This document shows positions 1 through 42,966 of a stretch of 42,966 nt of DNA, one piece after another. The notes under the pieces were generated by a model. That model saw only the letters and a list, made by a program, of their open reading frames with translations, searched no databases and had not been told where the DNA came from. A program made the translations under genes and the position numbers. Position 1 is the stretch's first letter. Each line of letters begins with the position of its first letter. This DNA is from a virus, in IMG/VR virus record IMGVR_UViG_3300028597_000003, positions 1-42,966 of that record; one strand, given 5' to 3'.

Positions 1-102
1 GTGAACGCCTTCAAGGAGCAGGTCGAGGTCAACGTGACCGGCCTGGCAGACCGGATGGCCAAGGCAAAGGCGCGGGTCCGTGAACGCAGCGGAAGAGGCT
101 GA
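1..102 (+). CDS. Terminase small subunit, C-terminal fragment (gene continues from the right end)
   Basis: Base 1 is the first base of a codon. The frame reads VNAFKEQVEVNVTGLADRMA and onwards to a TGA at 100-102. This is the last part of the 180-residue small terminase encoded in full at the right end of the window. It is partial here only because the circular genome was opened in this gene. The stop codon lies inside terL, which begins 20 bases earlier at 80. Confidence 0.9.
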   Translation: MNAFKEQVEVNVTGLADRMAKAKARVRERSGRG

Positions 103-127
103 CTACGAGCAGCAGCTCGTTGAGGAC
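1..127. repeat. Terminal direct repeat, left copy (circularisation overlap)
   Basis: Bases 1-127 are identical to 42840-42966 (offset 42839). The overlap falls inside terS/terL and both reading frames continue across it, so the true molecule is circular or circularly permuted and about 42,839 bp long. An overlap of exactly 127 is the usual largest k-mer of short-read assemblers. It is therefore more likely an assembly signature of a closed contig than a biological terminal repeat. Confidence 0.9.
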
Positions 128-1576
128 ATCCTGAGCTTCGCCGATGACCCATTGGGCTATGTGCTGTACGCGTTCCCCTGGGGCGAGGAAGGCACAGAGC
201 TGGCCAACAAATCCGGGCCTCGGGAGTGGCAGTGCCAGGTGCTGGACTCCATAGGCCAACAGGTAAGGGCAGGCGCCAAGGACTTGGGCGAAGTCATCCG
301 TGAGGCTGTGGCCAGCGGCCACGGTATCGGCAAGTCCGCGCTGGTGTCCTGGATCATCAAGTGGGCGCTGGATACGGCGGTTGACACTCGTGGCGTAGTC
401 ACGGCCAACACCGAGAGCCAGTTGCGCACCAAGACCTGGCCAGAGGTGGCCAAGTGGAACCGGCTCTCCATCACCGCCCACTGGTTCAAGCTGACCGGCA
501 CCGCGCTGATCAGCACCGATCCAGGCCACGAAAAGAACTGGCGCATCGACGCCGTGCCTTGGTCTGACACGAACACCGAGGCGTTTGCCGGCCTGCACAA
601 CGAAGGTAAGCGCATCCTGCTGATCTTCGACGAGGCCTCGGCCATCGCCGACCTGGTGTGGGAAGTGGCAGAGGGCGCCCTGACGGACGCCGACACCGAA
701 ATCATCTGGGCTGCCTTCGGCAACCCCACCCGTAACAGCGGCCGATTCCGCGAGTGCTTCACGAAGTTCAAGCACCGCTGGCGGCACCGCCAAGTCGACA
801 GCCGCACCGTCGACGGCACCAACAAGACGCAAATCGCCAAGTGGATCGCCGACTACGGCGAAGACAGCGACTTCGTCCGTATCCGCGTACGCGGCATGTT
901 CCCGAGGGCTTCCGACTTGCAGCTGATCCCAACCGACTGGGTGTCCGAGGCCATGCGGCGCGAAGGCGTATACGGCATGGACGATGCCCTGATCTGTGGC
1001 ATCGATATCGCCCGCGGCGGCATGGACAACAACGTGATCCGCTTCCGTCGGGGCATGGATGCCAAGAGCATCAAGCCCATCAAGATCCCGGGCAGCGAGA
1101 CGCGGGACACCACCAAGTTCATCGCGCGTGTATGCACCGAGGTCGTTGAGCGCAAGCCAGACGCTGTGTTTGTTGACTCCACCGGTGTTGGCGGCCCCGT
1201 GGCCGACCAGCTACGCCGCCTGCTGCCTGGCGTGATGATCATCGATGTGAACTTCGCCAGCCAGGCGCCTGACCGGCACTACGCCAACATGCGGACCTGG
1301 ATCTGGTGGCGCATGCGCGAGGCCATCAAGTCTGGCTTGGCAATCGAGAGCGATACCGAGCTGGAAACCGAGTTGACCAGCCCGGAGTACGACCACAACG
1401 CCTCGGACCAGATCGCGCTGGAGAAGAAGAAAGACATCAAGAAGCGCCTGGGCATCAGCCCGGACGACGGTGACGCGCTGGCCTTGACCTTCACCATGCC
1501 GGTGATGAAGGCGCAGTACCAAGGCAATGGCGGCGTCAACGGCAGCCATCAATCCGATTACGACCCTTTCAACTGA
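80..1576 (+). CDS. terL: Terminase large subunit (ATPase/nuclease of the DNA packaging motor)
   Basis: The 498-residue protein cuts the concatemer and drives DNA into the procapsid. A Walker A motif GHGIGKSA lies at about residues 80-87 and a Walker B with catalytic acid, ILLIFDEAS, at about 179-187. The C-terminal RNase H-like nuclease shows acidic positions in GIDIARGG (about D309), FVDSTGVGG (about D366) and a late DDGDALAL. The start is GTG at 80 and overlaps terS by 23 bases, giving the usual terS-terL coupling. Length and motif order are normal for a headful or cos terminase. The packaging strategy cannot be read from the sequence. The identical 127-base ends probably come from assembly and should not be taken as evidence of a terminally redundant packaging mode. 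Confidence 0.95.
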   Translation: MNAAEEADYEQQLVEDILSFADDPLGYVLYAFPWGEEGTELANKSGPREWQCQVLDSIGQQVRAGAKDLGEVIREAVASGHGIGKSALVSWIIKWALDTAVDTRGVVTANTESQLRTKTWPEVAKWNRLSITAHWFKLTGTALISTDPGHEKNWRIDAVPWSDTNTEAFAGLHNEGKRILLIFDEASAIADLVWEVAEGALTDADTEIIWAAFGNPTRNSGRFRECFTKFKHRWRHRQVDSRTVDGTNKTQIAKWIADYGEDSDFVRIRVRGMFPRASDLQLIPTDWVSEAMRREGVYGMDDALICGIDIARGGMDNNVIRFRRGMDAKSIKPIKIPGSETRDTTKFIARVCTEVVERKPDAVFVDSTGVGGPVADQLRRLLPGVMIIDVNFASQAPDRHYANMRTWIWWRMREAIKSGLAIESDTELETELTSPEYDHNASDQIALEKKKDIKKRLGISPDDGDALALTFTMPVMKAQYQGNGGVNGSHQSDYDPFN

Positions 1577-1587
1577 GGAATGCACCC

Positions 1588-1851
1588 ATGGGCGGAGCAA
1601 TCAAACAGGCGGCCAACGTTGCAACGCTCGGGCTGAGCGATGCCGTGCTCGGCGACAGCTTCGACACGCCGAAGACCAACACCACAACTGCTGATGAAGT
1701 GAAGAACAACGATGTGTCGACCGCTGATGCTGAGGGCAATGCAGCTGACAAGCGCCGCCGGGCCAAGGCTGCCGGCATCAGCTCCACCATCTTGGGTGGG
1801 GCGAATGCTGCAGCAGCACCGACCGCCACCAAGACCCTGCTGGGGCAATAA
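1588..1851 (+). CDS. Small hypothetical protein between terminase and portal
   Basis: The 87-residue protein is rich in Ala, Thr and Asp and has a short basic patch (KRRRAKAAG) and glycine-rich ends. It has no membrane segment and no recognised domain. It starts at ATG 1588 behind a GAGGAA ribosome site and lies 11 bases after terL and 2 bases before the portal gene, so it is part of the packaging/head operon. Small uncharacterised proteins often occupy this slot in podovirus-type Pseudomonas phages. A role in packaging or head assembly is a guess from position only. Confidence 0.75.
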   Translation: MGGAIKQAANVATLGLSDAVLGDSFDTPKTNTTTADEVKNNDVSTADAEGNAADKRRRAKAAGISSTILGGANAAAAPTATKTLLGQ

Positions 1852-1853
1852 AT

Positions 1854-3548
1854 ATGGCAACCGACAGCCCACGCAAGCTGGCCGAGAAACGGCTGTCAGC
1901 GCTGAAGAACGAGCGTTCCTCTTGGGACACCAACGCCAAGGAAATCTCCGACTTCATCCTGCCCATGCGCTCCCGGGTGATGTGCGACGACACCAACCGT
2001 GGCGACCGCCGCAATAACAAGATCATCAACAACCGGGCCACGATGGCCAGCCGCACGATGGCCGCCGGCATGATGAGCGGCATCACCTCGCCAGCGCGCC
2101 CATGGTTCAACCTGCAGCCTGTGGCTCGGGCAATTATGGAGTTCGGCCCGGTCAAGTCGTGGTTCTATGAGTGCACCCAGCGCATGCGCGACGTCTTCCT
2201 GCGCTCGAACCTGTACCAGGTCCTGCCGACCTGCTACCAGGAGATGGGCACCTTCGGTACCGGCTGCATGTGGGTCGATGAGCACCCAGAGACGGTGATC
2301 CGCTGCGAGGCCTTCACTTGGGGTGAGTACTTCATCTCGAACGGCGCAGACGGCAAGGCATCTGCCATCTACCGCGAATTCAAGTGGACGGTGAACCAGC
2401 TGGTGGAGAAGTTCGGCCTTGACGCACTGAGCCCGGCATCGAAGGCCTTGTACGAGAACAACAACGGCGACCAGTTCATCAGCTGCGCCCAGCGGGTTGA
2501 GCTGAACATGAACGCCAACCCGGACCGCGCCGGCAGCCGTAATCTGCCGTACAGCTCGTTGGTCTGGGAGACTGGCGCCCCGGGCGACATGGTGCTGGAG
2601 GATCGCGGTTACCACGAATTCCCAGTCATGGCTGTGCGCTGGGAGGCCATGCCAGGTGATGCCTACGGCACCGGACCTGGTCGTGTCTGCCTTGGAGATG
2701 TGAAAGCCCTGCAGCTGTACGAGCGCCAGGCAGCCCGCATGACCGAGACAGGGGCCAACCCGCCACTGCAGGCGCCGGCAGAGCTGCGTGGCCAGCCCAG
2801 CAGCACCATCCCTGGCGGCGTGACCTACGTCCCCATGGTGGGCGGCCAGAACCAGATGGCGCCGATCTACCAGCCCAATGCGGCCTGGCTGTCGCCGATC
2901 CAGGCGAAGATCCAGGAGCACGAAGGGCGGATCAACGAAGCGTTCTTCGTTGACCTGTTCCTGATGGTCAGCCAGCTCGACACGGTGCGCACCGCCACCG
3001 AGATCGCGGCCCGCAAGGAAGAGAAGATGCTGATGCTGGGTCCAGTGCTCGAGCGTATTAACGACGAACTGCTTGACCCGCTGATCGACCGTACCTTCAA
3101 CATCATGCTGCGCCAGTCCATGCCGATCTGGGCCGGCATCATCGATGGCGACCCGCTGCTGCCACCGCCACCCCAAGAGCTGATCGAAGCCAACAGCGAG
3201 ATCCAGGCCGAGTACGTATCGATCCTGGCCCAGGCACAGAAGTCCCAGAATGTGCTGGGCCTGGAGCGGTTCGCAACTCTGGCCGGCAACCTATCCGGCG
3301 CCTTCCCAGAGGTGCTGGACAAGGTCAACTCCGACCAGCTCATAGAGGAATACGCCGACGCTATTGGCGTGGTACCCACCGTGGTTCGTGGCGCCGATGA
3401 GGTTGCCGCTATCCGCGAGCAGCGCGCCCAGCAGCAACAGGCCCAGCAAGCCCAGCAGGCCATGGGCGCCGCCATCCAAGGCGCCAAGCTCCTGTCCGAA
3501 ACCGAAGTCACCCCGGACAACGTCCTGGGCCAGATGCTGGGGGCATAA
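1854..3548 (+). CDS. Portal protein (T7-type head-to-tail connector)
   Basis: The 564-residue protein should form the dodecameric portal ring at the packaging vertex. The N-terminus, with SSWDTNAKEISDFILP, NNRATMASRTMAAGMMSGIT and SPARPWFNL, is characteristic of the 'bacteriophage head-to-tail connecting protein' family of podoviruses. The C-terminal third is helical. It ends in a Gln/Ala-rich tract (QQQQAQQAQQAMGAA), as expected for the barrel/crown region. Length fits the family. The gene starts 2 bases after the preceding ORF and stops 1 base before the next, as in a tight late operon. Confidence 0.93.
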   Translation: MATDSPRKLAEKRLSALKNERSSWDTNAKEISDFILPMRSRVMCDDTNRGDRRNNKIINNRATMASRTMAAGMMSGITSPARPWFNLQPVARAIMEFGPVKSWFYECTQRMRDVFLRSNLYQVLPTCYQEMGTFGTGCMWVDEHPETVIRCEAFTWGEYFISNGADGKASAIYREFKWTVNQLVEKFGLDALSPASKALYENNNGDQFISCAQRVELNMNANPDRAGSRNLPYSSLVWETGAPGDMVLEDRGYHEFPVMAVRWEAMPGDAYGTGPGRVCLGDVKALQLYERQAARMTETGANPPLQAPAELRGQPSSTIPGGVTYVPMVGGQNQMAPIYQPNAAWLSPIQAKIQEHEGRINEAFFVDLFLMVSQLDTVRTATEIAARKEEKMLMLGPVLERINDELLDPLIDRTFNIMLRQSMPIWAGIIDGDPLLPPPPQELIEANSEIQAEYVSILAQAQKSQNVLGLERFATLAGNLSGAFPEVLDKVNSDQLIEEYADAIGVVPTVVRGADEVAAIREQRAQQQQAQQAQQAMGAAIQGAKLLSETEVTPDNVLGQMLGA

Positions 3549-3854
3549 ATGTTCGAAGACGCCGAGATCCTGCAGCAGCGGGAGGACGCCGCACGCCTGG
3601 AGCAAGAGCAGGCGGCACAGGACTTCAAGTGGCTGATGGCTGATCCCCGCGGCCGGCGTCTGGTCTGGAAACAGCTTGAAGCCGCCCGCGTGTTCCACCC
3701 GGTCTACGACCCGCAACCAATCCAGATGGCCTTCAACGAAGGTCGTCGCCAGCACGGCCTGAACCTGCTGGAGCGCATCAACACCCTGTGTCCGCACCTG
3801 TACCAGGTGATGGTCGCGGAGAACACCACCAAACCCGACGAGGCAAACGCATGA
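3549..3854 (+). CDS. Bbp19-like conserved head-region protein
   Basis: The 101-residue, largely helical protein is acidic at its N-terminus (MFEDAEILQQREDAARLEQEQ) and has a central WLMADPRGRRLVW segment. Together with the portal before it and scaffold, capsid and cement genes after it, this matches the Bbp19-like small protein of BPP-1-type phages. Its molecular role is unknown. It starts directly after the portal stop and overlaps the scaffold start by 4 bases (ATGA). Confidence 0.7.
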   Translation: MFEDAEILQQREDAARLEQEQAAQDFKWLMADPRGRRLVWKQLEAARVFHPVYDPQPIQMAFNEGRRQHGLNLLERINTLCPHLYQVMVAENTTKPDEANA

Positions 3855-4555
3855 ACCTCTTCATCCACGGCCGTCTCGGCCACTTCCTCATGAACGAAGC
3901 CGGCGCCGATGGCAGTCAGGGCGGCGGTGCAGCTGCTGCCACTGGCGAGCCACAGAGCAGCATCCTCGGCGGCGACCAGGGCGCCCAAGGCCAGCAGCAA
4001 CAGCAGGCCGGTGACGCAGCGCAACAGAATCAAGAAGGCCAGCAGCAGGCCGGCGAGAAGAAGGAAGGCGAGGGCGATCAGGCTCAGAAGCCAGTCGTGC
4101 CGGATGCTTACGCCTTCAATGACCTGCCTGAAGGCTACGCAATGAGCGAACAGCAACTGGCCGAGGTCAGCCCGCTGTTCAAGGAGCTGGGCTTGACCCA
4201 GGAACAGGCTGACAAGCTCGTTGCTTTCGACGCCAAGCGCGCCCTGGCTGCCGAGCAGGCTGGCCTGGAGCAGCGCCAAGGCCTGGTAACCGGCTGGAAG
4301 AAGTCCCTGCGCGAGGACGCGACATTCGGCGGCGCCAACTTCGACGCCAACGTCGGCGTTGCCCAGAAAGCCTTGGCCCAGTTCGGCACTCCCGAGCTGA
4401 GCACCATGCTCAAGGAGTCCGGCCTGGGCTCCCACCCCGAAGTTGTTCGGCTCTTCCACCGGATCGGCCAGCAGTTGGCCGAGGGCCAGCTGCATAGCGG
4501 TTCCGGCAACCAGTCCCGCAAAACCGACGCCGAAGTCTTCTACGGCAAATCCTAA
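3851..4555 (+). CDS. Scaffolding protein
   Basis: The 234-residue, highly charged, low-complexity protein has a Gln/Glu/Ala-rich central stretch (about residues 40-80: QGAQGQQQQQAGDAAQQNQE and following) and a helical C-terminal half. This is the composition expected of an internal scaffold that nucleates capsid assembly and is then lost. It lies directly upstream of the major capsid gene, where scaffolds normally lie. ATG 3851 was chosen because it overlaps the upstream stop (ATGA) and follows GAGG. ATG 3890 is an alternative. The sequence resembles BPP-1 Bbp18-type proteins by position and composition, not by any unique motif. Confidence 0.8.
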   Translation: MNLFIHGRLGHFLMNEAGADGSQGGGAAAATGEPQSSILGGDQGAQGQQQQQAGDAAQQNQEGQQQAGEKKEGEGDQAQKPVVPDAYAFNDLPEGYAMSEQQLAEVSPLFKELGLTQEQADKLVAFDAKRALAAEQAGLEQRQGLVTGWKKSLREDATFGGANFDANVGVAQKALAQFGTPELSTMLKESGLGSHPEVVRLFHRIGQQLAEGQLHSGSGNQSRKTDAEVFYGKS

Positions 4556-4565
4556 GGAGTAAATC

Positions 4566-5564
4566 ATGGCCGTTATCGCCCAAAACTCCCTGACGCTGGC
4601 CGATTGGGCCAAACGGCAGGACCCCGACAGCAAGCCGGCGCGCATCGTCGAGATGCTGAGCCAGACCAACGAAGTCTTGTCCGACATGCTCTGGCAGGAA
4701 GGTAACCTCGCCACCGGCCATCGGACCACCATCCGCACCGGCCTGCCGACCGGCACTTACCGTGCGCTGAACGCCGGTATTCTGCGCACCAAGTCCACCA
4801 CCGTTCAGGTAGACGAGACCTGCGCGATGCTGGAAAACCTCGGCATCGTTGACGAGGCCCTGGCCAACCTCAACGGTAACACCGCCGCGTTCCGCCTGTC
4901 CGAGAACGCTGCCTACATCGAGGGCATGAACCAGGACATGGCCACCGGCCTGTTCTACAACAACAGCGCCCTGGAGCCGGCCAAGTTCCTGGGCATGGCG
5001 CCTCGTTACAGCGATAGCACTGCGAAGAACGGGCAGAACATCATCAAGATGGGGGGCGCTGGCTCGGACAACGCGTCGATCTGGCTCATCGTCTGGGGTG
5101 ACCAGACCGTGCACGGCATCTACCCGAAGGGTTCCAAGGCCGGCTTGGACCACAATGACATGGGCATCGAGCTGGTAGACGATGGCTCCGGCACCAACCG
5201 CGTGTTCCGCGCCTACCGCGACCACTACAAGTGGGACTGTGGTATCGCCCTGCGCGACTGGCGCTACGCGGTCCGCATCTGCAACATCGACATCAGCGAT
5301 CTGCTGGCCGACACCAACGGCACCAGCGTCAAGATCATCGAGGCGATGATTCGTGCAGTGCACCGCATCCCGAACCTGCGCATGGGCCGCCCGGCGTTCT
5401 ACATGAACCGCACCATCCGCGAGTGCCTGGACATCCAGGCGATGAACAAAGCCAACGTCCAGCTCAAGATCCAGGAGTACGACGGCGAGTTCATCACCAG
5501 CCTGCGCGGCGTGCCGTTCCGCACCGTTGACGCCTTGCTCAACTCCGAGTCGCCGGTCGTCTGA
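4566..5564 (+). CDS. Major capsid protein
   Basis: The 332-residue protein should be the HK97-fold shell subunit. The N-terminus reads ALNAGIL after the motifs SLTLADWAKRQDP and LPTGTYRA, typical of the BPP-1 Bbp17/podovirus 'gp7-like' capsid family. There is a strong SD (AAGGAG) 8 bases before ATG 4566. It lies between scaffold and cement genes, with the 3' neighbour 38 bases away. There is no sign of an N-terminal delta domain, consistent with the use of a separate scaffold protein. Confidence 0.92.
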   Translation: MAVIAQNSLTLADWAKRQDPDSKPARIVEMLSQTNEVLSDMLWQEGNLATGHRTTIRTGLPTGTYRALNAGILRTKSTTVQVDETCAMLENLGIVDEALANLNGNTAAFRLSENAAYIEGMNQDMATGLFYNNSALEPAKFLGMAPRYSDSTAKNGQNIIKMGGAGSDNASIWLIVWGDQTVHGIYPKGSKAGLDHNDMGIELVDDGSGTNRVFRAYRDHYKWDCGIALRDWRYAVRICNIDISDLLADTNGTSVKIIEAMIRAVHRIPNLRMGRPAFYMNRTIRECLDIQAMNKANVQLKIQEYDGEFITSLRGVPFRTVDALLNSESPVV

Positions 5565-5602
5565 CCGGCGCTTCACCTCACCTTCATCTCCGGAGAATCC
5601 TC

Positions 5603-6049
5603 ATGATCACCGACAAGCTGAACCTGTTCAGCGGTTTGACTGGTCAGGCAGTCACCGCGACGGCGGCATCTACCGACGTTATCGACCTGGGCCCGCTGAC
5701 GCACGGCAATACCCGGCGCGACATCGGCGCCGGCGAGCCGCTGTACCTGGTTGTCGCGGTACTGGCCGCTGCTACTGCGGCTGGTGCTGCCACCGTGAAC
5801 TTCCAACTGCAGACCAGCGACGACAACGCGACCTGGGTCACCCTGTTTGACTCTGGTGCCACCGCGTTGGCTGACATGGCCGCCGGCAAGCGTCCGGTTG
5901 CTGTGGCGGTCCCGCGCGGCGTTCGCCGTTACCTCCGCGTCAACTACACCGTTGGCACCGGCCCACTCACCGCTGGCACGTTCTGGGCTGGCCTGGTCAA
6001 AGACGTCCAGGACACCGCGACCTACGCCAGCGGCTTCGTGATCGCGTAA
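5603..6049 (+). CDS. Capsid cement/decoration protein (Bbp16-like)
   Basis: The 148-residue protein is rich in Ala, Thr, Val and Gly and predicted to be mostly beta. Features include TATAASTDVIDLGPL near the N-terminus and VNFQLQTSDDNATWVTL in the middle. Together with its place immediately after the capsid gene, this matches the Bbp16-type cement proteins that bind the outside of BPP-1-like capsids. A clear SD (GGAGAAT) precedes ATG 5603. The assignment comes from context and overall pattern and has not been tested by structure. Confidence 0.75.
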   Translation: MITDKLNLFSGLTGQAVTATAASTDVIDLGPLTHGNTRRDIGAGEPLYLVVAVLAAATAAGAATVNFQLQTSDDNATWVTLFDSGATALADMAAGKRPVAVAVPRGVRRYLRVNYTVGTGPLTAGTFWAGLVKDVQDTATYASGFVIA

Positions 6050-6058
6050 GGAGGGACC

Positions 6059-6502
6059 ATGTTAGTTATCGCACTCGAGCGCGGCTTTTACGGCGGCAAG
6101 ATTCAGGAGCCGCCGGAAGCCGGTGGTGAGCCGTTCCACATCCTCAACGAGAACCACCTTGGCAAATGGATGCAGCCCCAGGGCTGGAAGCCATCCACTA
6201 AAGCCCAGGCATCAACCACCACCAGCACCGGCAGCCAGGCCAAGCAATCCTTGGGCTACGCCGCCAAGTTCAACGGTGGAACCCGCTGGCGCGTCATCGA
6301 TGCCAAAGGCGAGTGGTTCAGCGACTTCATCGGCGCCAGCAAGGAAGAGGCACAGACCGAGGCTGATCGCCTGAATGCTGGCGGCGAGCCGTACGTGAAG
6401 CCAGAAGAGACCACCACCAGCACCGGCAGCCAGGACGGCAGTGCCAGTGATGGCAATGATGGCAACGCCGATGACGATGATGACGACGGCCCGGACGCCT
6501 GA
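6059..6502 (+). CDS. Hypothetical virion-region protein with acidic tail
   Basis: The 147-residue protein has two TTTSTGSQ elements (about residues 52-60 and 117-125) flanking a compact middle segment (FNGGTRWRVIDAKGEWFSDF). It ends in a run of six aspartates. The start has an excellent SD, AAGGAGG, 5 bases upstream. The Ser/Thr linkers around a small folded core suggest a modular accessory head protein, but nothing identifies its function. It is the last gene before an intrinsic terminator at 6517. Confidence 0.75.
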   Translation: MLVIALERGFYGGKIQEPPEAGGEPFHILNENHLGKWMQPQGWKPSTKAQASTTTSTGSQAKQSLGYAAKFNGGTRWRVIDAKGEWFSDFIGASKEEAQTEADRLNAGGEPYVKPEETTTSTGSQDGSASDGNDGNADDDDDDGPDA

Positions 6503-6516
6503 GCCAGTAACCCACC

Positions 6517-6539
6517 AAGGGCCCTTCGGGGCCCTTTTT
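6517..6539 (+). terminator. Intrinsic terminator with UUCG loop inside the late operon
   Basis: An 8-bp stem AAGGGCCC/GGGCCCTT (6517-6524 and 6529-6536) with a TTCG tetraloop is followed by a T run to 6539. It separates the head genes from the tail genes. Because essential tail genes lie downstream, it should be read through by modified polymerase or act as a partial terminator that tunes head/tail ratios. Confidence 0.85.
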
Positions 6540-6556
6540 CATGGAGTCAGTTTTTC

Positions 6557-7192
6557 ATGAGTTCGGTAATCGACATCTGCAACATGGCGATCTTCCGCAT
6601 CGGCAACGGTACCCGTATTGATGACCTGGAAGAGAACAGCCAGCCGGCCCGGATCTGCAAGCAGTTCTACGATAGCAGCCGCGACTTTGTGCTGCGTGCC
6701 GATTGCGACTGGGGCTTCGCCACAGCCTTTGCCCAGCTCGCTGAGGTGGCCGACAACCCGAACCCCGATTTTCAGTACGCCTACGCCGTGCCGAATGACT
6801 GCATGCGCGTGCGCCGAATCGTCAACCCTGGCTGGCCGCAGGGCGCTATCCCAGTTGGTTACGAGTGCTACATGCCCGAACTGCCGCGGATCCCATTCCG
6901 CGTGGTCAACGGATCGAGCCAGCGGCTTATCAGCACCAGCGTGAGCCCGGCCACCCTGGAATATACGCTCAAGGTCACTTCGCCAGAGCTGTTCGACCCA
7001 ATCTTCGTGTCGGCTTTGGCCTGGTACCTGGCCGGTGAGATCGCCGGGCCACTGGCCAAGGATGCCGGTATCGCCAGCGCCTGCTACGCCCAGTACAAGG
7101 CCACGGTGCTGGAGGCCGCTGCCACCGCGCTCAATGAAGGCACCACCCAGTACCAGCGCGAATCCACCTTCATCACGGGACGCGGGGCATGA
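6557..7192 (+). CDS. Tail tubular protein A-like (adaptor/gatekeeper)
   Basis: The 211-residue protein opens MSSVIDICNMAIFRIGNGTR and contains ICKQFYDSSRDFVLRADCDWGFA. This is the signature of the T7 gp11-type tail tubular protein A family that docks under the portal. GGAG lies 10 bases before ATG 6557. It overlaps the following tail gene by 4 bases (ATGA), so the two are translationally coupled. Length agrees with the family. Confidence 0.9.
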   Translation: MSSVIDICNMAIFRIGNGTRIDDLEENSQPARICKQFYDSSRDFVLRADCDWGFATAFAQLAEVADNPNPDFQYAYAVPNDCMRVRRIVNPGWPQGAIPVGYECYMPELPRIPFRVVNGSSQRLISTSVSPATLEYTLKVTSPELFDPIFVSALAWYLAGEIAGPLAKDAGIASACYAQYKATVLEAAATALNEGTTQYQRESTFITGRGA

Positions 7193-9513
7193 CTGAAGTT
7201 ATCCAGCCGTCCTTCAGCGCTGGCGAGGTATCGCCAGCCACCTACGCCAGGGTTGACCTGGGGCGCTATTACACCGCGCTCAAGACCTGCCGCAACTACC
7301 AGGTGCTGCCGGAGGGTGGGGCACAGAACCGCTCGGGAACGCGCTACATCGTCGAGACCAAGAACAGCGCCGCCAAGTCGCGGCTGATCCCGTTCCAGTT
7401 CTCGACCGAGCAGACCTACATCCTGGAGTTCGGCAACCTGTATATCCGCTTCATCAGCATGGGCGGCCAGGTTGTGAGCGGCGGGCTGCCCTATGAGATC
7501 GTTTCGCCGTATACCGCGGCGCAGCTTGCGGCCCTCAAGTTCACCCAGTCGGCTGATGTGCTGACCATCGTTCACCCTGACCATCCGCCTCGCGAGCTTT
7601 CGCGCCTGGGCCCGACCAACTGGACCCTGACGGCCATCGTGTTCGAGCCGAGCATTGCTGCTCCAACCGGGCTGACAGCCTCTGCGCGCTCTGGCGGCTC
7701 TGGCGACACCACCGAGTATCAGTACAAGGTGACCGCCGTCAGCAGCATTTCCGAGGGCTCCGTCGAGTCGAACGCCAGCAACACCGCCACGGTGAACAGC
7801 TTCGACAATAAGCCGGGGGCAAGCCTGAGCTGGACCGCGTCGGCCGGGGCCGACCACTACAACATCTATAAGAACAAGTCTTCGGGTGTGTTCGGCTTCA
7901 TCGGCCAGGCCACTGGCACGACCTTCACCGACATCAACATCACCCCCGAAACTGACAACACGGTACCCATCGCGTACAACCCGTTCGCCGATGGCAATAA
8001 CCCTTCAGTGGTGGGCTACTACCAGCAGCGCATGGTGTTCGCGGCCAGCAAGGCCAACCCTCAAACCGTGTGGATGTCGCGCACCGGGGACTTCCACAAC
8101 TTCGGCTATTCCGACCCGAACAAGGACGACGACGGCATTGAGTTCGTCATCGCCAGCCGGCAGGTCAACCAGATCCGTCACCTGGTGTCGTTGCGCGAAC
8201 TGCTGGCCATGACCTCCGGCGCCGAGATCGCCATCACCGGGTCTACCGATTCAGGGGTCACAGCTGCCAACGTCTCGGCGATCGAGCAGAGCTATTTCGG
8301 CACCAGCGACGTGCCGCCGGCGATCTACGCCAACACGGCGCTGTACATCCAGGCCAGGGGCGGCAAGCTGTCGACGCTGGCCTACAACTACGTCTCGGAC
8401 GGCTTCCAGCCCCAGGACGTCAGCGTGCTGTCGTCGCACCTACTGCGTGGCTTCACCATCCAGGACATGGCCTTCACCCTGCAGCCCAACGGCATTCTGT
8501 GGATGGCTCGCAACGACGGCATGCTGCTGGGGTTCACCTTCCTGCCCGACCAGCAGGTTTACGCCTGGCACTGGCACGACACCGACGGTCAGGTTGAGTC
8601 GGTGGCTTCGGTGCCGGAGAACGACGAGGACGCGTTGTACCTAATCGTCAAGCGCACCATCAACGGCGTGACAAAGCGCTATATCGAGCGCATGGCCACC
8701 AGGCAGCTGACCAAGTTCGGCAGCGGCGATTACTGGTTCGACCGGGCTTTCTTCGTTGATTGCGGACTGACCTACGACGGGCGCCGCACCGGAACCGCCG
8801 TACTGAGTGGTGGCACCACCTGGCAATACCCGGACCTGCTGACGCTTACCGTGTCCGCCTCCACCTTCGACGCAGGCATGGTGGGCCGTAGCGTGATCAT
8901 GTATGGCGGCGGCAACGAATACGCCATTGGCGATGTGCTGACCGTGAAAATCACCGCGTTCGTCTCGGCCACGGTCGTCACCGTGGAGCCTCAAACCGTC
9001 GTACCTGGATCGCTGCGAGGTGTATCCGCCACCCGTTGGGGTATTGCAGCCACAACCGTTAGCGGGCTTGGCCACCTTGAAGGGAAGACGGTCAGCATTC
9101 TGGGTGATGGCAATGTCGTGCCCCAGCAAGTCGTCACCGGCGGCGCCATTACGCTGGACAGTCCAACCCTGATTGCACACATCGGCCTGCCTATCACCGC
9201 CGACTTCGAAACCCTGGACCTCACACTGCAGAACAACCAGGCGTTCTTGGGCAGCAAGAAGCGCATCAACCAGGTGGTAGTTATCTGCCAGGAAAGCCGC
9301 GGGATCTTCGCCGGTCCCGATGCCGACCACCTGGACGAGTTCAAGCAGCGCGCCGACGAAAACTACGGCGAGCCAATCGAACTGCTGACCGGCCGGGCCG
9401 AGATGGAGATCCAGTGCCAGTGGGATAACTACGGGCGCCTGTTTATCCGCCAGTCCGACCCGTTGCCGCTCACCATTCTGGGGGTCATGCCCAATGTCCA
9501 GTCCGGTGGCTGA
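7189..9513 (+). CDS. Tail tubular protein B-like / tail nozzle protein
   Basis: The 774-residue protein opens MTEVIQPSFSAGEVSPATYARVDLGRY. This 'sFsaGElsP' start is typical of the podovirus tail tube/nozzle and P22-like stabilisation protein group. Residues about 157-262 look like an inserted Ig/Fn3-type module: APTGLTASARSGG, then YQYKVTAVSSISEGS, then WTASAGADHYNIYKN. This could be a surface carbohydrate-binding or stabilising domain. The C-terminal half is beta-rich. It overlaps the neighbours on both sides by a few bases, and its position after TTP-A supports the call. Confidence 0.88.
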   Translation: MTEVIQPSFSAGEVSPATYARVDLGRYYTALKTCRNYQVLPEGGAQNRSGTRYIVETKNSAAKSRLIPFQFSTEQTYILEFGNLYIRFISMGGQVVSGGLPYEIVSPYTAAQLAALKFTQSADVLTIVHPDHPPRELSRLGPTNWTLTAIVFEPSIAAPTGLTASARSGGSGDTTEYQYKVTAVSSISEGSVESNASNTATVNSFDNKPGASLSWTASAGADHYNIYKNKSSGVFGFIGQATGTTFTDINITPETDNTVPIAYNPFADGNNPSVVGYYQQRMVFAASKANPQTVWMSRTGDFHNFGYSDPNKDDDGIEFVIASRQVNQIRHLVSLRELLAMTSGAEIAITGSTDSGVTAANVSAIEQSYFGTSDVPPAIYANTALYIQARGGKLSTLAYNYVSDGFQPQDVSVLSSHLLRGFTIQDMAFTLQPNGILWMARNDGMLLGFTFLPDQQVYAWHWHDTDGQVESVASVPENDEDALYLIVKRTINGVTKRYIERMATRQLTKFGSGDYWFDRAFFVDCGLTYDGRRTGTAVLSGGTTWQYPDLLTLTVSASTFDAGMVGRSVIMYGGGNEYAIGDVLTVKITAFVSATVVTVEPQTVVPGSLRGVSATRWGIAATTVSGLGHLEGKTVSILGDGNVVPQQVVTGGAITLDSPTLIAHIGLPITADFETLDLTLQNNQAFLGSKKRINQVVVICQESRGIFAGPDADHLDEFKQRADENYGEPIELLTGRAEMEIQCQWDNYGRLFIRQSDPLPLTILGVMPNVQSGG

Positions 9514-9958
9514 AATGTTGCCGGTTGATGACCGGCTGATCGAAATGACGGTGGCCAATGCGCGCATGGCTGATCGGATGGAGTTCGAAGCCATCCGTGG
9601 CCTGACCGTAGAACAGGAGCTGCGCTATTCGGTGGAAAAGAGCGTGAGACCCCTGGCCTATGTGGTGAATGGCCGGGTGGTCGCCATGTTCGGCGACATC
9701 AAGCTCGATGAGCAGACCGGTGTGCCTTGGCTGATCAGCACCACGGAGATCGACCGGCACCACCGCGCATTCCTGGTCGAGTGCGACCGCGAAGTTATCG
9801 CCATGCGTCAGCGTTACCAGGTGCTGATCAATTACACCGACGCCCGCTATGTGAAGGCCCTTCGCTGGCTGCGCTGGCTCGGATTCCACATGCATGACGC
9901 CGTGCCCTACGGGATCAACGGCGAACTGTTCCATCCAATGACTTTGAGGGGGCTTTAA
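9494..9958 (+). CDS. T7 gp13-like virion-associated protein (GNAT-like fold)
   Basis: The 154-residue protein lies between the tail nozzle and gp14-like genes, the position of T7 gp13. Segments such as LRYSVEKSVRPLAYVVNGRV, MFGDIKLDEQ and YVKALRWLRWLGF recall acyltransferase-like gp13 homologues (DUF2833 type), in which enzymatic activity is not established. The start at 9494 overlaps the previous gene by 20 bases and the stop overlaps the next start (TAATG). Confidence 0.75.
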   Translation: MSSPVAEMLPVDDRLIEMTVANARMADRMEFEAIRGLTVEQELRYSVEKSVRPLAYVVNGRVVAMFGDIKLDEQTGVPWLISTTEIDRHHRAFLVECDREVIAMRQRYQVLINYTDARYVKALRWLRWLGFHMHDAVPYGINGELFHPMTLRGL

Positions 9959-10419
9959 TGGGCGCAGCAGCAGGGGCTGGCGCAGCAGCGGGCGGTGGCC
10001 TGCTCAATGCGTATTCCCAGATCCAGCAGGGTAAAGACGCGGTAAGGGCCGCAAAGCGTCAGCAGCGCTACCTGGATGACCAGGCGCGGGATGTGATCAC
10101 CCAGGGTGATTTTGCTGCCGACATGGCGAACGAGCAGGGGCGGCAGACTGCGGCCAGCCAGCGCACCGGTTTCGCGGCCAATGGCGTAGCGGTGGGCCAG
10201 GGCTCAGCAGGTCGGATCGAGCAAGGCACCTTAGACATTGCTCGACAGGACGCTGACCAGCTTCGCCGCAACGCCTTTAACCAGGCCATGGGCTTGGTCA
10301 CCCAGGGCAATGAAGGCATTAAACAGGCCAAGGCAGAATTCCGCACCCGCCGCCTCAATGCCTTCAGCTCGCTGCTGACTGGCGGAGGACAGGCATACAA
10401 CATGTACAGCAGGGGTTGA
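9958..10419 (+). CDS. Internal virion/ejection protein, gp14-like
   Basis: The 153-residue protein has an Ala/Gly-rich hydrophobic N-terminus (GAAAGAGAAAGGGLLNAYSQ) and then long amphipathic helices rich in Gln, Arg and Ala. This matches the T7 gp14 class of small ejection proteins that insert into the outer membrane at infection. The typical segment RQTAASQRTGFAANGVAVGQGSA is present. It is tightly packed between gp13-like and large internal virion proteins, supporting a place in the core of the capsid. Confidence 0.8.
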   Translation: MGAAAGAGAAAGGGLLNAYSQIQQGKDAVRAAKRQQRYLDDQARDVITQGDFAADMANEQGRQTAASQRTGFAANGVAVGQGSAGRIEQGTLDIARQDADQLRRNAFNQAMGLVTQGNEGIKQAKAEFRTRRLNAFSSLLTGGGQAYNMYSRG

Positions 10420-10421
10420 GC

Positions 10422-12461
10422 ATGGCCGCACGAATCCCACAAATCCAGATGCGCCGCGTGGCGCCGGAAGTCGCCGCCGCGCCGCGCGTGGCCCAGGCAT
10501 CCGTTGATGCTTCTGGCTTGGCCAGCGGCCTTTCCAGTCTTGCCGGCGACCTGGCTGATGTTCACCAGCGCGAAATGCGCGAGGCCAACCAGACTGCCGT
10601 GCTCAACGCCGACAACCAGCTCGGCACCTGGCAGAACGAGGCCATCTTCAACCCGGAGACAGGTGCCTTCACCAAGAAGGGCCAAGCCGCCCTGAACGTC
10701 ACCAATGACACGCTGACCCAGTTCGACCAGCAGCGGGAAGCCATCGCGAGTGGCCTGGCCAACGAGCAGCAACGCCAGATGTTCACGCAAGCCGCTCTGC
10801 AGCGCCGGACCCAACTGCAAGGGAAGCTGGGCAGTTATGAATTCGGCGAGCAGCAGGAGTACAAGAACCAGGTCGACAAGGCTGCGATTGCCACTGCGCT
10901 GAACACGGCTGCGCTGAACTACAACGACCCGGACGCCATCGCATCCAGCCATGCCCGCATCGACGGCATCCTGCAACTTCAGGCTCAGCGTAACGGCTGG
11001 GCTCCCGAGGTGCTGGAGGCCAACCGTACCAAGGCCACCAGCAGCATGTACTCGGACATTCTGAAGCGCCAGGCGTCCCAAGACCCATACAAGGCGCAGT
11101 CGGCGCTGAAGCAGTATCAGCAGTACCTGACTGCCGATGACCTAACTCAGGTGGGCAGCTCAATCGACGGCAAGGTCGAGCGCCTGCAGCAGAAGGCGGA
11201 AATGGCGCAGCTGCGTGCCGAGGCCCGTGCCGATCGGGCGCTGGGGAAAATCAACGCTCAGATCGCCAGCGGCATCCCGGCTACCGACGATATGTGGGCC
11301 AACTGGGGCAAGCAGGTACAGGGTACGGCGGCCGCAGCCGAGTTCAACGAACTGCGCAAGCAGGAGGTGGCAACCCAGCAGGTGCTGCGCCAGCCGATTG
11401 ACCAACAGGCCGCCTACTACGGCAAGCTGCAGGCCGAGCTGCAGAACAATGGCGGTACCGTTGCCCAGGCCAACAACCTTGCCAGGCTGGGCCGGGCGAT
11501 TGAAACGAACGCCAAGATGATGGCCGAGGCGCCGCTCGACTATTTCCAGCAGCGCTTGGGTGGCGGAATTGAGCCAATGGACCTGAATTCGGAGAACCTG
11601 CCGGCTGTGCTGGCTGACCGCGTCTCTGCGATCCAAGGCATGCGCCAGAAGTTCGGCCCCTCGGTAGCCATGAAGCCGTTGTTGCCACAGGAAGCCAAGG
11701 CGCTGTCGGCTCAGCTTGAACAGATGAGTCCAGACCAGCAGTCCCAGCTGTTCGGCAAGCTTCATGCTGCGATGGGCGATGACCGGGCCTATGCCGGGGC
11801 AATGCAGCAGATCGCCCCAGATTCTCCCGTTCGTGCACTGGCTGGCATGCTGGCTGGCAAGCAGCGGTCGCTGACCACCGGTACCCACTGGTTCCGGCCT
11901 GATGATGTGGTGAGCAGCGGCGATGTTGCCAAGACCATGGCCCTTGGGGAGTCGATCCTGAACAAGTCCAAGGCCCAGAAGGGGCAGGACGGTAGTGGCA
12001 GGTTCCCGATACCCAAGCAGACCGACTTCGACCTGGCCCTGGGCAAGCAGCTCGGGACGGTGTTCGCCGGTCAGCCCCAGTCGTATTCGCTGGCTGCCCA
12101 GGCCGTGAAGTCCTACTACACAGGCGCTGCGGCCGAGGCCGGCGATGTTTCTGGCGAGGTCAACAATGCGCTCATGAAGAAGGCCATCAAGGCCACCGTG
12201 GGTGATGTCGTCGACTTCAACGGCTCGTCCACGCTGGCGCCATGGGGCATGCCGGGCGATACGTTCGAGCAGGTCGCCCAGCAGCGCCTGGTGGAAACCA
12301 TGAAAGCTCAGGGCATGAGTGAGCAGGACCTGGCCACGGCCAGAGCACTGACTCTGCGCCAAGCCCGGGACGGCGTGTATTACGTGATGCAGGGCAACCA
12401 GTACAAGTACGGTGCTGACGGCAAGCCGCTCATGATCAACGTGAACGGGGGTGACCAGTGA
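10422..12461 (+). CDS. Large internal virion protein, gp15-like
   Basis: The 679-residue, almost entirely alpha-helical protein is rich in Ala and Gln, with repeated coiled-coil stretches (about residues 60-300). This is the profile of T7 gp15-type ejection proteins that form the periplasmic conduit. ATG 10422 is preferred over TTG 10416 because AGGGG at 10411-10415 is 6 bases upstream of the ATG. Identification is by order (after gp13-like and gp14-like) and composition. The protein overlaps the following gene by 4 bases (GTGA). Confidence 0.75.
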   Translation: MAARIPQIQMRRVAPEVAAAPRVAQASVDASGLASGLSSLAGDLADVHQREMREANQTAVLNADNQLGTWQNEAIFNPETGAFTKKGQAALNVTNDTLTQFDQQREAIASGLANEQQRQMFTQAALQRRTQLQGKLGSYEFGEQQEYKNQVDKAAIATALNTAALNYNDPDAIASSHARIDGILQLQAQRNGWAPEVLEANRTKATSSMYSDILKRQASQDPYKAQSALKQYQQYLTADDLTQVGSSIDGKVERLQQKAEMAQLRAEARADRALGKINAQIASGIPATDDMWANWGKQVQGTAAAAEFNELRKQEVATQQVLRQPIDQQAAYYGKLQAELQNNGGTVAQANNLARLGRAIETNAKMMAEAPLDYFQQRLGGGIEPMDLNSENLPAVLADRVSAIQGMRQKFGPSVAMKPLLPQEAKALSAQLEQMSPDQQSQLFGKLHAAMGDDRAYAGAMQQIAPDSPVRALAGMLAGKQRSLTTGTHWFRPDDVVSSGDVAKTMALGESILNKSKAQKGQDGSGRFPIPKQTDFDLALGKQLGTVFAGQPQSYSLAAQAVKSYYTGAAAEAGDVSGEVNNALMKKAIKATVGDVVDFNGSSTLAPWGMPGDTFEQVAQQRLVETMKAQGMSEQDLATARALTLRQARDGVYYVMQGNQYKYGADGKPLMINVNGGDQ

Positions 12462-14422
12462 GCTTTGTAACTGACCTGGCCTTCAACGATCAGCAGGCGC
12501 TGGAGCAGGATGCGCTGGCCAACCCAGCGTTGAACCCGCCGGAGCCTAATTTCTGGGATGGATCGGGTACAGCGCTTTTCAGCGGTATCGCCCAGGGCGC
12601 CACCCAGCTGGCGCTACAGGCGGCCCAATACGGCAACGACCCGGATCAGGCCATCCTGTTCGAAGTGCCAACCGATGAAGAAGAGATCGCCAGGCGTGCC
12701 GCCATCGGCCAGCAGCGCCTGGCGGTTACCGAGCGCCTGCGGCCGGACGCTCAAACCAACGGCACAGCCGCGCAGATCCTGTTCGGCCTGGGCGATGTCG
12801 GTACCCGCTTCGCGTTAGGCGCTGCTTCGGGCGGCCTGCCGGTTGCCGCCGGCGGCGTCGGCCTGTCCATGGGCGAGCAGCGTTTCAGCGAGCTGCGCGG
12901 GGAGGGCGTAGACCCCAAGACCGCAGCGCTTGCAGGAGCGATCGAGGGCGGCACCCTGGCTGCCGGCGCATTCCTTCCGGCGGCCCGCCTGCTGGCTCAG
13001 CCTGTCGCGGACCTTGCCGCAACGGCCGGCGCCAACGTTGCGCTCGGTGCCGTGGCGCGCGGCGGGGTTGGACAGGTGCTGGAAAGCAATGGCTACACCC
13101 AGCAGGCCCAGCAGTATAGGGCGCTGGATGCCCAGGCCATGGCCATCGACGGCCTGCTCGGTGGCGCGTTCTGGGGGCTGGGCCGAGCCATGTCGGGAGG
13201 GCCGGCAGCATCACCTGAAACCGTCGACGCCGCGTTGGCTGGCAACAATGGGTTGCATGCCCAGCACGGCACGGCACCTGGTGCGCCGGTCAACGCCCGG
13301 TCAAGCGCTGCACACCAGAATGCCCTGGACCTTGCGCTCGAGCAGATGAGCCGTGGCGAACCGGTCAATGTCACCGGCCTCATGGACGACACAGCTTTCA
13401 TCCGCTCCAACCGCGTTGGCCCGGAAGAAGCAGTGGTGCGTGATCAGGCGCAGCAAGAGGTATTCGCCACTGCCAGGGCCGAGCTTGAGCCAGTGGCGGC
13501 AGCAGGCCTACCCAACGTTCGCGACATTCGGGCCGAAGTGACTGGCCTGCGCCGCAGTCTTGGCGAACTGGACCAGGCACACGAAGCCGCTGGCAAAGCC
13601 TACAGACAGGCTGCCAAGGAATTCCAGCAGCAACGCATGACCCGCAAACAGGCCGAACGCGCGGCCCGAGCCAGCATTGCTCAGCAGCGACAGGCCATCG
13701 ACGAGCAGCGTGTGGCTACCCAGGCTCGCATCGATGAGCTGAATCAGCAGTTGCAAGGCAACCGCGCCGCCGAGCGCGCCCGGTCCGAACTGGCCGCCAT
13801 GGATCGCGGCGAAACTCCGGCGCGCCTGCAGTCGCAGGTTGACCGGCGCGCCGAGCAGATCGGTAGCGCCTTCAAACGCTCCGCCCTGGCCAGCAGCGTG
13901 GCTCCGGACCACGGCATGGCCCTGAACCGACTGGCGGCAGAGGATATCCAGCGCATGCTTCGCGAGAGCGGCCAGCTGATCGAAGAGCAGCCGACAGTCG
14001 AACCTCGCACACCTGAAGGCGACTCCGCTCCCACAGGCGAAACACAGCAACCACGGGCCCCGCAGGCCACTCAGCAGGCTGAAACTGGGGGTTCCGCTCC
14101 CACAGCACCTGAAACAGATGCAGCCCAAACCGCAACACTAGGGGATGAAAGCGTAACGCCGGCTGCCGGAAGCGGCGCAGAAGTCCCCAGTTCGACTCCC
14201 ATTGACGGAATCGACCCAGAGTTGCCGGCGCTGCTCGACGCGGTGGCTGCGGGCGAACGTGACCTGCAGGTACCTACAGGCGCCATCAACGAGGACGGTA
14301 CACCGGTGACCGTCTCCGCCCGTGAACTCCTGGCCGAGGCTGACGCCGAGATTGCCCAGGCTGCCAACGATTCCAAAGGCTTCCTTGCTGCCGCTCTGTG
14401 CGCGCTGAGGTTCGGTAACTGA
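12458..14422 (+). CDS. Internal virion/ejection-associated protein
   Basis: The 654-residue protein starts with GTG 12458, coupled to the preceding stop. The N-terminal third carries hydrophobic Gly/Ala-rich segments (about residues 105-130 and 155-180) compatible with membrane insertion. The middle third is coiled coil (about 380-460, with many QQR/ERAR repeats). The C-terminal third is Pro/Ser/Thr-rich and probably disordered. No transglycosylase or peptidase motif was recognised. Its place between the gp15-like and gp16-like proteins suggests that it is ejected with the DNA. Confidence 0.7.
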   Translation: MSFVTDLAFNDQQALEQDALANPALNPPEPNFWDGSGTALFSGIAQGATQLALQAAQYGNDPDQAILFEVPTDEEEIARRAAIGQQRLAVTERLRPDAQTNGTAAQILFGLGDVGTRFALGAASGGLPVAAGGVGLSMGEQRFSELRGEGVDPKTAALAGAIEGGTLAAGAFLPAARLLAQPVADLAATAGANVALGAVARGGVGQVLESNGYTQQAQQYRALDAQAMAIDGLLGGAFWGLGRAMSGGPAASPETVDAALAGNNGLHAQHGTAPGAPVNARSSAAHQNALDLALEQMSRGEPVNVTGLMDDTAFIRSNRVGPEEAVVRDQAQQEVFATARAELEPVAAAGLPNVRDIRAEVTGLRRSLGELDQAHEAAGKAYRQAAKEFQQQRMTRKQAERAARASIAQQRQAIDEQRVATQARIDELNQQLQGNRAAERARSELAAMDRGETPARLQSQVDRRAEQIGSAFKRSALASSVAPDHGMALNRLAAEDIQRMLRESGQLIEEQPTVEPRTPEGDSAPTGETQQPRAPQATQQAETGGSAPTAPETDAAQTATLGDESVTPAAGSGAEVPSSTPIDGIDPELPALLDAVAAGERDLQVPTGAINEDGTPVTVSARELLAEADAEIAQAANDSKGFLAAALCALRFGN

Positions 14423-16977
14423 TGAAACAGCAATGTATCCAGGCGGTTCAGCAGGCCATTGGCCGTGCGCTCACCCAGGAACAAATCAAGGACATTGAAG
14501 GCCGAATCAGCCGCAACATGCGCCAGCTGGCCCAGGCAGACCCACAGGCATGGCAGATGAAGACCTCGTCTGATCGGCTGACCGAAGCGGCCAATTCCGC
14601 TGCCCGGGAGCTGCAGGCCGAGGCCGCCAAGAAGAAGCAGCGCGTTGCTCTGACCATCCTGGCGCATGACCGGGTGCAGAACGTCATGGCTCAGTTCCCC
14701 GACGACCCCCTCAAGGGACTTGATCGCCTGCTGGCTTTCGCCTCGGACTATCCCGGCATCATGTCGATCGAATCGTCCAGCCGCGCGATCAGGGACGAAG
14801 CCATGTCGTCCATGCTCGAAGCCATCGACATGACACGTGGTAAGTTCCTCGGGCTTTTCGCGGACGAGAACAAGGCCCGTGCTCTGGTGCAGGAGCTGCA
14901 CGGCCAGGACAGCGGTGTACCCGAGGCCAAGATCGGGGCCAAACAATTCGCCGATGTGGCCAACCGTATGCGCGAGCGTTTCAACCGCGCCGGCGGCGAT
15001 GTTGGCTACCTCGATGACTGGGCGATCCCGCGCAGCCATAGCCAGCTCAAGGTGGCCAGGGCCAAGGACCAGTGGATCGCCGACCACGTGCAGTGGGCAA
15101 ACCGGAACAAGTACATCAACGCAGACGGTTCGCGCATGAACGACGCCGAGTTGAGGGACTTCTTCACGCATGCTTGGGAGACGGTAGCCACCGGTGGCGT
15201 CAACAAGATCGAGCCTGGCCGGGTAACCGGGAACGGCGCCCGGGCAAACCGTGGTAGCGAATCGCGACAGATCCACTACCGCGATGCTGACGCCTACCTG
15301 GCCGCCCAGGCCAAGTATGGCGACAAAGGCCTGATGGACCTGATGTTCGGACACATCGACCGAGCCGCCCGCGACATCGCGCTGATCGAGGCAATGGGGC
15401 CAAACCCTAACCACGCCATGCGGTACCACACCGAGACGGCCGCCAAGCAGATGACTCAGGCCAAGCCCGAGGCAAAGGCCAAGATCGATAAGCGCGTGAA
15501 GCGCTTGGAGCAGCTGTATACCGAGGTGGCCGGCACCCGCGAGCCACCGGCATCCGCAGCGCTGGCCAACGCGTTCGACACTTATCGCGCCACCAACGTG
15601 GCGGGCAAGCTGGGTTCGGCGGTGATAACCGGCCTCAGCGACCAGGGCACGCTGGCGCTGGTGGCCAAGATGAACGGCATGCCCGTTATGCAGGTGCTGG
15701 GCAACGAACTGCGCATGCTCAACCCGGCCAACGCCAGCCACCGGCGCCTGGCCATGCGCGCCGGCCTTGGCATCGATCAGCTGATCGGCAGCCTGGCGCG
15801 TTGGGGTGAGGAAGGGCTTGGCACCGATGCTGAGATAGCTGGCCGCGCTGCAAAGTGGTCGCAAGCTGCCGCCACCAAGGTCATGCAGCTCTCCGGTATG
15901 AATGCCATCGACGCCGGCAACCGCCGGGCCTTCGGGGCCACCATGATGGATGTTACCGGCGACCTTACGCGCCGGTTCGACTCTCTCAAAGCCCTGGAAG
16001 ATGGCGACCGCAAGCTCATGCAGCAGCGCGGCATCACTGATCAGGATTGGTCGGTATGGCGCCTGGCCCAGCCGGAGGACTGGCGCGGCGCCGGCGACCA
16101 GGTGCTGACCCCGGGCAGCATCTACCGCATCTCAGATGCCGCATTGACCCCGCTGGCAAAGCAGGTCGGGGTTTCTCCGACGCGCCTGAGGGAGCAGGCC
16201 GCCACCCGCCTTCTGGGAATGGTGCTCGACGAAACCAACATGGCGATCCCTGCGCCAGGCGCCCGTGAGCGCGCCTTCATGCACGGCAACAACCAGAGGG
16301 GCACATGGAGCGGCGAATTTATGCGCAGCTTCTGGCAGTTCAAGTCGTTCCCGATTTCGATGATTTCGAAACACTGGCGTCGGGCTATGGCCCAGCAGAC
16401 CGGGTGGGGAAAGGCGGGATACGCCGCTGCGCTATTCGCCACAGCCACGGTGCTGGGCGCAATCGCCACCCAGGTCAACGAGATAGCCTCGGGCCGTGAC
16501 CCCAAGAACATGCTGGATGACGAGCTGGGCGGCGTGCCAGGTCTGCGCTTCGGCCTGGCCTCGATGCTCAAGGGCGGCGCACTGTCGCTGTACGGCGACT
16601 TCCTGTTCTCCAACACCACTCAGGGCGGCACCTCTGCGCTTGCAGCCTTCGGCGGCCCGTTGGCCGGTGACATCGAAACGCTGCTGAACCTTCGCGGCGT
16701 CACTGCTGATGCGGCCCTGGGCGATCGAGATGCAGATGTGATAGGCGCCCGCCTGATTCAGCTTGGGAAAGGGCACCTGCCAGGGGCGAACCTCTGGTAC
16801 ACCAAGGCTGCCACCGATCACATGATCTTCCACCAGCTGCAGGAGTACTTCTCACCTGGGTACCTGAATCGGATGCAGCGCCGGGCCCAGCGCGAATTCG
16901 GGCAGAGCTACTGGTGGGAGCCTGGCGAAGCAGCCCCAGCAAGGGCGCCAGACCTTGGTGCCGCTACCAGCAACTGA
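14422..16977 (+). CDS. Large internal virion protein, gp16-like
   Basis: The 851-residue protein is the last of the ejection cassette. The C-terminal segment SGEFMRSFWQFKSFPISMIS and the following HWRRAMAQQ, then a hydrophobic AALFATATVLGAIATQ, match the C-terminal region of large T7 gp16-like internal virion proteins. The N-terminus lacks an obvious lytic transglycosylase domain (no clear ES..NP..S pattern). Local peptidoglycan opening may therefore be done by another protein. It starts at ATG 14422, overlapping the upstream stop (TGATG), and is followed by an intrinsic terminator. Confidence 0.8.
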   Translation: MKQQCIQAVQQAIGRALTQEQIKDIEGRISRNMRQLAQADPQAWQMKTSSDRLTEAANSAARELQAEAAKKKQRVALTILAHDRVQNVMAQFPDDPLKGLDRLLAFASDYPGIMSIESSSRAIRDEAMSSMLEAIDMTRGKFLGLFADENKARALVQELHGQDSGVPEAKIGAKQFADVANRMRERFNRAGGDVGYLDDWAIPRSHSQLKVARAKDQWIADHVQWANRNKYINADGSRMNDAELRDFFTHAWETVATGGVNKIEPGRVTGNGARANRGSESRQIHYRDADAYLAAQAKYGDKGLMDLMFGHIDRAARDIALIEAMGPNPNHAMRYHTETAAKQMTQAKPEAKAKIDKRVKRLEQLYTEVAGTREPPASAALANAFDTYRATNVAGKLGSAVITGLSDQGTLALVAKMNGMPVMQVLGNELRMLNPANASHRRLAMRAGLGIDQLIGSLARWGEEGLGTDAEIAGRAAKWSQAAATKVMQLSGMNAIDAGNRRAFGATMMDVTGDLTRRFDSLKALEDGDRKLMQQRGITDQDWSVWRLAQPEDWRGAGDQVLTPGSIYRISDAALTPLAKQVGVSPTRLREQAATRLLGMVLDETNMAIPAPGARERAFMHGNNQRGTWSGEFMRSFWQFKSFPISMISKHWRRAMAQQTGWGKAGYAAALFATATVLGAIATQVNEIASGRDPKNMLDDELGGVPGLRFGLASMLKGGALSLYGDFLFSNTTQGGTSALAAFGGPLAGDIETLLNLRGVTADAALGDRDADVIGARLIQLGKGHLPGANLWYTKAATDHMIFHQLQEYFSPGYLNRMQRRAQREFGQSYWWEPGEAAPARAPDLGAATSN

Positions 16978-16999
16978 CAACCACATCACCCCCACAGAG

Positions 17000-17024
17000 A
17001 ACCCCGCCACCGAGCGGGGTTTTC
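17000..17024 (+). terminator. Intrinsic terminator between ejection and fibre genes
   Basis: A stem AACCCCGC/GCGGGGTT (17000-17007 and 17014-17021) with a 6-nt loop is followed by a short T tract. Its sequence and its linkage to a TTTCTGGAG ribosome site closely match the element ahead of the holin at 41125-41160. Like the 6517 terminator it lies within the late operon and would need read-through. Confidence 0.75.
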
Positions 17025-17044
17025 GCTTTCTGGAGCATTGAAAA

Positions 17045-17791
17045 TTGACCGTATCGACCACTGATAGCGTTGTTGAATACATCTCTGGTGGACCAGATTA
17101 TCCAATTCCGTTCCGCTTCCTTCAGAGCGCTGACATTCAGGCAATCCTCGTAAAACAAAATGGCGTGACAGAGGTTCTTTATCCCGGAACGCAATACACG
17201 GTTATAGGAGAAGGCTCTGCCAATGGCGGTACGCTGACATCAAGCTACGCGGCCAGCTTTCTGGCCACGCCGGGGGCTTTGTTGATCATCAGTAGGGTGA
17301 TGGAGGCGGTTCAGCCTACAGACCTTCGCAATCAGGGCAAGTACTTGGCTGAAACCCAAGAGACCGCATTGGATCGGCTCACCATGTTGATTCAGCAGGT
17401 TCTGGCCTTCTTTAGCAGGGCGCTCATGCGGCCAGTGGGCAAGGATTACTTCGACGCCGAGTCGAGGGCAATTTCCAATGTCGGGTATCCGCAGCTGCAG
17501 GCCGATGCAGCAAATAAGCAATATGTGGATGACGAAGTTGCTGATGAGGCTGCTGCCAGGCAGCAGGCGGATGCCAACCTCCAAGCACAAATTACAGGAA
17601 GCGTTCCTGTTGAGGCTTCAGCATTTTCTGAAATTTCGTGGCACAACCAAGTTATTCAAAACAGCGTTGTGATTCCTGCCAATAAAAACGCCTGGTCGTT
17701 CGGACCAGTGATGACAATTGCACCTGGTCAATCCGTGACAGTTGGTGCCGGTTCCTTCTACACCATTGCTGACGGAGAACTTCACCCATGA
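17045..17791 (+). CDS. Tail fibre anchor protein (T7 gp17 N-terminal type)
   Basis: The 248-residue protein opens TVSTTDSVVEYISGGPDYPIPF, with FRFLQSADIQAILV and NGGTLTSSYAA. This is the T7 fibre N-terminal domain that attaches fibres to the tail. The start is a TTG codon at 17045, with GGAG at 17032-17035 at the right distance and no better ATG nearby. A helical linker (about residues 150-190, DDEVADEAAARQQADANLQA) and a short beta C-terminus follow. The protein lacks a receptor-binding tip. The next gene, coupled by ATGA, probably supplies that part, making a split fibre. Confidence 0.85.
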   Translation: MTVSTTDSVVEYISGGPDYPIPFRFLQSADIQAILVKQNGVTEVLYPGTQYTVIGEGSANGGTLTSSYAASFLATPGALLIISRVMEAVQPTDLRNQGKYLAETQETALDRLTMLIQQVLAFFSRALMRPVGKDYFDAESRAISNVGYPQLQADAANKQYVDDEVADEAAARQQADANLQAQITGSVPVEASAFSEISWHNQVIQNSVVIPANKNAWSFGPVMTIAPGQSVTVGAGSFYTIADGELHP

Positions 17792-19209
17792 GCACTTTGC
17801 GCGCAGATAACATCCAGAACCTTGATGGCAAGAACAAAGATGTTGGCAGTCTAATCGACAAATTGACGATTGTTGATAGGATCAACTTTGCCAGTGACGC
17901 CGAGTTCAATGCCGCTAAGTCTGGCCTGGTAAGTGTGGATGCGCTCAAGCGCACTCGAGTTACCTCGATTATCGCCGGCACAGAGGAGGTCTCGGGGGCA
18001 ACCAACCGAGACGCGATGATCGTAGGGCGTACCGTCACCGGGAACACTGACTGCCACGCCTTCGCCGACCGCACCATCATGGACGCGGTTACCGATGCTG
18101 GCACTTATGGGGTGTTCGACGCCACCACCAAGCTCCGTGGCAACAATAACCAGAACCACCTGTTCGCCTTCCAACACCGCTGCCGCTACGAGGGAACCAA
18201 CGCCCTGCAGAACTTCGCGGGCTTCCTAAGTCGACCTGAGCACGCCGGTACTGGTGTTATCGCTAAATCCTACGGTGCTGATATCGGCGCGATAGCGATC
18301 ACCGGTGGCGGCACTGTTACCGAACAGATCGGCGTCTACGTGCGCGATCAGGTCGGCGCCACGGCGAACGTGGGTATCAACTTGGAGCAGTCCACCGGCT
18401 ATGCCTACTTCGCCTCTGGCGGGGGCATGATCTACAACAAGGGGCGCGTGGGCTTCGGTATCCAGGCGAACAGCAACTACGCGGCTTCTTTCGCCGGGCC
18501 TGCTGTCGGGGCTCGTCGAGGCTTCATCGAAACCACGGCAGCCAACTTCCAGATCGGTGCCGAAGGCGACGGTGTCACCCAGGTGATTTCCAACGCCGGC
18601 ACGCGCCTTCAAATCAAGGCGTCCGCCAACGGCTATTCGGTAACGCCTGGCTCGGACAACGCACAGACCTGCGGCGATGCGTCCAACCGCTGGTCCGTGG
18701 TGTGGGCGGGCACCGGAACAATCAGCACTTCGGATGCTCGCGAGAAGACGCCTGTTCGAGGGCTTACGCCTGCAGAGATCGCTGCAGCGTCGGACCTGGC
18801 CAAGGAGATCGGTGCGTACAAGTTCTTGGCCGCCCTAGCAGAGAAGGGTGATGCGGCCCGCGAGCACATCGGCATGACCGTGCAGCGCGCGATCGAGATC
18901 ATGGAGTCGCATGGCCTGGACCCATATGGCTACAGCTTCATCTGCCACGACGAGTGGGAGCAGCAGACCATCGAGCACCCGGCAGAAGTTGTCGAGCATC
19001 CGGCGGTATATCGTGTGTCGCTTATTCTCGATGGCAACAGCGCACCGATCAAAGAACTTGTCAGCGAGGCATACATCGAAGTGGTGAAAGATGCCTGGAC
19101 CGAAGTAGTTTGTGACGCAGGCGACCGCTACAGCTTCCGTGAAAGCGGCCTGTATGCATTTATTGCTGCGGGCTTCGAGGCTCGTCTCTCCGCGCTGGAA
19201 TCCAAATAA
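17788..19209 (+). CDS. Tail fibre/receptor-binding protein with C-terminal S74 chaperone domain
   Basis: The 473-residue protein starts MSTLRADNIQNLDGKN, typical of distal fibre subunits. A beta-rich shaft/receptor domain occupies about residues 65-300. The C-terminal domain begins near TISTSDAREKTPVRGLTPAE. This is the S74 intramolecular chaperone signature, with the Ser-Lys dyad of SDxRxK at S315 and K320. Such domains trimerise the fibre and then cleave themselves off. AREHIGMTVQRAIEIMESHG follows, as in other S74 domains. Residues 68-224 are clearly homologous to the next gene. No DGR variable repeat is present here. Confidence 0.9.
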   Translation: MSTLRADNIQNLDGKNKDVGSLIDKLTIVDRINFASDAEFNAAKSGLVSVDALKRTRVTSIIAGTEEVSGATNRDAMIVGRTVTGNTDCHAFADRTIMDAVTDAGTYGVFDATTKLRGNNNQNHLFAFQHRCRYEGTNALQNFAGFLSRPEHAGTGVIAKSYGADIGAIAITGGGTVTEQIGVYVRDQVGATANVGINLEQSTGYAYFASGGGMIYNKGRVGFGIQANSNYAASFAGPAVGARRGFIETTAANFQIGAEGDGVTQVISNAGTRLQIKASANGYSVTPGSDNAQTCGDASNRWSVVWAGTGTISTSDAREKTPVRGLTPAEIAAASDLAKEIGAYKFLAALAEKGDAAREHIGMTVQRAIEIMESHGLDPYGYSFICHDEWEQQTIEHPAEVVEHPAVYRVSLILDGNSAPIKELVSEAYIEVVKDAWTEVVCDAGDRYSFRESGLYAFIAAGFEARLSALESK

Positions 19210-19246
19210 CGTATCATTGGCGGCACTAATGCACAGGGAACTTGCC

Positions 19247-20107
19247 TTGAACAGATTTATTGCCGCCCTCGCCATCGCCCTTGCCGTATCTCTTCCGGCA
19301 CTGGGCGATGCTTCCATTTCCGCCGAGCGTGTCACGGTCGGCAACAAGCCAGTAAGCGGCCACACTCTCAACGATGGCTTTGTCGTTTCTCGGTCGATGA
19401 TCAAGGGCTCAGATGCCCATGGCTTCAGCGACCTCACCGTCATGGACAAGATCAAGGACGCCGGCACCTACGGCGCCTTCGATTCTGTCGTGCAGCTCTT
19501 CGGTAGCAACCGGCACAACCATATCTATTCGTTCCAGGACCGTGTCCGCTACGCCGGCAGCGGCGTTCTGGAGAACACTGGCGGGTTCATATCGCGCCCA
19601 GTCCACTCGGGTACCGGCAAGATCCTGATGCGAACCGCAGTTGACCTGGGCGACGTAGAGGTCAAGGGGGCCGGGTCGGTTGAGCAGAACGTCGGCATCT
19701 ATATCCGCAACCTGGCGGCCGGCAACATGAACACCGCCATTGTCATGGCCCAGTCCAGCGGCTATGGCATCTACTCGTCGGGTGTTGCCCCGAGCTACCA
19801 CCGATCCGACCTCCTGTTCGGCACTGGCAGTGGCCCGGTTCTGCTGGATGACCCGCGCAAGTCCGAAGCGCCACGCGACCTTTCGCAGGCTGAGCATGCT
19901 GTAGCCAAGCAGCTAAAGGGTATGATCAAAGCGTCACGCAACAAGGACAGCGGCAAGACCCACGTAGGAATCCAGGCTGCTGAGATCCAAGCGGCCTTCA
20001 AGGCTAATGGGCTGGACGTTGAGCAGTACGCAATCCTCGAAAGAACGCCGCAGGGCCTTGGCGTTCGCTATGAAGAGCTTCTAGCGTTTGTAGTCTCCGC
20101 CATATAA
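19247..20107 (+). CDS. Secreted-looking paralogue of the tail fibre with degenerate S74 domain
   Basis: The 286-residue protein starts at TTG 19247, chosen because AGGGAA lies 6 bases upstream and because it yields a textbook signal peptide: MNRFIAALAIALAVSLPALG, then DA. Upstream in-frame starts (19112, ATG 19229) have poorer sites. Residues about 37-192 align with residues 68-224 of the preceding fibre (shared DAGTYG, RNHI/QNHL, RYxGxxxLxNxxGFxSRP, VGIxI). The S74 region is recognisable (DDPRKSEAPRDLSQAEHAVA, KTHVGIQAAEIQAAFKANGL). However, the catalytic Ser is Asp (D201) and the Lys is Ser (S206). It is inferred to be exported to the periplasm or beyond. A role as receptor mask, decoy or host-surface factor is a hypothesis. 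Confidence 0.8.
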   Translation: MNRFIAALAIALAVSLPALGDASISAERVTVGNKPVSGHTLNDGFVVSRSMIKGSDAHGFSDLTVMDKIKDAGTYGAFDSVVQLFGSNRHNHIYSFQDRVRYAGSGVLENTGGFISRPVHSGTGKILMRTAVDLGDVEVKGAGSVEQNVGIYIRNLAAGNMNTAIVMAQSSGYGIYSSGVAPSYHRSDLLFGTGSGPVLLDDPRKSEAPRDLSQAEHAVAKQLKGMIKASRNKDSGKTHVGIQAAEIQAAFKANGLDVEQYAILERTPQGLGVRYEELLAFVVSAI

Positions 20108-20123
20108 GTCGTTCGGCTAAGAG

Positions 20124-20146
20124 GCCCGCCAAGCGCGGGCTTTTTT
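20124..20146 (+). terminator. Intrinsic terminator ending the late operon
   Basis: A stem GCCCGC/GCGGGC (20124-20129 and 20135-20140) with a 5-nt loop is followed by six T. It lies 17 bases after the secreted fibre paralogue and closes the plus-strand structural operon before the SOS-box region. Confidence 0.9.
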
Positions 20147-20298
20147 CTGCCGATGAATAGTGCGCCCGATCATCGCGCAGCAGATTCTGCAGATACATCT
20201 CAAGCCGAATAGCCGACCTAGCGTACGAGGCGGTGGTTGATGGCATGAAGTCGAACCGCTGACCGGCAGTTGCCTAGGTGCTGCTTTGGTGGATACGA

Positions 20299-20318
20299 TA
20301 CTGTATCGATATACAGTA
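20299..20318. promoter_or_regulatory. LexA operator (SOS box)
   Basis: TACTGTATCGATATACAGTA has perfect 8-bp arms (TACTGTAT/ATACAGTA) and differs from the gammaproteobacterial LexA consensus only in the two central bases. It lies 10 bases upstream of the ATG of a small gene, so LexA bound here would block transcription and probably the start of the message. This predicts induction of the following pair of genes by host DNA damage, independent of the phage repressor. Confidence 0.9.
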
Positions 20319-20328
20319 TTGGTGCAGC

Positions 20329-20637
20329 ATGTACTTCCTCCTCGTTCGCCGCCGCGTGAATGGCGTGGCCATCCCTTCCGATCAGCTCAGGAAGATCAAG
20401 CCCCTGCAGGCCGACATCCACATCGGCGACCACCACAGTGAGCCGCTGGGCCGGGTGTCTACTCAGGCCTGGGTGTTCAATCCGTCGCCTGGACCCGACA
20501 TCATCCCCCGACTGCACGACGCCAAGCTAAATGGCATGGCCCAGCTCGGCATCAACATCAACGGTGTTGAGGAAATCGACGGTGTGCTGTATGCGCAGTC
20601 GTGGTGGTGCAGGGCGGTGGGCAGTTATGGTGACTGA
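20329..20637 (+). CDS. LexA-controlled hypothetical protein
   Basis: The 102-residue protein starts at ATG 20329, just after the SOS box; the longer frame from 20278 would run through the box and is rejected. The sequence ([20 protein letters not shown], then a middle with [15 protein letters not shown] and a C-terminus with [10 protein letters not shown]) has no motif that I can name and no membrane segment. The gene has no obvious SD. It overlaps the next small gene by 11 bases. The SOS control suggests a function at prophage induction or DNA damage; the molecular role is unknown. Confidence 0.75.
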
Positions 20638-20833
20638 GCTTCCGCAGGCTTGGCTGGCCGAGCTGAACGACCAGGTTGCCCTGGCCGAAGACCCAGATGG
20701 CCGCGCCGCCGTGCTCAGTGAGATGGCCTATGCCGCACACCGCCGACAGGACATCGACGAAGGAGATCTAATGGACATGCTGGAGCTGGCCGAGGCAGCC
20801 AGGATGTGGGCGCTGGAATGCACCGATCTATAG
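20627..20833 (+). CDS. Small acidic hypothetical protein, second gene of the SOS-box operon
   Basis: The 68-residue, Glu/Asp-rich helical protein ([20 protein letters not shown] and following) starts at ATG 20627, inside the end of the upstream gene, implying coupled translation. There is no recognised domain. Two conserved-looking helices could form a hairpin. Followed by a terminator-like structure at 20834-20891. Confidence 0.65.
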
Positions 20834-20891
20834 GCAGCCGTAAAAGTGCGATAGAAACACCGGTAATGTCATACCGGAGTGCTGCTTTTTT
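20834..20891 (+). terminator. Probable terminator after the SOS-box genes
   Basis: An inner stem CCGGTA/TACCGG (20860-20865 and 20872-20877) lies within an outer stem GCAGC/GCTGC (20834-20838 and 20881-20885), which is followed directly by six T. The two-part hairpin is less compact than the other terminators of this genome, but the T run placement fits. Confidence 0.65.
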
Positions 20892-20903
20892 ACTGCCTAA
20901 AAA

Positions 20904-21190
20904 ATGACCACTCCACTGGTCATCCCGGCATCACTGCTTAATTTTTGCTACAGCAAATATCCGCCATGTCTACAGGCCCCATAAATCCTGGGCCTTCGCA
21001 TTTAATCGACCCGATCCATCATCGGTGCAACAGAAAACCTCCTAACTACCGTATCGCCTGATGTTCCGGGGCTTTCTGCTTGTTTCTGGGGCATTTCTCT
21101 ATCTCTGGTTGTTGCCGCTTTTTTCCGGTTCTTGCTGGTTTTGCTACATCGGTTGCTACAATGTAGCAACTCAACTCAGCCGTGTAGCAA
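20904..21190. promoter_or_regulatory. Integrase upstream region: inverted repeats and TTGCTACA octamers (possible attP arms/operator)
   Basis: The gap 20834-21194 has no gene. It contains a 7-bp inverted repeat ATGACCA/TGGTCAT (20904-20923) and a TTTGCT-AC-AGCAAA palindrome (20944-20957). The octamer TTGCTACA occurs at 20945, 21141 and 21153, and its complement TGTAGCAA at 21162 and 21183. The copies at 21153-21169 form a perfect 17-bp palindrome that overlaps a TACAAT -10 element (21157-21162) for int. These are plausible arm-type integrase sites or an int operator. The attP core itself was not identified. Confidence 0.6.
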
Positions 21191-21194
21191 TTTC

Positions 21195-22334
21195 ATGGGA
21201 ACCATCACGCAGCGCAAGCGCAAGGACGGGTCTTCTGGCTTCACTGCCCAGATCCGGATCACGAAGGAAGGGAAGGTAGTTTATCAGGAAAGCCAGACAT
21301 TCGACCGGAAGGCCACGGCTCAGGCCTGGATCAGGAAGCGTGAAGCTGAACTGTACGAACCGGGTGCCGTCGAGAAGGCGAACCGCAAGGGCGTGACGAT
21401 CAAGCAGATGATCGACAAGTACCTGGTGGAGTACGAGAAGCTGCGACCGCTGGGGAAGACGAAGCGGGCGACCCTCAAGGCAATTGGCGAAAGCTGGCTT
21501 GGCGAGGTGGAAGACCAGCAGCTGACCAGCCAGAAGCTGGTTGACTACGCCATGGACCGAATCGAAAAAGACGGCATCCAGCCGCAGACAGTCGGTAACG
21601 ATCTTGCGCACCTGGGCGCCGTCCTGTCCGTGGCCAGGCCAGCTTGGGGGTATGAAGTCGATGCTCAGGCTATGCCTGATGCACGGCGCGTATTAAAGAA
21701 GCTTGGCGCTGTAACCAAAAGCGTGGAGCGCAGCCGCCGGCCGACACGTGATGAGCTGGAACGCATCATCAAGTACTTCCAGAAGGTGCGCGATGCCAGG
21801 CGCCAAGAGATCGACATGGTGCGGGTGGTGGTCTTCGCGCTGTTCTCTACTCGTCGCCAGGAAGAGATCACGCGGATTCGCTGGGATGCGCTCAATGACC
21901 AGGAGCAGTCGGCGTTGATCACCGACATGAAAAACCCGGGCCAAAAGTATGGCAACGATGTGTGGTGCCACATGCCCGACGAGGCCTGGCGCATCCTGCA
22001 GTCAATGCCCAAAGTGGCTGACGAGGTGTTCCCGTACAACTCCAGGTCGATATCGGCCTCGTTCACCAGAGCATGCCACTTCTTGCAGATTGATGACCTG
22101 CACTTTCACGACCTGCGCCACGATGGCGTAAGCCGATTATTTGAAAAGGGGTGGGATATTCCGCGCGTGGCCAGCGTTTCGGGCCACCGGGATTGGAACT
22201 CGATGCGGCGCTATACGCACCTGCGGGGGAAGGGAGACCCCTATGAGGGGTGGGAGATGCTGGAAGAAGTTATAGCGGGGCCGGTGATTGAGGCCTCTAA
22301 ACGACAATTGAGAAGTAAACAGAACGATTTATAA
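21195..22334 (+). CDS. int: Tyrosine-type site-specific integrase
   Basis: The 379-residue protein inserts and excises the prophage. ATG 21195 (MGTITQRKRKDGSSGFTAQI) starts with the usual N-terminal arm-binding three-strand domain. The longer frame from 21132 runs through the octamer repeats and is rejected. A SAM-like core-binding domain covers about residues 75-170. The catalytic domain shows R in FSTRRQEEI, K in ITDMKNPGQK, H-x-x-R in HFHDLRHDG, H in SGHRDWNSM and the nucleophile Y in MRRYTH. It lies next to a repeat cluster suited to attP and converges with the PrtN-like gene. Confidence 0.95.
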   Translation: MGTITQRKRKDGSSGFTAQIRITKEGKVVYQESQTFDRKATAQAWIRKREAELYEPGAVEKANRKGVTIKQMIDKYLVEYEKLRPLGKTKRATLKAIGESWLGEVEDQQLTSQKLVDYAMDRIEKDGIQPQTVGNDLAHLGAVLSVARPAWGYEVDAQAMPDARRVLKKLGAVTKSVERSRRPTRDELERIIKYFQKVRDARRQEIDMVRVVVFALFSTRRQEEITRIRWDALNDQEQSALITDMKNPGQKYGNDVWCHMPDEAWRILQSMPKVADEVFPYNSRSISASFTRACHFLQIDDLHFHDLRHDGVSRLFEKGWDIPRVASVSGHRDWNSMRRYTHLRGKGDPYEGWEMLEEVIAGPVIEASKRQLRSKQNDL

Positions 22335-22354
22335 GAGAAGTTCGGAGCATGTTT

Positions 22355-22843
22355 ATGGCGGATCTAGGGTTTTGGGGGATGTTTGGTGCGGTTGGTACAC
22401 TTGCATCAATATTCAGCTTGTTCATCTCGAACAATACGAAATGGGCGAAATGGATTCACGCCGGTTATACGTTGCTCATCGTAGCGATCGTTTTGGGGGT
22501 CGTGGAATATCAGCAATCAGTTAAAGCAAGCTTGAGTGAACTTAGTGAAATCAAGAGGGTGGAGCGGCAAGCCACGGCTCTTTCGGATCCATGGGACACC
22601 TCTACCCGAGGTATGAAGCTCGGATATTCCATGTCCGTTTTGGCTTTTTTGGAGAAGAATAGAGAACTGTATCCTGAGACCTATCAGCGCGCAAAAACGA
22701 TCTGCGACAATCTCGGGTGTTACTCAGAGGACCAAAGTTTGACTCAGTTCTCAAAAATTGGGGACGCCGCAACTGCGCTGCGAGAGTTGGTGCGAGGGAT
22801 TTCCTCATTAGAGGGTCGTGGCTCTTCAGTTGGGCGAGAGTGA
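22355..22843 (+). CDS. Two-TM membrane protein with coiled coil (moron candidate)
   Basis: The 162-residue protein has hydrophobic segments at about residues 5-23 (FWGMFGAVGTLASIFSLFI) and 34-53 (AGYTLLIVAIVLGVVEYQ). A short coiled coil and a soluble C-terminal domain with two Cys (ICDNLGCYSED) follow. GGAG at 22344-22347 is 7 bases before ATG 22355 but only 1 before ATG 22349, so 22355 is taken as the start. Base composition is visibly more AT-rich than the structural genes. It directly follows int, from which it may be transcribed. The function is unknown. Membrane-bound superinfection exclusion or defence is an inference from architecture and place. Confidence 0.75.
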   Translation: MADLGFWGMFGAVGTLASIFSLFISNNTKWAKWIHAGYTLLIVAIVLGVVEYQQSVKASLSELSEIKRVERQATALSDPWDTSTRGMKLGYSMSVLAFLEKNRELYPETYQRAKTICDNLGCYSEDQSLTQFSKIGDAATALRELVRGISSLEGRGSSVGRE

Positions 22844-22858
22844 AGGCCTAAGCGCATT

Positions 22859-22878
22859 GAGCCCTTTCGCTAGGGCTC
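22859..22878. terminator. Hairpin between convergent genes
   Basis: GAGCCCT/AGGGCTC (7-bp stem, 6-nt loop) lies between the convergent moron and the PrtN-like gene. There is no T run on either side, so it may be a weak bidirectional terminator or RNA end protector. Confidence 0.45.
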
Positions 22879-22891
22879 TGCGCTTGTGGAT

Positions 22892-23173
22892 TCAATGTGA
22901 GCGCCCAGACCTGTGGCGACCCATGAGCTTGTCCTGCTCGGTCTTCGCCTTGGCGTGCTGGCTGTCGATGTAGGCAGCCAAGTCACTCAGGTGCACACCC
23001 CGTGCACCCTTCTGGCTCGACTCCATCCACACCAGCGGCAGGTTAATTTCGCCCTTGGCCACCTTGGCCTTGAGTTTGGTTGGCGTGATGTCGAAGTAGT
23101 CCTTGCAGACTTGCTCGATGGGGATGATGGCCTGGCCGTTGTACTGGGCCATCAGCAGGAAGGCAGTGTTCAT
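22892..23173 (-). CDS. PrtN-like pyocin activator family protein
   Basis: The 93-residue protein starts MNTAFLLMAQYNGQAIIPIE and continues with VCKDYFDITPTKLKAKVAKGEINLPLV and GARGVHLSDLAAYIDSQ. This pattern is highly characteristic of the Pseudomonas PrtN/pyocin-activator family, a small winged-helix-like DNA-binding group. In temperate Pseudomonas phages such genes often lie beside int and may act as excisionase/Cox-type or transcriptional regulators; which applies here is not visible. It is the last gene of the leftward operon and has an AGAGG ribosome site. Confidence 0.85.
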   Translation of the reverse strand: MNTAFLLMAQYNGQAIIPIEQVCKDYFDITPTKLKAKVAKGEINLPLVWMESSQKGARGVHLSDLAAYIDSQHAKAKTEQDKLMGRHRSGRSH

Positions 23174-23182
23174 GGTGACCTC

Positions 23183-23395
23183 TCAGAAAATGAAGCGGAC
23201 AGGGTAAAGCTGGGTGACCGGCAGCCGGGCAAGCACCGGCCCTTCGTCGAACTGGTCGCCGGCGGGCGGCTGTGGGTGCTGGTCATCGGCGTGGGCAACG
23301 CGGTTGGTGGTGGCGTAGATGGTGAGCACCACGCCGATCAGGAAGGCGAAGGCCGCCGAGGTGAGGCAGACCCAGAAGACGGTAAGTGGCTTCAT
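23183..23395 (-). CDS. Small single-pass membrane protein
   Basis: The 70-residue protein begins MKPLTVFWVCLTSAAFAFLI, with one long hydrophobic segment (about residues 5-28) and a Pro/Asp/His-rich hydrophilic tail. The ATG at 23395 was chosen over the longer frame because the N-terminal extension to 23533 overlaps the upstream zinc-finger gene and is compositionally a shadow. The function is unknown. It could be a small inner-membrane anchor protein. Confidence 0.65.
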   Translation of the reverse strand: MKPLTVFWVCLTSAAFAFLIGVVLTIYATTNRVAHADDQHPQPPAGDQFDEGPVLARLPVTQLYPVRFIF

Positions 23396-23405
23396 AGCGC
23401 TGGCC

Positions 23406-24269
23406 TCAGTAGGGGGCGCACTTGTTGCAGGCACCGGTCCAACCCGGCGTGCCGCAGCCTGAGCAGGGTTCGGTTTCCGGCATGCCGCGTTCTTCCGGGC
23501 GGCTCTCAAGGTCCGGCCAGAGCAAGGCCTCAACTTCCTCGCGCAATCCGTGCTGCCCCAGCGTCCCGCGCAGTGTTGCCACCTTCTGCAAAACCTGCTC
23601 GCATTGATCGATGCGCTGATCCCGCTCCGTCAGGTCGGCCTGCAGTTGGTCGCACAGCCTGCACTTGGTCAGCACCAGTTCGCTTGACTTGGGCTCAGCC
23701 AGCAGCGCCTGCATGGCTCGCTCGCCGAGCTCCACGATCTGCGGGTCGTAGGTGCGCAGTTTGGATTCGGCCTCGATGGCACGGCGTTTCCAGGTGGCGA
23801 GGTCGGTTAGAGCATCGGGCCCAGATCCGCAATCCGGGCAGTCCTTGACGCACTCAACAGGTCCGTTCTCGAACTCAACTCCATCCACGCCTGTGATTTC
23901 ACCGTCTGGCACAGTGCCGTGGCCATTGCAGGTAGTGCAGGCCCCAGACACCGGCATGCCGTTCGAGTGGGCGTACCCGGTTGCGTTGCAGTCTTCACAC
24001 GGCGACTCGCCTTCTTCATACGATTCGGCAGTCTGGCCACGGCGCCATCCGATCACGCCATTGCCTTTGCAGGCTTCGCATTTTGGCGCTCTCGGCTCGC
24101 CCTGGTGCTGCTCGACTGGAAGCCGTGCGGCGCAGGTCTCCAGAAGATCCCGAGCCATTTCGCCAATTCCGTGCGGCGCCAGGGATTCTTTCGCGTCGAG
24201 CTCAAGCAGCGCGTTGATGCTGCTGATCAATGCCTTGTTGTTTCCTCGGAACAGATCACTATTGCGCAT
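23406..24269 (-). CDS. Zinc-finger protein with DnaJ-type CxxCxGxG motifs
   Basis: The 287-residue protein has a cluster of Cys pairs (CEACKGNG, CEDCNATGY, CTTCNGHGTV, CPDCGSGP at about residues 64-150). A coiled-coil helix (about 185-245, QLQADLTERDQRIDQCEQVLQ) follows, then a C-terminal CSGCGTPGWTGACNKC knuckle. The motifs resemble the zinc-binding domain of DnaJ, but there is no J domain. Proteins of this style are common and uncharacterised in phage early operons. It overlaps the upstream 54-residue zinc protein gene by 11 bases. Confidence 0.8.
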   Translation of the reverse strand: MRNSDLFRGNNKALISSINALLELDAKESLAPHGIGEMARDLLETCAARLPVEQHQGEPRAPKCEACKGNGVIGWRRGQTAESYEEGESPCEDCNATGYAHSNGMPVSGACTTCNGHGTVPDGEITGVDGVEFENGPVECVKDCPDCGSGPDALTDLATWKRRAIEAESKLRTYDPQIVELGERAMQALLAEPKSSELVLTKCRLCDQLQADLTERDQRIDQCEQVLQKVATLRGTLGQHGLREEVEALLWPDLESRPEERGMPETEPCSGCGTPGWTGACNKCAPY

Positions 24270-24423
24270 TGCCTTTCTCCTGCGCCCGCCTCTGGCGTTC
24301 GGCGCTGCATTTGGTGTGGTTGCCCTTGTTGCGGGGTCTGTTGCATATGTCGCAGCGGCTCGGGCAGTCGAGCGGCCTCATTGGGCATCTGCGGTGGACT
24401 GAGGGGCGACGGAGGGCGGTCAT
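24259..24423 (-). CDS. Small zinc-knuckle protein
   Basis: The 54-residue protein has a single CDICNRPRNKGNHTKCSAER motif, likely to bind one zinc through Cys-x2-Cys and His/Cys. A related CDVCGRSRTHFNHDKCSKAR is found in the rightward operon gene at 38805. ATG 24421-24423 overlaps the stop of the preceding reading frame (ATGA), supporting coupling with the gene upstream in its unshifted frame. Because of the 67-bp duplication upstream, this ORF is also reached in frame from the disrupted gene. Confidence 0.7.
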   Translation of the reverse strand: MTALRRPSVHRRCPMRPLDCPSRCDICNRPRNKGNHTKCSAERQRRAQEKGNAQ

Positions 24424-24804
24424 TGCCCATGCTCCTGCAGCACCTGGATCACATCGAGAAAGCCCTGAACCACGCTGCCAGGCCTGCCGGTGGCTGCGCG
24501 CTTGAGCACTTCGATGACCTGCGCCACACCGTTGGTGTCGGCCAGCTTTGCCCGGTGGGCACGCACCATGTCGCGGGCATCCTCCCGGGCCTGCTGGCGC
24601 ATGTACTCGTTGATGAGGCCGGTGGGCACGCACCATGTCGCGGGCATCCTCCCGGGCCTGCTGGCGCATGTACTCGTTGATGAGGCCGGTGGGCACTGGC
24701 ATCGGCAGGGGCTTGTCGGGCTTCGGCGCCGTTATGGTGGAAGACACAGGCGCAGGGGTAGGGTGGCGGGCCCGGTCAAGGGCCGCCTGGGCGATTGGGT
24801 TCAT
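24420..24804 (-). pseudogene. Early gene disrupted by a 67-bp tandem duplication
   Basis: The gene starts at ATG 24804 behind GGAG and encodes MNPIAQAALDRARHPTPAPV, continuing to DARDMVRAHR. Its proper continuation, AKLADTNGVAQVIEVLKRAA and on to VIQVLQEHGQ, ends at 24420. A perfect 67-bp duplication (24552-24685) lies between the halves. As 67 is not a multiple of 3, the frame shifts. Translation from 24804 now runs out of frame and into the downstream zinc-knuckle ORF, giving a roughly 181-residue fusion. With one copy removed, a clean ORF of about 105 residues would end in an ATGA overlap with the next gene. The function is unknown. Confidence 0.75.
24552..24685. repeat. Perfect 67-bp tandem duplication
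   Basis: Copies 24552-24618 and 24619-24685 are identical. The 11-mer CCGGTGGGCAC is found at 24552, 24619 and again at 24686. Hence the ancestral single unit was flanked by an 11-bp direct repeat. Slippage or recombination between those repeats explains the duplication and could reverse it. Confidence 0.95.
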
Positions 24805-24844
24805 GGTGATCTCCAGCAAGCGCCGGTCACCCGGCGCTGCATAG

Positions 24845-26647
24845 TCAGGAGCTGCTGACCAGGGAAACGCTCAACCCAACCGCAACCGGGCGAACCCAGA
24901 TCGGCATGCTGCTGAGCATGAAGGTTTCACCCTGGGCAGCCAGGAGCAGGGTGGTGCCCATTACATGGGCGATGGCTTCCGCCGCTGCCGGCGGCACAGC
25001 GTTGCCGATTCGCTCGCGCCAGGCCTGATCGCTCAAGCCATCCAGTTCAAGCTGTTCTTCCGGCTCGACCAGGCTTTGCAGTGCGGCCAGTTCCAGGGTG
25101 GTGAAGGGCCTGTGCCAGGTGCCGTCGAGCGATTCGATTACGCAGGTCAGCCGGTCATTGGCCTCGGGCAGGCGAGGGTCTGCGATGCTCCAGCGCCCGT
25201 TGTCGTGCATGGCGCTGGCGGAAACGGCGCCGGCCTGGCCATTCCAGGGCACCACGCCGTAATGGCCGCCGGTAAGGTAGGCATCGCCCTTGTTGCGGCG
25301 CATGCCAGGGCGCGGGTCAGCGATCGACAGGGCACCGCTGGCCACCTGCTGCGAGCCGGTCACGGTGCCAGCGGTCTGGTTCATGGCTACCACGTTGAGC
25401 TTTCGGCTCGACGCGCCTGGGTGCCAGTTGTGATAGCGCGGGTCCTGTACGGCAAAAGCGCCTTGGCCCGTGGTGCTGCCGGCAATCACCGTGTTGGCGG
25501 TACCAGCGAACGGCGTCACCTGGTATTTGCCGAAGCCTTCTCCACCTCGGCGTGGGTCCGCAACGCTAAACGTACCTTGCCCAGGGCTCTTCACCCCGAT
25601 CACCGCACCGCTGGTGTCCTGCCAGCGACGAACCCCGTATTGCTGGTATTGCAGGGCTCCGGCCTTGGCGCGCGGGTCGGCAACCGAGAACTTGCCGTTG
25701 GTTGGCCCACTGCGAGCAGCGACGGTGCCAGCGGCCTCCTGCCAATCGTGCACACCCAAGAACCCGTCGCGGAATTGCGGGACGATGATCAGGTCGCGCA
25801 GGTAGCCATCCTCGATAGCCAGGTCGTTCAGGCTTCGCCAGTCCTTACCGGCCTCGACCAGGGCCAGACGAACCCAGGTCTTCCACTGCAGGGCGGGGAC
25901 CCGGTGCATGGGGCCGGCCTGCTCTATATCGCCGGCTAATGGCATGCGGCCGAGGATGTCGCCAACGGCGCGGAGGCTCTTCTTCTCTGGCTCGTATAGG
26001 AACGGCGGAACTTTCTCGACATGGCGCGCCACCAGCAGGAAGCGCTTGCGGCTCTGGGCCAGTCCGCCGATGACGCCGCAGTCGTGGGCAGTTTCGGCAA
26101 CCGCGTAGCCGAAGTGGCGGAGCAGCGCGCCGATCTGGTCCAGCAGGTGCCGGCCACGGCTGGCCAAGCGCGGAACGTTCTCGAACACCAGCAGCGGTAC
26201 CGGATCATCGCGCCAGGCCTCGCCGAACAGCCAGATGCAGCGCAGCGTCAGTTCGTTCAGCGCCTGGTACTTCGGGGTCATGCTCATGCTTTCGGAGAGC
26301 AGCCCGCTGGCGCCTTTGCATGGAGAGCTGATGAACACCGCATCAGGGCGGCGACCGCCGGCGGCGCGGCGGATGTCCTCCGGCGTTGCCTCGCGCCAGC
26401 CTTGTGGCGGCTCCTTGCCGTGGAAGCGGATGTACTGGTCGCGGGTGAACAGGTCGATGAGCGTGCCTTTAACGCCGCTCAAGCGCTCGAAGTCGGCCAG
26501 GCCGGCGGGGTCAACGTCCACACCGCCGATGCATTCCCACTCTGCCTGCATGTTGCCAACGATGGGTTTGGCCCTGTTGAACCCCTTGGCGCCGCCGCCC
26601 AGGCCGCAGCAGAAGTGGAAGTGTGTCAGTTTTTTCTTGATCAGCAT
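24845..26647 (-). CDS. C5-cytosine DNA methyltransferase with repetitive recognition region
   Basis: The 600-residue protein transfers a methyl group to cytosine C5. It shows motif I in FHFCCGLGGGAKGF, the catalytic Cys in ISSPCKGASG (C110, unusual PCK in place of PCQ), motif VI FENVPRL (residues 155-161) and motif VIII QSRKRFLLVA. Motif X is GNAVPPAAAEAIA near residue 548. Between VIII and X lie five imperfect repeats of about 38-46 residues centred on ADPR/QDPR (323, 363, 401, 443, 489), preceded by AGTV-like elements. No restriction partner is adjacent, so it is an orphan enzyme. Protection of phage DNA from host restriction is likely. It starts behind AGGA on its own divergent intergenic region. 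Confidence 0.9.
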   Translation of the reverse strand: MLIKKKLTHFHFCCGLGGGAKGFNRAKPIVGNMQAEWECIGGVDVDPAGLADFERLSGVKGTLIDLFTRDQYIRFHGKEPPQGWREATPEDIRRAAGGRRPDAVFISSPCKGASGLLSESMSMTPKYQALNELTLRCIWLFGEAWRDDPVPLLVFENVPRLASRGRHLLDQIGALLRHFGYAVAETAHDCGVIGGLAQSRKRFLLVARHVEKVPPFLYEPEKKSLRAVGDILGRMPLAGDIEQAGPMHRVPALQWKTWVRLALVEAGKDWRSLNDLAIEDGYLRDLIIVPQFRDGFLGVHDWQEAAGTVAARSGPTNGKFSVADPRAKAGALQYQQYGVRRWQDTSGAVIGVKSPGQGTFSVADPRRGGEGFGKYQVTPFAGTANTVIAGSTTGQGAFAVQDPRYHNWHPGASSRKLNVVAMNQTAGTVTGSQQVASGALSIADPRPGMRRNKGDAYLTGGHYGVVPWNGQAGAVSASAMHDNGRWSIADPRLPEANDRLTCVIESLDGTWHRPFTTLELAALQSLVEPEEQLELDGLSDQAWRERIGNAVPPAAAEAIAHVMGTTLLLAAQGETFMLSSMPIWVRPVAVGLSVSLVSSS

Positions 26648-26690
26648 GCTGCCGTCCTGTGGGTTATTGATAATTCGGCGATTTAATTGG

Positions 26691-26719
26691 CTGGCACTTG
26701 TTGCCAGGCTGGCTACAAT
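26691..26719 (+). promoter_or_regulatory. Promoter of the 26.8-kb moron with inverted repeat over -35
   Basis: CTGGCA (26691-26696), 17 bases, TACAAT (26714-26719) reads towards the membrane-protein gene. The -35 box is one arm of an inverted repeat CTGGCA/TGCCAG (26691-26696 and 26702-26707), a possible operator. An independent promoter on the strand opposite to the surrounding operon is typical of a moron. Confidence 0.6.
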
Positions 26720-26763
26720 GTCGGCGCTCTACCAACTAACTAAGCAACGAGATGGAGTGTTTT

Positions 26764-27456
26764 ATGGATCGAGGATTGGCGCGAATAGGTGTTGCAGTAA
26801 CTTTGGCTTATGCAGCATTTGTCACATGGTTGGTATGGCCAAAAGTCCTCGGAATAGCAGGTTTGGATTTGAACGCGATAGGCGATTTTTTAGCCGGCGT
26901 GTTTGGCCCTTTATCGATCTTCTGGCTGATACTTGGGTTCTTCCAGCAAGGTCATGAACTCGCTCAAAACAATGAGTCGCTTCGGCGTCAGGCAGATGAG
27001 CTCCAAGCCTCTGTAGAACAGCAGAAAGAACTGATCAAGGTCTCTGAAAGTCATCATAGGGTGATGGAAGAAACCGCGAGGCTTGAGCAAGCCCATATGG
27101 CTATGTCTCTCGAACCGAGGTTTTCTCTCAACTTTATAAAGTCAGACATCGTTCCAAAGGGGCGGATGTTCATCCTCTCGCTAACGAACGCTGGCCACGC
27201 AATAACCTGCGTTAAAATAAGTCTCGCAGGACACACATTCGAATATCCAATGCTCGACTCTCTCCAGGCAATTGAAATTCATTGTCCTCATGAGAATGTT
27301 CGTGAGGTGGTCTTAAGACCTTTGGTCCAGTATTTGAATGGGCTTGAGCAGGAACGGTCCAGGGTCTTCAATGTGTACCTGAAAAAACATCTCGTAGACG
27401 AAATCTGGAATGTTGAAGTTGAGGCACCGAACGGAACACCGTTCGGCAATAGTTAG
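26764..27456 (+). CDS. Two-TM membrane protein with coiled coil and soluble C-terminal domain (moron)
   Basis: The 230-residue protein has hydrophobic segments at about residues 8-24 (IGVAVTLAYAAFVTWLV) and 38-58 (AGVFGPLSIFWLILGFF). A coiled coil at about 62-105 (LAQNNESLRRQADELQASVE and following) comes next, then a beta-rich C-terminal domain. GGAG at 26754-26757 is 6 bases before ATG 26764, which decides against ATG 26752. It is transcribed against the flanking leftward genes, is more AT-rich than they are and has its own promoter. All this suggests recent acquisition and expression from the prophage. Superinfection exclusion or anti-phage function is an inference. Confidence 0.8.
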   Translation: MDRGLARIGVAVTLAYAAFVTWLVWPKVLGIAGLDLNAIGDFLAGVFGPLSIFWLILGFFQQGHELAQNNESLRRQADELQASVEQQKELIKVSESHHRVMEETARLEQAHMAMSLEPRFSLNFIKSDIVPKGRMFILSLTNAGHAITCVKISLAGHTFEYPMLDSLQAIEIHCPHENVREVVLRPLVQYLNGLEQERSRVFNVYLKKHLVDEIWNVEVEAPNGTPFGNS

Positions 27457-27468
27457 TTTGGGTCCGAA

Positions 27469-27557
27469 TCAGGCCGCCGACTGGTAAGCCTGCAGGGCGA
27501 AGTACACGCGGGCGCAGGCTTCGGCATCTGGGCGAACGCGGTGCCCGCTGATTGAAA
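27469..27557 (-). pseudogene. C-terminal remnant of a DnaQ-type 3'-5' exonuclease
   Basis: Read on the minus strand, the bases just downstream of the RT gene give LISISGHRVRPDAEACARVY, then FALQAYQSAA and a stop at 27469-27471. HRVRPDAEACARVYFAL fits the last exonuclease motif (H-x4-D, then a helix) of DnaQ-like proofreading exonucleases. No N-terminal two thirds are present, and the frame runs back into the RT 3' end. It looks like the tail of a gene cut off when the DGR cassette arrived. The short length leaves room for chance resemblance. Confidence 0.5.
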
Positions 27558-28712
27558 TCAGCGTTTCGGGTAGGTCTTGTTCAGTTCGCCATTCACTACG
27601 TGGCCGCGGCGCAGCACCAAGTTGGCCAGGGCGGCCCGGTCTTTCTGGCTGTGGCTGGCCTGCCGGAGGAGGCCGAAATAGCTGTTGGCTGTCTCGCGCA
27701 GGTCATCTGCCGGCGCCGAAGCCGTTCGCTTCATTGCCTGGGCCACCGATTTCTTGCGGGTGGTGCGCCGCCAGGGCTTGATCACATGCCCGACGAAGTC
27801 CACGCCACGGTCAATCGGCTGCAAGATGGACTTCGAAGGGTTGAGCCTGACGCCAAGACTGGGCAGGAAGTCTTCGATCCGGCGCAACCATTCGTTCAAC
27901 TGCTGCGGTGACTCATGCAGCAACACGAAGTCGTCGACGTAGCGGATGTAGTGCTTGGCCTTGAGCGTGTGCTTGCAGAACTTGTCCAGGGCGTCGAGGT
28001 AGACGTTGGCGAAGAACTGCGACGACAAGTTGCCGATTGGTAGACCTAGGTAAGCCGGCTGCGCGGTCAGGCGCTTGTGCTGCGGAACCCTGTTGAACAG
28101 GTGCGCCGGGCTGCGCTCGCTGTAATTCTCGCGCGGGTCGTGCATCAGCACATGCATGGCCAGCTGCCGGAACCACGGGTCATCAATGCTGTCAGCCAGC
28201 TGCTGGCCCAGCACGCGCTTGTCGATCGACACGAAGAAGTTGGCCAGGTCGCATTTCAGGTAGAAGCCTGGGCGTGACCAGTTCTGCGTTTGGCTGCGGA
28301 TCTTCGCCTCGAGGCGCTTACCGGCGTACAGTGTGCCGCGCCCGGGGATACAGGCGCAGCTGTCCGCAATGAAGCTGCTTTCGATCCGTGGACCGATGCG
28401 GTTGTAGAGCAGGTGGTGCACGATGCGGTCCCGGAAGTCTGCGGCCCATACCTCGCGGGCCTTTGGCCGGGTAACCACAAAGCAGATGGAACGACCTGGC
28501 CGGTATCGGCCGGTAACCAGGTCGTGATGCAGTGCCGTCAGGTTCTGCTCCAGGTTCATCTCGAATGCCAGCGCGCTGTTGCTGTTGCGCTTGGAGCGTC
28601 GGCAATCGTAGTAGGCCTGGACCAGTTCGCTGAACGGGTATGGGGTCGAATCTGCGGACGGGCCGGACGCGAAGCTCGTTGTTCTTGTCGTTGTTGTTCT
28701 GATTGCCATCAT
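27558..28712 (-). CDS. DGR-type reverse transcriptase
   Basis: The 384-residue protein copies the template repeat with adenine-specific errors. Motif A is YLKCDLANFFVSID (about residues 151-164). Motif B is GLPIGNLSSQFFANVYLD (223-240), whose IGxxxSQ is the hallmark of DGR enzymes as opposed to QGxxxSP of group II introns. Motif C is YIRYVDDFVLLH (256-266) with the YVDD active site. The N-terminal RT0-like region, SELVQAYYDCRRSKRNSNSA, matches Bordetella Brt in style. The first possible starts, two ATG codons at 28712 and 28709, lie inside the template repeat. A stop is in frame three codons upstream and no later ATG/GTG/TTG precedes the conserved region. Confidence 0.95.
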   Translation of the reverse strand: MMAIRTTTTRTTSFASGPSADSTPYPFSELVQAYYDCRRSKRNSNSALAFEMNLEQNLTALHHDLVTGRYRPGRSICFVVTRPKAREVWAADFRDRIVHHLLYNRIGPRIESSFIADSCACIPGRGTLYAGKRLEAKIRSQTQNWSRPGFYLKCDLANFFVSIDKRVLGQQLADSIDDPWFRQLAMHVLMHDPRENYSERSPAHLFNRVPQHKRLTAQPAYLGLPIGNLSSQFFANVYLDALDKFCKHTLKAKHYIRYVDDFVLLHESPQQLNEWLRRIEDFLPSLGVRLNPSKSILQPIDRGVDFVGHVIKPWRRTTRKKSVAQAMKRTASAPADDLRETANSYFGLLRQASHSQKDRAALANLVLRRGHVVNGELNKTYPKR

Positions 28713-28752
28713 CGAAGTTCATGTTGAATGCGTTGTTGGCTGAGCGCTGCGA
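28648..28752 (-). other. DGR template repeat (TR)
   Basis: The roughly 105-bp minus-strand repeat matches the ends of the two variable-protein genes. Read in the variable-protein frame it codes SQRSANNAFNMNFDDGNQNN and onwards to ELRVRPVRR, i.e. AAC/AAT/GAT-rich codons. Of 28 template adenines in the 60-base core (28679-28738), 19 differ in VR1 and 16 in VR2. No other base differs across the 27-base GC-rich end (28652-28678), the core and the 11 shared bases beyond it. The 163 bases between TR and avd (28753-28915) hold no ORF that I support and probably belong to the DGR RNA. Confidence 0.97.
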
Positions 28753-28915
28753 CCTGTCGTGCTATCTACGTCGCCCCGGCGATTGCTCATCGGGGTAACT
28801 ACGCTGGACCTACGCGGACTCTTTAGACCGGCGGTATCCATGGGTGCGCATGGCGGTGCTCACAGAGCAGCGGCACGACCAGATTCAATTCGCACAGGCC
28901 TGAAAGCCGTAACCT

Positions 28916-29272
28916 TTAGGCAGCGGGCGCGGATGGGGTGTTGCGTTTCCAGGCGTTGGCCTGCTTTCCAATGGAGGTGGTTACCTCCATGGTGGCGGCA
29001 TGCTGGGCAACGCTGATAAAGCGGCTGTCCTTGAACAACCGCATCAGCAGCTCGATCACCTGGACCTTTTCAACCAGCTGGGTCAGGTGCGGACGCTTGT
29101 CGTGGGTGGCGTTTGCCCGGGCAATGAGCATCAGCACATCGATGCACTCGTCGATCACCCGGCGCCCGAGCGACTGTTTCAATTCGCGCGGGATATTGCG
29201 GGTGAGGTTCGTGGCCATCTGGAGCAAGCCCAGTGAGGCCTTGTAGATCGAAAGCTCGGTGTGCATTGCCAT
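28916..29272 (-). CDS. avd: Avd, accessory variability determinant of the DGR
   Basis: The 118-residue, four-helix-type basic protein (MAMHTELSIYKASLGLLQMA, LTRNIPRELKQSLGRRVIDE, CIDVLMLIARAN, LVEKVQVIELLMRLFKD) shows the pattern of Avd proteins. These form pentameric barrels, bind the RT and are needed for mutagenic cDNA synthesis. The start is ATG 29272, because GGAGGGG (29279-29285) is 6 bases before it. The upstream ATG 29287 overlaps that ribosome site. It lies between VP1 and TR-RT exactly as in the Bordetella mtd-avd-TR-brt order. Confidence 0.92.
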   Translation of the reverse strand: MAMHTELSIYKASLGLLQMATNLTRNIPRELKQSLGRRVIDECIDVLMLIARANATHDKRPHLTQLVEKVQVIELLMRLFKDSRFISVAQHAATMEVTTSIGKQANAWKRNTPSAPAA

Positions 29273-29292
29273 TGGATTCCCCTCCATTGGCC

Positions 29293-29312
29293 ACCGCCCG
29301 TTGCCGGGCGGT
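29293..29312 (-). other. Hairpin/cruciform downstream of VR1
   Basis: A perfect 8-bp stem ACCGCCCG/CGGGCGGT with a 4-nt loop (GCAA on the coding strand) begins 28 bases beyond the VR1 end. DGR target sites commonly carry such a short-stem, four-base-loop structure that aids retrohoming. Its spacing here is longer than the few bases known for BPP-1. Confidence 0.6.
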
Positions 29313-29324
29313 TAAATGAATGAA

Positions 29325-29930
29325 TTACTGAATAACTTCGCTGCGGACGGGCCGGACGCGAAGCTCGAGGACCTTGCCGAAGCCGTCCTGAGTGCCAACA
29401 CCGAAGTGCATGAGGAAAGCGAGGTTGGCTGAGCGCTGCGAGGATGACCAGTACCAGGCGCGCTGGAAGGCTTCAGGAGCGCCGGCACGGAAGACCTCAT
29501 GCACGGTCTGCCCTGGACTTTCCTCGGTGTAGAGCAGTCCGACCGGCTCGCTGTTCGGGTTGTCGCCATCCCGGTTCCAGCAGTAGTTGGCCTCGGAGGT
29601 CGGCTTGAAGTGGCGATACTGAAGCTCCTGAACATCACGGGCCGGGATAGCCCAGTCGCTGTACCCCCCAATCTCCAGAGCCAGGACCTGCTTGGCCAGC
29701 TCGCTGCCAGCAGCGGCCATGGCCTCGGTGTTCGCACGGCTGTTGGTGTGGCTGTCGGCGCCTTGGATCTTCTTGCCGAATTCGCCCCAGCGGCCTTCCA
29801 GTTCATGCGCGGCGCCGGCGGTAATCCACAGGTGGCGCTCGCCGGTTTCAGGATCGCGGGTAATGCCGGTGACGAAGCCGCCGCCGTAGGCCTGGCCAAT
29901 GGCTGGGATTGCTTGTTCAACTGCGTTCAT
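29325..29930 (-). CDS. DGR variable protein 1 (C-type lectin-like fold)
   Basis: The 201-residue protein is a diversified binding protein. It shows GGGFVTGITRDPETGERHLW, GGYSDWAIPARDVQELQYRH and WYWSSSQRSANLAF, ending ELRVRPVR. This pattern (DUF1566/formylglycine-enzyme-like C-type lectin) is the usual DGR display scaffold. The variable segment at the C-terminus reads L-AF-LMH-F-GVG-TQDGFGKVL against template N-AF-NMN-F-DDG-NQNNNDKNN. It starts at ATG 29930 with AAGGAG 7 bases upstream. There is no signal peptide or membrane segment, so display on the virion or in the cytosol is more likely than secretion. Confidence 0.93.
   Translation of the reverse strand: MNAVEQAIPAIGQAYGGGFVTGITRDPETGERHLWITAGAAHELEGRWGEFGKKIQGADSHTNSRANTEAMAAAGSELAKQVLALEIGGYSDWAIPARDVQELQYRHFKPTSEANYCWNRDGDNPNSEPVGLLYTEESPGQTVHEVFRAGAPEAFQRAWYWSSSQRSANLAFLMHFGVGTQDGFGKVLELRVRPVRSEVIQ
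29341..29441 (-). other. DGR variable repeat 1 (VR1)
   Basis: This 101-bp repeat aligns without gaps to TR 28652-28752. It has 19 differences, all at positions where the TR coding strand is A. Changes include A to T, C and G, as DGR mutagenesis gives. The 27-base GC-rich end (29341-29367) is invariant and would serve as the initiation-of-homology site. Confidence 0.97.
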
Positions 29931-29956
29931 GTGCTGCTCCTTATTGCGCAGGCAAC

Positions 29957-29977
29957 AAAAAGGGCGCCGATGCGCCC
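29957..29977 (-). terminator. Hairpin with T run between the two variable-protein genes
   Basis: On the minus strand, GGGCGC-ATCG-GCGCCC (29962-29977) is followed by five T, then the SD of VP1. It looks like an intrinsic terminator that would attenuate VP1-avd-RT relative to VP2. It also stands 31 bases beyond the VR2 end, about where the VR1 hairpin stands, so it may double as the DGR target hairpin. Confidence 0.6.
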
Positions 29978-29999
29978 GTTTGGTCGAATGAATGAAGAA

Positions 30000-30596
30000 T
30001 CAAATGAAGAATCTGCGGACGGGCCGGACGCGAAGCTCGTCGTCCTTGCCGTAGTAGCTCTGAAGGCCACCACCGAAGGTCAGGTAGAACGCGAGGTTGG
30101 CTGAGCGCTGCGTGCTGCTCCAGTAGTAGCCCTCGGTGATCAGTCCATGCACCCAGGCCTGGTAGAGCTGTGCTGCCGCTGGCAAGTCGAAGTCGGTGTG
30201 ACCGTCAGCTTGGTGCGCCCGAGCCGCTTCGGCAGCAGGATGGCCGCCTTCCTCGATCAGGATGTCGGTGTTGGCCTTGCCGTCATGACGACTGGTCGCC
30301 TTCGATTCCTTGTTGCGGCCGCCCCATTCATGCTCGCCCACATCTTCATGGGCGAAGATCAGGTAGTGGGCCGGCACATGGCCGATGGCCGGAACGAAGC
30401 CGCCATTGATCCCGCCATGGCCTGGCCAGGGCTGGCCGATAGCGGGAATATTCAACGGTTCCGGCAGGATTCGTGCTGGTTGCTGCACCGGCGCAATCTG
30501 ACTGAGAACGGATGCCAGGGCTAGCTGGGCCACGGTAGCGGCTGGCAACTTGATCGTTGCATCGCCAACAGTCAGGGTGATCTTGTCTTGTTTCAT
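30000..30596 (-). CDS. DGR variable protein 2 (C-type lectin-like fold)
   Basis: The 198-residue protein is a second diversified target sharing the C-terminal scaffold of VP1 (YYWSSTQRSANLAF, then ELRVRPVRR). Its N-terminus is different: MKQDKITLTVGDATIKLPAA forms a small beta segment, followed by a helical stretch and a Pro-rich linker (about residues 37-55). Its variable positions read L-AF-YLT-F-GGG-LQSYYGKDD. AAGGA lies 9-13 bases before ATG 30596. The distinct N-terminus suggests a different docking partner from VP1. It is the first DGR gene after the FtsK-gamma gene (26-base gap), so it is probably expressed from PL. Confidence 0.92.
   Translation of the reverse strand: MKQDKITLTVGDATIKLPAATVAQLALASVLSQIAPVQQPARILPEPLNIPAIGQPWPGHGGINGGFVPAIGHVPAHYLIFAHEDVGEHEWGGRNKESKATSRHDGKANTDILIEEGGHPAAEAARAHQADGHTDFDLPAAAQLYQAWVHGLITEGYYWSSTQRSANLAFYLTFGGGLQSYYGKDDELRVRPVRRFFI
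30009..30112 (-). other. DGR variable repeat 2 (VR2)
   Basis: This 104-bp repeat aligns gap-free to TR 28648-28751 with 16 differences, all at template adenines. It shares 4 more bases with TR at the GC-rich end than VR1 does. Seven of the changed positions carry the same base in VR1 and VR2, as expected from independent random substitution of the same adenines plus selection or shared descent. Confidence 0.97.
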
Positions 30597-30622
30597 CTCG
30601 GATTCCTTGATTGATCAGCTGG

Positions 30623-31633
30623 TCAGACGACTACTTCTTCCAGGGTCGCGGTGACCTTGTAGCTGTGGTCGAGGGCCGATTCGCCTTCGGTTTCCACGGC
30701 AATGACCTGGTCATCGAGCAGGCGCAGCAGCAGGGTTGTGGCCTGTTCGCTGCTCACAGCCAGGCGGCTCTGCACCCAGTGGGCTTTGAATGGCTTGCCA
30801 TTGGCTTTGAGCACGATCAGCTGCTTGGCGTCTTCGTAGTCGAAGTCGCCGAACTCCTTGCCCATGACAGTACTGCCGGCGTCGCCCTCGTCGAGGATCT
30901 TGTCCACCGGGTGCTGCTCGGTCTGGGCAATCACCTCGCGCCCCCCGTTGGAGTCGATGGGAGTTACTACACCCTCGGCTTCCATCTGCTCAATCATCCG
31001 GGTTGCCCGGTTGTAGCCGATCTTTAAGTGCCGCTGGATCGCCGAGGTGGAGGCCCGGCGGGTGTCTCGAACGAAGGCCAGCGCTTCCTGGTACAGCGGG
31101 TCAGGGCCGTCCGGCAGTTCCTCTTCTTCCTGCTGGCGGTCCAGCCCCAGGTCCAGCCCCATACCGGCGATCCGCTCGGCAGCACTCAGCGGCAGCTCAT
31201 GCTGGTCGCGCTCCGGCTTAACGAAATCGGTGCCTTCGTGGTAATCGTCCGGCGCCATCACCAGCAGGCATAGGTGGCCGGCACTGTCGATAAGCTCTTT
31301 CCGGTTCGGCGCCTTGGCGTCGATGATTCCGGTGGCAGTCAGCTTCTTGGCATCAAACTTGACCTCTTTCATGGTCAGTTCGATGGTGGTGGCGCCACGC
31401 GCAGCAATGATGCTCACCGCCGACCGCACCACATCGCTGGCCTTTTCGGTGATGCGGTCGATCACTTCCTGTTGATCGTCTTCACCCAGGCGGGTGAATG
31501 GCATCTTGATGTTGCGTAGCTCGAACAGCGCCGCTTCCACCAGGTCGTGCACCATCAATTCGTGCGCCAGGCCCATCGGCGAAACGCCGTGCAGGTAGGC
31601 GCGGTCGATGAACTCTTTGTGTTCAGCTTTCAT
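30623..31633 (-). CDS. FtsK gamma-domain protein
   Basis: In this 336-residue protein, residues about 177-235 ([30 protein letters not shown], then [14 protein letters not shown] and GGREV) are the winged-helix gamma domain by which FtsK translocases read KOPS sequences. No ATPase motor is present. The N-terminal half contains a region with [20 protein letters not shown] and is unassigned. The C-terminal part ([20 protein letters not shown], then [22 protein letters not shown]) looks like a second winged helix. It probably binds DNA in a sequence-directed way within the recombination operon. GAGG precedes ATG 31633. Confidence 0.8.
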
Positions 31634-31642
31634 TGGGGATCC

Positions 31643-31843
31643 TCAGTACTTGGCGATCTCTTCCAGCTTCTTCTGCTGGACGAAGGTCAGAAGGGTGCGC
31701 GGGCCGTAGCTCTTGAAGCTGGCCCGTAGGTTTTCGACGAACTCTTGTTCCCAGGTGCCCGACGCATGGAGGTCCGCGGCGGCGAGCAGCGAGGTGAATT
31801 CCTCGACCCGGTCATACAGTTCTTCCACGGTCTGGCTGGCCAT
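31643..31843 (-). CDS. Small hypothetical protein coupled to the exonuclease
   Basis: The 66-residue helical protein (MASQTVEELYDRVEEFTSLL and following) starts in TAATG shared with the exonuclease stop, so it is translationally coupled. No motif was recognised. Its place directly after the exonuclease suggests an accessory role in recombination, which is a guess from position. Confidence 0.7.
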   Translation of the reverse strand: MASQTVEELYDRVEEFTSLLAAADLHASGTWEQEFVENLRASFKSYGPRTLLTFVQQKKLEEIAKY

Positions 31844-33501
31844 TACGCAGCCGCCTTGCTGTGCCGAACCGACTGGATGTGATGGATCAGCGCGGTGCAG
31901 ATGGCTTCGAAGTCGCTGGCGCGGTACAGCTTGGCCGAGCGTTCCTGTGCGACCGCCTCGAAGCCCAGCGAGGCCAGGAAGTCTGCAGTGAGGGTGAAGC
32001 CCAAGGTTGCACTGATGTCGCCCAGCTTGATGCGACGGCCATCGTCCGCGGCCTGCTGTGCCGCTGGCGCTGCGCTGGCGATCGGCGTGACCGCGGGTGC
32101 GGGCTCAGCCTTAGCAACCGGCTGTGCCGCCTGCTGCTCTTGCACCTGCGGCTGGTCCTGCTCCTGTTGGGCGGCCTGTTGCTCGGCCTGCTGGCGCGCC
32201 AATTCGGCATCGTCGCGCCTCTTCTGCTCGGCCTGTTCGTGCTCGTTGATGCGGACCTTGATCAGCGCCACCAAGTCGTCGTTGGCCTTCTGCACCAGTT
32301 CCTGCGCATCGTGGAACAGGAACTTGTGGTTGGCCGCCAACTCGTTGAGGCTGGCGATATTCAAGCGGATCAGGTCGCCGATGCGGCTGGCCTCGATCTT
32401 TGCCCGGGCCAGTTCGGCGCCGGCCGCATCGTTCAGGCTGTCGATGGTGCGCTTGCCTTTGATGGCCTCGGCGAAGTTGGCGTGCACCTTCGGCATGCGG
32501 ATGCGGCCGCCCAGGGTGGCATCGATCTGGTCGATGTGATCCTGCAGGGCCTTGGCCGAGTCCATCACGATCTCGGTCCGGATGCTGTCCTTGCGGGACT
32601 TGACCAGCTTGTCCAGCTCCAGGCGCTTGCGGCGGGCCTCGGCGGCGATGTCGTCGATCGCCTTGAACAGGGCGTCGATGCTTTCGGTCTGGCTCAGGGC
32701 GTGCTCCTTGGCAGCCTTTAGCTTGTCTTCGACCTCGCTGCACCACTTCACGGTCGTCTCGGCATTCGCGAAGTCCTGGTCGGTCTTGAGCTCGGTGTTG
32801 ATGCCGCTGAACACCTGCATGGCATGCGCCTTGAAGGCGTCCAGGTTGCTAGCGGTGACCATGCCGGTCACCTCAATACGCAGGGCCGGCAGCTGGTCAG
32901 GTGCAGAACCGATTACCTCGACCTTGGCTTCCTTCACTTCGAACGCGCCCAGGTCTTCCTCGAACTGAGCCCATCCGGCAACCAGTTGCTCGCGGCGCCC
33001 GGTCACCGGGCGGTATTCCATGTGCACGAAGTTGTCGCAGGTACCGTCCGAGCAGACGAAGATGACGCGCTCGGCGCTGCTGACCAGCAATTGCTGCTCA
33101 AGCTGCCAGTAGTAATGCGGCTCCAGCTCTCCGGCGAGCACTGCGGCAGCCAAAGTGGCGTTCCACAGCTTGTGTTCGAACAGGGTGTCGCCCAGCATGG
33201 TGGCGCCGTCCATCGAGGCCAGCAGGTTGCCGCTGGTACCGACGATGGGGTAAAGCTCTTCGCCGATCATTTCCTCGACCAGGGGACGGGCCAGCTCTTC
33301 GGTAGCGTGGCCACGGTCGAAGATGGCCTGCTGCTGGGGCGTCACCTCCGGCACAATGCCGGTCTTCTTCAACGCCAGCAGGTCGTTGCGGGTCTGGTAC
33401 TTCGAAGCGCCCATCATCGCGGGCGCCTCCGAAGCGGTGAAGTAGCTGGAGCGAAGGGCATGCCACTCAGGCGTGCCTTGCTGGACGTTATGCACTTGCA
33501 T
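31843..33501 (-). CDS. YqaJ-type viral recombinase exonuclease with long C-terminal extension
   Basis: The 552-residue protein resects DNA ends for RecT-mediated annealing. The N-terminal 200 residues carry the lambda-exonuclease/YqaJ fold: GTPEWHALRSSYFTASEAPA, the metal-binding Asp in LLASMDGATM and the ExK in LFEHKLWN. The second part is helical and coiled coil (about 240-430). A Gln/Ala-rich disordered linker (about 425-475) and a small C-terminal domain (IKLGDISATLGFTLTADFLA) end it. ATG 33501 was chosen because AAGGAG lies 8-9 bases upstream. ATG 33519 would place that ribosome site inside the gene. It overlaps the recT stop by 14 bases. Confidence 0.9.
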   Translation of the reverse strand: MQVHNVQQGTPEWHALRSSYFTASEAPAMMGASKYQTRNDLLALKKTGIVPEVTPQQQAIFDRGHATEELARPLVEEMIGEELYPIVGTSGNLLASMDGATMLGDTLFEHKLWNATLAAAVLAGELEPHYYWQLEQQLLVSSAERVIFVCSDGTCDNFVHMEYRPVTGRREQLVAGWAQFEEDLGAFEVKEAKVEVIGSAPDQLPALRIEVTGMVTASNLDAFKAHAMQVFSGINTELKTDQDFANAETTVKWCSEVEDKLKAAKEHALSQTESIDALFKAIDDIAAEARRKRLELDKLVKSRKDSIRTEIVMDSAKALQDHIDQIDATLGGRIRMPKVHANFAEAIKGKRTIDSLNDAAGAELARAKIEASRIGDLIRLNIASLNELAANHKFLFHDAQELVQKANDDLVALIKVRINEHEQAEQKRRDDAELARQQAEQQAAQQEQDQPQVQEQQAAQPVAKAEPAPAVTPIASAAPAAQQAADDGRRIKLGDISATLGFTLTADFLASLGFEAVAQERSAKLYRASDFEAICTALIHHIQSVRHSKAAA

Positions 33502-34249
33502 CGGTGGCTTCTCCTTCAATGGCAGCCAGGGCGTGGATACGCTCCATCTGCGCGTCGGTGATGATGTATTTGCTGCTGATGGTCTTGATCAGGTGATCAG
33601 GGCTGGTTCGCCCTGCGGCGATGAGGCCGCGCCACTGCTCGCTGCTTTCGTCGAGCTTGCTATCGGGGTAGGCAGGCAGCTGTTTCGGTTCGTCAGCCTT
33701 GCGCACGTGAGCCTGGTTCAGCTCGCGCTCGGCTGGGATGTCCTGCAGTTCTTCCGCGACCGGCATGCCGCGCAGCACATCGGGGAAGACGTCGCGCATG
33801 GCAAATGCCCGGGCGCGCATCTGGCGCATCCGCTTCGGGTATTGGGTCCAGGGGCCTTGCTTGCCGGCCAGGCCGGCCGCCTTTGCCTCGGTCATGCTGA
33901 ACGTGCGCACCTGCTCTTCTTCGTTGCGGCGCTTCACTCGGCAGGTGGCCGTTTCGCCGTCGTCGCTCTCGTAGATGTACTCGCAGAGCGGCGAAGAGCG
34001 GACCAGGGCGATTACCGCGTCACCCCACAGGGCTGGGCGGCCGTTGATAACCGCGATGTTCTGCATGGCCTGCATGGGCTGCAGTCCCAGCTCCATGCCC
34101 CACTGAATGGCAACCAGGATGTTGCCGGGGTTGTTGGCGAAGTCCTTGGGGACGATGGTCGACTTGGACAGGTAGTCGGCGAATTTCAGCGCTTCCTCGA
34201 TGTTTTGAGGGGCGAGGCTGAACGTAGGCTTGATCGCAAGATCGCTCAT
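33488..34249 (-). CDS. recT: RecT-family single-strand annealing protein
   Basis: The 253-residue protein anneals complementary strands and pairs with the exonuclease downstream. The sequence LKFADYLSKSTIVPKDFANN and PGNILVAIQWGMELGLQPMQ, then NIAVINGRPALWGDAVIALV, is diagnostic of the RecT/Redbeta family. YPKRMRQMRARAFAMRDVFPD is the usual late conserved helix. The order recT-exonuclease on one transcript, overlapping by 14 bases, is the classical phage recombination pair. Confidence 0.95.
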   Translation of the reverse strand: MSDLAIKPTFSLAPQNIEEALKFADYLSKSTIVPKDFANNPGNILVAIQWGMELGLQPMQAMQNIAVINGRPALWGDAVIALVRSSPLCEYIYESDDGETATCRVKRRNEEEQVRTFSMTEAKAAGLAGKQGPWTQYPKRMRQMRARAFAMRDVFPDVLRGMPVAEELQDIPAERELNQAHVRKADEPKQLPAYPDSKLDESSEQWRGLIAAGRTSPDHLIKTISSKYIITDAQMERIHALAAIEGEATDASA

Positions 34250-34261
34250 GGCGAGAGGTTC

Positions 34262-34378
34262 CTATCGGGTGATGAGGTCAGCCAGGGCAACCAGCGTCAG
34301 CCAGCCGGCCCAGCCAAGGAGGGAAGTGGTGGCGCCGCGCCAGATCAGGTGGCGGCGCCGGCGTTGGGCGGCGGTCAT
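34262..34378 (-). CDS. 38-residue single-TM protein
   Basis: The protein reads MTAAQRRRRHLIWRGATTSL, then LGWAGWLTLVALADLITR: a basic N-terminus followed by one hydrophobic helix. ATG 34376-34378 overlaps the stop of the GIY-YIG gene (ATGA). This reading-frame coupling, repeated through the whole gene cluster, is the main reason to accept such a short ORF. The stop is TAG at 34262-34264. The function is unknown. Confidence 0.6.
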   Translation of the reverse strand: MTAAQRRRRHLIWRGATTSLLGWAGWLTLVALADLITR

Positions 34379-34731
34379 GAGCAGAACCTGCAAGCGCTGT
34401 AGCCAGGGTTAACCCGGCGCCTTAGACAGGTTTGGCACCAGCCGGCAAGTCCAACACGCTCCGAAACCTGTTCGGGGCTCAGCTTCCTGTTTAGGTTCTG
34501 CTGGCGGTGCGTGATTTTGTTGAATTTGGGCTTGTGCTTCTGGATCAGGAAATGCTCATGCGCCAGCATCTGCTGGGCATTGTCGAAGCGGGCTACGACA
34601 GTGAATTTGAAGGGCTTTCCATTCGACTTATGCCAGCGAAACCTAGCCTCAGGCTGTTGAATGGTGGTGCCTATGTAGACAATTTCACCATCCAGCTCGC
34701 CCTTGTAGACCACGTGCTCACGTTGGCTCAT
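34375..34731 (-). CDS. GIY-YIG-like endonuclease-fold protein
   Basis: The 118-residue protein contains VVYKGELDGEIVYIGTTIQQ (the GIY...YIG pair reads VYK...YIG), ARFRWHKSN with the expected Arg, and LAHEHFLIQKHKPKFN with the metal-binding Glu. These are the order and spacing of the GIY-YIG fold. The C-terminus has CQTCLRRRVNPGYSACRFC, a likely zinc ribbon. ATG 34731 overlaps the previous stop (ATGA). The GIY residue variation leaves activity uncertain. Roles in DNA processing or homing are possible. Confidence 0.75.
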   Translation of the reverse strand: MSQREHVVYKGELDGEIVYIGTTIQQPEARFRWHKSNGKPFKFTVVARFDNAQQMLAHEHFLIQKHKPKFNKITHRQQNLNRKLSPEQVSERVGLAGWCQTCLRRRVNPGYSACRFCS

Positions 34732-34877
34732 GGAAACCTCACAACGAACATGCCGCGGCGAATGCGGATTGTGGTGCCCAGCGGCAAGTCCCGGAAAAAA
34801 ACAAAGCCCTGACGGTGCAGGGCTTCGATCATCTGTTGGGCATTCGGGGCAATGAAGCCCCTGCACTTACTGGTCAT
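34728..34877 (-). CDS. Small hypothetical protein (49 residues)
   Basis: The protein begins MTSKCRGFIAPNAQQMIEAL and ends LGTTIRIRRGMFVVRFP. ATG 34877 is preferred because the longer frame to 35000 is a shadow of the acidic 51-residue gene. It ends in ATGA with the GIY-YIG gene and overlaps the preceding gene by 11 bases. No known motif is present. Confidence 0.6.
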   Translation of the reverse strand: MTSKCRGFIAPNAQQMIEALHRQGFVFFRDLPLGTTIRIRRGMFVVRFP

Positions 34878-35022
34878 AGCGGCGCTCCAGTTGAATGTCG
34901 CGCTCGTCCGAGCGCCAGTCGCCGGCCTGGAACGGGTAAGCGTCCGGCTCGGCATCGTCTTCATCGGGTTGCGGCTCGTCATCCTGGTCGGGCGGGTCAA
35001 GCCACATGTCGTAGGCGCTCAT
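34867..35022 (-). CDS. Small acidic protein (51 residues)
   Basis: The protein reads MSAYDMWLDPPDQDDEPQPD and then EDDAEPDAYPFQAGDW before a basic end, with about a third Asp/Glu in the first half. ATG 35022 overlaps the preceding stop (ATGA). The gene fits exactly between two coupled neighbours. Acidic small early proteins can mimic DNA or bind host factors, but nothing shows that here. Confidence 0.6.
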   Translation of the reverse strand: MSAYDMWLDPPDQDDEPQPDEDDAEPDAYPFQAGDWRSDERDIQLERRYDQ

Positions 35023-35252
35023 GCTGCTGACTGCCTGATGAGCAGTGCGATGCGGCGGTGACGAGCTGCACGCACACGCATGTGCATCAGTTCGGCCTGC
35101 TCGTGGGTGATGTCGCCGGCGAACAGGCCGTAGCTGACCAGGCCAGACGCGTAATTCAGTTCGGCCTCGGCTGCCACCAAGTCGCCCGGTGGCACAGCAA
35201 GTGCGCGGTCGATGCTCTCGTCGAACACCTTCTTTGCGGTTTGGTTGAACAT
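35019..35252 (-). CDS. First gene of the leftward operon, hypothetical
   Basis: The 77-residue protein (MFNQTAKKVFDESIDRALAV and following) is helical, with conserved-looking LNYASGLVSYGLFAGDITHE. ATG 35252 has GAGG 8 bases upstream. The possible extension to 35519 is rejected because it would translate the strongly structured leader. It heads a chain of at least five genes joined by ATGA overlaps. The function is unknown. Confidence 0.7.
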   Translation of the reverse strand: MFNQTAKKVFDESIDRALAVPPGDLVAAEAELNYASGLVSYGLFAGDITHEQAELMHMRVRAARHRRIALLIRQSAA

Positions 35253-35278
35253 GGTGGGTACCTCGATGTATGCGGGAT

Positions 35279-35471
35279 GCATCGGGGTGTGATCTGCGCG
35301 GAAGGCAATCCCCGCTTGGCGCCTGCGAGTGCGCCCCCTCAAGCCACGCTCCGGTGATCGCTCACTGCCTGGTCGTGGTCTCGCTTTCTTCCCGAGGTTG
35401 CGAACCCTCGTGTCTCGGCTTGGTGCCAGCGCCTTAATGTCTGCTGGCGGTTTCAGATCACACCCCGATGC
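35279..35471 (-). ncRNA. Candidate structured leader RNA closed by an 18-bp stem
   Basis: GCATCGGGGTGTGATCTG (35279-35296) and its exact complement CAGATCACACCCCGATGC (35454-35471) bracket 157 bases. On the transcript the interior folds into further local stems: GCCAGC/GCTGGC, CAAGCC/GGCTTG, CGAGG/CCTCG, GTGA-GCGA-TCAC with a GNRA loop, GGCGC/GCGCC and GCGG/CCGC. Such a multi-branched domain with a long perfect closing helix is not expected by chance. It lies between PL/boxA and the first gene, within the 621-bp gene-free stretch 35253-35873. I do not recognise it as a known RNA family. It could be an antitermination, attenuation or stand-alone RNA. Confidence 0.6.
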
Positions 35472-35692
35472 AGCCTGCGATGGGGAGCAGGGCATCGGGC
35501 CGTCTGTTCCGGCTGTCACGCTGCCTGTGCTTTAACGTCGAACTTGCGCAGCGATTCCCGACGGCAGTTAGCGTCAAGCTGACGTCTTGCTCATGTGCAA
35601 CGGCCCCGAGGTCTATACGGCGCAGCCAGTGTGGGAGTCGCCCACGCCCAGCGCGTCAAAGCCTTTCCAAGCCATCGCGGTGAATCGGTTGT

Positions 35693-35705
35693 TTGTTAAA
35701 GAGCG
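35693..35705 (-). promoter_or_regulatory. boxA-type antitermination site
   Basis: On the minus strand the leader reads CGCTCTTTAACAA, an almost exact match to the ribosomal/phage boxA that recruits NusB-S10. It lies about 40 bases after the predicted PL start. This suggests that the leftward operon is transcribed by antiterminating polymerase. Confidence 0.75.
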
Positions 35706-35750
35706 GGTCCGTGGCCTTTCGGCGCGGTGCGCTGTGGTCCGGATGAGCAA

Positions 35751-35812
35751 ATTTAAGCAAGCTGAAATCACAAGGTCAAGCATGCTGAATAAAATAATTT
35801 CAGAATGCTGAA
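35751..35812 (-). promoter_or_regulatory. PL promoter with three repressor operators (OL)
   Basis: Minus-strand promoter: TTGACC (35774-35779), 17-base spacer, TTAAAT (35751-35756). Three 14-bp operators lie at 35753 (TTAAGCAAGCTGAA), 35776 (TCAAGCATGCTGAA) and 35799 (TTCAGAATGCTGAA), spaced exactly 23 bp apart. The first covers the -10 and the second the -35. Repressor binding here would shut the leftward operon, including the DGR, in the lysogen. Confidence 0.85.
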
Positions 35813-35832
35813 TTTTTGGGGTGTGCGGACAC

Positions 35833-35857
35833 AAAAAAGCCCGCTCTATGGCGGGCT
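35833..35857 (-). terminator. Terminator of the repressor operon
   Basis: On the minus strand, GCCCGC-CATAGA-GCGGGC is followed by six T. It lies just after the small lipoprotein gene and just before PL, separating prophage maintenance transcription from the leftward early operon. Confidence 0.9.
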
Positions 35858-35873
35858 CAATTCAGCGATCTGT

Positions 35874-36104
35874 TCAAGGATTTAGCCAGTTACTACCGTA
35901 AGGTTGGACTGGCTGAGGCTTGCCCTCGATGGAGGCTCGAATTCTCTTCCCCTCACTCTCAATCGTATCGACTATCAGGTGGTTGTCGGTTGATCGGTCA
36001 ATGCTTTTTAGGCTTTTGCCTATCCAATAGGTGCAGCCAATCAAGGTCACGACAACTGATGAGAACCCAATGACAACCACCAATTTCAACGACATGTTCT
36101 TCAT
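35874..36104 (-). CDS. Small lipoprotein/membrane protein co-expressed with the repressor
   Basis: The 76-residue protein reads MKNMSLKLVVVIGFSSVVVT, then LIGCTYWIGKSLKSIDRSTD. A basic start, hydrophobic core and LIGC lipobox point to a lipoprotein, or else a single TM anchor. ATG 36104 follows a GGAGGGG site and overlaps the repressor stop (ATGA), so it must be made from the same message in the lysogen. A terminator follows. By analogy with rex-type genes next to cI it is a candidate for superinfection exclusion or lysogenic conversion; this is inference. Confidence 0.7.
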   Translation of the reverse strand: MKNMSLKLVVVIGFSSVVVTLIGCTYWIGKSLKSIDRSTDNHLIVDTIESEGKRIRASIEGKPQPVQPYGSNWLNP

Positions 36105-36772
36105 ATGCCACCACCCCTCCACACGACTCGGCCTATGATTTCGACCGCTTGCATTCCTTTGTCGCTGATCGGCATGTCCGGATACCGCGTCTTGTCCTGG
36201 TTGTCCGAGCGAATTATCCAGCCGCCGGCCATATCGCGGATCAGCCGTTTGATGATGACCTCGTTATCAGGATCATACATAGCGTGCATCTTGCCGTTTG
36301 CCGGCTCGATCTTCGATACGTCCACAAGCAACACTTCGCCATCACTCAGGGTGGGCCAGTTGCTGTCGCCGTGGTTGTACATCACCCGCAGATTCTCTTC
36401 GCGCAACGACATGCCTTTCAGCCATTCGCGTTTGAAGGCCAGGCCTCCAGTAATCTCAACGTGGTCGTTCAAGTAGCCACTACCCGATGAGCCACGGGCA
36501 CTGTATTGCGGGATCAAAGCGTAATCCTTCTCGCTGGGTGAGCCCGGCAATACCTCCGCTTCACGTTCTGGCGGCTTGCCGATCGCAAGCCACTCCGCGC
36601 GGAAACCAGTGGCTTCGGCCAGGGCATAGAGGTTCTCAGGCTTCAGGCTCTTGCTCTCGCCTGAAATCCACTGAGTAACAGCTGACGGCGCAACGCCGCA
36701 TGCACTTGCTATCTCGCCTTTTTTCCTGCCGCTCAGGGCTATCGCCCTTGCGATTCTTACGTGTCTTTCCAT
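36101..36772 (-). CDS. CI-type prophage repressor (HTH + S24 peptidase)
   Basis: The 223-residue protein keeps the prophage silent. The N-terminal HTH is seen in GRKKGEIASACGVAPSAVTQ, then WISGESKSLKPENL. The C-terminal S24 domain has the catalytic Ser in HGDSNWPTLSDGEVL and Lys in EVIIKRLIRD. RecA-stimulated self-cleavage is expected, although the linker reads SARGSSGSG and shows no canonical Ala-Gly. ATG 36772 was chosen because upstream starts would translate the operators. There is no clear SD, so a leaderless or weakly initiated message is possible. Operators on both sides of the gene are like those of lambda. Confidence 0.92.
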   Translation of the reverse strand: MERHVRIARAIALSGRKKGEIASACGVAPSAVTQWISGESKSLKPENLYALAEATGFRAEWLAIGKPPEREAEVLPGSPSEKDYALIPQYSARGSSGSGYLNDHVEITGGLAFKREWLKGMSLREENLRVMYNHGDSNWPTLSDGEVLLVDVSKIEPANGKMHAMYDPDNEVIIKRLIRDMAGGWIIRSDNQDKTRYPDMPISDKGMQAVEIIGRVVWRGGGI

Positions 36773-36782
36773 GGGCAATACG

Positions 36783-36855
36783 TTAAGCGAACTGAATTTA
36801 AGCATGCAGTATGCTGAACTAGTCGCTTGACCTCCGAAATTAAGCATGCTGAAAT
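36783..36855. promoter_or_regulatory. PR promoter and right operator cluster (OR)
   Basis: Plus-strand promoter TTGACC (36827-36832), 17 bases, TGAAAT (36850-36855) drives cro. Operators: TTAAGCATGCTGAA at 36840-36853 over the -10, TGCAGTATGCTGAA at 36805-36818 and TTAAGCGAACTGAA at 36783-36796. A further overlapping half-match begins at 36798. PR and PL share the same -35 hexamer. The divergent repressor promoter must lie in the same interval. Confidence 0.8.
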
Positions 36856-36882
36856 TCACGCATTCCGACCGAGGAACCCGCG

Positions 36883-37059
36883 ATGAAAACCAAGCAAGCT
36901 GCCGAATTTTTCGGCTCCAAGAAGAAGCTGGCGGTAGCCCTAGGCATCAGCCCGAGTGCTGTGACCATGTGGGGTGAAGACGTCCCAGAGCTTCGCCAGT
37001 ACCAGATCGAGCGCATCACCAAGGGCAAGGTGAAGCGCTCTACCGACAAGGCAGCGTGA
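36883..37059 (+). CDS. cro: Cro-like repressor
   Basis: The 58-residue protein reads MKTKQAAEFFGSKKKLAVAL, then GISPSAVTMWGEDVPELRQY. It is a minimal HTH of the Cro/YdaS kind. It is the first gene after PR, divergent from the repressor, with GAGGAA 7 bases before ATG 36883. It should bind the same operators and shut down repressor synthesis during lytic growth. The stop is TGA at 37057-37059, 2 bases before the cII-like start. Confidence 0.88.
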   Translation: MKTKQAAEFFGSKKKLAVALGISPSAVTMWGEDVPELRQYQIERITKGKVKRSTDKAA

Positions 37060-37061
37060 CC

Positions 37062-37370
37062 ATGTCGACGACTCAATTAAGCCCGGAACAGGCCGCAAGA
37101 GCCCGCAAGAATCTGCACTTCATCTTGCAGCGGGTGACATCCGTCGGTAATGCGCCGATCGCGCTTGCAATCGGTTGCGACGAAGCGACGGTCAGCCGCA
37201 TGCGCCCGGAGAAGTTCGAGCAGTTCGCCCAGATCCTTGCAGTCCTTGGCCTCAAGGTCGTGCCCAGCGAGATGCGCTGCTTTAACGAGCGCGACATCGA
37301 GATGTTCATCCACGGTTCGAAGCGCTGGATGGAGCACGTCCAGGGCTTGGACCAGCTTGAGGAGGGTTGA
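37062..37370 (+). CDS. CII-like transcriptional activator
   Basis: The 102-residue protein (ARKNLHFILQRVTSVGNAPI, ALAIGCDEATVSRMRPEKFE, QFAQILAVLGLKVVPSEM) has the HTH and layout of the lambda CII family, including the conserved 'Lavlgl.vv' helix. It lies directly after cro as in lambdoid phages. It would favour lysogeny by activating the repressor and integrase promoters. No CIII homologue was recognised. ATG 37062 is chosen over GTG 37056. Confidence 0.82.
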   Translation: MSTTQLSPEQAARARKNLHFILQRVTSVGNAPIALAIGCDEATVSRMRPEKFEQFAQILAVLGLKVVPSEMRCFNERDIEMFIHGSKRWMEHVQGLDQLEEG

Positions 37371-37373
37371 GCC

Positions 37374-38177
37374 ATGGCCGCTCTCCCGTACATGCAGCTC
37401 TACGTTGCCGACTACCTGGCAGACACCATGCACCTCACCACCGAGGAGCATGGCGCTTATCTGTTGCTGATCTTCAACTACTGGCAGACAGGGAAGGCCA
37501 TACCAGTGTCCCGCTTGGCCCGGATTGCAAGGCTTTCGGACGAGCGTTGGACGGTCGTTGAACGGTCGTTGAACGAGTTTTTCAACGAGCGTTCAGGAGA
37601 GTGGGTGCACGCACGGATTGAGCGAGATTTGGACGCTGTTCGCGATGCTCAAAACCAGCGAAGCGCAGCCGGAAAAGCCTCAGCTGCAGCGCGAAAGGCA
37701 GCCGCAAAGCCGCAGAAACAAAGGGCTCGCAACGCCCGTTCAACGCCCGTTGAAATTCCGTTGAACGAGAACCCAACGATAAGAGATACAGATACAGATA
37801 CAGATACAGAAGAAACAACACACATAACGCGCGTGGCCGAAGTCGCTCGAATCGACGATCTCACCGCACGACCTCGTTTCGCCATGTCCGACGCCTGGGA
37901 ACCTGAATCCCAATCCTTCACCGCCGTCCTGGCACGCAACGGCATGGCCAACCAATCGTTCCACGCCGACCAACTTCTTGAATTCCGCTCGTACTGGATC
38001 AGCCGCCCTGGTGACCACAAGACCCAGGCCCAGTGGGAGCACGCACTCGCGCAGCAACTGAAACGCCAATCCCGATACCAGCAAACCGCAGGGGCCAGCA
38101 GCCATGAAACCAGTGGACGAACTTCTCGTAGCAGCACGCGCAACGCTCACGACATCCTCACAGACCCCACCTGGTGA
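37374..38177 (+). CDS. Replication protein, DUF1376 + DnaT-like
   Basis: In this 267-residue protein, residues 1-90 (YMQLYVADYLADTMHLTTEE, HGAYLLLIFNYWQTGKAIPV) form a DUF1376/YdaU domain. A basic Ala/Lys linker follows (about 100-125), then a TDTDTDTEE tract encoded by a four-fold ACAGAT repeat near 37785-37808. The C-terminal FAMSDAWEPESQSFTAVLAR, NGMANQSF and SYWISRPGDHKTQAQWEHAL is DnaT-like. It is the equivalent of the lambda O position and probably recognises the origin or loads single-strand binding factors. GGAGG precedes ATG 37374. Confidence 0.88.
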   Translation: MAALPYMQLYVADYLADTMHLTTEEHGAYLLLIFNYWQTGKAIPVSRLARIARLSDERWTVVERSLNEFFNERSGEWVHARIERDLDAVRDAQNQRSAAGKASAAARKAAAKPQKQRARNARSTPVEIPLNENPTIRDTDTDTDTEETTHITRVAEVARIDDLTARPRFAMSDAWEPESQSFTAVLARNGMANQSFHADQLLEFRSYWISRPGDHKTQAQWEHALAQQLKRQSRYQQTAGASSHETSGRTSRSSTRNAHDILTDPTW

Positions 38178-38808
38178 GGCTGTACCCGAGAACGTGACGC
38201 CGATGGAGCAGGGTCTGCGTGACGCAGTGCGCCGGATCTTCACCACGCTCAAGATCACGTTCCCTGCCTGGTACGAGAAGCACTACGGGGAAATGCGGGC
38301 AGAGCAACTGGCTCGCCGCGTATGGCGCGAGACGATCATCGAGCTGAACGACGCAGCCGTGGACCGTGGACTGCATCGCATGGTCAAGGAATGCAAGTTC
38401 CCACCATCGCCAAGCGACTTTCTGGAGCTTTGCCAGCGCGTCGACGACATGCCATCGGTGCAAGACGCTTGGTGGGAGGCCATCAGCGGCAAGTACAGCC
38501 ACGAGGCCGTCAAGGTTGCAGCCGAGGCAACCGGAACGTTCGACCTGCGTACCGCTACCGGCAAAGAGAAAGCCCTGTACCAGCGCTTCGAACGCAACTA
38601 CGCCATCGTCCAGCGCCGCGCCCAGAACGCCCAGCCTCTCGACGGCAAGATCGTCCAGGGCATCGAGCACGACAGCGGCATGAAGGCCCAGCTGGCTCGA
38701 TCCCACCAGGAAGCACGCGACCTGGTCGCGGCCCAGAACATCCCAACTGACCCCAAGGCCGCGCGCGCACTGCTGCTGGCCAAGCTCGGTATTCGGAGGC
38801 CGGCATGA
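38104..38808 (+). CDS. Replication protein P-like (helicase loader)
   Basis: In this 234-residue protein, the region FTTLKITFPAWYEKHYGEMR, then VWRETIIELNDAAVDRGLHR and CKFPPSPSDFLELCQ, matches the lambda P/replication P family that recruits host DnaB. It overlaps the upstream DnaT-like gene by 74 bases, unusually long, and ends in ATGA with the next gene. The initiator-plus-loader pair indicates theta replication using the host replisome. Confidence 0.88.
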   Translation: MKPVDELLVAARATLTTSSQTPPGEAVPENVTPMEQGLRDAVRRIFTTLKITFPAWYEKHYGEMRAEQLARRVWRETIIELNDAAVDRGLHRMVKECKFPPSPSDFLELCQRVDDMPSVQDAWWEAISGKYSHEAVKVAAEATGTFDLRTATGKEKALYQRFERNYAIVQRRAQNAQPLDGKIVQGIEHDSGMKAQLARSHQEARDLVAAQNIPTDPKAARALLLAKLGIRRPA

Positions 38809-39095
38809 ACTACGAACCCCAAGTGCGTTCGCCACGCGGCGTAGACCCACAGGTCCGCTACCAGAGTGGGCGCTGTGACGTTTGCGGAAGGTCCCGCACT
38901 CACTTCAACCACGACAAGTGTTCGAAGGCGCGCCAGGCAGCAGGGTTCCAGTACTGGAAGGAGCCCGAGGGCGACCGCAAGGTTCAGTGCGTGCGTTGCC
39001 ACGGCTCATTCCGCATCGACTCGATGATGGGCAACACCTGTCGCGGCTGCCATATCCTGGTGCTGAAGCAAGTCATTGGCGGAGGTGAAGCATGA
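38805..39095 (+). CDS. Zinc-finger protein
   Basis: The 96-residue protein has an N-terminal CDVCGRSRTHFNHDKCSKAR and a C-terminal CVRCHGSFRIDSMMGNTCRG, i.e. two Cys-x2-Cys knuckles. The first resembles that of the leftward 54-residue protein at 24259. It is coupled by ATGA to its neighbours on both sides. The role is unknown. NinF/NinH-like small zinc proteins occupy similar positions. Confidence 0.75.
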   Translation: MNYEPQVRSPRGVDPQVRYQSGRCDVCGRSRTHFNHDKCSKARQAAGFQYWKEPEGDRKVQCVRCHGSFRIDSMMGNTCRGCHILVLKQVIGGGEA

Positions 39096-39451
39096 GCGTC
39101 GAAATGACCCTGTCCTTCGTCCGTGCCGCCGTGCAGAGGGCGGAGCACCATGGCAACACCAACGTCGAACTCAACGTCAAGGACATGCTCGAGCTGCTGC
39201 CGCTGATCGAATCTGGTCTGCACAAGCAGCGTGCTGACCGCCAGATGAAACGGGCCGGCTGGACAAGCCCAGCAGGCATGCGCGCCATGCTCGGTGCCAA
39301 GAAGGGCAAGCGTGGCGTGCGCATGCTTCGGTTCAAGACGGAGGAATGCAACATGGAGCTCTTCTTCTGCGACAGCTTGCGGGAAAAGATCGCGGAGTCG
39401 GAAGCCCTGATTGCAGCCAAGGAAGCGGCGAAGGAGGTGGCCAATGTCTGA
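39092..39451 (+). CDS. Hypothetical protein of the nin-like region
   Basis: The 119-residue, mostly helical protein (MSVEMTLSFVRAAVQRAEHH, LNVKDMLELLPLIE) has a basic centre (GAKKGKRGVRMLRFKTEECN). There is no domain that I can name. It is coupled upstream by ATGA and overlaps rusA by 8 bases, so it is translated with the recombination/resolution genes. Confidence 0.7.
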   Translation: MSVEMTLSFVRAAVQRAEHHGNTNVELNVKDMLELLPLIESGLHKQRADRQMKRAGWTSPAGMRAMLGAKKGKRGVRMLRFKTEECNMELFFCDSLREKIAESEALIAAKEAAKEVANV

Positions 39452-39884
39452 GCTCAAGCCAGTTCAGTTCCTGGTCCCGGGCGAGCCCGTGGGGAAGGGC
39501 AGGCCACGTATTGGTCGCGTTGGCGGCCATGCCCGCATGTTCACCCCGCAGAAGACTGCCAGCTACGAAGGGCTCATCGCCTTGGCAGGTACCGAAGCCA
39601 TGGCCGGCCGCACGCTGCTGGAGGGCGCCGTGATGGTCGAGATGCGCATCGTCCTGGCCATACCTCAATCCATGTCGAATAAGCGGAGGGCCATGGCCAT
39701 TGCCGGCGAGCTGTTCCCGACCAAGAAGCCCGACATGGACAACGTCATCAAGGCGATCTACGACGGCCTCAACGGCGTGGTCTGGAAAGACGACGTTCAG
39801 GTCGTCGACGCGTTCGTGCGCAAGCGCTACGGCGAAGTTCCGGGCGTGCACGTGCGCATTGTGCCGCTGGAGGCAGCAGCTTGA
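39444..39884 (+). CDS. rusA: RusA-type Holliday junction resolvase
   Basis: The 146-residue protein begins FLVPGEPVGKGRPRIGRVGG, the family's N-terminal signature. KPDMDNVIKAIYDGLNGVVW and then KDDVQV carry the three catalytic aspartates. ATG 39444 has GGAGG at 39433-39437. It resolves junctions left by RecT recombination or replication before packaging. Length is normal. Confidence 0.95.
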   Translation: MSELKPVQFLVPGEPVGKGRPRIGRVGGHARMFTPQKTASYEGLIALAGTEAMAGRTLLEGAVMVEMRIVLAIPQSMSNKRRAMAIAGELFPTKKPDMDNVIKAIYDGLNGVVWKDDVQVVDAFVRKRYGEVPGVHVRIVPLEAAA

Positions 39885-39927
39885 CCCGCAACACAACGAT
39901 CTACGCGGAACTACGCAAGGGGGCAGT

Positions 39928-40557
39928 ATGAGGCTCAAATCGGCGCGCGAAATGTGGCACGACGCGTTCTACACGCCCTGGGACAGCGTCATGCACCACG
40001 GCCTGGAGGGGGCAAAGCTAGCCAAGCGCGGGTACGTGGCGAACGAAACCCGGCCCGAGCGCTGGGAGAACACGGGTAAGTGTGCCCACATGGCGCTGGC
40101 TGGGCGGGTGCAGCACGCCATTTCCAGCTTGCACCCTCGGTACCAGGTGTTCGGGCACCACCTGTACGCCCCGGTGATCAGCACCGAGGTGTCGAACAAC
40201 TGGGAAGAGTCGGCGGTGGAGCTGCTGGCCAGCCACGTGCACCTGGCCTTGAAAGAGCGCGGGGAGAAGCGCACCTGCCTGCTGTACAGCCGCGAGTACT
40301 GGGTTGCCCGCGGCGTCCTGGTCCGGTACCGGCACATGGTTCAGGGTGGCATGGGCGCCAATCCTGACCCGATGGCCGACCCGTGGGTCTTCCGGGGCTG
40401 GCTGGCCGATAACCACGCGCTTGAGCTGGACAGCCGCAACTGGGCCAGGCAATGGGGCTGGCTGGTGCAGCTGATGTTCGATCAGGCCGGGATCATCGAT
40501 GGCGTGTGCTTGCGCCCAATCGGGCGCGTGCTGAGCGAGGAGCGGGAGGCTGCGTAG
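39928..40557 (+). CDS. Candidate late-gene regulator (Q position), conserved hypothetical
   Basis: The 209-residue protein starts MRLKSAREMWHDAFYTPWDS and is basic and Trp-rich, with WENTGKCAHMALAGRVQHAI, RYRHMVQGGMG and WARQWGWLVQLMF. No textbook domain was recognised. It lies after rusA and shortly before a strong promoter followed by two terminators and the lysis genes, exactly where an antiterminator Q sits in lambdoid phages. The Q-like role comes from that context only. ATG 39928 is preferred to the long upstream frame, which is a shadow of rusA. Confidence 0.6.
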   Translation: MRLKSAREMWHDAFYTPWDSVMHHGLEGAKLAKRGYVANETRPERWENTGKCAHMALAGRVQHAISSLHPRYQVFGHHLYAPVISTEVSNNWEESAVELLASHVHLALKERGEKRTCLLYSREYWVARGVLVRYRHMVQGGMGANPDPMADPWVFRGWLADNHALELDSRNWARQWGWLVQLMFDQAGIIDGVCLRPIGRVLSEEREAA

Positions 40558-40627
40558 AAGCTTTCCGCTCTCTCCACAGCCATGTAGTATCGTTTCGCCA
40601 CTTCGGCATGACTCAAGGAATGACTCG

Positions 40628-41017
40628 ATGAGCGAACAAATCCAGCAGGCCCCTGTAGAAAAAATCAACAACGATTGGATGTTGAGGGTGCTTGCTCAAA
40701 CGGCCGGAATGCCAATTATCCTGACAACTGCTGCCGGTCTGATTGCCGGTGAGATTCTTGGCGAGGCAGAATATCTGGACCTGCTGCAGAACGCAGTGGC
40801 AGATGGCTGGGGTGGGCCAGCCGAATCCATGCGCACAATGTTCGCACCTGCCATCGAACACATTGAGCGCTTGCCTAAGGATCATATCCACTTGCGAAAC
40901 GCGAAGCTGTATACCTCGACGGGCGTACTTGAAGTTGGGGTCAATGGCTTATGGCGTGGTCGGTTGGAACAGGTCATTGGGCATTCGATCGGGCGTGTGA
41001 CTGTTCACACTTCTTGA
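40628..41017 (+). CDS. Hypothetical protein, possible moron before the late promoter
   Basis: In this 129-residue protein (MSEQIQQAPVEKINNDWMLR) a semi-hydrophobic segment at about residues 25-45 (TAGMPIILTTAAGLIAGEIL) could enter a membrane. The C-terminal part is beta-rich. AAGGA is 8-12 bases before ATG 40628, and a weak -10 (TAGTAT, 40585) lies upstream. The late promoter -35 overlaps its stop codon. It has no recognised homologue. Confidence 0.7.
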   Translation: MSEQIQQAPVEKINNDWMLRVLAQTAGMPIILTTAAGLIAGEILGEAEYLDLLQNAVADGWGGPAESMRTMFAPAIEHIERLPKDHIHLRNAKLYTSTGVLEVGVNGLWRGRLEQVIGHSIGRVTVHTS

Positions 41018-41043
41018 CAGAAATGTGCGGGTTTCGGCATGAT
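41014..41043 (+). promoter_or_regulatory. Late promoter (PR'-like)
   Basis: TTGACA (41014-41019), 18-base spacer, CATGAT (41038-41043). It is the best -35 box in the window, placed ahead of two terminators and the lysis genes. The predicted transcript would be only about 50 bases long unless antiterminated, as for lambda PR'/tR'. Confidence 0.75.
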
Positions 41044-41077
41044 TTCCCCACTGTGACAAGCAGCACCCAAACCAAAG

Positions 41078-41102
41078 AAACCCGCCATTGAGCGGGTTTT
41101 TT
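41078..41102 (+). terminator. First terminator after the late promoter (tR'-like)
   Basis: A stem AAACCCGC/GCGGGTTT (41078-41085 and 41092-41099) with a 6-nt loop ends in six T. It is a strong intrinsic terminator. Confidence 0.92.
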
Positions 41103-41124
41103 GTTGCCTGCAAACAATCAACTG

Positions 41125-41148
41125 ACCCCGCCATCGAGCGGGGTTTCG
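41125..41148 (+). terminator. Second terminator directly before the holin gene
   Basis: A stem ACCCCGC/GCGGGGT (41125-41131 and 41138-41144) with a short T tract. It is fused to the holin ribosome site and is near-identical to the 17000-17040 element. Confidence 0.75.
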
Positions 41149-41164
41149 CGTTTCTGGAGGCCCC

Positions 41165-41437
41165 ATGAAAGCCCCAGTCAGGAGCAACCCTATGTCGAAA
41201 CAGGAAGGCATCGTAGAAGCAGTCGGCGCCTCTGTGGCGAACAAGGGCATGCTCGTTGGTGCCAGTACCGGCTTTGTCGGCTGGCTTTCCCAGGTGAACT
41301 GGGTTGGCTTCGCCGGTGTGGCCATCGCCTTGATCGGCTTCCTGGTCAATACGTACTTCCAGATCCGCAAGGACCGGCGCGAGGCCCGCGAGAGCGAAGC
41401 CCGAATCCAGGCCCTGCGCGAGCAGTGCCAGCGGTGA
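41165..41437 (+). CDS. Holin with possible dual start
   Basis: The 90-residue protein has two hydrophobic stretches: about residues 27-45 (KGMLVGASTGFVGWLSQ) and 46-66 (VNWVGFAGVAIALIGFLVNT). A charged C-terminus follows (RKDRREARESEARIQALREQ), as in class II holins. Two starts each have an SD: GGAGG before ATG 41165, and AGGAG before ATG 41192, giving MSKQEG. The long form adds nine residues with Lys and Arg, as in holin/antiholin pairs. It overlaps the endolysin start (GTGA). Confidence 0.85.
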   Translation: MKAPVRSNPMSKQEGIVEAVGASVANKGMLVGASTGFVGWLSQVNWVGFAGVAIALIGFLVNTYFQIRKDRREARESEARIQALREQCQR

Positions 41438-41946
41438 GCGTGCGCAGCCGCGTGGCGGTGACCCTGCTGACCATGAGCCTGGCCGGCTTCGGCGCCTGGA
41501 AGGCCAGCGAGGGATACACACCCGTCGCAGTCATCCCCACCAAGGGCGACGTTCCCACCATCGGCCACGGCTCCACCAGGTGGGAAGACGGCACGCCGGT
41601 GAAGATGGGCGACACGATCACGCGCCAGCGCGCCGAGGTGCTGGCTCGCAACCTGAACAGCCAGGCCGAGAAGCAATTCGCCGCCAGCCTGCCGGGCGTG
41701 AAGCTCCACTATGACGAGTTCGACCTGTACATGGACTTCGTCGGCCAGTACGGCATGGGCAACTGGCGTCCGTCCTCGATGCGCCGCGACCTGCTGGCCG
41801 GCAACTACGTCCAGGCCTGCCATGACCTGCTCAAGTACAAGTACGCCGCCGGCTATGACTGCTCGACCCCGGGCAACAAACGCTGCTGGGGCGTCTGGCA
41901 GCGCCAGCTGGAGCGCCACGCCAAGTGCATGGAGGCCCAGCGATGA
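41434..41946 (+). CDS. Endolysin, phage-type lysozyme with signal-anchor N-terminus
   Basis: The 170-residue protein cleaves the glycan backbone of peptidoglycan. A hydrophobic N-terminus (VAVTLLTMSLAGFGAWKA, about residues 7-24) suggests a SAR or signal sequence. The catalytic region is ASEGYTPVAVIPTKGDVPTI, then GHGSTRW, with Glu, Asp and Thr of the GH24 triad. QYGMGNWRPSSMRRDLLAGN and the late Cys-containing region are typical. GTG 41434 overlaps the holin stop. The Glu-Asp spacing is longer than in T4/P21 lysozymes but usual in Pseudomonas relatives. Confidence 0.92.
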   Translation: MSVRSRVAVTLLTMSLAGFGAWKASEGYTPVAVIPTKGDVPTIGHGSTRWEDGTPVKMGDTITRQRAEVLARNLNSQAEKQFAASLPGVKLHYDEFDLYMDFVGQYGMGNWRPSSMRRDLLAGNYVQACHDLLKYKYAAGYDCSTPGNKRCWGVWQRQLERHAKCMEAQR

Positions 41947-42389
41947 ACTATCTGATCGCGGCCCTGGTGGCCTGCGGCGTGATCATCTACGCCGGCTGGC
42001 AGAAGATCGAGGCCCAGTCCGTGGTGCTGGACCAGGCCGCCAAGCAAATCAGCACGCTGGAAGCCGCGGCCGAGTCCCGCCGCAACACCATCCGGCTGCT
42101 GGCTGACCTCGACACCCAGCACACCCAGGAGCGCGAACGTGCGAACCAGACCAATGCCAGCCTTCGTGCTGATGTCGCTGCTGGCCAGCGCCGGTTGTCA
42201 GTCCTCGCCACCAGCTGCTGCGCAGGATCTGGCGCCGCCGCCGGCGTGGGTCATGCAGAAGCGCGAGCCGAACTTGACCCAGCGGCTGCTGAACGAATTG
42301 TCGCCATCGCCAACGACGGTGACGACGCCATCCGCCAACTGACAGCCCTGCAGGACTGGGTCAGCAAGGCCTGCCCCATCGCGCAGTAA
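41943..42389 (+). CDS. Rz-like inner-membrane spanin
   Basis: The 148-residue protein has one N-terminal TM (NYLIAALVACGVIIYAGW) and a long periplasmic coiled coil (LDQAAKQISTLEAAAESRRN and following). ATG 41943 overlaps the endolysin stop (ATGA). With the embedded Rz1 it bridges inner and outer membrane in the final lysis step. Confidence 0.9.
   Translation: MNYLIAALVACGVIIYAGWQKIEAQSVVLDQAAKQISTLEAAAESRRNTIRLLADLDTQHTQERERANQTNASLRADVAAGQRRLSVLATSCCAGSGAAAGVGHAEARAELDPAAAERIVAIANDGDDAIRQLTALQDWVSKACPIAQ
42139..42342 (+). CDS. Rz1-like outer-membrane spanin lipoprotein, nested in Rz
   Basis: The 67-residue protein in another frame within Rz has a signal sequence and lipobox (MPAFVLMSLLASAGC) and Pro-rich mature part (PPAAAQDLAPPPAWV). 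GTG 42139 has AGGAG 7 bases upstream, which decides this start. Full nesting within Rz is the common arrangement of Rz/Rz1 pairs. Confidence 0.88.
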   Translation: MRTRPMPAFVLMSLLASAGCQSSPPAAAQDLAPPPAWVMQKREPNLTQRLLNELSPSPTTVTTPSAN

Positions 42390-42398
42390 GGATTTCCC

Positions 42399-42941
42399 AT
42401 GGCCATGACCGTGAAGCGCCACCGGTTCGTGGCTGAGTACCTGGTGGACCTGAATGCCACCCAGGCAGCGATAAGGGCCGGATACGCCAAGAAAGGGGCC
42501 AAGGACCAGGCCTACCAGCTCATGCAGATGCCCGAGGTGGCTCAGGCGATTGAGAAGGCCATGGGCGAGCGCAGCAAGCGCCTCAAGGTCGATGCCGACT
42601 ACGTGCTGCAACGGCTCGTAGAGATCGACCAGCTGGACCTGCTGGACATCCTGGATGACGACCTGTCCCTCAAGCCGCTCAAGCAGTGGCCCAAGGCCTG
42701 GCGCCAGTACCTGGTGGGCTTCGACCTCGCCGAGATGTTCGAAGGCCAGGGCAAGGACCGGGACATGGTCGGCATCCTCAAGAAGATCAAGTGGCCCGAC
42801 AAGGTCCGCAACCTTGAGCTGCTGGGCAAGCACGTGAACGTGAACGCCTTCAAGGAGCAGGTCGAGGTCAACGTGACCGGCCTGGCAGACCGGATGGCCA
42901 AGGCAAAGGCGCGGGTCCGTGAACGCAGCGGAAGAGGCTGA
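42399..42941 (+). CDS. terS: Terminase small subunit
   Basis: The 180-residue protein starts VKRHRFVAEYLVDLNATQAA, then IRAGYAKKGAKDQAYQLMQM. This is the helix-turn-helix region of the Terminase_2 small subunit family, which binds the packaging start site. A helical oligomerisation part (SKRLKVDADYVLQRLVEIDQ) and a basic tail follow. It overlaps terL by 23 bases. The last 102 bases are repeated at 1-102 because of circularisation. Confidence 0.93.
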   Translation: MAMTVKRHRFVAEYLVDLNATQAAIRAGYAKKGAKDQAYQLMQMPEVAQAIEKAMGERSKRLKVDADYVLQRLVEIDQLDLLDILDDDLSLKPLKQWPKAWRQYLVGFDLAEMFEGQGKDRDMVGILKKIKWPDKVRNLELLGKHVNVNAFKEQVEVNVTGLADRMAKAKARVRERSGRG

Positions 42942-42966
42942 CTACGAGCAGCAGCTCGTTGAGGAC
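42840..42966. repeat. Terminal direct repeat, right copy
   Basis: Identical to bases 1-127; see the left copy. It covers the end of terS and the first 48 bases of terL. Confidence 0.9.
42919..42966 (+). CDS. terL: Terminase large subunit, 5' fragment (continues at base 128 of the window)
   Basis: GTG 42919 is the second copy of the start at base 80. It encodes the first 16 residues (MNAAEEADYEQQLVED) before the window ends. It is an artefact of cutting the circle. Confidence 0.9.
   Translation, partial: MNAAEEADYEQQLVED

What the first reader, a model, noticed from the sequence alone, without database searches (positions are those of the whole stretch)
27558..30596. A complete two-target diversity-generating retroelement in a temperate Pseudomonas-type podophage
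Seen directly: RT with YVDD and IGxxxSQ, Avd, one TR and two VRs at the 3' ends of two C-type-lectin-like genes. The three repeats align gap-free. VR1 has 19 and VR2 16 differences from TR, and every one of the 35 is at a template adenine (28 available in the 60-base core). Thirteen codons vary, mostly AAC/AAT/GAC/GAT, which cannot mutate to stops at A. It is therefore an active or recently active DGR with paired targets fed by a single template.
Basis: partly seen in the sequence, partly recalled or inferred. Interest (0 to 1): 0.92.

Follow-up and report, generated by a model that had tools for sequence, protein, structure and literature searches.

The report
Two-target phage DGR with 5' RNA scaffold
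A temperate Pseudomonas-type phage carries a gene-mutating retroelement that rewrites two lectin-like proteins from one RNA template; two-target elements were already known, but here a conserved folded RNA whose role I could not find described (Rfam RT-15) turns out to be the template's 5' scaffold, clamped to the template's far end by a long-range helix.

Summary
In detail: RT, Avd, one TR, two VRs, and 35 of 35 TR/VR mismatches at template adenines (chance about 3e-18). The cassette is ordinary in outline: at least 70 of 80 fetched IMG/VR relatives show two or three VRs, and two-VR DGRs in Pseudomonas were in print in 2012. Near-identical relatives show recent activity (L075/L076: 8/2750 differences outside, 0/100 in TR, 31/58 at VR adenine sites, 1/142 at other VR sites).

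The 163 nt between Avd and TR is Rfam RT-15 (RF03018). Its 3' end lies within 2 nt of the TR start in 47/47 relatives, and all 26 above-threshold RT-15 hits in 299 Pseudomonas genomes adjoin this DGR. An unpaired stretch of RT-15 pairs with the TR 3' end (helix P3) with strong covariation. TR is thus a loop clamped at both ends, and it also encodes the RT start. In BPP-1 the structured RNA lies 3' of TR instead.

The targets are about 200-aa C-type-lectin-fold proteins encoded in the early/lysogeny region, not the tail operon; homologues occur in phages without a DGR RT (D3 orf68). Virion or intracellular function is undecided. RecT is not a conserved partner (5/36).

The parts
27558..28712 (-). 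DGR reverse transcriptase (384 aa); its start codon (ATG 28712 or 28709) lies inside TR
   Evidence: PF00078 E 7.9e-16, phrog_1423 1.7e-116; stop just upstream of the in-frame ATGs; PDB sequence match to the reverse transcriptase of 8ub7
28648..28752 (-). Template repeat TR (105 nt, 33 adenines)
   Evidence: A-only mismatches to VR1 and VR2
28750..28932 (-). RT-15 RNA (RF03018), structured 5' part of the template RNA, ending at the TR start
   Evidence: cmscan 154.8 bits, cut-off 82; same position in 47/47 relatives
28880..28888 (-). Helix P3, 5' strand (TTGAATCTG), unpaired in the Rfam model
   Evidence: covariation and consensus fold
28646..28654 (-). Helix P3, 3' strand (CAGATTCGA): last bases of TR and the bases after it, inside RT coding
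   Evidence: covariation and consensus fold
28873..28879 (-). Outer stem P2 of RT-15, 5' strand (GTCGTGC), continuous with P3; partner 28756-28762 (GCACGAC)
   Evidence: Rfam structure line and fold
28756..28762 (-). Outer stem P2 of RT-15, 3' strand, 3 nt before TR
28916..29287 (-). Avd, accessory variability determinant (123 aa)
   Evidence: PF22296, phrog_3206
29325..29930 (-). Target T1 (201 aa), C-type-lectin-like fold
   Evidence: Lcl_C E 1.6e-5, below the Pfam cut-off; model pLDDT 95.4, best PDB match 8q4e
29341..29441 (-). VR1, 19 differences from TR, all at A
29293..29312 (-). Hairpin after VR1: ACCGCCCG[GCAA]CGGGCGGT
30000..30596 (-). Target T2 (198 aa), with an N-terminal beta-beta-alpha extension
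   Evidence: Lcl_C E 3.1e-4, below the Pfam cut-off; model pLDDT 83; phrog_4245 shared with T1
30009..30112 (-). VR2, 16 differences from TR, all at A
29962..29977 (-). Hairpin after VR2: GGGCGC[ATCG]GCGCCC, followed by a run of T

Best explanation
A working or recently working DGR of a 5'-scaffold kind. (1) The minus-strand order T2-T1-Avd-TR-RT encodes two targets, Avd and RT (order shown; co-transcription inferred). (2) The template RNA is RT-15, then TR, then the first codons of RT. RT-15 folds beside TR, and its conserved unpaired stretch pairs with the TR 3' end (helix P3), continuous with RT-15's outer stem P2, so TR is a loop of about 100 nt held at both ends (shown by covariation; not probed chemically). 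(3) RT with Avd binds this scaffold, starts cDNA on the P3 side and stops at P2, so that the cDNA spans TR (inferred; the coincidence of the RT-15 end with the TR start fits a stop there). (4) Errors arise opposite adenines (shown as outcome). (5) The cDNA replaces VR1 or VR2, guided by the shared GC-rich 3' block and the hairpin after each VR (block and hairpins shown; step inferred from BPP-1). (6) Two hypervariable lectin-fold proteins are made from the early/lysogeny region (location shown); their ligand, and whether they enter the virion, are unknown.
For: A-only mismatches 35/35. A-restricted VR divergence with constant TR in near-identical relatives. RT-15 in 49/50 viral and 30/30 genome relatives, ending within 2 nt of TR in 47/47; 26/26 RT-15 hits over the cut-off in 299 Pseudomonas genomes adjoin this RT, 4 weaker hits do not. 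P3: core pair standard in 100/106 distinct sequences with five pair types, 50 expected by shuffling; on the RT tree 17 changes on each side but only 19 changes of pair state; predicted without constraint on 101 sequences, covarying pairs vanish on permutation. Hairpins of 6 bp or more after 92/156 VRs, against 12% at random positions.
Against: No experiment. Strand and start point of cDNA synthesis are not shown. Several P3 pairs never vary and one inner position is often unpaired. The independent-pairs sign test reaches only p about 0.016 in one coding of the trait and not 0.05 in two others, for lack of independent pairs. Hairpin loops in the window do not fit the GRNA consensus of PMC3240598, and VR2's stem is only 6 bp.
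Confidence: 0.8

Rival explanations
1. RT-15 is only a leader or regulatory element (for example controlling avd or RT expression); cDNA is primed, as in BPP-1, from a spacer 3' of TR that here lies within the RT gene.
For: In BPP-1 an adenine in the 3' spacer primes cDNA (PMC12875486). TR overlaps the RT gene, so a hidden 3' element is possible.
Against: Only about 10-33 nt separate TR from the conserved RT domain in this clade, against 136 nt or more in most other DGRs compared. RT-15 abuts TR to within 2 nt and P3 joins it to the TR 3' end. Synonymous constraint in the RT 5' coding region was not tested.
Confidence: 0.15
2. T1 and T2 are virion adhesins (tail or decoration proteins) and the DGR changes host range, as Mtd does in BPP-1.
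For: C-type-lectin-like fold as in known DGR targets; similar domains occur at the C-terminus of long phage proteins, one named tail fibre, and phrog_4245 is matched only at its C-terminus. Roux et al. 2021 annotate most viral targets of clades 1, 4 and 6 as tail proteins.
Against: About 200 aa with no tail domain found; encoded away from and opposite to the structural genes, with integrase downstream in most relatives. The same cassette kind is in Cruim01, listed as a siphovirus (PMC11256456), and in this podophage-like genome. Homologues in phages without this RT: D3 orf68, the first annotated gene after cI, and Aurca01.
Confidence: 0.4
3. The cassette is a decayed remnant whose VRs are fossils.
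For: Some relatives are damaged: L008 lacks Avd and RT-15, L024, L062 and L063 have altered TRs.
Against: Intact RT and Avd frames; no mismatch at a non-adenine in either VR; relatives diverge almost only at VR-A sites.
Confidence: 0.05

Closest known systems
Bordetella phage BPP-1 DGR (mtd-avd-TR-brt; Rfam Phage_DGR RF03022)
   Same: RT (about 32% identity), Avd, A-to-N mutagenesis, GC-rich TR/VR 3' block, lectin-fold target, hairpin after VR
   Different: BPP-1 has one target, no gap between avd and TR, and the structured spacer 3' of TR; here two small targets, 163 nt of RT-15 5' of TR, almost no spacer, TR containing the RT start, and P3
RT-15 clade cassettes in Pseudomonas and Burkholderiales phages (Magia, Cruim01, LPPA56, QDWS)
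   Same: RT-15, TR, two or more lectin-fold targets, early/lysogeny location
   Different: Different phage backgrounds; target identity 30-86%; Magia has three detected VRs
DiGReF group 3 and multi-VR DGRs (PMC3521204; includes Pseudomonas fluorescens WH6)
   Same: TR overlapping the RT gene; two VRs fed by one TR
   Different: RNA structure and long-range helix not described there, in the passages read
Retron msr-msd with a1/a2 pairing (from general knowledge)
   Same: 5' structured RNA, template, a helix joining the 5' part to the template's 3' end, RT gene downstream
   Different: RT, Avd, A-mutagenesis and VRs are those of a DGR; branched priming not shown; analogy only

Membership tests
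Diversity-generating retroelement | RT of the DGR type ([I/V/L]GxxxSQ, YxDD) | tested here: met
   LPIGNLSSQ and YVDD in the translation; phrog_1423; closest PDB match by sequence is the 8ub7 reverse transcriptase
Diversity-generating retroelement | TR and VR differing at template adenines only | tested here: met
   35/35
Diversity-generating retroelement | Avd or equivalent accessory protein | tested here: met
   PF22296, phrog_3206
Diversity-generating retroelement | VR at the 3' end of a C-type-lectin-fold gene | tested here: met
   T2 is less certain in the VR region
Diversity-generating retroelement | GC-rich 3' block shared by TR and VR, and a hairpin downstream of VR | tested here: met
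   Block; hairpins at 29293-29312 and 29962-29977; loops differ from the GRNA consensus
Diversity-generating retroelement | Mutagenic retrohoming demonstrated | not testable with these tools
   Only indirect evidence from relatives
BPP-1-like 3'-spacer DGR (Rfam Phage_DGR) | Structured spacer RNA between TR and RT | tested here: not met
   No Phage_DGR match in the window; TR overlaps the RT start
Rfam RT-15 RNA | Covariance-model score over the curated cut-off | tested here: met
   154.8 bits against 82, full length
Retron | Branching G and 2'-5' linked msDNA | not testable with these tools
   Only the layout (helix between the 5' domain and the template 3' end) is similar; not filed as a retron

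The most novel reading that the evidence does not exclude
DGRs come in two mirror-image kinds. In this kind cDNA synthesis is started and bounded by a 5' scaffold (RT-15) through helix P3, retron-like, rather than by a 3' spacer; and the diversified proteins are early, non-virion phage factors, for example for superinfection control or anti-defence, rather than tail adhesins.
Probability: 0.3. Interest if true: 0.85.

Novelty: new variant of a known kind. Interest (0 to 1): 0.6.

Why it matters
It assigns a role to an Rfam RNA family for which I found no described function, and suggests that the DGR template RNA has a second layout, with the scaffold upstream and a long-range clamp on the template's far end. 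That makes priming and termination of DGR cDNA testable in a second system. If the targets are not virion proteins, DGRs in temperate phages would diversify something other than host range. The RT-15 link may already be made in Weinberg et al. 2017, which was not available here.

Tried and rejected
RecT-coupled homing (prompted by RecT and exonuclease genes upstream in the window): RecT in only 5 of 36 relatives, so not a conserved partner; other annealing-protein families were not searched. A third VR, or a VR in a tail fibre gene: none in the window, though about 8 relatives have an extra one (L010, L027, L028, L033, L054, L069, L071, L073). Solved relatives of Avd by sequence: none. Literature: no held paper mentions RT-15 RNA, RF03018 or RF03022; Weinberg 2017 and Wu 2018 are not held. 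The first automatic choice of the P3 5' strand picked wrong sites in many rows; the second still did in a few, and it was redone with a stricter anchor before the tree count. Considered and not tested: whether RT-15 and Phage_DGR are circular permutations of one fold; synonymous constraint in the RT 5' end.
Full report
The window is a virus record of 42,966 bases. PHROGs matches give a temperate podophage-like genome: terminase, head-tail adaptor, major head, tail and internal virion proteins on the plus strand (1-20 kb), integrase at 21132-22334, CI-like repressor at 36101-36859 minus. The DGR lies on the minus strand between the last two, downstream of RecT-like, RecE-like and FtsK-gamma genes and upstream of a methyltransferase.

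Observation. VR1 has 19 and VR2 16 differences from TR, gap-free, all at TR adenines, a chance of about 3.5e-18. Thirteen and fourteen codons differ. The finding is confirmed.

How common it is. The RT protein retrieved 80 viral loci and 80 bacterial-genome loci, the latter Pseudomonas and many Burkholderiales, with scattered others. A scan for A-restricted repeats in the viral loci found a TR and at least two VRs in at least 70, extra VRs in several, and none or one in a few fragments or damaged copies. DiGReF (PMC3521204) already listed two-VR DGRs including Pseudomonas fluorescens WH6, and a class in which TR overlaps the RT gene; another survey found multiple VRs in 28.6% (PMC6642488). So the two-target DGR itself is an ordinary member of a known kind.

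Activity. Nearly identical relatives differ mostly at VR positions that are adenine in TR: L075/L076 8/2750 outside, 0/100 TR, 31/58 VR-A, 1/142 VR-nonA; L044/L053 25/2748, 0/101, 35/63, 0/138; L045/L048 differ only at one VR-A site. This supports recent activity of the cassette type; it is not proof for this copy.

RT-15. Between Avd and TR lies Rfam RT-15, 154.8 bits. It is in 49 of 50 viral records and 30 of 30 genomes tested; the exception, L008, also shows no Avd match. Its 3' end is within 2 nt of the TR start in all 47 records with a detected TR. Searching RT-15 itself in 299 Pseudomonas genomes gave 26 hits over the cut-off, all 26 adjoining this RT and Avd (Avd partly aligned in one), while the four weaker hits had no DGR genes near. 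RT-15 is therefore best read as the 5' part of this DGR's template RNA.

Helix P3. The conserved unpaired stretch of RT-15 (UUGAAUCUG) is complementary to the TR 3' end and the next bases (CAG|AUUCGA). In 106 distinct sequences the most variable core pair is standard in 100, with five pair types, against 50 on average and at most 65 in 1000 shuffles; sliding the register lowers total pairing from 554 to 411 or less (a few rows there are wrongly anchored). With corrected anchors, on an RT tree of 142 rows, it is standard in 137, with 17 changes on each side but only 19 changes of pair state, so the sides change together. RNAalifold without constraint predicts P3 on 101 dereplicated sequences, directly continuous with RT-15's outer stem; permuting the 3' segments removes the two covarying pairs (0.95 and 0.84 to 0-0.04) while the invariant pairs stay. 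The window sequence alone also folds so. TR is then a loop of about 100 nt with both ends at one junction.

Overlap with RT. In the window a stop codon lies just upstream of the two in-frame ATGs at 28712 and 28709, both inside TR, with no other usual start before the conserved domain. TR thus doubles as the RT 5' coding end. In L047, L056 and L059-L066 (except L061 and L062) the first ATG is just after TR, so P3 is conserved whether or not its 3' strand is coding.

Comparison. BPP-1 has no gap between bbp7 (avd) and TR, and a 144-nt spacer (Rfam Phage_DGR) between TR and brt; that spacer recruits bRT-Avd and primes cDNA from an internal adenine (PMC12875486). VP585, BalMu-1, Lagaffe, Bise, ACA1, phiARM81mr and YPCBV-1 share the 3' layout, with about 8-35 nt before TR; BalMu-1 has RT-14 abutting the TR 3' end. 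LPPA56, QDWS, Magia and Cruim01 share the window's layout (Cruim01's RT-15 is from its deposited annotation). Bacteroides F4 is intermediate (about 129 nt before TR, 52 after) with no Rfam match.

Targets. T1 is modelled well (pLDDT 95.4), with the Lcl C-terminal domain (8q4e) as best solved match and C-type lectins among the next. T2 shares the family, is less sure in the VR region, and has a beta-beta-alpha extension. A short target paired with an extended one recurs in many relatives. Neither shows a tail domain in the searches made. All 36 relatives checked have an integrase, by my reading of the coordinates downstream of the DGR in about 34. T1 homologues occur in phages without a listed DGR RT, such as D3, where orf68 follows cI. 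A virion role is neither shown nor excluded.

Novelty. The DGR is known in kind; the 5'-scaffold template RNA with P3 is, to my knowledge, an undescribed variant, with the caveat that Weinberg et al. 2017 and Wu et al. 2018 could not be read.

Noticed in passing
L024, L062, L063 (TR), compared with L028, L054, L059: TR itself carries mostly A-restricted changes (13/13, 11/12 and 18/21 at reference adenines), as if mutated cDNA had homed into the template.
   Followed up: partly
L168 (Aurca01) 6784-6887 and 7472-7575: Aurca01 keeps both targets with VR-like ends differing from Cruim01's TR almost only at A, but has no annotated Avd or RT nearby: a lost DGR, or diversification in trans by a co-resident phage.
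   Followed up: partly
L008 around 2640-3400: A cassette with no Avd and no RT-15 match and a VR-like sequence read into the RT frame, as after recombination between VR and TR.
   Followed up: no
L200 (BalMu-1) 2295-2438: Rfam RT-14 abuts the 3' end of this phage's TR (2178-2297), so RT-14 looks like a 3' DGR scaffold, the mirror of RT-15.
   Followed up: partly
L202 (Bacteroides phage F4) 2213-2501: About 129 nt between Avd and TR and 52 nt from TR to the RT match, no Rfam hit: perhaps another 5'-scaffold DGR.
   Followed up: no
L046 TR (about 5908-6023): TR with an in-frame internal duplication (TTTTRTTTTRTT in the RT frame).
   Followed up: no
window 29962-29977: The hairpin after VR2 is followed by TTTTT, so it may serve both as homing hairpin and as terminator between T2 and T1.
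   Followed up: no
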